From: Leucosporidium creatinivorum | Taxonomy: Eukaryota; Basidiomycota; Microbotryomycetes; Leucosporidiales; Leucosporidiaceae | Direction of reading: 5' to 3' | DNA length: 64,000 bases | Assembly: GCA_001600635.1 (NCBI GenBank) | Contig: BCKL01000001.1 | Coordinates: forward strand, 275,550 to 339,549 | Shown: piece by piece, positions 1 through 64,000 of the stretch | Position numbering within the stretch: position 1 is the first letter of the stretch | Layout of the letters: each line of letters starts with the position of its first letter | Notes under the pieces: model-generated | Seen by the model: only the letters and a program-made list of their open reading frames with translations | The model's database searches: none | Told to the model about the DNA's origin: nothing | Program-made: the position numbers and the translations under genes

Positions 1-2356
1 GATGCAGGGGTCGGCGACGAGAGGAGTGTAGCCGACGCTGCGGAGGATCGAGTCGTACTTGGTGTTCCAGCAGCGTCCTGCTTGGCGAAGGCCGTAGAGC
101 GACTTCTTGAGGTGCAGGAGCTTGCCGGCGAGCGAAGGACGCAACTTGACNAACTCGTCGGGGATGGTCATGTAGAGGTGGTCCTCCTTGAGCTCGCCAT
201 GAAGGTACGCCTTGTTGATGTCCGTTTGCTCAACAATGTAGTCGTGCTCGACGAAGTGGGCGATGAGGGAGCGAAGTGACGTGAACTTGAGCGTCGGCGA
301 GAAGGTCTCCTTGAAGTCGAGCTGCTCGCGCTGAGTGTTGCCCATGGCAACCATGCGGACCTTCTTGTCGATGATGACTCCCTTGGCGTTGTACTTGTAC
401 GTGAGGACGAGCTTGGAGCGGAGGATCTTGGCGTTGCGTGGGAGGCTGCCGCGCTCGACNTAGTCGTAGACCTTGTACTCGTCTCGGAGCGAGTCGAACT
501 CCTCGAACGCCTTGGCAGTCCACGCTTCTGCATCCTCGGACTCGAGCGCCTTCTTGAACGACTTGGGAGCCTTGGTCGGGAGCGTGAATTCGTCCTGAGC
601 CNAGCNGGCGAAGGCGCTGTTGAGGGCGGCGAGGAAGCCGGTCATCTCGAGAGGATCTTGTGAATCGTCCGAGCCCTCCTCCTGGAACGAGCCACGAGGG
701 ATGTTGGGGTCGTTGACGGTTCCCGCCTCGGCGTTCGTTGGCTCGAGGAAGTCAAATTCGCTCCCATCTTGGTTGCTCGATGCGGCGGGCGATCCAACGG
801 TTCCAAGCGCGTCCGAGTCCTCCTGCGAGGGTGAAGGCAAGTTCCCGCGAAGCGAAGCCGTCGAATCTCGGTGGAGGATGCGTCCTGGAGCTGCTCCCGA
901 GTGCGAGATGTCCGATGCTGAGCCCGAGGACGACGAGGACGACGATGAGGACGAGGACGACGACGAAGAAGATGTATCCTGCTGCTGCTGCTCTGCCGAG
1001 GCTTGAGGAGAAGACGAGCGCTCGGGAGAAGAAGTGGTCGCGCGAAGGGGCGTCAGCAGCGTCAAAGTCGTCTCGTACTCAGTGCTCTCGCCANGACGTA
1101 CNGACGGCGGTGAGGGTCTCNAAAGATTCCCATCACCGCGAACGTTGTCCTGCTTGAGAGGGAACTCGTCCTCGTTGAAGTAGACGCTCCTTGCTCGGAT
1201 GATTCCCTTGGTTGGCGACTTGGACTCGTCCCAGATGCGGTAGAAGCCGTCCTTGGACTCGAAGCCGAGGAGGATGCAATCGACGGTGATCGGGTCGAGC
1301 TTGGTGCGGAGCTCCTTCGGCTTGTAGACGCGAGCGCGAATGCCGAAGGTGCGGATGTGGGCGAGAGAAGGTGTCTTGCCGCTCCAGCGGAAGATGGGAG
1401 TCTTGCCCTTGAGCGCGGTGTGGCCGGTGCGGTTGTAGACGTGCAGGGTGTACTTGAGCGCCTCTCCCCACCACTGCTTGCCCATCCCCGACTGGAAGAG
1501 GAGGGCGCGAACCGACTCTGCGAGAGTGCGGTTGATGCGCTCTGCGCGCGCGTTGTTGCGAGGTGTGTAGGGAATGGTGAGCTCGTGNNTNATCCCGCGC
1601 TCGTCGAGGTAGGCGATGAACTCCTTGGANAGGTACTCGCCGCCGTTGTCCGTACGGAAGGCGATGAGNTTCTTGCCGGTGGAGCGTTCGGCGGAGGCGA
1701 GCCAGGACTTGAACTCGGCGAAGGCGTCGCTCTTGTTCTTGAGGAGCCTGACCTCGAGGAGGCGACTCGCGTCGTAAGTGATCGTCATGGCGTAGCGTGC
1801 TCCTCCAAAGGTGCGAGTGCCGAAGTCGAGGAGATCCGAGTGAGTAGACGAGCTCGAGGATGTCGGACGCGAGGGAAGGGGAGGGGGGAAACGGCNACTG
1901 TGTAGCTTTNGCTTGAACACACGCCTCGCACTTTTTCACTTCATCTACACTGTTATCAGTCACTGCTACATCAAGGCCCGAGACGGCGCCCGACTTCACA
2001 AGCTCCTGAATAGCAGAGAGAGATCGGTGGCACAGGCGTCGATGTGCTGTCAGCCCATCTACCTTCGACGAAGGAGCGGCGACAAACCCCGAGGGGNGAG
2101 ACGTACAGGAACTGCAGTCGAGGTGGAGGAGGCCGTTGCGGAGGGAAGCCGAGGTGACGAGAGCGCCCGACTTGTCCTGGATCTTCGCTCCGCCCGAGTT
2201 GATGGTGACCTTGAAGCCGACGGTCTCGGCGAGAGCGTTGGTCGAGATGAGCGTGATGGCGAGGGAGGGAACAAAGAAGCACGTCCCGAGGCGAAGGATC
2301 CTTCCCGAGGGCATCTCGAGCGCGATCTCTCCGACGTGGGTGGCGACGGCTCCAGG

Positions 2357-2456
2357 NNNNNNNNNNNNNNNNNNNNNNNNNNNNNNNNNNNNNNNNNNNN
2401 NNNNNNNNNNNNNNNNNNNNNNNNNNNNNNNNNNNNNNNNNNNNNNNNNNNNNNNN
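2357..2456. other. Assembly gap (100 N)
   Basis: Exactly 100 undetermined bases, a usual default scaffold gap. The 56 bases before it (2301-2356) recur unchanged right after it (2457-2512), so the gap probably separates two overlapping contig ends rather than hiding real sequence. It lies inside copia element 1. Confidence 0.95.
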
Positions 2457-3339
2457 CCTTCCCGAGGGCATCTCGAGCGCGATCTCTCCGACGTGGGTGG
2501 CGACGGCTCCAGGCGCGACTCCGTTGATCGCCATCTTGGGGATCGACTTGACGTTGGTGAGAAGGGCGAGGTCCCCCGTCATGTTGGCGCTGGCGCCGCA
2601 GTTGAGGATGATGGGGCAGTTGCTGGGAGGCTTCCTGTCCGACTTGCCTCCGCCCGAGCGGGCTCCGCCGAATGAATGAATATATCTCGTTTAAAGACCT
2701 GCAAGCTACCAAGGCTTATGTAGTCTATCAGAAAAGAATCTGAACAAAAGAGGAACCGGAGAAGCAAGGCGCCGAAGCGCGTGAAGTGTAAATAATAGCG
2801 TGGGGGGAAAGTGATGTGGCGAGGATGGTCCCTGTGTTGGCGCTCCCGCCCGTCCAAGTCCCTCCGCCCCTCCATCGACCTGACCTCCTTCCTCGTCCAC
2901 CTCCGCTAGAGGTCCTTGCAGGAGCGACCGAGGACGAGCTTGAGGTGCTTGGCCCACTTGAGGTAGTTGCTGGGGCCGATGAGATGACGGTCGGAAGCAA
3001 GAGTGCCAAAGCTGGGAGCCTTGGCGCTCTGCTGAACGATACGCTCGGGCGCCTTGTTGTCCTCCTCGTCGCTGCCGGCCATGGCTGCTGAGGTGGTGGT
3101 GGGGCTGCTGTGGAGCCGCTGTTGAGCGAGAGCCTAGGCTGACGCGTTGCGTCGACTTGGAAGTCGAAATTGAGCCGTCCTCTTGACGAGGGAGCGGTGG
3201 GAGGGTGTAGTGTAGTCGATTAGGAGTGACCTAGGTCGACTGGGCGAGCTCCGGAAAGCTGTAGTGTNGCGCAGGAGCCGGTGGCAAAGTCTGACTTGAC
3301 TTGCGTCTTTTGAGGGAGCAGTCGGGTTGTAGGTCGATT

Positions 3340-3351
3340 GGGCTCATAACC
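3340..3351 (-). promoter_or_regulatory. Primer binding site of copia element 1 (half-tRNA type)
   Basis: On the minus strand this reads GGTTATGAGCCC directly after the LTR end. That is complementary to the anticodon arm of fungal initiator tRNA-Met (which contains GGGCTCATAACC), not to a tRNA 3' end. Some copia-type elements are known to prime from an internally cleaved initiator tRNA, so the site fits the family. A near copy lies at 9192-9204. Confidence 0.7.
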
Positions 3352-3360
3352 TATCAGAGC

Positions 3361-3445
3361 CTGAGGTCGACTGCTTCAGACTAGCTCCTTACAGACATGC
3401 TACAACTACTCAAACTCACCTGAGGTCGACTACTTCAGACTAGCT
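3361..3445 (-). repeat. LTR-end direct-repeat unit C2 with intron-like spacer
   Basis: Two 26-bp copies, 3361-3386 and 3420-3445, differ at one base and are spaced 59 bp start to start. On the minus strand each copy ends in CAG. The first is followed by a 33-nt spacer starting GTGAGTTTGAGTAG, and the second leads into the sequence before the primer binding site. The layout looks like a GT-AG intron whose acceptor lies in the repeat. Confidence 0.8.
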
Positions 3446-3459
3446 TGTACAGATGTGTA

Positions 3460-3553
3460 CTGGGGCGCAAAGACACTCAGACAAGGCTCTAATGCAACGT
3501 TGTACACCCTACTCAACCACTCACCTGGGGCGCAAAGACACTCAGACAAGGCT
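3460..3553 (-). repeat. LTR-end direct-repeat unit C1 with intron-like spacer
   Basis: Two identical 29-bp copies, 3460-3488 and 3525-3553, spaced 65 bp. On the minus strand each ends CCCCAG. The 36-nt spacer starts GTGAGTGG and ends TGCATTAG. Unit C2 follows 14 bp later, so this LTR carries two such units in a row. Confidence 0.85.
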
Positions 3554-3917
3554 GAGGTCAAGAGCCGCAGGTGCTCCTCCGCTCCTAAGTCCTCCCCGGA
3601 TAGGGGTCACATCTCCTCCTCAAGTGTCCCTCCCCTTGGGAGTGGTACACACCGTGTAGGTCGATTCCAGTCGTCCTGAGCGGTGGGAGAGAGGAGGAAG
3701 GTCGACTTGATGGAGAGAGGCGAAGGGAGCCGAAGGGGAGTGAGCCGAAGCGAAGGGAAAGGAAGGGCGTCCAGCGCCTCGGATAAGTTGGTAGAAGTAG
3801 ACGAGGTGCTTGTGATGACGATGAGGTAGATGATGAAGAGGAAGAAGCTTGGAGACGTCCTTGGCCGCCAGCGCAAGGTGACGGAGTTGACTCGGCGATG
3901 GCTAAGTCCTGCTCCTC

Positions 3918-6050
3918 TCAACACCCCCCCTCACTCCCATGGATGGGGGGAGGGACGACGTCCATGCGATCCCGATGTCCTTCGAAAGCGGAGCAAGCGA
4001 GAGGCTTCGTGAGGATGTCGGCGGTCATGTCCTCGGTGCGCACATACGAGATGTCGATGAGGCCGAGCTTGACGGCTTCGGAGATGCCACGTTCGTCGAG
4101 GCGAGCCTGNTTGATCTTCTCGTGGTGCTTGGGGTTCTTGGCGATCTCGATGGCCAAGGTGTTGTTGCCTAAGACCTTGATGGGCTGCTCGGCGCCAAGT
4201 CCAAGCTCCATGAGGAGCTGTCCGAGGAAGATGGCCTCGTGAGTNGCCTTGGACTGCGCGATGTACTCGGCGTTGGTCGTCGAATGTACTGCTCGACGTT
4301 GGTCGTTGAATGTACTGCTCAACATTGTTTCTTGGAAGACCATGAGACGGCGGCGCCCGCGGCGATGAAGACGTGTCCCGAAGTCAAATGCCCGTCTTTG
4401 ATATTGTCGCCGTACGCCGAATCGGTGTAGCCGTGCAGCGGGACGCTGGTCGACTTGTAGAGGAGGCCGTGCTCGTGGGTCGTCCTGAGGTAGCGAAGGA
4501 TCCTCAGCGCCGCCTCAAAGTGCTCCCTGCGAGGTCCCGAGCTGTACTGCGCGATCTTGGAGACGGCGTAGGTGATGTCGGGACGAGTGGCTGTTGAGCA
4601 GTAGGCGAGCGAGCCGACGAGGGAGCAGAAGCGATACTTGTCGCTTGGCAAGGCATTGGGGTCGGCCGAAGGGAGTTTGGAGAGAGCATCGGCGACCAGG
4701 GGGGTGTAGACGGCGCGTCGAGGTTCGTCGGGAGGAAGGCCTCGACCATGTCGTCGATGTACCTCGGCTGGTTGAGGTGGTAAGACCCGTCAGCGAGACG
4801 CTTCGTCTGGACGCCGAGGTGGCATGTCAGAGCGCCGTTCTCCTTGATCTCGTACGCCTTCTTGAGAGCCGCCTTCTGCTTGTCGAGCTCCTTCTGCTCC
4901 CGAGCGAGGTGTGCTGTGTTGTCGACGTAGAGGCCAATGTAGTCCCAGCCGTTCTTGCCCTTGGCTTTCGACTTCTTGGTGTAGACGCAGGGGTCGGAGA
5001 GGGTGGGGAGGTAGCCCTCAAGACGGATGGTGCGATCGACGTTCTTGTTCCAGCAGCGACCCGCTTGCTTGAGGCCGTAGAGCGACTTCTTGAGGTGGAA
5101 GACGCGGTCCTTGAGCTCGGGCATGATCTCGACGAGAGCCTCGGGGATGGAGAGGTAGAGGTTGGTCTTGTGGAGCTCGCCATGAAGGTACGCCTTGGTG
5201 ACGTTGCAGGTCTCGAGGAGGAGGTCGTCCCCGGCGGCGAGGGCGAACATGGTGCGGAACGAGGGGAACTTGAGAGTCGGGGAGTAGGTCTCGGTGTAGT
5301 CGTCCTTCCCTTGAAGGTTGCCCATCGCTACGATGCGGACTCGGTGAGCCCTCGGCTTGCCCTCGGTGTCTCGCTTTGTCTTGAAGATGGCCTTGGAGGG
5401 GAGAAGACGCGCGCCGCGAGGTAGCTTCCTGCGGGCAATGGGCAACATGACCTTGTACTTGTGAACAAGGTCGTTGACCTCCGAGACGAGTCCTGCTCTC
5501 CAATCGTCGGCGTGCTCCGTCTTGAGGGCAGCCTTGATGCTCCGTGGCTCGTTGGCTGGTCGGAGGAAGGCGGTCTTGTCGCGGAACGTCTCTCCCGTCT
5601 TGGCCATGAAGGATGCGAGGAAGCCGAGCTCGTCGTCCAATTCCTGCTCAAGTCCAGCGTCGAGTGGGTTCCCCTTGATGGCCTCCTTCTCCTCCTCGCT
5701 GAAGGGGATGGGAGGGGCGAGTTGCGCCGGTGGGAGCCTCATTGTGTCAGGTGATCTGCCGGTGGAGGTAGAGGGCGGAAGGTTGAAGTGGACTCGACAA
5801 GGTGCTGGAGACGGTGAAGCTGTAGTTGAGCAATCCGACGCCTCCAAAGATGGCTCGGCGGGGGAGCCCCCCCTGCCTCTAGCGGGGGTGGGAGAGACTG
5901 GCGAGCTTGAGGAGACCCTGGGCGTCTTGCGATGAGGTTGCGGGTCGCTGCTCCCGGAGCTGCCGCTCGAGCTGCTCTCCTCGCTGCTACTGCTGGTCTC
6001 GTGATCATCATGCTCGTCGTCCGAGGGAGGAGCGCTGTGCTGGGGCGAGA
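3918..6050 (-). mobile_element. Ty1/copia retrotransposon, element 2 (fossil)
   Basis: Minus-strand copia reverse transcriptase (about 4700-5850) and RNase H (about 3920-4650), with family signatures such as AYLHGELHK, SLYGLKQAGR and LVGSLAYCSTATRPDITYAV. Upstream of about 6050 the copia coding similarity stops, where a plus-strand LTR-like piece begins, so the Gag and integrase part is absent or replaced. It is a broken copy with a few interruptions. It ends against the LTR at 3353-3923 and forms a head-to-tail pair with element 1. A diverged LTR at 7982-8480 may be its 5' LTR. Confidence 0.85.
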
Positions 6051-6167
6051 CGGGCGTGTTGCTAGTGGTATTGGGTTTCCCCGGCTCCTACTCTCACTCA
6101 GCTCAAGACCCCTATCTCTGAGTGGGACTTAGGAGCGGCGGGCTGCCTCTGCAGGAGGTTTCTCTCT

Positions 6168-6256
6168 AACTTCATCTGAGAGAGTCTCCTGCAGGTGAGC
6201 ATTTGTAGTCTCTCTTTCTGCTGCATTAGAACTTCATCTGAGAGAGTCTCCTGCAG
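6168..6256 (+). repeat. LTR-like direct-repeat unit A with intron-like spacer
   Basis: Two identical 27-bp copies, 6168-6194 and 6230-6256, spaced 62 bp. Each ends CTGCAG. The 35-nt spacer starts GTGAGCATTTGTAG and ends CTGCATTAG. About 60 bp upstream are the CCCCTATC and GGACTTAGGAGCGG blocks also seen before units B and C1, so this is probably the end of a plus-strand LTR fragment (about 6055-6256). No primer binding site follows. Confidence 0.8.
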
Positions 6257-7981
6257 CCTTAGCGACAGACAACGTCATCCACACCCTCACGCCTACCTCG
6301 ACTCCCTTCGCCGTCGCCTCGCCCCTCGTCAACTTGAACGTCAACGCCGAGCCCGTTGTCGAGGCGCCCAACAACGCCGAGGCGCTGCCCCACGTCGCTG
6401 CTTCACAAGATCATCATCACGTCACTCATTTTGTCAACACCACCATCGTCAACTCGCCTATCTCGGTCCTTCAAGGGTGGCCTAATGCCGTCGCCGAGTT
6501 CCATTCCTTTGTTCAGCCTCCCATCAACACTCCGCCTCGCACCCAGCATCGCCCTCAAGCTCGCACCCCTGATGGAACTCCCCCTTCTTGCCGTCCCATC
6601 ATTCTTGACTACTCCCCCGTCGTCTCTTCACCTCTCGCCTCGCCTACCGCACCTTCGCCGAACCACTCTTCCTCGGCTCGATTGCCTTCAACTCGAACTC
6701 TCTGCAAGTGTCACAAAGCGACAAAGGACACGAGGACCCCGATCGATTACGGCGACCTTCATGGCAACAACACGGGATGGGAATCGACGAGGGAGCGATA
6801 GCCGAGCGCAGGGTCGGCGTACCCCCTTCCTGTCGGGATGGAGGCATCGGTGGAGGCTGAGTTGAGGAACAGGGAGTTTAGGAGGTAGAGTGAGCGAGGA
6901 ACGGGGGGAGTGGAGGCGAGGAAGGGGTGGAGAAGGGCTCGGGGAGGAGGGAGATCGAGGAGGGTCGGCGCTGAGGAGGAATAGAAGGGGAGAGAGGGGT
7001 GTCTTAGAGAAAAAGGAGGGTAGAGAAAAGGGTGGAGACCAGTAGCCGAGGGATGTAGGAAGGTAGAGGGCTTTTTGCGGCGGGAGTCCGAGGGTTGTTG
7101 TAGAATCCTCTTATAGGCCGTTTCTCTCTTCCTCTCTTGTTCTTCAGGACCCTGCAAGCTCTTGAATTTACCCATATTCTTGTGCTTCTAATCCTCCCGC
7201 AGGCTCCTAGTCGTCAGCTCAGTTTCCACCTCTCCTCACTTCGCCCAAGCCTCCCCTTCCGCTCTCTCATCTCCCGCCCCTCTCAACTTCACTCCTACTC
7301 CTTCCCACTCACCCCGTGTTGAAAAGTCAACGAGGTTCCTTTACCCCCCTCTAACTTCCTGTTGTCTCACTTTTGCTCTACCTGTCTTCTTTCCCCTCCT
7401 ACCCCTCGTCGCCGAACCTCGTCCCTCCCCCAATCTTCGCCTCGCTCTCTCTCCAGTCTCACTCTCTCTTAGTTTAGCTCTCTCAATAGTTTCCTCTTGC
7501 TTAGCTCCTCCTCTCTAGTACTACTCTCCCCCTCACTTAGAAGCTCCCATCGCGCCAGCAAGCCGACAAACCATTGCCGAACCCCTTAGCTTGCCTCTTG
7601 CCAGCTCTTCCCTGCCTCAGCCAAGGCAGCGCCGGTCTTGCTACTTCACCCAGTGACACCACAAAGGACACCATGGATGTCTCAGTGTTGCTCAATACGC
7701 ACACAGACGCAGTGCTGAGGTTTGCAATGGCGACTGGACGCTTCCCTCGCTACCATTCAGGGAAGCTGGAGACGGATCAGCGGAGGAAGAAGGCCGAGGC
7801 TCAGGGATGAGTGGAAATTGAGGTGAGTAGCATTGAAGTCTCTCTACTATTGTGGAGAGGAGAGGACGTGCAAGGTGGATGAAGTGAGGAGTTGGGCAGA
7901 GGCCCGAGGGGACGGGACTTGGCGCATTTGAGCTCGAGGCCGAGGCAGCGAGGTGGTTTTGGTCAGAGGTCGAGTTATGGA
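6257..7981. other. Repeat-derived or unassigned stretch
   Basis: I recognise no gene here. One plus-strand frame stays open from before 6334 to 6801. Its product is rich in Pro, Ser and Thr with no motif I know, and could be an element leader or chance. The rest is pyrimidine-rich plus-strand sequence with short open frames. The position between copia element 2 and an LTR copy suggests retrotransposon or insertion debris. Confidence 0.4.
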
Positions 7982-8480
7982 AGCCTGAGGTCAACTGCTT
8001 CAGACTAGCTCTTTACAGACATGCTACACAACCCCCAAAGACTCGCATCCCTCACTTCCACCAAATCACTCCATACTCCTCCTAAATGATACCCAGTGGG
8101 AGTAAACCCTCTTGAGCGAGTACCTGGCCAAGAGGGATGAGCAAAAGTCGAGGAGAGAGGGCCAACACTTGAAGGCGCGCCGAAGTGGAATCGAACCTAT
8201 GGGAGATGAACTCGAGGTAGACGTCCTGATGGTGTACATGATGAGGTAGCCGATGAGGTAGATGATGATGATGATCTCGTGGTAGAACTTGTGGTAGATG
8301 CCAATCATGAGGTAGTGGTCGGCCGTCTCAACAGTGAACACAAGTCTTGATGATGACGATGATGAGTAGCTTCTCAATGGTCTCTTGTAGAGACCCAGCT
8401 CATCCACCACACTATTACAGTATCTGCACCCTTCCAGGCCTTAGCCACCCCTCCTCCTCCTCCTGATCCTCTCCGCTTTG
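7982..8480 (-). repeat. Diverged copia LTR copy
   Basis: The start (7982-8010) matches the right half of unit C2 and its spacer on the minus strand. The stretch around 8211-8290 resembles 3786-3850 in the shared LTR (GATGAGGTAGATGATGA runs). The primer binding site next to it is not recognisable. It may be the 5' LTR of element 2, older than the one at 3353-3923. Borders are approximate. Confidence 0.5.
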
Positions 8481-8799
8481 TCTACTCATAAAGGTGGTCT
8501 CAATGGGCGAAAGCTTGACATAGACTGAAACACNATAAACTAAACTAAACTAAACACCTTGAGCAGGATCCTAGCCAGACAAAGTGTTGCTTCTGATGTA
8601 GGTTGACAAGATGAAGCAACCCTTGCACAGCTGATGACTCCACGACAACGCTTCCCATGTCTCTGCAAGGTACTCAATGTTGCAAAGAGCGACGGAGAGG
8701 CTTCTTGCTGCGAGTGTGGCTCAATGACCGTCTGTCCATTGTCCTTGCTGTTCCCTCGACACTTAAAGCATCATTGCGTCACCTTGGGCAGGATCCTAG
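8481..8799. other. Spacer with short repeated motif
   Basis: No gene seen. The motif TTGAGCAGGATCCTAG or a close variant occurs near 8561 and 8783 and again at the LTR start at 8800, suggesting fragments of LTR tips. Confidence 0.35.
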
Positions 8800-9190
8800 T
8801 GTTGAGCAGGATGCTTAGGTCACCACTTTCACCTCACCATCAGCTTCAGCATCACCCTCTCTCTCCCTTCCTTTCGACCTCCGTTCGAGTCCGAGCGCGG
8901 CAACCTCTCATCCTCCTCACCCTTTGCTCTACACGCTCTCTCCTTGCTCAAGTAGCTCATCAGAGCATGTATCAGTCTCTACTCCAACTTTGGGACAGCG
9001 AGGAGGAGTTTTGGGATGGGAGCCCCTATCGGACTTAGGCGGATTTAAGTCCCCGGCGTGGGCGCTCACCTGGCTTTCTCTTCAGACTCTGTCTGATCGA
9101 GTACATCGCCAGGTGAGTTTGTGTAGCTAGTCTTTGATGCATTTGAGACTCTGTCTGATCGAGTACATCGCCAGTTCTCTGTACCTCTAT
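8800..9190 (+). repeat. 5' LTR of copia element 3
   Basis: Begins TGTTGAGCAGGA, like the start of the shared LTR on the other strand. It carries GAGCCCCTATC and GGACTTAGGCGG near 9022-9045, then unit B, and ends just before a primer binding site at 9192. It is shorter than the LTR at 3353-3923. No matching 3' LTR was found downstream. Confidence 0.55.
9084..9174 (+). repeat. LTR-end direct-repeat unit B with intron-like spacer
   Basis: Two identical 29-bp copies, 9084-9112 and 9146-9174, spaced 62 bp, each ending CGCCAG. The 33-nt spacer starts GTGAGTTTGTGTAG and contains GATGCATTTG. The repeat differs from those in units A, C1 and C2 but is alignable with them, while the copies inside the unit are exact. 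Confidence 0.85.
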
Positions 9191-9191
9191 A

Positions 9192-9204
9192 GGTTATTGA
9201 GCCC
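9192..9204 (+). promoter_or_regulatory. Primer binding site of copia element 3
   Basis: GGTTATTGAGCCC follows the LTR end. It is the same half-tRNA initiator-Met complement as at 3340-3351, with one extra T. Confidence 0.6.
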
Positions 9205-9233
9205 AAACGCGCTGAGACCAATCAGACGGTCAC

Positions 9234-9850
9234 CTGGGCTCCACGCCGTACGGTACCAAAGGTGCCGTACTGCTCCGGTTGAAGCTCGTTCGTACCCGCC
9301 TGGAGGTAGTGGTGCGGTACAGGTACAGGGGGGTCTAAAATGTACCACTGCACCACTGAACCGCGGGATTGAGAGAGCTCGGCGAAGGTTGCTCGGCGGA
9401 GGCTCAAATGTCGTCTACAGCCGAGCTAGCTTGCTTCACTAGCCATCTTTGAGGCCCAGATAGCCTAGTGGTCTATTCTGTAGACTCCGAATATTTTGTT
9501 GGACGTTTTCAAGAGTGCTTTTGCCTGGCCAAAAGCTTTTTGCCTCCTTCGCCGGCTCGTGAAGCGAAGCGCTGAGCATCTTTAATTCACTACAAGACTC
9601 GGTTAACAAAAGAAATCCATTGCAGTGCAGTAGCGAACAGCATTTTTTCGCGGTCAACCTTTGAATACAGCTTTTCACGCCTCCCCAGGCAGCGCCGAGC
9701 TCGGACCTCGCCCTCTCCGCCCATTTTCTCGGGGTACAGGTGCACTCTGTACCCGTACCGACCTGCACCGGGTACATACGTCTTTTAACCGGTACGGTAC
9801 GGGTACAGAAGGTCGAAAAGTGTATGTTCCGTACCGTGTGGAGCCCAGCG
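9234..9850. mobile_element. 617-bp non-autonomous TIR element, copy 1
   Basis: The ends are inverted repeats: CTGGGCTCCACGCCGTACGG at the left, and at the right GTACCGTGTGGAGCCCAG followed by two extra bases. The 5-bp GTCAC flanks both sides (9229-9233 and 9851-9855), which looks like a target-site duplication. The interior is rich in GGTACGGGTAC-type motifs and holds a tRNA-like A-box (TAGCCTAGTGG near 9465). There is no transposase frame. The copy at 51905-52514 has the same ends, size and layout. It sits in the leader of copia element 3, a nested insertion. The superfamily is not assigned. Confidence 0.7.
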
Positions 9851-12800
9851 GTCACGCTACCTAATTGGTCAAGACTAGTACTCGCTCAGGAGCACCTAGG
9901 ACGCTACAGTACAAGCTTGCTCCTACTCTCCTACACCGTCTCTTCATCCCTCAACAAGTCCCCGACTTGAGGAGCCCTCCAAAAGGCAGGAACAGCAGGC
10001 ATCTTCCATCGCCTCCCACACGCGTCTTGCCCTCTTCCTTGTCACTCAGCTTGCCCCGCTTGCCTACAGCAGCAGCAGCTCATCATGGCCAACCAAACGG
10101 TCATCACCTACCGCCCACCCTCCTACAACCCTCTCCCTGAGAGCCAGCAGCTCAAGGGACTGACCAACTGGACGCCTTGGGTGCGCAAGATCAAGTCAAT
10201 CGCCGGCCCCGCACTCGCCAACCTCTTCATCAGCAACGCTTGCCCAGGCACCAACGAGGAGGACGCCGAACGCAAGATCTGGAACATGCGCCAGGAGCAC
10301 CTCTGCACCTTCATCACAAGCTCCCTCGCCGAAGGAGTCGAGACGGTCATTCCCGAGGCGGCCAACACGGTCAAGAAGATCTGGGACGCTCTCAACCTCG
10401 CCTACAACCCTCCCTTGGCCTCCTCGCTCGAAGCAGTGACGACCAAGCTCCTCAAGATCGACCTTGGCAAGTCGCGGAGCGTTGAGGACGTCGACGCCTT
10501 CACGCGCGAGTTCAAGTCGACCTTCGAGCTTGCCAAGACACAGGGACTCACCCTCAACAACCTCATTTTCATCCTCGCCATGCATGGCCTCCCTCCTTCG
10601 CTTGCCAACACGACCAAGATCTTCCCCCGCCTCGCCACCAAGTCGACCGTCACCAACAACGTCATCACCTTCCCTGCGCTCGCGGACCTCTTCTCATTGA
10701 TGAGGGAGGCGGTCCTCAAGACCAGCGCATGCAACAACGGCGGATCCTCCTCGGCTCTCGTTGCCAACAAGTCCAAGTTGTGCTCGGGCAGGTCCGACTG
10801 CGGCCCACCTCCCGGCCCGTGCCCTGCTTGCAAGCAGATCCACTGGCTTGAAGACTGCAAGCATCCCGACAAGGAGAAGAAGCAGATCGAGCTTGCCGTC
10901 GCTAGGAAGGCCAGGTTCGAGGCGAAGAAGAAGGCCAAGGAGAAGGAGGGCGCCAGCGCCAACATCGCCGAGCTCAAGTCCGACTCGGCCACTTTGACTT
11001 CCTCCTCCAACAATGACGGAGGATCGGTGCACATTGCCAACATTGGCAACATTGGCTATACACACGGAGTCAGCGCCCTCGTCGGAGTTGAAGCTGGAGC
11101 GAAGAAGATTGACGGAGCAATCGTCGTCAACTGTGGAGCCTCGGTCTGCTTCACCGGCGACTCGTCCATCCTCCGCAATGTCAAGGCCATCAAGCCTATG
11201 GAGATTGACGGCATCATCCCCGGAGCGCGCAAGACCAAGGTCGGAACCCTCGACCTCCGCACAATTGATGGAAAGACCGTCACGCTTGGCACCGTCTTCT
11301 TCGTTGAGTCGCTTGCCTACACCCTCATCTCAACTGCCGTCCTTACCAGGACCTTTGGCATCGAGATCAAGATCACCAAGACGGGAGCCATTGTCGAGAA
11401 GCCCAACCGCAAGTTCACCCTTGAAGAAGCTTGAGAGCTCAGGGGTTGTTCGCGGCCTGAAGCTCAATGATACTTCTGATAGCCTTAAAGCGGTAATGAA
11501 CTGTGATGCCTCTGCTAAAGCAAAAGCTACACGGTTACCCTTCCCTGCAAACAAAAAGACAGCGAGTGAGCTTCTAGCCCTCGTTCTCTCCGACCTCCTC
11601 GACTTCAACAAGCTCTCACACAGTCAAGCTTGCTAGCAGCCAGATCCTCAGCCTTTACCATCCAAGTCTCCCTCAACGTCTCACTTGCCCTCCATTGGAC
11701 AGAAGACCGTCCGCTTCGCCGAAGACATCTCCGAGCACAGCACCACCGACAACGAGGAGGACAAAGNNNGGGGGGGGGGGGGGGGCTTGCGGGAGCCTTC
11801 CTCCTCTCCAGATCCCCTCTTCCTTGAGCCGGACCCGTTGCACAAGCAGGTTGACAACTCCTTCGCCGCCTTCGTTGCCGAGTGCAACGCCGCCTTCGCC
11901 GAGGAGGCCATTGACGAGCTCACCCTCCCTACCGCCAAACTTAAGACGTGCAAGGAGGCCATGAACTTGCGTCTTGCTGACCAATGGAGGGCAGCCAAGA
12001 AGGAGGAGATCCGCTTGCTGAAGGACGACTACAAGGTCTTAGTCCTCGTTGACCGCTCGCAGCTCCCCTCGAACACCACGATTGTCCACTCGAAGTTTGT
12101 CTACACCATCAAGTATGACAAGAATGGCATCCCCTACAAGTACAAGGCCCGCATTGTTGCAATGGGCAACAAGGCGCAGGCAGGGATCGACTTCCACGGC
12201 ACCTTAGCGCTGACTCTTCGAGCTCCCTTGCTTCACACCTTCTTCGCCATCGCCGCCAAGCACAAAGTGCTCATTGAGCATACGGAAGTTAACAAGGCGT
12301 ACCTTCACGGCAACCTGGACGTCGACCACATCTTCATGACCCTCCCCAAGGCCGTCGTCGACAAGATGCCCGAGCTCAAGGGAAAGTTCCTGCACCTCAA
12401 GAAGTTGCTCTACAGCCTACCTCAGTCGGGAAGGATCTGGCGCAAGACCTACAACGGCGCCATTGAGAAGAACCTCGGCTGCAGGTCCATAGCGCCCGAC
12501 TCTTGCGTCTATGTCCGCACCGAGAAGCTCGGCGACAAGATTGTGCACCACCTTATGGCCGTCTACGTAAACAACGATCTGCACACGTCTATCCTCCAGA
12601 GTGAGATCAACCGTCAGAAGTTCGTTCTCAAGGACAACTTCTGACTTGAGGAGTGCAACTCGACCAAGATGATCCTCGGCATCCAGACCAGGAAGCTTGC
12701 AGATGGATTGTGACATCTCCCGCAGCCGTCCTACCTCAGCAACATTGTCAAGAAATACCTTCCCAACAAGCCGAGCCAAGTTGCGCCGTCCACATCCGGC

Positions 12801-12899
12801 TGCAGCCAGGCCTGCAGCTCCTCAAGGCTCAAGCCCAAGAAGTCCTGCCCTCCTGAGTGGCGCAAGGCTTACCTCCCCATCATCAGCTAGTAGATCCAG

Positions 12900-14011
12900 G
12901 TAGCAGATCAACTAGAGGCCAATCTGTCCACCAGCAACTGCCTACCAGGTGCTCTATCAAGGGATATGGAGAGCTCAACTGTCAAGGGCTGAACGACTTG
13001 GTCCTCAAAGGGTAGCAAGGATGTAATACTATCACTAGTAACGACTAGTAGAAGCTAAACAGGTGTGTAGGTGACTGAAAAGGACACTCAATTGATCAAC
13101 GCTTCTCGCTGCTCTCGCAAACCCTCAGCTGTCAACTCTAAACTTAGGTTTTCCAGAGGAGGGGGGGGATCTACTGAAAGCTAGGTGACTTATCTAGTAA
13201 ATCCTGGGACCCCTGTCATGGTGCAGAGCATGCCCAAGAAACACAGGGAGCGCTTCTGGAAGAGTCGCGCCCGACTCCGTAGTCGGCCCCGGCGCTCGAG
13301 GAGACGTCCCCGGCGCTCAGAACGGCAGCCCCGATGCTTCTAGAGTGAGGGCGATCATATATTACGCGTCTAGCCGCGTTGGCGCGTCTAGATAGCGAAA
13401 GACCCTCAACGGAGAGCAACTTCCGTGCTCTCTTATCTCTCTCGTCCGGCTTGCCGGCTCTGATCCGTTCTCTGCTTGCTCTGGGCGCGGCCTGGCGGTT
13501 GGAGATATCTGTGTGGCCCCCTGCCTGTGGCCCAGCGACCTCCACATTGCGCGATAAGGCTCACAGTCAAGAGAGGGATCGCCGAGGGCTGCGCCCGAAC
13601 TTCGGCTTTGCTCCCTGCTGGTCTGTACCAGCTGGCGACTATTCTGGCATCGCGCCCGACTTCTTATCTAACCGCTGCCTCCACCGAGCTGCCTACAAAA
13701 GGCGCCTCTCTGCCTCTTTCCTTCCTTCTTCTCACAGCTCCTCAACCTCTCGGCTTCGGTCTCTCACATCAGCGAGGCTCGAGCTTGAAAAGATACCATT
13801 ACTGGGCTGTGATCAGGTGCAAAGGACACACAGACAAGTCAGGAAGGGCAGCAAGGTACTAAGGCTCTTGGGAGGAGAGCAACAGGCAACTCACTTGCCC
13901 AAGCTTCACCGAGCCAATGGCCATCCTCCTCACGAAACCATTGAGGCAAGAGTGGAAGGCGTATAATCACAAACACAGCACTATATAGCTACAGATTCTT
14001 GCACCAAAAGC
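12900..14011. other. Gene-free stretch between copia debris and CIA2
   Basis: No gene, LTR or RNA gene recognised. Frames open here (for example around 13,380-13,960) have no coherent motif. The part next to 14,011 would be the 3' flank of CIA2. Confidence 0.5.
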
Positions 14012-15050
14012 TCAGACCGCCTTGCCCCTCTGATCAGCGGTGGAGAGGCACTGCTGCACGACCGAGACGAGGTGGGTGTTCTCCAGTGCGGCTGCGTGAT
14101 GAGAAGGGCTGGTCAGCCTACGCCTACTACACTCGGAGCACCAAAGCTACAAGCTACACACCAGCTACACGCTCCTTGTCATTGAGCTGCTTGTTGACTG
14201 TGAGAGGGGAGCGTAGTCAGCGCCGAGCACGACATGAAGGCAGAAGGCGTCACACACCTGCATTCTCGCTTTGGTGAGTGCCCTCCTTGACCTTGATGTC
14301 GACCTTGAAGCGCTCTGGTAGACTCCTGAGCAGCCGTACGCGAAGGGAGAGACCTGTAGCAGTCAAAAGCGAGGTCAGCCTTGCCGCGCCAGAGCCCCGG
14401 CGAAAGCAAGATCCGCGCACCAATGAGAGTAGCCATGGAGCAGTGAGGGATGGTAGGAGTGAACTCGACGAGGACGTGTGGCCGGGCGCCGTGAGTGACG
14501 GTGATTTGAGCGGCCGAGACGACGGCGAGCTGCTCGAGCGTGAGCGGATGCTCGGGGTCCGAGATGGAGCGGATGAGGTCTGGTGGGTGTAGTGCAATGG
14601 AGTCAGCGTGCTGTTTGGCGAAGCTTAGCGTGCTGCCCCTCTCTCCCGCTCAGTCGACTTGGCCAGACCCCGAGTTGGCTGAGTCTTGCCGAGCCCAGCG
14701 CGTTGCGACTACAAGGCCCGCTGTGTAGCAGGAGCGTCGTCGGATATATCGCACGAACCCCTCATCGAACCGCCGCCCCTTCCCCGCCTGCCTGCCTACT
14801 CTGCTTCGACGACACCGCGCCAGATGCGCCACTGCTGAGCTGAGCTCAGCGACTCACCAAAGATCTCGTCGCCGTCAATCTCCTCCTGCAGCTCATCGTC
14901 GTGTAGTCCGTCGTCACTGCTATCGCGGCCCAAGCGAGCCCATTCGTCGTCGTCCGAGAGGTCGAGAGAGTCTGCGCGCTTTCTTGGTCGACGAGCAGCG
15001 GCCGAGGTGTGAATGATGGGGTTGGCGTTGTCAGGGGTAGCAGAGACCAT
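14012..15050 (-). CDS. CIA2: MIP18-family cytosolic Fe-S assembly protein (CIA2/CIAO2B)
   Basis: Five exons: 15050-14858, 14579-14421, 14353-14258, 14197-14162 and 14091-14012, giving 187 aa with all phases matching. The protein has an acidic N-terminus ending DGDEIFD, then the MIP18 core: [51 protein letters not shown] and [16 protein letters not shown]. Cys111 in the PHCSMATL motif is the conserved reactive cysteine of the family. Known role: with Cia1 and Mms19 it passes iron-sulfur clusters to cytosolic and nuclear apoproteins such as DNA polymerases and helicases. The first intron (278 nt) is long for this genome; the others are 60-70 nt. The start shares a 163-bp divergent promoter with the next gene. 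Confidence 0.93.
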
Positions 15051-15213
15051 CTTGTTGGAAGCTGATGTGCTGCAGAAGCGATAAGGCGAGAAAACGAAAG
15101 GCGACTCTGAGAATAGGGGAAGAGGGAGAGAAGCGTCCAAGTCCACAGCTCGCCCTTGTACTCTCATTCGCAGCCGACTCGACTCGACTACAAAGGCAGA
15201 GGGCGAGGATGAG
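15051..15213. promoter_or_regulatory. Divergent promoter between CIA2 and the next gene
   Basis: 163 bp separates the CIA2 start codon from the proposed start of the plus-strand gene. It must hold both promoters and 5' leaders unless one start is further in. No TATA box is obvious. Pyrimidine runs lie on the CIA2-sense strand. Confidence 0.5.
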
Positions 15214-16670
15214 ATGAGTGAAGCATCGCCGTACATCTCGGTCACCCTTCGCTCTTACCCAAGACCTCCTCCAGCTCCCCCGCGCCTTCGTACAGCCGCG
15301 AGGGATCAACAAGCTGCAGCTCGTCGCCTCGTCTACGCTGCTGCTTTCGCTCCAACAAGCGGCGAGGTCAACTACAGAGATGTAGAAAGCCTGCCTCGCA
15401 CGGCCAACCCTGCTTCTGCTACAGCTGCAGCTGGTGAGTTAGCTCAGACCGCTCGCTCCTCCGTCTCCTTCGTTCGCAGCTCACTCGCAGCTATCTACAG
15501 GACACCGCTTCCATCCCCACCCTGCACCCAATCCTCCTCCTCCTCAACCCATCCCCTCCAACTCGTTCTACCAGCGATCTGCTCCTCCAGCGACCCAAAC
15601 CAGCATCCTTCGCCGCCGACCGAGCAACGAGCTCATCGGGACTCAAACGCAGGATGCTACGCGATCGAAGAAGAAGGTCCGGCTCGAGTCTCTATCGGGC
15701 TCAACACAGGCGGCAGCGACGAGCGTACAAGCGCCCAAGCCGAGCGCCGACAGCACATCGCGCGCTCGGAGCTCGCTTCGCTTTGAGCAGGAGGTCACGG
15801 TCGAGGTGGAGCCACCAACATCCAGCGCCGATTGCGATGCCGATGTTACTGGGCTTGTAGAGCGGTACGAAGATCCTGCGGAGGGTGCGATTGAGCGGTG
15901 TGTGCCCTTCGTGAGTCTCTTGCTCTCGGCCGTCGCTGTCTCGCTTCCCACGGTGACCTACACTCTGTGTGAAGCCTTACCGCCATCTTGAGGATCATCT
16001 GCCATCTACCAGCAACCCTGCGCGCCAGCACCCCGCCAAGATTCGCTACTCCTTCCTCGACCCTGCGCCGGAGAATGGGCTCTCGCACCCGCCACCCTCC
16101 TACGACCCTCACCTTTACCCCTCCGCGCTCAGCAGTCTCGCTCCCGGTCGACGCGGTGCTTGGATCGTTCCCATCTCCGGCCCTCTCCCCATCTCACACA
16201 CCTCTCCACCGATATGGCCTTATCCATTAGCGGACGGCCTCACTGCCCCCATTAAGCCATCAAAGTCCTCCAAGGGCAAGCTCAAGTCGATCGAATGGAC
16301 CGACAGTCGCCTTATCGCTCTCTGGACAGTCCTCACGGGACTACACGAACGAGCGCCGATGGGCGAAGTAAACGCGACGTGCTTCCTCTCCTCCACCGTA
16401 CTTCCCTCCGTCTCGTCCTCCACCACCGCACTACCTTCTCGATCTTACTCGCCGCTGTCATCCCCTCCCGCCCTATCTCCTCCCTCCTGGCCCGACCACA
16501 TTCGCATCGCCGGCGACGCTCACCTCGCCCTCCCTCTCCGAAGTCTCATCAGCATCGTATCGGCCAAGCAGAGCTACCGGAAGGAGGATCAACACGATAC
16601 GGAAAAGTTCTTGGAGGGGGCGCGGCTGGTGTGGGTGGATGAGGCGGGCAGGCCTGTCCTCACGGCTTGA
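15214..16670 (+). CDS. Hypothetical protein, fungal, function unknown
   Basis: Three exons: 15214-15433, 15501-15910, and 15975 (or 15993) to 16670. Both last acceptors keep the frame. The protein is about 435-440 aa. The first half is low complexity (Pro, Ala, Ser) with a basic patch TRSKKKVRLES. The second half looks folded: KIRYSFLDPAPENG, GAWIVPISGPLPI and SIEWTDSRLIALWTVLTGLH, ending FLEGARLVWVDEAGRPVLTA. I recognise no domain, signal peptide or membrane segment. The start is the least certain part because a shorter first exon would also be open. It is divergent from CIA2. Confidence 0.65.
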
Positions 16671-17064
16671 GGCTGAGGCGGAGGCTTCCGAGAAGGGCCA
16701 GGTGACGGGGCGAGGAAGGATATCGATGTAGAGTACTCTCGATTTGTTGTTGTGAATCATCCTGCTAGTCTCGGTGCACCTGGTGCGTCTGACAGAGCGA
16801 AACGGTCGTTCTCGTTTGCCATCTCGGCGAAGGCCTTCCATCGGCGGGGGGTTCACCGAATTGCAGTAGTACAAGGGGTGTGGTCGTCTGAGGAACTCGT
16901 TGACACGTCACTAGAAGTTCGCTAACGCGGGCGATAAGCCTGCATTTCGTAAAGTCATAATCTCAAAGTAAGAAACGTGCCAGAGAGGAGGGCCGAACGT
17001 GCTCCGCCCAGCGCGAGTCGTGTGAGGCTCGTCTCTCTCTGCTCGAAACATCCACCAACACGAC
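16671..17064. other. Intergenic stretch, no gene seen
   Basis: 394 bp between the unknown gene and the bHLH gene. No coding or RNA feature seen. It should hold a 3' flank and the bHLH promoter. Confidence 0.6.
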
Positions 17065-18355
17065 ATGACTACCAAGCCCCAAGAGCAGTGGACACCTCCC
17101 ACACCTCAGTCCGTCCTCGTCGCCGTCTCGGCGCCCAAGCTGCCGCTCGTCTCGTTCGAGCCTCTGCCACCTTCGTCGCTCCAGCGTCAAGAGGTCTCGC
17201 CAGTCACCGACTCGGGCAGCGAGGAGCAGCACCACAACTACCAACGACCTCGCTCGGAGTCGTTGGCCTACCTGCTGAACCCGGAGGACGACAAGCTCAG
17301 CGCCGAAGCGAGGGGATTCGCTCGCGCGACTCCCTCGAGCATCAACAACGCCTTTGGCGAAGCAGAGCTCACTGCTCCCGTGCTGGGCTACTTTAATGAG
17401 CTGCAGGAAGCTTTCAGACCCGCTCAGGCTATTCAGGTGCGGTTGAGAGGTGGCCAACAACCCTGCACAAGAGCTGACCTTGACTGTGCCGAGCAGGAAG
17501 CCCGCGCCGAGTCACCCAGCCTTCCCTCTCTGCCCTCCATCGAGGACGACGAGGATGAAGATCCTTCTTACACAACTTCCTCCCCTCGCAAGCGACCGAA
17601 ACGAGACGCGGCTGTCACCGCCGCTCGCAACATTCCTCGTCAGCCTTCGCCGTTTGAGCTGTCGCCGCCGCCGTCGCGAGGAAGCAGTGGAGGAGCAGCT
17701 GCTGGCGCTTCGGGGTCTCAGTCAAATCGCAAGGTTTCGCATTCGCTCATCGAAAGGAGGAGGAGGGAGCGCATCAATGACTGCTTGGCGCATCTAAGGC
17801 AGCTCGTGCCCCAGTGCCGAGAGGAAGGGGAGAAGAAGGTCGCAAGGGCCAAGGAGCGAGGTCGTAAACGGGGAAGGAAGGGGGATGATGATGTTGGAGA
17901 GGATGGACAGCGCGGGGGTCTGCACAAGCTGGAGATTTTGCAGGTGAGCCTCGGTTCGGCGAAGACTTCGGCGAAGATCTCGGCGTTCACTGCTCACCGG
18001 TCATCCTCTGCAGGGCACTATTCGCTACGTAGAGGAGCTCGAGAATCGGATCGCCACTCTGGAGGGTCGTCTACACATGCCGGCACCCTCGCACTCTCCT
18101 TTGGACTCGGCTACCGCCTCTCCCGCCTCTCTTCCCTCCGACTCGGCGCCGGCAGAGCGCACTGCTCAGCTTCCCTCTTCTACACATCTCCCTCCTCCAA
18201 CCACATACAGCTCACACCCTCACCCGGAGTTCGCCAACCTCGCGCCCCCAAATCCCAATCTCGGCCGGGCTTTTGACTCGAGGGAGCAGGCCACCGCCGA
18301 GCTCCTTCTCAATCTCTCAACCAGCCCGGAGCTGCGTCCCATCATCTTTGACTAG
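17065..18355 (+). CDS. bHLH transcription factor with extended loop
   Basis: Three exons (17065-17436, 17497-17943, 18014-18355), 386 aa. The basic region and helix 1 are at about 201-230 (HSLIERRRRERINDCLAHLR). His206, Glu210 and Arg214 match the residues that read CACGTG-type E-boxes in group B bHLH proteins (family knowledge). The loop is unusually long and basic (KVARAKERGRKRGRKG), then helix 2 reads GLHKLEILQ then GTIRYVEELENRIATLEG, with intron 2 inside it. The N-terminus is disordered and acidic, with a likely nuclear signal RKRPKR. The C-terminus ends LLLNLSTSPELRPIIFD. Intron 1 (60 nt) is in frame without a stop, so retention would add 20 residues. The target genes are unknown. Confidence 0.88.
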
Positions 18356-18718
18356 TGAACACTCTAAGCACGAATTCTATCTGCTCTCGTTGTCTATTAG
18401 CGCTGTAATCTGTGCTGTATCTCGTGCCAAAAAGCTCGTTCGGCGAAGACCGCTGCGAGCCGACCGAGTCTGACATTGACTTGCTGTTGATCAGAGCCCG
18501 GAGGCAAGAGAGCGCCGACGAGTGCTTCTGATACCATGTCTACTCGCCTACAAACTCCTTGATCCAACTTGCAACGTCGCCATCTGAGAATCAGTCCGAA
18601 CTTGACGGGCCTTCGCCTCTTTCCTCCGCTCTCTCACCCTCGCATCGTTTGGTTCCGACCCTTTGTCGCTCTTTCTCTCTCGTTCAACTCTGCTACAAGT
18701 CTCGTCAGACTATCAAGC
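18356..18718. other. Intergenic stretch, no gene seen
   Basis: 363 bp, containing the bHLH 3' flank and a pyrimidine-rich leader (TCTTTCTCTCTCG) before the adenylate kinase start. Nothing else is supported. Confidence 0.6.
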
Positions 18719-20058
<1,340 letters not shown>

Positions 20059-20408
20059 TCGCAGTCATTTGGTCGTGTATACCTCTCAGTCCTAATATCG
20101 GGTGTTGTGCAATTATAGTCTGGTCCCGTTTTTGTGTACTCTGAAAGCTCAAGACGACGACTCGGCGAAGGGTACCAGCGAAGCCATCGCCGAGAGGCTC
20201 AAGTGCATGCTATTAGGTCAAGCCAAGATCTGCGAAGCCAGATTCGGTCTTCACCCTGCTGCTTTACGAAGCTGTAGCGAAGTAGTGAAAGCTGATAGGG
20301 GTATTGAGAACGCACTCTCAGGCAAGCGTCGCTAGCTTTTCCTTCTCGCCCTCCAACCAAGCTACTCGCTCCCCCTTCTCTCCCTCAAAACTCCCTACAG
20401 ACCTAACT
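20059..20408. other. Intergenic stretch before NOP1
   Basis: 350 bp with no gene seen. The last 80 bases are rich in CTCGCCCTCC- and TCTCCCTC-type pyrimidine tracts, as expected for the leader of a ribosome-biogenesis gene. Confidence 0.55.
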
Positions 20409-22153
20409 ATGGCTTACGGTGAGTACTTTATGCTATATCCTGTAGCCCTACAGCTCTGGCAGCCCTTGCAACGAGCCTTTGAGCTGACTTCTCGCTCTTG
20501 CATCTCTCGCAGGAGACTCTCCTCGTGGTGGACGCGGCGGCGCTCGCGGTGGCGGACGCGGTGGATTCGGCGGTGACCGCGGTGGACGTGGAGGAGGACG
20601 TGGTACGCTACAGCTTGCTCTCGAGCGCTCTGCTACAGAGCCCCGCTCGTTAGACGCAGAAACTCAAACCCGCATCTTCTCTTCGCTTTAGGTGGCTTCT
20701 CTTCCCGCGGTGGTGACCGTGGAGGACGTGGTGGAGGACGTGGCGGAGGACGTGGTGCTCCCCGTGGTGCGCGAGGTATGGATCCTTTAGTCCCTTACAG
20801 CTTCGGAGCTCTTCATCCGAAGCCTTGGGGGGCGAGTTCAGCTGCTGACTCTACTTTCTCTCGCTTTTAATCAGGTGGAGATCGCGGTGGACGTGGTGGA
20901 GGACGTGGAGGAGCGCGTGGTGGACTCGGAGCCAAGGGAGGAGCTGCCAAGGTCATCCTCGAGCCTCACCGTCACCCGGGAGTCTTCGTCGCCAAGGTTC
21001 GCTTTTCTCGGACTCGCACTTGCCCAGAGCTACAGCTGACGCTCGGTTTCATCTCCTACAGGGCAAGGAGCATCTTCTCGTCACCCGCAACCTCGTCCCC
21101 GGAGACTCTGTCTACGGCGAGAAGCGCATTTCGATCGAGTCGCCCAACGCCAACCCCGAGCTGCCCGCCGAGAAGATCGAGTACCGCGTGTGGAACCCCT
21201 TCCGCTCCAAGTTGGCCGCCGGTATCCTCGGTGGTCTCGATGACATCCACATCGCCCCCGGCAAGAAGGTCCTCTACATTGGAGCCGCCTCGGGAACCTC
21301 GGTCTCCCACGTCGCTGATGTTGTCGGACCTGTGCGTTGCTGTGGTGCTCACGAGGACGTGGAGATTTTCGTTGACGATGTACATCTTTTGTAGGAGGGA
21401 ACCGTCTACGCCGTCGAGTTCTCCCACCGCTCTGGACGTGATCTCATCAACATGGCTAAGAAGCGCACCAACGTTATCCGTTCGTCGCTGCACTTGATCA
21501 GCTGTCGAGATATCGACTAACCCGTATGCACCTACAGCCATCATTGAGGATGCCCGTCACCCTAACAAGTACCGCATGCTGATGTCGATGGTCGACGTTA
21601 TGTTCGTCCGAGCCTTCCCCCCTCGCTTCTCGCGCTCAGCAGCTGACTTGTTCGCTCTCCCTATCCTTTACACTCTCTCCTCGACTCTGCTACCACCTCA
21701 TCACCATCCTCGCCCTCTTTCAACCCTGCCTTTATCGACCTTTCCAGCTTCGCCGATGTCGCCCAGCCCGACCAGGCTCGTATCGTCGCCCTCAACGCCC
21801 ACCACTTCCTGAAGAACAACGGACACGTCCTCATCTCCATCAAGGCCACTTGCATTGACTCCACCGCCCCCGCCGAGGTTGTCTTCGCCAGCGAGGTCAA
21901 GAAGATGCAGGAGGAGATGCTCAAGCCCCACGAGCAGCTGACTCTCGGTGCGTTGCAATTGCTGGGGACGTGGAAAATGCTGCTAGAGAGTATAACTGAC
22001 GAATCGCGCCGTTTTCAGAGCCCTACGAGCGTGATCACGCCATGGTCGTCGCCAGCTACAGTGAGTCGCCTCTCCAGCCTCTCAAGGACCCGATCTAAGC
22101 TTTTTGTGCTACTGTATACTAACCCTCATCTCTCTACAGTCCGCCACAAGTGA
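20409..22153 (+). CDS. NOP1: Fibrillarin, box C/D snoRNA 2'-O-methyltransferase
   Basis: Ten exons: 20409-20418, 20513-20602, 20692-20775, 20875-20996, 21062-21331, 21395-21479, 21538-21601, 21748-21947, 22019-22060 and 22140-22153. They give 326 aa, all phases consistent. Residues about 5-85 are a Gly-Arg-rich domain split by three introns. The methyltransferase fold follows, with [19 protein letters not shown], the SAM-binding [38 protein letters not shown] and [15 protein letters not shown]. Known role: catalytic subunit of nucleolar box C/D RNPs that methylate rRNA. The first coding exon is only 10 nt. Most of the 42-nt exon 9, the last intron, the 14-nt last exon and the 3' flank are duplicated at about 24,505-24,800. 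Confidence 0.97.
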
Positions 22154-22345
22154 AGCGCTACATAGACGCTCTTCCTCCGCTCCACTTGGCTCTTTCGACG
22201 CCGCCGAGCTCCCCCTTCCCCTCCTCGGTCGGCTCTCTACTCCCCACCTCTTTAGTCTTCGGTCTTTCCTTTTTCTCGTCTATGACTCTCTTGCTGTACT
22301 TCTACCATCGTGTTCAACCAGGCGATTCACACGAGGCAGCAAGGA
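22021..22345 (+). repeat. NOP1 3' end, source copy of a local duplication
   Basis: From about 22,052 (end of exon 9, last intron, last exon and about 190 bp of 3' flank), nearly the same sequence recurs at about 24,505-24,800 with only a few differences. Weaker similarity continues into the F-box leader that follows each copy. Confidence 0.85.
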
Positions 22346-22604
22346 GATAGCGAGAGCTGCGAAGTCCGAAAGAGCGAGAGGCTTGCACCGAGAGGTCGTA
22401 GTGAGGCAGGAGGTGAGAGAGCTAGTGCTGGAGTCTTCACCGTGTCGGGAGAGCTGTACGAGATTTTGACAACGAGCAGAAGTGAGGTCAGTCTCGCCGA
22501 CAGGTAAACTCTCCGAGCGAGAGCCTGCTCAGTCACTGCTTCCTGCCACGTCTTACTCGTTTCTTCGCTTCTCTCCACTACAGCTACAGGGAGCTATCAT
22601 GGCT

Positions 22605-23101
22605 CAGGCTTATCACTAGCTCGCGCCCTATCACCGCCAACTTGCTCAGCTACAGCAGGACGAGCTCTCCAACTTTCGAATCGCGCTCACCACGCGACAT
22701 AAGCTTGCTGAGGACGTGCTGCTTGAGTGAGAGACCGCTCGGAAGCTAGAGGTAAGTCTGAAGTTTACTGTGTTGCTGGTGGTGGTGGGGAGCGGGTAGA
22801 AGAGCTACAGCTGAGCAGAACACACCCTTTGAGGGTCGAGCGGGCGGACGACGAAGGGCGAATGGCTGGGAGGAAGCGAGAGCTACACAGGAAGAAAGGA
22901 TAGAGCTTTAGCTGACCTGACTCTCTCCCTGCTCGCAGAAGATCTCGCTTGGACGAAGCTCAGCTCGGCTCAGCTCTCCTTCGCGCTCCTCGACTCGACT
23001 GAAGGTGAGCAGCTCGCCCCATGCTTCTCCAAACTCTAGCTCATCTTTTCTTGCTCACCTACAGCTGCCATCCTCGCTGCTCTCTCCAGCCCTTGACCGA
23101 C
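22605..23101 (+). repeat. Conserved 5' leader module of F-box-like gene 1
   Basis: Shared in order with the leaders at 24,960-25,553, 43,330-43,888, 54,453-55,030 (minus) and 56,614-57,130 (minus). Parts are a Leu/Gln-rich decayed coding-like stretch (CACCGCCAACTTGCTCAGCT), CTTGCTGAGGACGTGCTGCT, a GTAAGTCTGA donor with an acceptor ending GCTCGCAG, a roughly 70-bp middle exon, then a GTGAGCAGCTC donor with acceptor CCTACAG just before the start codon. It reads as an untranslated leader with two introns. Confidence 0.7.
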
Positions 23102-24304
23102 ATGACCTCCGCCGAGCTCCCCGCCTCCTCCCTCGCTCCACCTCCCTCCTCTCCTCGCCTACCCACCGAGCTACTCGCCCATATCGTCCAAGAAACTATC
23201 ACTACCGATGTCGCCGAGCTGCACTGGTCGCACGCCGCCGCCTGCTGCCTTCTCTCCAGCTCGCTTCTTCCCTTCGCCCAGGAGGCGCTGTACCACACCG
23301 TGCTCTTTCGAGGCGAGAAGGAACATCTCGACAAGTACGGCTACCAACTCTCTCGAGCCAAGATCCTCAAACTGCCCGCCTCTCCCGCCTCTCGCCTCAT
23401 CCGCACCCTCGAAGCGCATCCTCAACTCGCCCAACTCGTCGTTCGCATGCACCTGCACCTTGACTTCATGGAGTGGAGTCCAGCTACCGAAAAGGAGCTC
23501 CGCCGCGCTGTTGCGCTCTGCCCCAGTCTTCGGGCGTTTGACGAACCTTGTGGCTATATCAGCTGGGAGGCGATCGCCGAAACGCTACCGGCTACCCCCA
23601 GGCCATTTGTCTCAATGCATGTTGGAGGGATCGCAGGCCAGATGTCGAGCCCCATCCTCACCTGCATGGACACTCTCACCCACCTGAGCATCGACTCGTA
23701 CGCGCCCAAGGGACGATTGGTCGTTCCACCCTGGCAGCTCACCTCTTTCGACATCAAGAGTGTCTGCGACGTCAGCGTCTCCAGGATCCTCGACGGATTC
23801 CTCGGCTACTCCCACTCCTCCTTGCGCCGCCTGTTGATCACGCCGCAGCGGGACGACTGGAAGCCTATCGCCGACCTCTCGCCCTTCGCATGCCTGCAAG
23901 ATCTGGTCATCGAGATGGAAGCCAGGTCGTATCAGGACAGGCATACTGCGCGCATGCTGGAGAGCGCGCTCTCCCTCATTGGAACGTGCGTTGAGCTCGC
24001 TCGCTTCGAGCTCTCCTCCCCTCGCCGCCTCTCCAGCGCCAAAAGCATCGTCAAGCACGCCGAGGCCATCGACTTCCTCGCACGCCTACCCACTACCTTA
24101 TCTTCACTCGACGTCCGCTACCCCCCCCTCTCGCTCACTACCCTCCTCGCCTACCTCACCCCCGACGTCTCCCCCTGCCTTCGGCGCTTGGACGCCGGCC
24201 GCTTCGAGAGCGAGGACGACCGGAGAGCGTTGGAAAAGGCCTGCTGGAGTCGCAGCGTAGTGCTCTACACCTATGCGGTGGAGTACGAGTGTGCCGAACG
24301 GTGA
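23102..24304 (+). CDS. F-box-like/LRR-type protein, subfamily A, intact
   Basis: A single exon of 400 aa. The start is placed at MTSAEL because relatives begin M(T/A)SAEL and an intron acceptor lies 40 bp upstream. The N-terminus has an F-box-like helix set, SPRLPTELLAHIVQE then CCLLSSSLLPFAQEALYHTV, matching the F-box pattern of a Leu-Pro-x-Glu-Leu start and a conserved hydrophobic second helix. The rest is irregular leucine-rich repeats with no catalytic motif, ending in SLDVRYPPLSLTTLLAYL. F-box proteins link substrates to Skp1-Cul1 ubiquitin ligases (family knowledge); the substrate here is unknown. The closest relative in the window is the broken copy at 55,342-56,613. Confidence 0.75.
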   Translation: MTSAELPASSLAPPPSSPRLPTELLAHIVQETITTDVAELHWSHAAACCLLSSSLLPFAQEALYHTVLFRGEKEHLDKYGYQLSRAKILKLPASPASRLIRTLEAHPQLAQLVVRMHLHLDFMEWSPATEKELRRAVALCPSLRAFDEPCGYISWEAIAETLPATPRPFVSMHVGGIAGQMSSPILTCMDTLTHLSIDSYAPKGRLVVPPWQLTSFDIKSVCDVSVSRILDGFLGYSHSSLRRLLITPQRDDWKPIADLSPFACLQDLVIEMEARSYQDRHTARMLESALSLIGTCVELARFELSSPRRLSSAKSIVKHAEAIDFLARLPTTLSSLDVRYPPLSLTTLLAYLTPDVSPCLRRLDAGRFESEDDRRALEKACWSRSVVLYTYAVEYECAER

Positions 24305-24504
24305 TGAAGATGGCGAGGAGGGGCCGCAGGTTGAGGAGCGAGCCCGAGAGGAAGAGAGAGGAGAGACAGGAGCATGGACGACAGAGATGCGACATAGTCT
24401 ATATATTCTCTGCCATGTTACTTATCAGAGAGCTGGCGAGGCCGGGAAATCCTCGACTCGAAGAGACCGCGAGCTCCTGCTTGTACTGCCTCCTTCTTCC
24501 CCTC
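24305..24504. other. 3' flank of F-box-like gene 1
   Basis: A purine-rich 200-bp stretch with no gene. It ends where the NOP1 tail copy begins. Confidence 0.5.
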
Positions 24505-24805
24505 ACAGCTACAGTGAGTCGCCTCTCCAGCCTCTCAAGGACCCGATCTAAGTTTTTCGTGCTACTCTATGCTAACCCTTATCCTCTCTACAGTCCGCCA
24601 CAAGTGAAGCGCTACAAAGACGCTCTTCCTCCGCTCCACTTGGCACTTTCGACGCCGCCGAGCTCTCCCTTCCCCTCCTCGGTCGGCTCTCTACTCCCCA
24701 CCTCTTTAGTCTTCGGTCTTTCCTTTTTCTCGTCTATGACCTCTTGCTGTACTTCTACCATCGTGTTCAACCAGGCGATCCACACGAGGTAGCAGGAGTC
24801 GGCGA
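24505..24805 (+). repeat. Duplicated NOP1 3' end
   Basis: A near-identical copy of 22,052-22,345, holding the last few bases of NOP1 exon 9, the last intron, the last 14-nt exon with its stop codon, and the 3' flank. No upstream NOP1 coding sequence accompanies it, so it cannot encode fibrillarin. It lies directly before the leader of F-box-like gene 2, just as the original lies before gene 1. Confidence 0.9.
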
Positions 24806-24959
24806 GAGCTGCGAAGTCCGAGCGCGAGCTACGCCGAGAGCTCAAAATAATGCAGGAAGGGACAGGGAGACGGCTGGCGTCTGCTGAGTGTCGGGTGAGT
24901 TGTGCGAGAATCTGATGGCGAGCTGAGACGAGTCTGCCGGTCAGGTAAATTCGACGCTC

Positions 24960-25553
24960 CGAGCGCGAGAAGGCGGCTCACCTTCCTACTTCAACTTGCT
25001 CGTCACCTCGCTTTTCTCGACCTCGACTACAGGAGGCCATCGAAGCTCAGCTCTACTTACACAGCAGACTCCCCACCACCGTCAACTCGCTCAGCTACAG
25101 CAGCACCAGCTTCCCCCACTCTCGAACCGCGCTCAGGACGGGATTGAAGCTTGCTGAGGACGTGCTGCTCGACTGAGAGATCGCCCGGAAGCTACAGGTG
25201 AGTCTGATGTCTAGTTTAGTGCTTCTGTTGGAAGAGAACAGCAACGGGAAGCGCTACAGCGGTGCAGAACCCACGCCTCGTCGAGCGGGCGGACGGCGAG
25301 GGTAGGAGGACTGGGAGCGAAGCAGGGCTACAGAAGAAGCTGGCTGGAGCTGCAACTGACCTACATCTGCCCACTGCTCGCAGAAGACGTCGCTTGCTCG
25401 GACGAAGCTCGGCTCGGGTCGCTCAGCTCTCTTTCGCGAAGCTCACCTCAACTGAAGGAAGCAGCTCACTGCAAGCCTCTCAAGAGCCTAGCTGATCCTC
25501 TCATGTACCCCCACAGCTACCACCCTCACCGCTCCCTCATACCCTCGACCGAT
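24960..25553 (+). repeat. Conserved 5' leader module of F-box-like gene 2
   Basis: Same order of parts as the leader at 22,605. From about 25,140 to 25,553 it is close to identical to the minus-strand leader at 54,453-54,850, including GGACGAAGCTCGGCTCGGG and CTCTCATGTACCCCCACAG. The second leader intron has lost its GT (GAAGGAAGCAG where others have GAAGGTAAGCAG). Confidence 0.75.
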
Positions 25554-26792
25554 ATGACTTCCGCCGAGCTCTCCTCCCCCCTCGCTTCGCCTCCCTCCTC
25601 GCCTCGCCTACCCGTCGAGCTACTCGCCCAAATCGTCGATGAAGTTGCTGGAGACCGCGACCACCTCGACTACACCACCCTTCGTCACCTCTGCCTCGGA
25701 GTCGCCTCGCAGAGCATCCTCCCCTTCGCTCGCTCGGCGCTCTACCGCAGCATCTCCATTTCTTTCAACAACCACAACTCGCCACCATCCGCACACGATT
25801 TACAGTCGTTGACCCCCGAAGGCCCAGAAGCAGAACACCGTCTAGTCTCTTGTGATGGGGAAGCGGTCGAATCGGCTTTAGCTCGGGCTCCTCGCCTTGC
25901 GCGTCTAGTCACTCGCCTCGCCTTTCGCTACCATTGCGAGGGCACCGCGATCCACGTGCCTATGGCCAAGCTCAGCTCGCTTCTGAGATCGTGCACCAGC
26001 ATCACCAGCTTTCGCGCGATCAACACCTGGTACCAAGAAGCAGAGGTCCTGACAGACGAATTAACCGACGCCGAGCTTGAGCTCGTAGAGCTCGAGATCT
26101 CGCTCACACCCAGCCTCCCAGCTTTCCTCACGTGCCAGCCCAAGCTCAAACGGCTCATCGTTCACAACGACGATGCCTCACTTCCCCTCTATGAGATTCT
26201 CGCCCCGTCTTTTGCCTTCGCGTTGACGTCCCTCGCAGTCGAGGATGAGGACATGCAGATCCCTCATGCGTTCCTCGAGCAGCTTTTGAGCTGCTCAAAA
26301 ACCACCCTTCGTACACTCGACCTTGCGATACCGGCGGCCGCCGAGGCCTCATCTCTTCTTCCGCAACTCTCCCACCTCTCGGACCTCACCCTCAACTTCA
26401 ACTCCGAGTCACTGAAGTCCATCTTTCCCGACCAACTCATCGACGCGCTGGCGGACTGTGCCGCTTTGCGCAACGTCCACATCCTCGGCGCAGTGGTCTA
26501 CATCTCGCAGGTCTCTCGTCTCCCACCTCAGCTGTCGATGGTGCACTTTGGGACGTCAGTGGGACTCGACGGAGTAGCCCAGCTGATCGGAGACCGCTCG
26601 CGCACGGCGCTGCGTTGTGTGATGGACGACACTTCGGGGACCGCGGGTTCTCAAGAGCTCGGCGCGAAGTACGGATGTCGGTCGAGCGCTGTGGAGAGAG
26701 GACTATCTTTGCTCGGAGGGAAGGCGATACGAGTCGAAGGAGACGAGACTGAGCTTGCTGTATCTTACCTAGCATTTCTGCGAAACGCGTGA
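25554..26792 (+). CDS. F-box-like/LRR-type protein, subfamily B, intact
   Basis: A single exon of 412 aa. An in-frame ATG at 25,503 precedes it, but that codon lies before what is an intron acceptor (CCCCACAG) in sister leaders, so MTSAELSS at 25,554 is preferred. The F-box-like start is SPRLPVELLAQIVDEVAGD, then LDYTTLRHLCLG and ILPFARSALYRSISI. Irregular leucine-rich repeats follow (LTSLAVEDEDMQIP, LSHLSDLTLNFNSESL). Subfamily B also includes the copies at 43,889 and 53,262. The likely role is an SCF substrate adaptor (inference from the fold), with unknown target. Confidence 0.75.
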   Translation: MTSAELSSPLASPPSSPRLPVELLAQIVDEVAGDRDHLDYTTLRHLCLGVASQSILPFARSALYRSISISFNNHNSPPSAHDLQSLTPEGPEAEHRLVSCDGEAVESALARAPRLARLVTRLAFRYHCEGTAIHVPMAKLSSLLRSCTSITSFRAINTWYQEAEVLTDELTDAELELVELEISLTPSLPAFLTCQPKLKRLIVHNDDASLPLYEILAPSFAFALTSLAVEDEDMQIPHAFLEQLLSCSKTTLRTLDLAIPAAAEASSLLPQLSHLSDLTLNFNSESLKSIFPDQLIDALADCAALRNVHILGAVVYISQVSRLPPQLSMVHFGTSVGLDGVAQLIGDRSRTALRCVMDDTSGTAGSQELGAKYGCRSSAVERGLSLLGGKAIRVEGDETELAVSYLAFLRNA

Positions 26793-27140
26793 GGAGAGCT
26801 TGCCGAAGCGAAGTCGCCCACGCAGGAGAGAAGCGAAATGAGACGCGTGGAGGTCTCCTCGCCGGTCGCCGCGCTAGGTGGTGAGCCGCAGGAGACCCCT
26901 TGAAGATTTGCTGAGCGTCTCATGGCCGGGCGAAGAGCCTGCTTCGAGACGGGAAGGAAGACCGAGCGCTGACTTCGCCGAGCTCGCTCACAATCGGCCG
27001 CAAGGGGAAGATATGAAAACAGAGACAGTACAAAGCTATTGCACAAAGGTCCTCTGTAGACCTCTGTACGCGCTAGAGCAAAGCTACAACGAATCCTTCT
27101 CGGCTTGAGCGCCATCTCATCGCCGAGCGCCTCTCCACGC
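26793..27140. other. Intergenic stretch between convergent genes
   Basis: 348 bp between the ends of F-box-like gene 2 (plus) and PAB2 (minus). No gene or RNA feature recognised. Confidence 0.6.
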
Positions 27141-28124
27141 TTAGTACATGGGAGGGCCTCCCCGCCCGCGTCCACGTCCCCTTCCGCCACGAGCGTAGGG
27201 TGAGAAGCCGCTTCCCTGTTTGATGCAGAGTATCAGCTCCGTTTCGGGTGGAAGTTGGTGAGGCCGAGCCAAATTACTCCTTGGTAGCCTCCCCTGTAGC
27301 CTCCGCGACCACGTCCACCTCGTCCACGTCCACGTGCGCTCATTCCAGGGACGTTGGTGCGTTTAGGAGTGACCTGCGAGAGGTTCAGAAGGAGATCAGC
27401 AGAGGGTAGGAGGAGCCAAAGGATGAGAAGCGAACCTTGAGCGCACGACCGCGGAACAGAGTTTCGTTGAGGAGGACGGCGTTGGCGACGAGAGAGGGCT
27501 CGGCGAACTCGACGTAGGCGTATCTAGTGATAGGGAGAAGGGGATTAGCGGAAGAAGGGAAGATGGGCAGACGAGAAGCGAAGCTTACCCCTTTGGTCCG
27601 GTGTACTTGTCAAAGAGGATGGTGACTCGGTTGATGGTACCACAGGAAGCGAAGTGAGCTTGAATCTCCTCTGGTGTTGAAGCGTAGTCGACCTGTGATG
27701 AGAGCGAGCAGCAGCAGCAAAACAAGGTCAGCTCAAAGCAGCTCAGCAGCTAGCCTGTAGAACTACTCACGTTGCCGACGTAGACGCTCCTGCTATCGAC
27801 TGCTTCCTTGTCCTCGTCATTCATCGTCGCATCGCCGCCTTGCTCCCCTCCTGCGCTGTTCTGCTCGCTCGCCGCCGTCATTTCCCTCAGCTTGGCCGCT
27901 TCTGCTTCCATCTCGGCGACTGTGGAACTACAGATTAGCTGTAGAGCACTAGCTAGAAGCTAAGTGAACTCACCACGAGCCTTCATAGCGGCGATTTCGG
28001 CTGCTTCTGCCTCCTCATCGCCGTGCAAGCTGCTGTCGTCCAAGTCGACATGGAGGTCATCCGAGTCTGCTTCTGTACGACGGTTGGTGGTATCTGGCTT
28101 GACATCTTCGAGAGTGGACGACAT
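27141..28124 (-). CDS. PAB2: Nuclear poly(A)-binding protein 2 (PABPN1-like)
   Basis: Six exons: 28124-27974, 27919-27771, 27692-27589, 27523-27436, 27373-27278 and 27215-27141. They give 220 aa, all phases consistent. The N-terminus is acidic ([20 protein letters not shown]) with a short predicted coiled coil ([17 protein letters not shown]). One RRM has RNP2 SVYVGN and RNP1 KGYAYVEF, with [20 protein letters not shown] between. The C-terminus is an Arg-Gly tail ([18 protein letters not shown]), the arrangement of PABPN1 and fission yeast Pab2. Known role: binds poly(A) tails of nuclear pre-mRNA and helps control tail length and exosome targeting. Its start lies 126 bp from that of PBP1 on the other strand. 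Confidence 0.93.
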
Positions 28125-28250
28125 GATGAGGTGCAGAAAGTGAGATGAAAGGCGGTCGAGAGCGAGAGCGGGGGAGAGGGAGAGAAGCGAAACGATGAGA
28201 CGGCTTGGACTTAAGCCATTCATTTGGTCCCAGTCGACTACAGCGATAAA
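28125..28250. promoter_or_regulatory. 126-bp divergent promoter, PAB2 and PBP1
   Basis: The start codons of PAB2 (minus, 28,124) and PBP1 (plus, 28,251) are 126 bp apart, so both promoters and leaders share this segment. It contains CTCTCCCTCTCCCCCGC-type pyrimidine tracts on the PAB2-distal side and AGCGATAAA just before the PBP1 start. Co-regulation is likely but inferred. Confidence 0.7.
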
Positions 28251-31200
28251 ATGGCTACAAAGGGAGCGCAGTAAGCTCACACTTCATCCGATGTACTACA
28301 CTCGCTAACCTACAAACCTACAGGCGCGCAGGAGCCCGACCTGGCGGCTCGCCTCCTCCTTCGATCCCTAATGACCGTCTCGTCTTTCTCTTGCTTGCTT
28401 TGGTCGTATGTAGAGGACTACAGATGGAGCTCTATTACCAGCTGCTGACCCCCGCTCTACCGTCCTACAGGGCTCCAAAGTGGTAGCCACGGTCAAGGGA
28501 GGCCAGCGCTTCTCTGGCATCCTCTCGGCTGCCACCGCCGACGGCGAAGTCAACTTGGCCTTGCGCCAAGCTCAGCTCGTCGACCAGCCCGACTCGCCTC
28601 TCCGCCCTTCCCTCTTGATCCAAGCGAAAGACCTACAGGAACTGCAAGCCGTCGACATCTCGCTCGACTCTCGACCCTCCGAACGCGACGCCTTCAAGAC
28701 GGACACGGAGGTGACCGGACTCGCTTCGGACCGCAAGGAGAAGGAGCTGCAGGCCTGGGGAGCGGGAGCGGATTATGGCGGAGGAGGCATCGAAGACGGT
28801 GGCTTGGGTGGGCTGGATGACGAGCAGCAGCGGGGTCAAGGCGGGGCCAAGGCATGGGATCAGTTTGCTACCAACGAGCGCCTCTACGGCACGAGGACCG
28901 ACTACCACGAGGAGCTCTACACCACCAAGCTCGATAGGAGCGGAGCCGACTATCGCCAGAGGGAGCAGCGTGCCGCTCAGCTCGAACGCGAGATCTTAAA
29001 GGTGCGTTCCACCTAGCTCTCGACGCGTCTGTACCAGAGCTGACGATCTTACATTACAGGGCGGAGGAGGGGCTCTCGCCAACAACGCTCACATCGCCGA
29101 GGAGCGCGGTGTCGTCGACGATAGCGGTCTCACCGAGGAGGACCGGTATGTGCTCGCGTCTCGTCACGCGTTTAGATCCTCGCTGACCCTCTCTTACAAT
29201 AGCTACTCGGGTGTCATCCGTGGATCGGGAGCTTACGTTCCCCCTGGTGCTCGCAAGACGCCCCTCTCGCGCTCGGCCGCCAACGGCAGCTCCACCACCA
29301 ATGGCTCCTCGTCCTCTCCTTCCCCTTCCCCCGCGCCTGCTCCTACCGCCCAATCTCTCGCCGCTTCAGCCGCCTCGGCTCAACTGCAGGACCCTTCCAT
29401 CATCTCCGTCACCTCGCGCCTCCCCGTCTCGTCCAGCACTTCGAGGATCCCCGCCGCCGTGCAGGGCTCCACCGCCGCCGTCGCCGCTGCTGGAGCGGAT
29501 GGCAAGCCCGCAGCGCCTACCGTCGAGGGATCGTTCAGGCAGTTCGTCTCGTCCGAGAGGCAGAGGCTGATGGAGAAGAAGAATGCGTTGGCCAAGGCCG
29601 CCGAGAGGCAGGACAAGGATTCAAAGCTCGCCAGTTTGCTCGAGTTTAGTCAGACGTTCAAGGTGAGCTTTCTACTTTCTTTCGTCGACAGAAGCGAGAG
29701 CTGATCTTCTCTCCCTCCACAGCTCAAGTCACCCATGCCCGCCGACATCGCCGAGATTGCAGGCCACGGCGAGCGCAAGCCCATCCCTACTTCCACCACC
29801 ACCAAGCCCACCACCTTCCTCACTCCCACTGCCAACGCACCCTCCACCTCGGCATCCACTTCCGTCTCCCCCGTCGTATCCCCCGTCCGAGTCGCTCGCG
29901 CTCTCACTCCCGCCTCGGGAGCTGCGCCCGCTGCTCCTGCTACATCGGCATCAGGGGCCAAGCAGCCTCCTCGCTTCACTGGTACCTCGACTCTTATCGC
30001 CGAGATCCCGCCGTTCAACCCCAACCGAGCAAAAGCAAAGGCCGCCGAGGCCGCTGCTGCTGCCGCTGCTGGCAAGAGCGCTGCACCCGCGATGAGCAAG
30101 ACTCCTTCTTCCGGCGCAGGTGCCCCCGCTGCATCGGCTTCGCCGTCGCTCTCGGCGTCGACGGCAAGCAAGATCAACCCGAACGCGCCGGCGTTCGTCT
30201 TCCGTCCCAACCCTAACGCCAGCAGCTTCACTCCTGTACGTTTCTCCGTCTGCTCTGATCGCGTCGCCTAGCTCCGAGCTGACCCTCTTGCTTGAACAGG
30301 GATTCACTCCTCGCAAGCCTGCCGAGCCTCAAGGCCCCGTCAACCCCTTCTTCGGCACCAAGCAGATCAAGAAGGGATCGTCGTCAATGCACGTCAAGGA
30401 GGACTTTACGCCCTTCAAGACGGGAATGGTCAACGAGCCCGTCACCATTCGTACGTCTCGGCTGTTCTCTGCCCTCTCGGCTTTCCCGCGCTGACCCTTC
30501 TGCTCACCGACAGTCCCCAACTGGTCCTTCACCGGCAAGCCCTACCGCTCGATGTACCCTCACGGTCCCTCGCCTACGCCCCCTCCCATGGGCATGCCCC
30601 CCGGCGCCGGAGGTCCCGACGATATCGGAGGAGGACCAGGAGGAGACCTCTCTGGCTCGCTGCCGATGCATCATGGTGCTCCTCCCCCTCCACCACCTCA
30701 GGGCTACGGAGGTGCGATGGGAGTGTATGGAGGCGGAGGGTTCGGGCCGCAGGGAGGGTTTAACCCGAGGTTCGCTCCTCCTGTACGTCTTCTCTGTCTC
30801 TTCTCTCCTGTTTCCTCTCACTCAGACCAAAGCTGACCTCTGCGATAATCAGCAGCAACCCCCGATGCAGCACCTCCCACCAGGCGCGATGAACGGCAAC
30901 ATGCAGTTCCCTCCTCCCCCTCCGCCTCAGCACTTCGCTCCCCCTCCGCCACCCAACATGGGTTACGGAGGAGCGCCGCCTGGACCTCCCAGTGAGTCTA
31001 CTGCCCTCGTGCGAGAGGAACGAATGAGATTATCGATCGCCGAGCAAGGAGCTGACCCTCTTCCTTCTCTCCCGCTCCCTCTCTCCCTCGGCGATCCTCG
31101 CGCCTCATACACGTTCTTCCTCCTCCTTTCCCTCTCCCAACCTCATCCTCGCCCGTCCACCTTCTTCCCCTTCGCCTCCCCTTCCCTCGCCCTCGCTCTC

Positions 31201-31341
31201 TCTCCCCTGCTCGCTTCCCTCGGCGCAGTGTTCAACTCTCCTCAAATGCAACCGCAACCAGGAGCGTACATGAGGTACACTCCCTTCCCGCCTGGCGGAC
31301 CCGGAGGGCCTGGTGGACCGCCTCAGCAAGGAGGACAATGA
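28251..31341 (+). CDS. PBP1: Ataxin-2 / Pbp1 homologue
   Basis: Ten exons: 28251-28270, 28324-28405, 28471-29001, 29060-29145, 29203-29662, 29723-30235, 30300-30450, 30514-30782, 30853-30991 and 31229-31341. They give 787 aa, all phases consistent. An Lsm domain covers about 20-75 (NDRLVFLLLALVGSKVVATV, FSGILSAATADGEVNLAL). The LsmAD domain covers about 115-235 (FKTDTEVTG, WDQFATNERLYGTRTDYHEE, YSGVIRGSGAYVPPGARK). A PAM2-like motif, NPNASSFTP, sits near 556-564; PAM2 binds the MLLE domain of poly(A)-binding protein. The C-terminus is Pro- and Gly-rich. Known roles: stress granules, poly(A) tail control and TOR signalling. The last intron is 237 nt, about four times the usual length, and pyrimidine-rich. 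Confidence 0.93.
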
Positions 31342-31621
31342 GGAAGGAGGGGAACTCGGAGGGGAAGCAGCGCGGGGGTTTGTGGAGAGGGAAGAAGATT
31401 GCTGAGAGCTCGAACGCCAAGGGTAGGAGGATTAGACTGCAAGTGATCCTGTTTCCCTTTATTCACCTCTGCAGCCAACTGGAGGAAAAGCACGGTTCGC
31501 GCTTTCGGCAGGCTTGGGTCGAACTTTGGAGCCTTGGACGTGTCGAGCTAGGCTCTTCTCCCTTCTCCCGCTCGCTCGTCTCTCGCTCGTTTCTCGCTCG
31601 GCTCGTCGCTTGCAGGACAAG

Positions 31622-33473
31622 ATGGCGGCTACTAAACGAGTAGTTGCACCATCAACACGTGCAGAACCTACTCCTGCTACCAACAAGCAGCTCAAGCGGG
31701 CAAAGGGAGAATCCAAAGGCGCGCTCGCCTGGTGCATGGCCAGACAGCTAGGTGAGGGAGCCCGTGCGCTTCAAGAGGGAGCTCAGCTGACGAGAAAGTG
31801 TCCTACAGAAATCTCGCTCAGCTTCATCCTATTAATCCTGCTGGGCAACGCGCTCACCTCGCCCGCTCGCCTGCACCTCTCAACGCACTATACCCCCGAC
31901 GCTTCCTATCACTTCTCCAACCGCTTCCACAAGTTCCTCCACGTCTCCTTCAGGAAGCCAGGGACTTCACTCTACTACAAGGGCCGAGAGTGAGTCTTTT
32001 TGACTCTCCTACAGCTCGCGCGCAGCAGTTGGGGAGCTGTGCGCTACGCGTCTCGCCCTCGTTTCTTTAAAGAGCTGCCGGCTAACTCGCTCGGCTATTC
32101 AACAGCGACGCGTATGTCATTACATGGTGGGTAGCCATGTTTTGGTTCCTCCGGGAGGCGTTGATGCGCTGGGTCTTGGAGCCGATTGCGAGGAAAGCTG
32201 GGATTCGCGAGAGGAGGGCTATTGTCCGCTTCACGGAGCAGGGCTACTCGTTCTGCTACTACAGTGAGCTTCGGCCTATCCTCGTTCAGCTGATCCGTAG
32301 CTGACCGAGCTGCTTCAACAGCCGTCTTTTGGTTCATTGGGCTGGTAAGCGGCGAGGGCCCGTCGCGCCTTCCGAGCGGAGCTGCTACTGACCTCTGTCG
32401 CTTCGTATACAGTACATCATGCAGACCAGCGACTACCGGAACTTTAGGACGAGCGAGTTCTGGATCGGATACCCTCATGATGCTCTCCCGGCCCTCACCA
32501 AGTGGTATTGTAAGTCCGGCTCGATCCCTTTCTTGCTCGGCGCGTGTAGGTGAACCGCATAGCTAACCTCTCTCTCGCTTATAGATCTCGTGCAGACTGC
32601 TTGTGCGTTCGACTCGGCCCTCTGATGGCAACACGACGCGCAAAGGCTGACCTCGGCGCTGCGCCCTTTCCCCTTTCGCAGTCTACATCCACCAGATGAT
32701 CGTACTCAACCTCGAGGAGCGCCGCAAGGACCACTGGCAGATGTTCACCCACCACGTCATCACGACGATGCTCATGTCCTTCTCCTACGTCTTCAACTAC
32801 ACCCGCGTCGGCAACGCCATCCTCTGCACCATGGACCTCGTCGACATCTTCCTCACTGTACGTGATTGCTCACAGGTTATTCAGAGCTCTCCGCTAATGC
32901 TCGTGCTCAACTTCATAGTTCGCCAAGCTCCTCAATTACACCGGCCGAGCAAAGGCCGCCGACGTAACCTTCGGCATCTTCCTCTTCATCTGGATCCTCA
33001 CCCGCCAGATTATCTTCCCTCTTCTTCTTTGGAGCGTCTACTCGGAGCTCCCCTCGGTCATCCCCTACGACTGGCGGCCACGAGACGGCTACTTCAACTC
33101 TCGCTTCTCGCACTACACCTTCTGCGCCCTGCTCGCCGCGCTGCAGGTCCTGCTGTGCATCTGGTTCGGTCTCAGTGAGTACAGAGCGACTTCGTACTTA
33201 CTCCTCGATAGCTGACCGTCCTCTAAAGTCCTTCGCGTGGTCTACAAGATTGTCGTCGGAGGCGAGTCGGCCGACGATGTGAGGAGCGATGACGAGGGAG
33301 GAGACGATGACGAGGAGGAAGAGGAGGATGAAGAGGAGGACGAGGAGGAGCGCGAGAAGATCATCATCGAGGGTGATCTGAAGTCGAATGGATACGCCAA
33401 CGGAGGAGCAAACGGGGCGGCGCACGCTAATGGAGGATCACGGCCGCGGCTGGAGAGGAAGAAGGATCGGTAG
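31622..33473 (+). CDS. LAG1: Ceramide synthase (LAG1/LAC1 family)
   Basis: Nine exons: 31622-31751, 31809-31989, 32106-32263, 32322-32344, 32413-32509, 32585-32602, 32682-32857, 32919-33174 and 33229-33473. They give 427 aa, all phases consistent. Several hydrophobic membrane segments (ISLSFILLILLGNAL, TVFWFIGLYIM, VTFGIFLFIWILTRQIIF, LLAALQVLLCIWFGLIL) flank the TLC/Lag motif. Within it, His226-His227 (FTHHVITTMLM) and Asp254/Asp257 (TMDLVDIFL) match the conserved active residues. Reaction: acylation of a sphingoid base with acyl-CoA in the ER membrane. The C-terminal tail is a long run of Asp and Glu. Two exons are tiny (23 and 18 nt). Confidence 0.95.
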
Positions 33474-34029
33474 TGTGGCGGTGGGGTGGTGTTATAGGAG
33501 GGGAGTCGGGCGACGAAGACGATTGTGCGTACTATTGACCTATAAGGACACTGTCGCGAGGATTAGACATTGCCCTCCGAGGTGTCTGCAGAAGCAGGGC
33601 TCGTTGTAACATCAGGCTAGTGTATCTGAGTTGCTGGTGAAGTCGAGAGAGCAAAGCGAAGGCTTCTCAGATCTGTTCGAGCCCTCAAAGAGCTGGAGAG
33701 CGTCGAAAGTGAGAGCGCCGAGCTGAGCCCCTGGTGTGGGCTCATCGCCGGAAACAGCGATTCAGCTTATAGGGGAGCAGTGGAAGCTGCTCTGCATCTG
33801 CTGGAATCTGTAGCGAGCCACCAAAGGCTCGTACACGGTCTTGGAGGGTAGCGCCTTGGCAGCTCGTCTCTCTCAGCTCTTTCTCCCACCTCCCTTCTCG
33901 CCCTTCTCTTCCGCCTCGGTCCACTCCTCACAGCAAGCGAGGATACTTTATTTCAGCTCCAGCGCACGGGAAAAGCTTCTACTCGCCTTCATCTCTTGCC
34001 TTCGCGTCTTTCGCCGCGCTCGCCGCACG
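33474..34029. other. Intergenic stretch, no gene seen
   Basis: 556 bp between LAG1 and the first serine hydrolase. No coherent coding frame or RNA feature. The last 130 bp are pyrimidine-rich, consistent with a promoter and leader. Confidence 0.55.
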
Positions 34030-35591
34030 ATGGCCTGCTTCGACTCCGCCGCCGCCGCCAGAATCGACGAGATCCTCAGGAAATGCACTGTCGACCCTTA
34101 CACTCAAGTTCCGCGCGTCGTCGTGGCTGCAGCCTCCTCCAAGGGCGTGCTGTACACAGGCAAGGCGGGCTACGAACAGCTCCCACCTCACCCCGCTACG
34201 CTAGAGCAGCTCGCCGCCTCGCCTCCCATCGCTCTGGACTCGGTATTCGACCTCTGGAGTGCCACTAAGCTCGTCGCCGTCGTCGCCATTCTGCAGCTCA
34301 TCGAACAAGGCCTCGTCGGCGTTGACGACCCAGCTGAGCTCTTTGTGCCAGAGGCCAAGGCTTTGAAGCTGTTTGACAAGTTTGAGGAGGATGGGACGAC
34401 ACCTGTCTTGGTGGACCTTGAAAGACCTGTGACGGTGGAGATGTTGATGACCCACACGGCTGGGTGAGTCGGAAGTCTATCGCCGAGTTGAGCGAGACCG
34501 TCGCTGAGCCTTTACGTAATGCAGATTCACCCACTCTTGGCACGCCGACACCAAGAGGATGCAAGACTTCCACGGAGTAGAGGGACCGACCTTTGAAGGA
34601 GCGACGAGGGTAAGTAAGAGCTTGGAAGCGCTCTCGGCGACGCAGCTGACCGGTTCTCGCTTCGCAGGAGAGCATAACAAAAATTCCTGTCTTCTTGTAC
34701 GCTACTCTTCCTAGGTCAGAGGCTGTAGCTAACTCCTCCTCGCAGTCCGCCCGGCAAGCACTGGAACTATGGTCACTCGAACGACTGGCTCACCCTCATT
34801 GTTGAGAAGGTGTCAGGCCTGCCGCTCGAGGACTATTTTCAGCAGCGCATCTTCAGGTGAGCCAAGCGTTCCTCTGCGTCGACCCTTGTTCCGTCTGCTC
34901 TACATCTCGTCGTTCTCGCGCTCATTGCTGACCTTCTCGCACCTCCGCAGACCACTTGGCATCACCGACCTCTCCTTCCTTCCCAACCCCCGCATCATCA
35001 GCCTCGCCCACCCACCTGCACCCTACACTTTCCACCCCGGCTCCACCGACAATCCCTCGCAGCACTCGGGCAGCTCAGGCCTGCGAGGGAGCGCTCCCTC
35101 CTTCCTCCGAATCCTCCAAGCGATTCTCAATCATGGCGGGCTGGACGGTGCTCGCATCCTAAAGAAGGAGACGGTTGCAGCAATGTTCGAGGGGCATCTC
35201 TCCAAGGATGAGGATGATAAGAAGGTGCAGCTGGAGGAGGTCCGGAAGTTCGCCGAGGGGTGCGATCCCTTTGCGAAGGAGGTGGGAGAGGGTGAAGTGG
35301 ACTGGGGATACGGAGGGATGCTCACTGCTATCGGAGGGACCAACTATCCCCACGGTCGAGGGCCCCATACGCTGACCTGGGCGGGAGCGACGGTGAGTCC
35401 ATCGTTGCTGCTCGGCGAAGCTGGTGGCTGACCTGGTTTGCACTTCGCAGGGCACCCACTGGGTCATCGACAAGCAGAAGGATCTTGCATTCGTGCTGTT
35501 CTTCAACGCTTTCCCTTTCATGAACAAGCCGAGCGCCGAGCTATGGGCGGAAGTTGAGCCTCTGCTCTACAGCGGAGCACGCAAGGCGTGA
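34030..35591 (+). CDS. Beta-lactamase-fold serine hydrolase 1 (esterase/transpeptidase-like)
   Basis: Six exons: 34030-34463, 34525-34609, 34668-34696, 34746-34856, 34951-35392 and 35451-35591, giving 413 aa. The Ser-x-x-Lys motif is SATK (Ser77, Lys80), followed by a typical helix LVAVVAILQLIEQGLVGVDD. MLMTHTAG is the class C beta-lactamase/LovD-family signature. Tyr191 in HWNYGHSNDWL is the likely general base. The later part has PLGITDLSFLPNP, WGYGGML and WAGATGTHWVIDKQKDLAFV. No signal peptide, so it is probably cytosolic. The family acts on esters or amides; the substrate is unknown and true beta-lactamase activity is not implied. Paralogues are at 36,010 and 41,117 (minus). Confidence 0.88.
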
Positions 35592-36009
35592 GGAGCGTCT
35601 GCTGGAAGTGGCGATGAAGTTCTAGATTATCTTGCATTCTAGAGCTGGATGATGGCCACGTGGCTCATAGTCGACCGCGAGCAAAGGCAATCTCGGCGAT
35701 TCGGCGGCCGGAGAGGGGGCAGGCAAGTGCGAAGGCGCCCTCGAGGCTCGCCGCAGCAGGGTGTGCCAGAGACAGCTTTGATGCATTCGATGTATTGGGC
35801 TCGAGACTTGGACGCACAATCGGCTCGCTGATGTGGGCTCACCCGAAGAGCGGCTGACTTTCGCTCTTCTCCCTCTTGCCAACACGTCGCAGCTCAAAAC
35901 GGCATCGGCTTTGCTTCGGATCACCTATTCACGCGCCCCTAACCCCTTACATACTCGATTCTCGCTCACCCCCCCTCCTCATCGCGTCTTAACCTCCGCT
36001 CAGCACACG
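35592..36009. other. Spacer between tandem hydrolase genes
   Basis: 418 bp with no gene. The last part is a pyrimidine-rich leader ending CAGCACACG before the start codon, similar to CGCCGCACG before hydrolase 1. Confidence 0.5.
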
Positions 36010-37735
36010 ATGGCCTCTTTCGACACTTCCGCTGCCGCTCAAATCGACGAGATCCTGCAGAAGTACACTGCCGACCCATACAACTCGGTTCCGCGCGTGG
36101 TCGTAGCTGCCGCCTCGTCCAAAAGCGTGCTCTACACTGGCCGCGCCGGCTACGAGCACTTGCCGCCCCACCCCGCCTCACCCGAGCAGCTCGCAGAGGC
36201 CAAGAAGATCACCGACACCTCAGTCTTTGAGCTATTCAGCTGCACCAAACTCGTCGGCGTTATCGCCGCCCTTCAGCTCGTCGAACAAGGCAAGCTTGGA
36301 GTGCATGATCCGGCGAGCAAGTACCTCCCCGAGTCGAAGGACCTCAAGATTGTCGAGAGCTTCGAGGAGGATGGCAAGACTCCCATCTTCACCAAGCCAG
36401 AGTCTGAGGTCACCGTCGAGCATCTCATCACCCACACGGCCGGGTGAGCCGCTCGCTGTCTCCGCGCCGAGGTCCTTCGCTGATGCTTGCTTCCTCACAG
36501 ATACACCTACCATTTCTACGAGCCTCACCAGAAGACTCTCGAGTACTTGGCCATCCCTGGGCCCAACAAGGAGGGCGCGACGAGGGTATGGAAGCCCTGA
36601 GTCTTGATCGTCTCGGCGCTCGCTGACCGGAAGTTGGATCGGCTTCGCAGGAGAGCCTCACCAAGCTTCCCGTATTCTTGTACGTTCTTCTCCCTCGATC
36701 GAAATACATTGGCTGACCCTCTCTGCAGCCCTCCAGGAAAGCGTTGGCATTACGGCGTGAACAAGTGAGTGATCCGAAAGCCGACCGCGCCTGCTCGGCG
36801 GAGCCTGTTTAGCGTGGCCGTCGTCGACCTTTCGACTATGAAACAGGGCCCCATAATTCCTCATGGTCTGATCGTTGACTCGTAGCTACTATTTCTACCT
36901 TGCTCTCTCACAGCGACCTTCTCACTCTCGTCGTCGAAGCCGTCTCGGGCCTCACCATCGAGGACTACTTCCAGGCCAACATCTTCAAGTGAGCTCGTCA
37001 TCTCCGAGTGCTGTCTGTAACTATCACTGACCATCTTGTCACTCGCTTCGCAGGCCCCTCGGCATCACCGACATCTCCTACGTTCCCAACCCGAACAAGA
37101 TCAGCATGTCCTACGCTCCTGCCCCTTACAAGTTCGACGCCGGCGCCACCAAAGGTCCCGTGCAGAACTCAGGTGGCTCGGGACTGCAAGGCAGCGCCAC
37201 CTCCTACCTCAAGATCATCCAAGCCATCCTCAACGGCGGAGCTCTCGAGGGCGCCGGCAGGATCCTCAAGAAGGAGACCGTGAACCTCATGTTCCAAGGC
37301 CACCTTTCGGCTAGCGAGCAGGACCGCAAGGTGCAGCTCGAGGAGCTCACCACGTTCGCGACTGAGTCGGACCCGTTTGCGCGAAAGAGGGGAAGGCAGT
37401 TGCCTGGCTCGGTCGATTGGGGATACGGAGGTCTTTTGACGGGACTTGATGGGAAGAGCTACACCCATGGAAGGGCGCCGAACACCCTCTGCTGGTCGGG
37501 TTATGCCGTGAGTTGTACTGTCCTCTCCCTCTCTGCCCTCTCCCTCGGCGCTTCCCCTTCGGCGATGCTGATCTCTTCAACTCATCGCCAACAGAACACC
37601 TTCTGGGTCATAGATCGGGAGAAAGATCTCGCCTTCGTCCTCTTCTACAACACCATCCCCTACAGCAACACGCCCGCCTTCGAGTCGTGGGCCGAGATTG
37701 AGCCCTTGATCTACAGCGGTGCTGGGAAGGCGTAG
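36010..37735 (+). CDS. Beta-lactamase-fold serine hydrolase 2
   Basis: Seven exons: 36010-36443, 36501-36585, 36651-36679, 36729-36764, 36914-36988, 37054-37507 and 37595-37735, giving 417 aa. Close paralogue of the upstream gene in the same orientation, with Ser-x-x-Lys SCTK at 77-80, LITHTAG, Tyr191 in RWHYGVNNDLL, PLGITDISYVPNPNK and WGYGGLLTG. Five introns match hydrolase 1 in position and phase. The sixth (36,765-36,913, 149 nt) splits YGVNN from DLL and is absent from both paralogues. No signal peptide. The tandem layout suggests local duplication; the substrate is unknown. Confidence 0.88.
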
Positions 37736-38307
37736 AGCTAGAGTCAGAGTAGAGATGATTGGTAGTTTGGGTTAGCTGTATTGGCAAGTAGTAAGAAGCC
37801 GCTCGTGGTGCCACGGCCGACGGAGACTCGGCGAAGGGTTCGGCGCTCGCTCGTGTCAGCTCAGCTCCCATCCTCTTGCGAGCCACCTCCGCAACACTCG
37901 ATTGTCCTCGACACCCCCCGCGCTGGGACACCGGCCCTTGCATCCACTGTCGAGAAGCAGCAAACCGAGGAAGAGCGAGTCGGCGTGGGCGATAGCTCTC
38001 GAAGAAGGGAAAGGGGTATCAGTTCGAAGCCTCGGTGAAGGCGGGATCGGGTACATCGTGAATCTGTAGACCAATCCCGAGTAGTGGGCTGTGTTCTAGA
38101 GGCCTACAGAAGCCAAACGAGCCAACCTCGGCGTCCACCATTGTCTCAGGTCGAAATCGCGCCCAAGTCCAGGAGGTGACGAAAGGGCTGAGGCGCTCTT
38201 CTTCTCCTTCCCTCACCTTTCTCCTCGTCTTGAAGCTCACCACGGCTCAAGCACGCCTCGCATCCCTTTCGTCTCACTTCTCTTCTACTACACCTAACTC
38301 CGCCAAC
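37736..38307. other. Intergenic stretch before GND1
   Basis: 572 bp with no gene recognised. It holds the end of hydrolase 2 and the GND1 promoter, with a pyrimidine-rich leader (TCTCACTTCTCTTCTACTAC) near 38,270. Confidence 0.55.
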
Positions 38308-40707
38308 ATGTCTGCTGTGTAAGTCGACAGCTTCGCTCTTCTCTCAGCAGTCCATCGGCTTCCCTCGGTCCCTTCCCTCGTTCTCGTCGACGCGCGCTTC
38401 GGGGGTCTCGCTGGAGCATGCATAGGATACACCTGTATCTCTTCATGTATCCCTACAGCCGGCGCGCGCTCAACTGGCTCCAATCTGCTACACCGAGAAC
38501 ACGAAGCTGACGTCGAACCTTCATCTCCAAACAGCGCTGATATCGGAGTACGTGCTGGTTCGGCTGCGCCGGGGACTGAGGGATGTAGCTGACCTTTCTA
38601 CTCTACCGCACAGCTCATCGGTCTCGCCGTCATGGTAAGTCTTAGCAGAGATCGCTCAAGATCGCGTTGGGGGAGCAGCCGCTGACCCAGCCTCCGCACG
38701 TCTACAGGGCCAGAACCTCATCCTCAACATGGTACGCTTCATTCAACAATGCATCTGATGCACCAGCATTATCGAGCGAGAGCTAGATGATGTCGTGGAA
38801 GCATTCGAGGGTGACCGGAGGCTGATCGCGATGTCGTCTCGCTTCTCGCAGGCCGACAAGGGATTCACCGTCGCCGCCTACAACCGCACCACCTCCAAGG
38901 TTGACCACTTCCTCGAGAACGAGGCCAAGGGTGGGTTCGAGCTATCAAACTGCAGCGCGATCAGCCCCGAAACGTCATCGCCAGAAAGCTGACCGAGGCT
39001 CGCAACCCTGCAGGAAAGTCGATTGTCGGCGCCCACTCGATTGAGGAGCTCTGCTCGCAGCTCAAGACCCCCAGGAAGATTGTCCTCCTCGTCAAGGCTG
39101 GAGACGCCGTCGACTCGTTCATCAGCCAGCTCGAGCCTTTCCTCGAGAAGGGAGACATCATCATCGATGGAGGAAACTCCCACTTCCCCGACTCGGTCAG
39201 GCGCACTGCTGAGCTCGAGAAGAAGGGTCTCCTCTTCGTTGGATCCGGAGTCTCTGGAGGAGAGGAGGGAGCTCGCCACGGCCCCAGTATCAGTGCGTCC
39301 TTTCGCTTTTCTCGCTTCGAGGAATCGAGATGCTAACCTCGCTCGCGCTGTTCAGTGCCCGGAGGAGCCCCTGCCGCCTGGCCTCACATCAAGGAGATCT
39401 TCCAGAAGACCGCCGCCCAGGTTGATGGCCAGCCGTGCTGCGACTGGGTCGGAGAGTCGGGATCCGGACACGTAAGTTTCGAGGCCTTGTGATGGCGAAA
39501 GAGCTGCGCTGACGAATCTCGCCTCAACAGTACGTGAAGATGGTCCACAACGGAATCGAGTACGGAGACATGCAGCTCATCACTGAGGCTTACGACATCC
39601 TTAAGCGCGGCTTCGGCATGTCCGAGGGCGAGATCGCCGCTGGTGAGCGATTCATGCTGCACATTAGCTCGAACGGAAGCTGACTCGCGCTTGCTACAGT
39701 TTTCGAGACCTGGAACAAGGGTGTCCTCGACTCGTACCTCATCGAGATCACCACCGAGATCCTCAAGTACAACGACGATGATGGTGTCCCCCTCGTCACC
39801 AAGATCCTCGACTCGGCCTCCCAGAAGGGAACCGGAAAGTGGACCGCCGTCAACGCCCTCGACCTCGGCATGCCCGTCACCCTCATCGGAGAGGCCGTCT
39901 TCTCGCGCTGCCTTTCGTCCATCAAGGAGGAGCGCGTTCGCGCCTCCAAGGTTCTCGGCGGACCCCAGATCGAGGCCTTCACCGGCGACAAGAAGCAGTT
40001 CATCGACGACCTCGAGCAGGCCCTTTACGCCTCCAAGATGTGAGTTTCGTCTCGCCCGTCTCGAACGATTCGGCGCTGACCCTTCTTGCTCGCAGTGTCT
40101 CGTACGCCCAGGGCTTCATGCTCATGCGCGAGGCCGCCAAGGAGTACAAGTGGAACCTCAACTACTCTGGTATTGCCCTCATGTGGCGCGGAGGATGCAT
40201 CATCCGCTCGTTCGTCTCGTTTCCCTCCTCGCCTTCGCCGAGCTCGAGCTGACTTTCGGCGCTCTTTCTCTCTCACAGCGTCTTCCTCGGTGACATCACC
40301 TCGGCTTACACCAAGAACCCCACTCTCGAGAACCTCCTCTTCGACGACTTCTTCAACAAGGCCATCCACAAGGCCCAGCCCGGATGGCGCCGCATCATTG
40401 CCCAGACCGCTCTCTGGGGAATCCCCACCCCTGCCTTCTCCACCGCCCTCTCCTTCTTCGATGGATACCGCACCGAGCGCCTCCCTGCCTCCCTCCTTCA
40501 GGCTCAGCGCGACTACTTCGGCGCCCACACCTTCCGCATCCTTCCCCAGTTCTACTCGGACAAGTGTACGTACTTTCTCCCTCGATTGTGTAGTGTGTAG
40601 GACGATACTAACTCCCTAACGCGCCCACAGACGCCGAGGGACAGGACGTCCACGTTAACTGGACCGGCAGGGGCGGAAATGTGTCGGCTTCGACTTACTC
40701 GGCCTAA
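38308..40707 (+). CDS. GND1: 6-phosphogluconate dehydrogenase, decarboxylating
   Basis: Twelve exons: 38308-38318, 38535-38547, 38614-38634, 38708-38731, 38852-38930, 39014-39292, 39356-39471, 39531-39642, 39700-40039, 40096-40209, 40279-40565 and 40631-40707. They give 490 aa, the usual family length. The NADP-binding fold is [19 protein letters not shown], spread over four exons of 11, 13, 21 and 24 nt. Catalytic and signature regions: [35 protein letters not shown] (active-site Lys and Asn), [20 protein letters not shown] and [14 protein letters not shown]. Reaction: 6-phosphogluconate plus NADP+ gives ribulose 5-phosphate, CO2 and NADPH in the pentose phosphate pathway. The 3' end and flank are repeated inverted at 42,987-43,182. 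Confidence 0.97.
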
Positions 40708-40853
40708 TCGCGATGCCGTGTTGGATAAAAGGTTACATTATGTGTAGGGACGATCCGCGAGCCGTTGAGGCCGCTTGAACTAGGTCCGTTTTCCGTACTC
40801 TCGCCGAAGAGGCTGCTGCTCGGCGCCGAGAAGTGCGAACGTCGAAGGGGAGG
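40659..40853 (+). repeat. GND1 tail, left arm of an inverted repeat
   Basis: The last 49 bases of GND1 coding sequence plus about 146 bp of 3' flank. The reverse complement, with a few changes, is at 42,987-43,182. The two arms enclose about 2.1 kb with the inverted hydrolase copy. Confidence 0.9.
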
Positions 40854-41116
40854 GTTGCGGTGCGCGAAGGAGGTGATGACGGATGAAGTCGCTGCAGCAT
40901 GGCGTGTCAACACACTTCTCTCAGTTCGACGTACATGGGAGCAGACAGCAAGGAGGACGGTGCGCCTCGACTTCCACGCTCTTCTTCATCGCCGAGCTCG
41001 CGGTCCGACGTCTTTCAGGCGGGACTGAGTTCTTGAATCATCTAAAAGCAGTGTACTTCAGCTTCTCTGCCGTTTCTCACAGCGGTGCGTCCTCAGTTAC
41101 AGACGACGACTAAGGA
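40854..41116. other. Short spacer
   Basis: 263 bp between the GND1 tail arm and the end of the inverted hydrolase gene. No feature seen. Confidence 0.5.
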
Positions 41117-42712
41117 TCAAGCCTTCCCAGCACCCTCATACAGCAGCGGCTCGACAGCCCTCCAGCAGTCATGTACAGGCTTGGCGGCGAAGGGAAGGAG
41201 GTTGGTGAAGACTACGAAAGCGAGATCCTGCTCCTTGTCGACGACCCAGTAGGTGTTCTGCAGCAGCGGCGTCAGCGCTTGAGAAACGCCGAGCGCCGAA
41301 GCGACCATCCCTCACTCACCGCCATTCCAGACCACATGAGAGCAGTCTCAGATCGCCCATGTGTATAGCCTTTGCCACTGAGCCAGCCGCCGTAGCCGTA
41401 CGCGGTACGTTTGAGAACGAAGGGATCCGAGGGAAGGGGGGGCTCGGCGATGTCTTCGAGTTGCTGCTGGCGAGCTGGGCTGTCTTGGGCGAGCTGATTG
41501 ACGAACATCGAGTCGACGGTGACTTTCTCGAGGATGCGGACGCCATTCAACGAGCCATCGCCGAGAAGAGCGCGGAGGATGGTGAGGTAGGAGGAAGGTG
41601 AACCGTAGAGTCCGGCGCCGCCCCAGTGGTGAAGAGGAGCGGATGAGGGACAGCCGGGGGTAGTTGTATACGGAGCCGGTCCATATGCGAGGTCGACCGT
41701 CTTGGGGTTGGGGAGGTAAGAGATGTCGGTGATGCCGAGAGGGCTGCAAAAGGGAGCTCGGTCAGCCTCGCCGAAAGGAGCACGCTCGGCGCCTTGCTCA
41801 CCGGAGGATGTTCTGCTGGAAGTAATTTTCGAGAGACCAGATGCCTTCTCCACGACCTGCCCGAGCCAGTCGATGCTCGTGCCGTAGTTCCAATGCTGAC
41901 CGGGCTCGCTGATGAGGCAGAAGTAAAAGAGACGAAGTGCGAGCGTCAGTCAAGCTCTCCAGCATCTCGGCGAGTAATGTGACGCACAACACCAATGGCA
42001 TCTTGGTGAGGGATTTCTGAGAAACGCGAAGAGGTCACCAAAGGGCTCGATTACCCGTGCCGGCCATGAAGCAGAGAAAGCCGAGCTCACCATCGGCGCC
42101 TCGGGGGTGTACGCTCCAGCAGTGACTCCGACGGGCCCAACTTCGACAGTAGAAGAGCCACGGAGCTTTCCAAAGACCTCAGGGAGCATGACTTCGTAGG
42201 CGAATCCTGTGAAGTGCGAAAATGGGTCGGGAAAGGTTCAAATCGTCAGCGCCGAACCGGTTTCTTGTGAACACAAGCAATCCACGCTCACCAGCAGTGT
42301 GCGTCAGAAGCATGTGGATGGTGATAGTCGTCGTGTTCTCCACCAGCTCGGGCTTTTCGTCCTCCTTGAGCTTCACCAGCTTGACCTCGGCGAGTTCGGT
42401 GGCCCACTCGGCAGCATCGTCTTGCAGGCCGATGACACCCTTCTCGACCAGCTGAAGAGCGGAAATGGCGGTGAGGAGCTTGAGGCAGCTCCAGAAGGCG
42501 AAGACAGAGTCTTCGGAGATGCGAGGGGCGGTGGGGAGCTGCTCGATGCTGGCCGGGAGTTGTTCGTAGCCCTCTGCGCCACTGTAGATCACGCCTTCCG
42601 AGGACGCCGCCATGACTACCATACGAGGTAGCTGGCTGTACGGATCTTGAGTGTGCTCCTTGAGGATGGCATTAATCTTGGAAGCGATGGCAGGATCGAA
42701 AGAGGAGGACAT
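41117..42712 (-). pseudogene. Beta-lactamase-fold serine hydrolase 3, frameshifted
   Basis: Exons: 42712-42292, 42206-42091, 42016-41988, 41908-41802, 41743-41320 and 41257-41117. Paralogue of the two plus-strand hydrolases, with Ser-x-x-Lys SCLK (75-78), LLTHTAG, HWNYGTSIDWLGQVVEK, PLGITDISYLPNPK and AYGYGGWLSG. All five intron positions match hydrolase 1. Exon 4 is 107 nt and leaves the frame one base short: after EKASGL the expected LENYFQQNILR continues in another frame. Unless this is a sequencing error, the protein would end soon after and lose its C-terminal half. The remaining exons show little decay, so the loss looks recent. Confidence 0.8.
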
Positions 42713-42986
42713 CTCGGCGAAGAAAGGCAGACGAAGGGCGAGGGGAAGACAAAGACGGAAAGAAGAAGAGCAGCGGACGGAGGTTACAAGCTGTAAAACG
42801 ACTTCCTAAGCGGGTCGGCGAGCAGATCGACCCGGTTCCCCACCTTGGTCCCGGGCGCCGAGCACTGACCGCTCTCCGCTACCTCCAGCTGAGAGTAAGG
42901 TGAAGCGCTACAGAGCAAGAGGAACATGCGCTGAAGACTCAGTCGCATCACTAGTATCACCTGTCTCTCTCAGACAAGCAGAAGCT
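42713..42986. other. Leader region of hydrolase 3
   Basis: 274 bp between the hydrolase 3 start and the inverted GND1 tail. No gene. It would be the promoter of hydrolase 3. Confidence 0.45.
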
Positions 42987-43182
42987 CTCCCCTTCGACGT
43001 TCGCACTTCTCGGCGCCGAGCAGCAGCCTCTTCGGCGAGAGTACGGATAACGGACCTAGTTCAAGCGGCCTCAACGGCTCGCGGATCGTCCCTACACATA
43101 ATGTAACCTTTTATCCAACACGGCGCATCGCGATTAGGGCGAGTAAGTCGAAGCCGACACATTTCCGCCCCTGCCGGTCCAG
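42987..43182 (-). repeat. Inverted copy of the GND1 tail, right arm
   Basis: Reverse complement of 40,659-40,853 with only a few differences, including the final GND1 codons and the GTGTTGGATAAAAGGTTAC 3' flank. It carries no other GND1 coding sequence. Confidence 0.9.
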
Positions 43183-43329
43183 CTCGGCGATGTTGTAAGG
43201 ACGCTTTCGGACGCCAGACGTGCTAACATATCGCTTCATAAAGAGAGAGGAAAAGATGAGGTCAGCGCAGAAAGGTGCAGAACTGTGCAGAATGGAACTC
43301 TCCGACTTCGGAATTCGAGCAGCTCTATA

Positions 43330-43888
43330 GCGGCTCAGCTTCCTGCTTCAACTTGCTCGTCTTCTCGCTTCTTTCGCCTTCGACTATAGGAAACCACTAC
43401 AGCTCAGCTCTACCCTTAGCCTACGCTGCACCACCGCCAACTCGTCTGGCTACCGCACGACGAGCTTACCTCGCTCTCAACTCGCCCTCAGGACGGCTTG
43501 AAGCGTGCTGAGGACGCGCTGCTCAAGCGGAGATCGTCTCAAAGCTAGAAGTAAGTCTGAAGTCTACAGTGCTGCTGCCGGTGGAGGACACTCGTGGGAA
43601 GGGCTACAGCGGTGCAAAGCACGCGCTGGGGTGTCGAGCGAGCAGGGCGGAAAGGGAGGCACCGCTACCGAGGAAGAGAAGACAGAGCTGCACCTGACCT
43701 GCTTCTCCTGCTTGCAGAAGACGTCGCCTGCTCGGACAAGCTTGGCTCACCTCAGCACAGCTCTCCTTCGCGCTCCTCGGCTCGACAGAAGGTGAGCAGC
43801 TCGCTACAGTCTTCCCCAGAATCTATCTAATCTTCTCCTTCTCACTGACAGCTATCACTCCCGCCGTTCGCTCCCTCCCTCGACCGAC
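43330..43888 (+). repeat. Conserved 5' leader module of F-box-like gene 3
   Basis: Same parts as the other leaders: CTTCCTGCTTCAACTTGCTC, GTAAGTCTGAAGTCTAC donor region, acceptor GCTTGCAG, a middle exon ending CGACAGAAG, donor GTGAGCAGCTCGC and acceptor CACTGACAG, 34 bp before the start codon. Confidence 0.7.
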
Positions 43889-45052
43889 ATGGCCTCCGCT
43901 GAGCTCCCTTCCGCCCTCTCTTCGCCCTCCGCCTCCCCTCGCCTCCCCGTCGAGCTACTCGCCCAAATCGTCGATGAAGCTGCTGGAGACTGCGACGAGC
44001 TCGACTACACCACTGTTCGACATCTCTGCCTCACGTCGAGGGGCATCCTTCCGCTCGCTCGCTCGGCGCTCTACCGCGCCATCTCGGTCACCTTCTTCGA
44101 CTTCCGCGAGGAGACACCTGATGACGAAGCACTCAATAGGACGCTCGACTGGTTCGACACCGTCAAGGTGTGCTACAATGGGCGTGAGCTCGAGATCGCT
44201 CTCGCCGAGTCTCCCCACCTCGGAGCGCTGGTCGAATCCGTCGCTTTCCGCCTCGCCATGGAGGACATCGACGCCGGAGACACTCCCGCTATCGTTCTGG
44301 AACGGATACTGAAGATGTGTCCCAGCATCGACTCGTTCCACTTGCTCGGGCAAGTGTATGAGGAGATGACCGCCCTCAGCCGCGTGCTCGACACCTCCCT
44401 CCCGTCTGTCGTTGAACTCGTCGTACCGCCTTGCCCAGAAGTCTTCCAACTCCTCTACCGCCTCAAGGATCTTAAACGTCTTCAGTTCTCGACGTCCGGC
44501 ACCATATCTCTCGGGCAGGGCGACATTCCCTGCCGTCTGACATCCCTCGCACTCAGCGCCTTTGACTCGGACTGTCGATTCTAACACATCGACTCGGATT
44601 CGCTCCGCACTCTCACCAATAACTCCCACACCTCCCTTCGACACCTCGCGATCACGAACGATATGCTCGAAGCCTGCCCTCCGTTGTCGAACTTCACCGC
44701 GCTCCACAGTTTGGATGTCTTCTTCGACATCACGAAGCGGCGTGCGTCAGGAGAGGAAGACCAGCATGTCGCCAAGCTCGCGGATGCTCTCCAGCTCTCC
44801 GAGCTCTTCCTCTACCTCCTCCAACTGTCACCCTCTCATGTCGCCTATCTTCCCCGCCAGCTCCACGCCCTCGGCTTTTCCTACGCCTTCGACGTCACTG
44901 TGATTAAATCTCTCCTCATTGATCCAGATCGTCCAGCCTTGCGTCAGCTGGAGATCTGGTACATCAAGGACGAGGCTTGGGAAGCGCTCGGCGGAGAGCA
45001 TTGCTGGACGGTGCAGCGGTTCAGGGACACAGGCATTCGCTTTTGGCGCTGA
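43889..45052 (+). pseudogene. F-box-like gene 3 (subfamily B) with one in-frame stop
   Basis: A frame of 388 codons starting MASAELPSALSSP, with F-box-like SPRLPVELLAQIVDEAAGD, LDYTTVRHLCLT and ILPLARSALYRAISV. A TAA at codon 232 (44,582-44,584) interrupts it. The next 155 codons stay open in the same frame and continue the leucine-rich pattern (SLRTLTNNSHTSLRHLAI, LHSLDVFFDI), ending DTGIRFWR. The rest is clean, so this is a young pseudogene, a truncated 231-aa protein or a readthrough case. The first is most likely. Confidence 0.75.
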
Positions 45053-45732
45053 ACGATGAAGTGACTTTAGCTTTGCTGTCATACAACGACTTTGCCTAGC
45101 CCTGCACGGTCAAGCGAGCAGAGAAGGAGAGATGCGAGCTCGGCTTCAAGTTTAGTTCCGCCCAGCCGAAAGCGGGGGAGCTCCTCACTCTTCGGCGGGT
45201 TCCTCACGGCAGCACAGGCGATTGGATGGGGCTCAGCTTCCCTTCAGCAGACTTGAGAGCGAGACAGAGTCCCTGTGAATGGCGCGTGCAGCTGCGACGA
45301 GACCGGATCGACATCGCCGAACAGGCGTCTATCAGGTCGTTGAGAGATGCTGGGAGAGCTGAGAAGACTGAAAACCAACAAAATTACTCTCAGGTCGCTT
45401 CAAGCAGCGGACGCGACTGGTTTCGAGGCTCGGCGACCGCCGTGAGCTGGGTTCGAGCTCTCTGCGGCCGATAAAAGGGTACAGAAATCGCAGAGGGCAG
45501 TCAGGAGCGCTTATCGTGTATTTCTGAAGCTTGACAGCAGCAAACGGAACGAAAAGCAATGACCAAGCTCCGCTGCGAAGCAGGCCAACCTAGCCCGCTT
45601 GGCCTCGAGAGCGGCTCTCCCTCCCACTGCAACCTCGGCTCCCTCTCAACTCGAGCCTTTGTCGCTGTTCTGTACCTCGCTCGCGCGCCCTCGAGCTCAC
45701 CTTCACCTCTCCAAGCGCACCTCTCTCTACTC
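45053..45732. other. Intergenic stretch before UBP15
   Basis: 680 bp with no gene recognised. The last 130 bp are pyrimidine-rich and should be the UBP15 promoter and leader. Confidence 0.55.
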
Positions 45733-50532
<4,800 letters not shown>

Positions 50533-50850
50533 TCTGTCCTTCGCTTCGTCGTCTGTAGTTCTGTACCAGGATTTTCCCCTCTCCGCAGTGTAACCAGTCT
50601 CTTTTACCCTATCTGTCGGTTTTCGAGCGCTTCGCGAGCCGTGGCTTTCTCTCTCCTTGCGCTCGCCCGTCGCTACTGAAACAGAAAGACAGCAAAGCGA
50701 GCGGTTCCATCGTACAGAACATCCTCAGTACTGGCAACCAAGCCTCTTCCGCTGTTCAGGCATTCCAGCTTCGGCGATCCAGCTTCGGCGTGTGGGGGCT
50801 CTGTTCGCGGTCGACAAATCAGCGAGAACCCTGTCGATGAGCATCTCGAC
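50533..50850. other. Short intergenic stretch between convergent genes
   Basis: 318 bp between UBP15 and the end of the minus-strand F-box-like gene. Nothing supported beyond 3' flanks. Confidence 0.5.
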
Positions 50851-52733
50851 TTACAGGAACTCTTCCATGTAAGCTTGATGTTGTAACGAGAGCATCCCTC
50901 CTGGATACGCTCCTTCAAGCGTTGACCTTTGACCCAAGAAGCTTCCGACGGCGACGGAGGCTCGGGAAGTGTAAGACGGCGAAGCGAAGGGGGCGGTGGG
51001 TGTGACAGGAGAGGGGCTATCCAAAGGAGTGGGACCCCCCCAGACATGAGCGAGGGCGTGCTCCGAGTCGTCTGAGGCCGGTCCCATCACAATCAGCTCC
51101 TTCACCGCAGAAGGCAGCTCGGCGAGGAGTCGTGGATCCAGCATATTGGTTGAGAGCTCCAGCAAAGACACGCATCCTCGGAGGAAATCGAGGAGAGTGG
51201 CGTCGGCGGAGGTGTCGTGGAAGAGGAGGCTGAGGCGGCGAACGAAGGGATGCTGAGCGGCGAGCAAGGGGGGAGCGGGGGCCGAGACGCTAGGGTCGCA
51301 AATGTGTGGAGCTCGGAGGCCCAGGACTACATCGGGTGGAGAGCTGTCCATCGCGGTCTCCAGGATAGTGGTCGTTGTCCCAGCGGCGTCCAGCACGTTA
51401 TCGAAGCCGAGGTGCTTAAGAGCCACGCCGACAGGCCAGGCGAATGACGTTGAGCTGCCCAGGGTGAATACACAGTCGAAGAGCTGGAGGGCAGCGTGAT
51501 CTGTGATTCTATGGTCAGCACAGGTGCTACACGGGAGGTAACGGCTCAAGACCTGCCTGCGAGGAGCGAGCCAGAGAAAGCGGCTGCGACGGGCAGCGGT
51601 GACGCGGGGGTCCCTACTCGGTACAAGCACAAATAGCGTAGTCCCCTAGCTTGAATGAGCAAGTGACCGGCCAATGCCCCGCTGAGCGCATGGTCTTTCT
51701 TGGTACTCGGCCTCAGGATGAGCACTCGGGTCGTCCTTGCTCCTTCCGCCTCTCCGACGTCGCTGAGTAGGAAAGACTCAATCGCCGCATCGCTGCTCAG
51801 ATATACGTCTCTCCAGAGGATGATTTGTGACTCCTTGCACCATTCCCGAGAGACGAGGGCGGTCCGTGCCAGCCTTGAGAAGCGATTGCTCAGCTGATAG
51901 TCGTCTGAACTCCAAGTGGTGCAGGTACAATCCTGACTGTACTGTACTTTTCGCCAAAGAATACAGCCCCTATCTAGAGCCTGACAGTACAATCACAGCC
52001 TCTCGGATCGGTCAGGCGCGTACCCGGGAGTCGAAAGTAGCCAGCTCGGCGCTCGGCGAGTGGTCTACGAAGCTCGACTTGGTCTTCAAACGGCTTGAGA
52101 GCTCTCAATCGATCGCCAAGTAGTCGAGTGGTTTAACTTCAGTCTATCTCTGCACATTCAAAGCTCTCGAGGCGGGTTCAATTCGCTTCGAAGTTCACTC
52201 GTTATCCTTCGGCACCGGCTTTTCTCGCCAGAAAATTTCTATTGTCATGTACATTTTGCCGGAAGTTCATCCTTTTGCTGCGCATAACCTACTACACGAC
52301 TTCTCGCTGCCTGCATGTAGCACAACAAGTGATAATTTGCCAGCTCGGCGGTGACCTCGCGACCTGCTCTCCCTTCTTCAGCCTTTTCCGGCGGATACAG
52401 ATACACGAGGTACCCGTACTGAGCTGTATCGCGTAACATTGCGGGGTAAAGAGGTACAGTACAGAAGCAGAGGTCGTATTTTGCAGGTTTTGTACCACTT
52501 GGAGTTCAGCCTGAGTCGTCGTAGCTCGCCGGCGAGGGCGGTGGGTATGCGAGTCGAAGGATGTGGCCGATGAGCTCTTGGGGTAGTTTGAGTAGCCTCG
52601 CCCTCCTCTCCTTCTTGAGCTTCCTCCTCGCCGCTCCCGACCGCTTGCTCTTCGTCTTGCTGCTCGTCGAGGGCTGCTCCTGCGCTCCCTCCTTGTCGTC
52701 GAGGCTGAGCCTGTCGAGTAGTAGAGCTTCCAT
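50851..52733 (-). pseudogene. F-box-like gene split by a TIR element
   Basis: The minus-strand frame starts at 52,733 (MEALLLDRLSLDDKEG), with a basic stretch then RLLKLPQELIGHILRLAYPP, a clear F-box start. At codon 73 or so it runs into the 610-bp TIR element (51,905-52,514). Beyond the element the frame resumes with YQLSNRFSRL, ARTALVSREW and IILWRDVYLSSDAAI, the rest of the F-box, then an intron near 51,490-51,560 and LRR-like sequence to EGAYPGGMLSLQHQAYMEEF. Removing the element and one copy of its GTCGT duplication gives SYDDYQLSN in frame, so the insertion is the only visible damage. The protein is only distantly related to the other F-box-like genes here. Confidence 0.8.
51905..52514. 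mobile_element. 610-bp non-autonomous TIR element, copy 2
   Basis: Left end CTGAACTCCAAGTGGTGCAG; right end GTACCACTTGGAGTTCAG followed by CCTGA. The 5-bp duplication GTCGT is at 51,900-51,904 and 52,515-52,519. The interior has no transposase frame. A tRNA-like block lies at about 52,111-52,185, with an A-box-like TAGTCGAGTGG and a B-box-like GGGTTCAATTCGC about 55 bp later, the spacing of a tRNA-type RNA polymerase III promoter. Same family as 9234-9850. The host F-box gene keeps its frame on both sides, so the insertion is recent. Confidence 0.8.
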
Positions 52734-53261
52734 CTCGTAGATTGTTGGTAGGTGCTTTGCCTAGTAGAGGCGAGTAGCTGGCGAGCAGCGAGAAACGAGG
52801 CGAGAGGGAGAAGAGCAAAAACAGGGTCGAAGCGCGAGCCGACTTGGAGCGAGTCGGCGGACGGCTGGAGAAAAGGGGTGTGGGAGATCTGGCGAAGCGC
52901 AAGAGGGCTCATCGAAGCTCGGACGACCACTCGACCAGTTGGGAAACAGCTGCACGCTCGCAGACAGCTCTCGCTCACCCTTGAAGCAAGCTCGGCGCTC
53001 CCTCGCTTTCCGCTCTCTCGCTCTCGAAATCTCGTTGTGGGCCTCAAGAGAAGCTGTCGAGCAGCAACTACTCTTCAGCTCACTAGTTCAAAGCGCGCCG
53101 GTCTACTCGCATCTTGCAAGGACTGGCGAAGCGAGTAGGGCGCTCTGCGGCCCAACGCCGAGCTCGCCCCCTTCCTCGCGCTCGTCTCACAGTGACTGAA
53201 GACAGTACACGGTATCGCAGCAACTTATAGTAAAGTAAATCAAGTATCCATCTCGTCCCTC
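52734..53261. other. Divergent-side intergenic stretch, no gene seen
   Basis: 528 bp upstream of the split F-box-like gene and downstream of F-box-like gene 4. No gene recognised. It probably holds the promoter of the split gene. Confidence 0.5.
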
Positions 53262-54452
53262 CTACCTCACAAAGACGACCTTCTCCTCTCCGTAGCGGTG
53301 CAAGCACCAGCCAAGCTCCTTGCCGAGCTCCTCCCATTCATACTCCTCGTTCCAAGCCTTATCGACGACGACCTGGCGTAGCACCTTGCGCGAGTCATCC
53401 ACGAGGAATGATGCAAGGGTTTCCTACTCAAGCAGCATCCCGAAGCGAACGGCGTGCAGGCAAGGGGAAAGGCGCTCGAGATGAGGGGCGTCGACCGACC
53501 AGCCGTCAAGATGGAGGGACTTGAGGCCGGTGAGCGACGAGATTGCCTCGAGAGTGGTGTCCATCCAAGAAGGGGTCTCGGTGTCGGTGGTGCCGACGGT
53601 GAGGGAGACGAGCGCCTTGAAGTCGCCGAGATGAGGGCCGAGTTTCCACGCCGCCGAACCTTCCAGCTTGAGGCGCCTGAGCGAGAGGGCCAATGACTCC
53701 AGCTGTCTCGGGAGAGAGGGAACAGAAGGTGGACCCCATCCACCTAAGTGCAAAGAAGTGAGAGAGGAGGGGAAGACGAGCGCCTCTCCTTGGCCGTCCC
53801 GCAAGATAACGCGATCTAGGCGAAGATGGCGGAGGACCGGAAGGTTGTGGATGAGGAGGGTTCCATAGCTGAGAAAATCGAGCTCGTACTCGACCAGAGG
53901 AGGCAGCAATCGGCGGAGGATGTCCTCCACAGCTTCAATCTCCAGCTGGTCCGTACCGCGCACGCGCAGACGTTGGATAGCTGGACACGCCGTGCAGACC
54001 ACGCGAATGCTGTGTCGGGGTAGCCAGCGAGTGCTAAAGTCGACGTTGAGGAAGTGGAGGGTGATGCCATGGACCAGGCAGGCGAGATGAGGAGAGATGA
54101 AGAGGGTCGCTTCCAGTCCGGCGCCGTCCGTTATGATCCGCGTACGATCCCACGCAACACCGCCCGCTTCGTCCAGATCGGGGTCGTAGACGACATCATC
54201 CCAGTCCACATCGCCGCTGACGGGCTCCTCACGCGAGTCTCTGAAAGTAATCGAGATGTCACGGTAGAGCGCCGAGCGGGCGAAGGGGAGGATGTTCCTC
54301 GAGGTGAGGCAGAGGTGACGGAGAGTGGTGAAGTCGAGCTTGTCGCGGTCTCCAGCAGCTTCGTCGACGATTTGGGCGAGTAGCTCGACGGGGAGGCGAG
54401 GGGAGGCGGAGGGCGAAGCGAGGGAGAGGGGGAGAGGCTCGGCGGAGGTCAT
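53262..54452 (-). pseudogene. F-box-like gene 4 (subfamily B) with one in-frame stop
   Basis: Minus-strand frame of 397 codons starting MTSAEPLPLSLASP, with SPRLPVELLAQIVDEAAGD, LDFTTLRHLCLT and ILPFARSALYRDISI, then leucine-rich repeats (LPVLRHLRLDRVIL, LTGLKSLHLDGWSV). A TAG at codon 343 (53,424-53,426) is followed in the same frame by 53 more open codons to WCLHRYGEEKVVFVR. An upstream in-frame ATG at 54,503 lies before the leader acceptor and is not preferred. The 342-aa truncated product may still fold. The leader is nearly identical to that of F-box-like gene 2. Confidence 0.75.
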
Positions 54453-55030
54453 GACGGGCGAGGGTGGGAGGGAGCGGTGAGGGTGGTAGCTGTGGGGGTA
54501 CATGAGAGGATTAGCTAGGCTCTTGAGAGGCTTGCAGTGAGCTGCTTACCTTCAGTTGAGGTAAGCTTCGCGAAAGAGAGCTGAGCGACCCGAGCCGAGC
54601 TTCGTCCGAGCAAGCGAGGTCTTCTGCGAGCAGTGGGCGGATGTAGGTCAGTTGCAGCTCCAGCCAGCTTCTTCTGTAGCCCTGCTTCACTCCCAGTCCT
54701 CCTACCCTCGCCGTCCACCCGCTCGATGAGGCGTGGGTTCTGCGCCGCTGTAGCGCTTCCCGCTGCTGTTTTCTTCCAGCGGGAGCACCAGACTAGACAT
54801 CAGACTCACCTGCAGTCTCCGAGCGATCTCTCACTCGAGCAGCACGTCCTCAGCAAGCTTCCAATCTTGTCCTGAGCGCGATTCGAGAGTGGGGAGAGCT
54901 GGTGTAGCTGAGCGAGTTGGCGGTGGTGGGGCGTAGGCTGGAGCTGGAGCTGAGATGTAGCAGTTTCCCGTAGTTGCAAGGCGAGAGCAGCGAAGAAACG
55001 AGCAAGTCGAAGTAGGAAGCTGAGCCGTGT
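54453..55030 (-). repeat. Conserved 5' leader module of F-box-like gene 4
   Basis: Read on the minus strand it has the same parts in the same order as the leader at 24,960-25,553 and is close to identical over its inner 400 bp. The second leader intron keeps its GTAAGCAGCTC donor. Confidence 0.75.
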
Positions 55031-55341
55031 CGAGCTGCTCGGGCTCGCCCCAAGTGGAAGATCGGAATGTCCCCTCTTTGATGAGTCGCCTTCGATTGCA
55101 GACCACCGGTCCAGCTCTGATGAAGCTACTCTGCCTCTCGCATGACTGTGCACATCTAACTGCGAGCGATTTGCACAGCCAGCCAACGCCGAGCTCTCGC
55201 GACCAGTCTCAAACAGCCTTTGAAGCACGAAAAGCACTGGTATGGCAGCCAAAGACACAGACTATCGCATCACATCCCCTGGGCCTCCCTCACATCTCTT
55301 CGAGCTCGATCTCGTCGCGCTCCGGCTCCTCCATGCCTCCC
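55031..55341. other. Intergenic stretch between F-box-like genes 4 and 5
   Basis: 311 bp with no gene seen. It holds the promoter side of gene 4 and the 3' flank of gene 5. Confidence 0.45.
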
Positions 55342-56613
55342 TCACTGCAACTCGTCCTCCACCTCCTCCGCACGAGCCTCCTTGTCGTCCACCAAATGAC
55401 TGTAGAGCTCTACTTCACGACTCCAGCATGCCTGCTCAAGTGTGCTCTGGTCTAGTTCGTCTTCGAAGCGCCTCGCATTCAAGCGCCGGAGGGCAGGGGA
55501 AGTGTCGGCGACGAGGTAGGCAAGGAGGGTTGAGAGGGACAGGGAGAGGTAGCGGACGTCGAGAGTGCTGAGAGCGGGAGGTAGGTGCTCAAGTAAGTTC
55601 ATCGACTGAGCATGTCGGGCGACGTGATTGACTGTAAAGTGGTCGTCGGGGGAAGACAGTACAAAGCGAGTGAGAGCGGCGCACGTCTGGAGAAGGGACA
55701 GGGCGTAGGTCAGACTGGGGGCAACCAAGGATTCAGGCGATTGGTCTTCCTCCTCGCACTCGTCCGGATCGAGGCGTATGAGGATGGTCAGATCTCGGAG
55801 CGCTACGAAGGCCGAGAGGTCGGGAACGGGTCCCAAGTCCCGCAGGGACGGCGCCATCTCGAGCTGGCGCAGAGTCAAATGGGAGTGAGAGAGGAAGCTA
55901 TCGAGGGCATGTCCGACCGGAGCCACTTCGAAGTCTCTGAGGGCGAAGGATTGGAGCTGCCATGGCGGGAGCGAAAGTTGCTGCGTCGGGCCCTACGTTT
56001 CGAGGCTGCCTACTTCGAGGTGCTTGAGGCTGGTCAACGAGGAGGGTAGTGTAGTGGTGAGGTCCATCTGCAAAGTGCCGAAATGCAGCGATTCGAGCTG
56101 ACTAGGGTTCGACGCTTGCGCCGACGCCTCGGCGATCGCCTGCGTATAGATCCACGACCCGCTGCAGTGGTCGACTGCCTTCATTCGAGAGCAAAGTCGC
56201 ATGAGGGTGCTGAGGTCTTCCTGCGCCGTATCGGGGAGGTATGAAGCTGCTCCGAAGCGCAGACTGACGACGACGACACTAGCCGCGAGTCGAGGGTGCG
56301 CCTCGAGAGTATTGATGAGCTGAAGGTTGTGGGGAATCGACTGATAACCGCTAATGCAGCGACCATAATGTGGCATTCCCTGGGCATTGAGCTCATCCGG
56401 CAGGCCTCGAAGCGGGACGTTGTGGTAAAGAGCCTCTTGGGCGAAGGGGAGGAGCGACTTGGAGAGAAGGCAGCAGTCGGCAGCTTCGAGCCATTGCGAC
56501 TCGGCGACCTGAGTAGCGATGGCTTCCTGAACGATTTGTGCAAGTAGCTCGACAGGGAGGCGAGGCAAGGAGGGAGGGGCAGCGAGCGGGGAGGGGAGCT
56601 CGGCGGAGGCCAT
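55342..56613 (-). pseudogene. F-box-like gene 5 (subfamily A) with one in-frame stop
   Basis: Minus-strand frame of 424 codons starting MASAELPSPLAAPP, with PRLPVELLAQIVQEAIATQ and CCLLSKSLLPFAQEALYHNV. A TAG at codon 207 (55,993-55,995) interrupts it. The frame then stays open for 216 codons, with SLPPWQLQSFALRDFEVAP matching VVPPWQLTSFDIKSV of gene 1, and STLDVRYLSLSLSTLLAYL matching its C-terminal part. Relatedness to gene 1 holds over the whole length, so the stop is a single lesion in an otherwise conserved copy. Confidence 0.75.
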
Positions 56614-57130
56614 ATCGGTCGAGGGTGCGAGGGAGCGGTGTTGATGGGAGCTATGGAGTAACGCGAGAGTATGAGCTACCTTGCGAAAAAGCTTGCAGCG
56701 AGCTGCTCACCTTCAGTCGAGTCGAGGGGCGCCAGGGAGAGCTGAGAGACCGGAGCTAAGCTTCGACCGGGCAAGCGAGGTCTTCTGCGGGCAAGATGGA
56801 GCAGCAAGGTCATTCTGAGGTCCGAGGAGATCCGCTGTAGCCTTGCCTGTCCCCTAGCCGCCGCCTTGGCTTTGTCTCAGCCCAGTCGAGCTGATCTCAA
56901 AGACGCGTGCTGTGAAGCTGTAGCGCAGCCTCGTCGTCGACTAGCAGGAGCAGTGGGGTAGAGTATGAGCTCACCTGTTGCTTTTTTCAAGCAGTTTCGG
57001 ATGCAGCAGCTCGTGCACGTCCTGAACGAGCTTTGATCCCTCGTCTGAGCCAGTCGCGAGTCGAGTCGAGTCGAGTCTGGCGCGAGGCGAGCTGTAGTTG
57101 AGTGAGGTATAGCTGTAGCTGAGCAGTAGT
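56614..57130 (-). repeat. Conserved 5' leader module of F-box-like gene 5
   Basis: The most diverged of the five leaders. It retains the middle exon (AAGACCTCGCTTGCCCGGTC ... CTCGACTGAAG), the GTGAGCAGCTCGCTGCAAG donor and an acceptor ending CTCCATAG before the start. The upstream part contains an open stretch reading KLVQDVHELLHPKLLEKSN. Confidence 0.6.
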
Positions 57131-57340
57131 GGTGTGCTGTAGTCTAATAGCGTCGAGAGAAGAGACAAAGCAGAGCACTGATGTAGCAGAGTACAAGTCT
57201 CGATTCGACTTGACTTCCAAAGTCCAACTCGATTCAGCCCTTCTCCTCCACCCACGCCTTCACTCTCAGGTCGGCTGCTCTCTCTCGTCTCACTGCTCTC
57301 TCCTTGTCAGCAACTGACAGTGCTGTACCATATCACAGGA
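57131..57340. promoter_or_regulatory. Divergent promoter region, F-box-like gene 5 and PRP8
   Basis: About 210 bp between the leader of gene 5 (minus) and the PRP8 start (plus). It holds repeats of GTCGAGTC-type sequence nearby and pyrimidine tracts (TCTCTCGTCTCACTGCTCTC) before PRP8. A leader intron ending ATATCACAG just before the PRP8 start codon is possible. Confidence 0.45.

Positions 57341-64000
<6,660 letters not shown>

Follow-up and report, generated by a model that had tools for sequence, protein, structure and literature searches.

Four repeat-spacer-repeat units in a 64-kb window

The window analyzed here is a 64-kb stretch (C1:275550-339549) of a 27.7-Mb, 63-contig assembly, which predicted introns and retrotransposons mark as eukaryotic. 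It contains four units in which two copies of a repeat (R, with R1 and R2 denoting the first and second copies) enclose a spacer (S), a layout that we write as R-S-R. A scan of the window for nonoverlapping direct repeats of at least 16 nt with start spacings of 35 to 150 recovered exactly four such units, compared with 0 in 20 dinucleotide shuffles. All four lie where the initial annotation had placed them, and the window contains no other repeats of this type (Table 1).

Table 1. Features of the R-S-R units and associated LTRs. Coordinates are window positions unless a contig is named; slashes mark the boundary between R1 and S.
Feature	Position	Strand	Remark
Family A R1, putative exon 1 (unit 1)	3420..3445	-	Starts exactly at family B LTR end
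Family A S	3387..3419	-	Donor CAG/GTGAGT and first part of putative intron
Family A R2	3361..3386	-	R1 copy; putative intron end (CTGAA ... CAG)
Family A remaining U5, to LTR end	3352..3360	-	
Family A primer binding site GGTTATGAGCCCAA	3338..3351	-	14/14 complementary to initiator-Met-like tRNA anticodon arm
Family B R1 (unit 2)	3525..3553	-	
Family B S	3489..3524	-	CAG/GTGAGT
Family B R2	3460..3488	-	
Family B U5 end TACACATCTGTACA	3446..3459	-	LTR terminus
Family C LTR remnant with unit 3	6059..6267	+	LTR positions -108..99
Family C R1 (unit 3)	6168..6194	+	
Family C S	6195..6229	+	CAG/GTGAGC
Family C R2	6230..6256	+	
Second family A LTR	7976..8333	-	R1 and donor deleted; includes repeat at 7982-8028
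Family D LTR with unit 4	8798..9191	+	
Family D R1 (unit 4)	9084..9112	+	
Family D S	9113..9145	+	CAG/GTGAGT
Family D R2	9146..9174	+	CTGAT ... CAG
Family D primer binding site GGTTATTGAGCCCAA	9192..9206	+	One T more than family A
Truncated pieces starting at R position 1-2	Window unit 1; D C12:222777; E C5:117125; D C26:160406		

In units 1 to 4, R measures 26, 29, 27, and 29 nt and S measures 33, 36, 35, and 33 nt; units 1 and 2 are on the minus strand. The one mismatch that had been recorded in one unit is a single C-versus-T difference between R1 and R2 of unit 1, and the repeat of unit 4 can be extended to the left with one mismatch (TTCAG versus TTGAG). Units 1 and 4 are the two that, as annotated, directly precede a primer binding site, which begins GGTTATGAGCCC after unit 1 and GGTTATTGAGCCC after unit 4. 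Unit 3 sits in a partial LTR with no primer binding site. Unit 2 stops just short of the end of a family B LTR, and R1 of unit 1 starts exactly at that LTR end, indicating that unit 1 belongs to a family A copy without U3.

Eight copia LTR families carry the layout

Three DNA queries covering the four window units returned at least 11, at least 23, and at least 22 matches in the genome, and the surrounding stretches were then read. The units occupy the 3' part of LTRs, with 0 to 25 nt remaining to the LTR terminus, and in 5' LTRs a primer site such as GGTTATGAGCCC comes next. The sequences of R and S distinguish eight families, A to H; LTR lengths are approximately 435 bp in family A, 393 bp in family D, and 527 bp in family C. 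The catalogue comprises 68 entries, of which 51 are full R-S-R units (12 in A, 4 in B, 10 in C, 13 in D, 7 in E, 3 in F, and 1 each in G and H) and 17 are partial, either single-R copies (9 entries) or copies that are truncated, deleted, cut by Ns, or halves of one odd unit (8 entries). Eleven additional copies of family H were read beyond the catalogue; 10 are full, and a contig end interrupts the other.

The elements bearing these units are Ty1/copia LTR retrotransposons. There are 35 genome matches to the copia reverse transcriptase (RVT_2), 32 of them above the cutoff. Three lie in or overlap the window, and the others are mostly on contigs and in stretches that hold R-S-R LTRs; a match on C34 is not tied to an LTR, and near two on C29 only a family C LTR piece was seen. 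A protein search also placed the reverse transcriptase as copia, and the 120 matches listed include one named Microbotryomycetes match, with 37% identity over 64% of the query. LTR pairing was traced for a single element, that of family H on C19, whose 5' LTR is followed by GGTTATAAGCC and whose 3' LTR has no primer site. Both of its LTRs contain S, R2, and the end of R1 (in the 5' LTR, Ns stand in place of the first part of R1), and they have in common an S variant that is absent from the other H copies read.

The family A primer site is complementary, by eye, to the anticodon arm of an initiator-Met-like tRNA at every one of its 14 nucleotides, counted without an insert that the tRNA gene contains, and the primer sites of the other families are one or more bases off that of family A. 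A tRNA pattern search returned 7 places, 4 of which resemble tRNA genes and form two inverted pairs, with one member per pair inspected by eye; ARAGORN, run with bacterial settings, called no tRNA at the initiator-Met-like candidates. When the primer site was included in the search pattern for units, there were 6 matches, 4 of them true units, and 13 matches for the reversed control.

The layout is part of the LTR

A genome-wide search for TCTSA, 10 to 18 nt, and YAGGTGAGY produced 100 matches, as opposed to 19 for the reversed control. Forty-eight of the 100 belong to families A to H and 52 lie outside them, and in all 51 of the outside matches that were read, up to about 95 nt past the motif, the repeat is absent, which agrees with the earlier suggestion of a process specific to LTRs. 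The pattern search yielded no ninth family, enlarging family H instead. Within each family, most of the copies read carry the unit of that family, contrary to the proposal that each insertion acquired its duplication separately. That the unit is common to family copies and occurs nowhere else among the matches read indicates that it is part of the ancestral LTR. A fixed, ancestral repeat had been foreseen as the result that would reduce the layout to an ordinary piece of LTR, and by that test the unit is ancestral; it is nonetheless more than a passive relic, since R1 and R2 have kept changing together.

Exact edges and intron-like signals

The repeat has exact edges in all eight families. Its left edge directly follows a pyrimidine-rich tract, with 8 to 12 pyrimidines among the final 12 bases, and reads TTC/AG or CTC/AG in six families, TCT/AA in family C, and TTT/AG in family H. 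In the reference copies, the repeat stops at this edge, and in some other H copies it continues for one base. The right edge consists of YAG directly before GTGAGT, GTGAGC, or, in family G, GTATGT. Here the repeat ends at the donor-like site, except for one matching base in family A and a GT after R2 in families F and G, in which the bases that follow R2 happen to be GT.

The segment formed by S and R2 has the layout of an intron, as the initial annotation had recognized. It is 58 to 65 nt long across the eight families, begins with GT, contains a branch-like CTNA motif 12 to 20 nt before its end, and terminates in CAG (7 of 8 families) or TAG (1 of 8), and removal of S and one R leaves a single R. 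In families A, B, C, E, and F, the branch-like motif is CTGAG or CTGAA, forms weaker than CTRAY; the fifth base of the motif is a pyrimidine only in D, G, and H. Free variation at the spacer donor, which had been named as grounds for abandoning an intron, is not seen, the GT being intact in 46 of 51 full units.

For comparison, 68 host introns were predicted in the window from 13.9 to 64 kb with a donor-branch-acceptor pattern that requires CTRAY, and some of these will be chance matches. Their lengths peak at 60 to 69 nt, where 34 were seen against a mean of 4.2 in 5 shuffles. Their donors include GTGAGT (17), GTGAGC (12), and GTATGT (2), and their ends are CAG in 60 of 68 cases and TAG in 8 of 68. 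Judged by these predictions, S plus R2 resembles host introns in length, donor, branch-like motif, and acceptor, with a weaker branch in five families; because CTRAY was required, this set does not bear on whether the host uses the CTGAG and CTGAA forms.

R1 also contains these signals. Both YAG and CTNA are present in R1 of 8 of 8 families, compared with 1 of 68 predicted host exon ends and 0 of 149 GTRNGY sites on the plus strand of the same part of the window (13.9 to 64 kb). For YAG alone, the corresponding numbers are 8 of 8, 2 of 68, and 6 of 149. Such a composition of R1 is expected if homogenization forces R1 to match R2. Being upstream of the donor, R1 would itself need neither branch nor acceptor signals.

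Joint and private changes in R1 and R2

In pairwise comparisons between families, R has diverged to between 15 and 21 matches over 27 to 36 columns. Seven of the eight families nevertheless include at least one copy whose R1 and R2 are identical, and show no fixed difference between the two repeats. R1 and R2 have changed together, bearing out the idea that the copies are kept alike, and this is best seen in family H. In three H copies (L065, L066, and L067), both R1 and R2 read CATCAG at a site that reads CACGAG in the other H copies read alongside them, and the S of these three is that of two CACGAG copies (L057 and L062) save for the last base; L067 has one further change in R2, and the start of R1 is cut off in L066. 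R1 equals R2 in 9 of the 10 additional full copies of family H, a family regarded as young on the grounds that seven of its copies show 99 to 100% matches to a 141-bp query. Similarly, an alignment of R between the related families A and E shows differences in 7 of 28 columns that are present in R1 as well as in R2, and the family D unit at C2:1569392 has T23A in R1 and in R2.

Other observations weigh against joint change. Among the 51 full units, changes within families are confined to R1 in 28 cases and to R2 in 26, and only 6 involve both; R1 equals R2 in 22 of the 51 units, 20 of these without any change. All 3 family F copies show an A-versus-G difference between R1 and R2 at position 25, and R1 was thus not the source from which their R2 was most recently written. 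TCG or CGA sites hold 30 of 66 R changes and five of the six shared changes. In the portion of the Microbotryum study consulted, a RIP-like process targets sites of the TCG/CGA type (PMC6831777), and such a process could have hit both copies at these sites.

Single-R copies and truncated pieces

Twelve copies (9 in the catalogue and 3 in family H) have a single R, eleven of them LTRs and one an R-U5 fragment. They lack S and one R to the base, as far as drifted copies align, and two of them, at C36:69942 and C31:193946, are 5' LTRs followed by a primer site. Plain deletion between the repeats can also generate LTRs of this kind. Expansion to R-S-R-S-R was not observed among the unit sequences examined; in one family A copy (C1:269634-269733), a further 15 nt of R are present.

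In four truncated pieces, the sequence starts at R position 1 or 2 (Table 1), as is expected if the 5' end of the RNA is there. The family D piece on C26, 45 bp in length, contains nothing besides R and U5, which is what strong-stop DNA made on spliced RNA should look like, and the 94-bp family E piece includes S, as expected from unspliced RNA. With S kept at 3 of the 4 junctions, unspliced RNA is apparently reverse transcribed too, and copying of spliced RNA and copying of unspliced RNA probably both run. At least four other truncated LTR pieces start elsewhere (family B on C10, -44; family C in the window, -108; family C on C36, -311; and family B on C24, +39), and R positions 1 and 2 are therefore not the sole truncation points.

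A putative leader intron and its proposed restoration by strand transfer

When an element is copied from RNA, any intron spliced out before copying should be lost. The explanation that we consider best, and somewhat better than an even prospect, is that R1 is exon 1 and that S plus R2 is an intron of the 5' leader in the LTR of a half-tRNA-primed copia element, restored by strand transfer. Splicing, both termini of the RNA, and the annealing step are what we infer from the sequence patterns described above. Exon 1 would begin at the transcription start and end at the 5' splice site, and R2, as a copy of exon 1, would supply the intron with its branch-point-like and acceptor signals. Splicing would create an RNA that starts with exon 1, U5, and the primer binding site (the predicted R1-U5 join in family H is CACAG/CCCGACTC), and reverse transcription of this RNA would yield a short strong-stop DNA containing U5 and a copy of exon 1. 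This DNA could anneal with the R2 of the 3'-terminal LTR portion, which stays unspliced in the RNA (U3-R1-S-R2), and copying on through S and R1 would produce a full LTR with its intron, R2 having been overwritten by exon 1. Annealing to R1 instead would leave a single-R LTR. Such a mechanism predicts a repeat that spans exactly the interval from start to donor with edges free of erosion, acceptor signals in R1, joint change of R1 and R2, and single-R LTRs without expansions.

More tentative, at slightly less than an even chance, is the broader claim that a retroelement intron survives reverse transcription of its own spliced RNA, with transfer to the unspliced 3' LTR rebuilding the intron and renewing the exon 1 copy each cycle. 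If true, restoration in every cycle would be a new answer to intron loss in retroelements and a new route from an exon copy to intron sequence, and the concerted change of two repeats would be a by-product of strand transfer.

Ordinary DNA events could account for much of the same evidence if R-S-R was made once in an ancestral LTR and R1 and R2 were kept alike by gene conversion, slippage, or single-strand annealing, whether or not the RNA is spliced. Repeats of 26 to 30 nt lying about 60 nt apart are prone to all three, deletion between repeats would give the single-R copies, the differences within families are mostly private to one R copy, and the family A copy with a partial third repeat fits as well. 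We regard this account as unlikely, though a serious competitor: conversion should erode the edges of R, which in every one of the eight families coincide exactly with the start-like and donor sites, no expansion was found among the units examined, and R1 and R2 are identical in nearly all of the additional copies of the family taken as young. It is improbable that the repeats instead serve reverse transcription, packaging, or formation of the RNA 3' end in unspliced RNA, with splice-like motifs that are coincidental or that bind U1 snRNP against early polyadenylation. The truncated R1-S-R2 pieces starting at the putative RNA 5' end are compatible with such a role, and U1 snRNP at the main donor of the foamy virus 5' LTR does suppress early polyadenylation, according to the part of that report consulted (PMC3694450). 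A lone donor, however, leaves unexplained the acceptor and the branch-like signals at 12 to 20 nt, the match of the 58- to 65-nt lengths to predicted host introns, and the stop of R exactly at the donor.

Two further readings are far less credible. The initial annotation had compared the units to introner-type insertions, in which a 33- to 36-nt element with a 26- to 29-bp target duplication would have entered each LTR family separately; the near-identical repeats within a unit and the single R restored by removing S and R speak for this. It is nevertheless very improbable, given that the unit is at the same LTR position in the copies of each family, that R itself can be aligned between families, and that the layout occurs in 0 of the 51 other motif matches read, a test limited to motifs of the YAGGTGAGY type, and we do not retain the comparison. 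Recursive splice sites have the form YAG/GTRAG, which the junction of R1 and S shares, and R1 holds a branch-like motif, such that an upstream donor might be joined to the YAG of R1 before GTGAG is joined to R2. We give this scheme equally little credence: no shared donor was seen by eye in the 25 to 40 nt before R1, and the junctions at R1 position 1 or 2 suggest that the RNA starts there.

Comparison with known systems

The major splice donor of foamy viruses lies within the R region. It is upstream of the LTR polyadenylation signal, and the R-S-R LTRs are similar in having a strong donor inside the repeated part of the LTR, near the RNA start; unlike what the consulted part of the foamy virus source describes, they also hold an acceptor-like end and an exon 1 copy (PMC3694450). 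The plant LTR retrotransposons Ogre and EVADE have functional introns that are important for subgenomic RNAs via alternative splicing and thus, like the elements described here, in which the intron is putative, are LTR retrotransposons with an intron in the RNA that is also used for copying; in contrast to the putative R-S-R intron, neither a position in the LTR nor restoration by strand transfer is mentioned in the portion of the source consulted (PMC12786077). Fungal introners and introner-like elements likewise comprise short introns (putative in the present case) in many near-identical copies (PMC4457414), but R-S-R copies arise by amplification of LTRs, and the layout was found only in LTRs. 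As far as the consulted parts of these sources extend, an intron that lies wholly in the LTR and ends in a copy of exon 1 is not present in Ogre, EVADE, or foamy virus. Among the titles and opening lines of abstracts covered, in a library that takes in only a minority of subscription papers, we recognized no account of an LTR intron rebuilt by this route, a result that does not prove absence.

Introns can also be gained by tandem duplication of a segment containing AGGT, in which case the donor and the acceptor are copies of one site. This origin was rejected for the R-S-R units: R stops ahead of the GT, and in families A to E and H the bases next to R2 are different ones. In Ty5/copia elements primed by a half-tRNA, the primer site is complementary to the anticodon arm of an initiator-like tRNA. 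We know of no R-S-R at the LTR end of such elements; the priming arrangement itself is shared by family A, whose primer site matches the anticodon arm over its full length.

Genomic distribution and variation of the LTR families

Families A to G, together with most matches to the copia reverse transcriptase domain (RVT_2), are gathered in one stretch per contig, and these clusters may be centromeres. Unlike A to G, family H is scattered along the contigs.

Stretches in which LTR families A to G and RVT_2 matches cluster (C numbers, contigs of the same assembly)
Contig	Position
window	1-16000
C2	1566-1609k
C5	103-127k
C12	222-246k
C19	279-310k
C24	129-151k
C36	52-70k

When the copies of family H (L057-L065 and L067) are compared by eye, their grouping differs according to whether U3, R, S or U5 is considered: S unites H2 with H3, and both R and U3 unite H1 with H2. 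Such discordance may indicate that templates were switched within the LTR. In three H units (C7:136534, C1:1794240 and C19:578240), runs of N start at the identical place inside R1. Among single copies of other families, in the family A unit at C1:269634-269733 (L020) R1 and S are separated by an additional 15-nt fragment of R, and the family D LTR at C12:222671-223093 (L016) has the end of its U3 inverted and partly doubled immediately upstream of R1.

Neighboring and related features

Two initiator-Met-like tRNA genes hold inserts in the anticodon loop, of about 20 nt at C5:381325 (L052) and about 4 nt at C17:182511 (L054), and ARAGORN, run with bacterial settings, made no call for either. 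Shortly downstream of the D element's primer site lies a 615-bp stretch (window 9234-9848) that looks like a non-autonomous DNA transposon, having 23-bp terminal inverted repeats that are 87% complementary and, by eye, CGGTCAC flanking it at each side.
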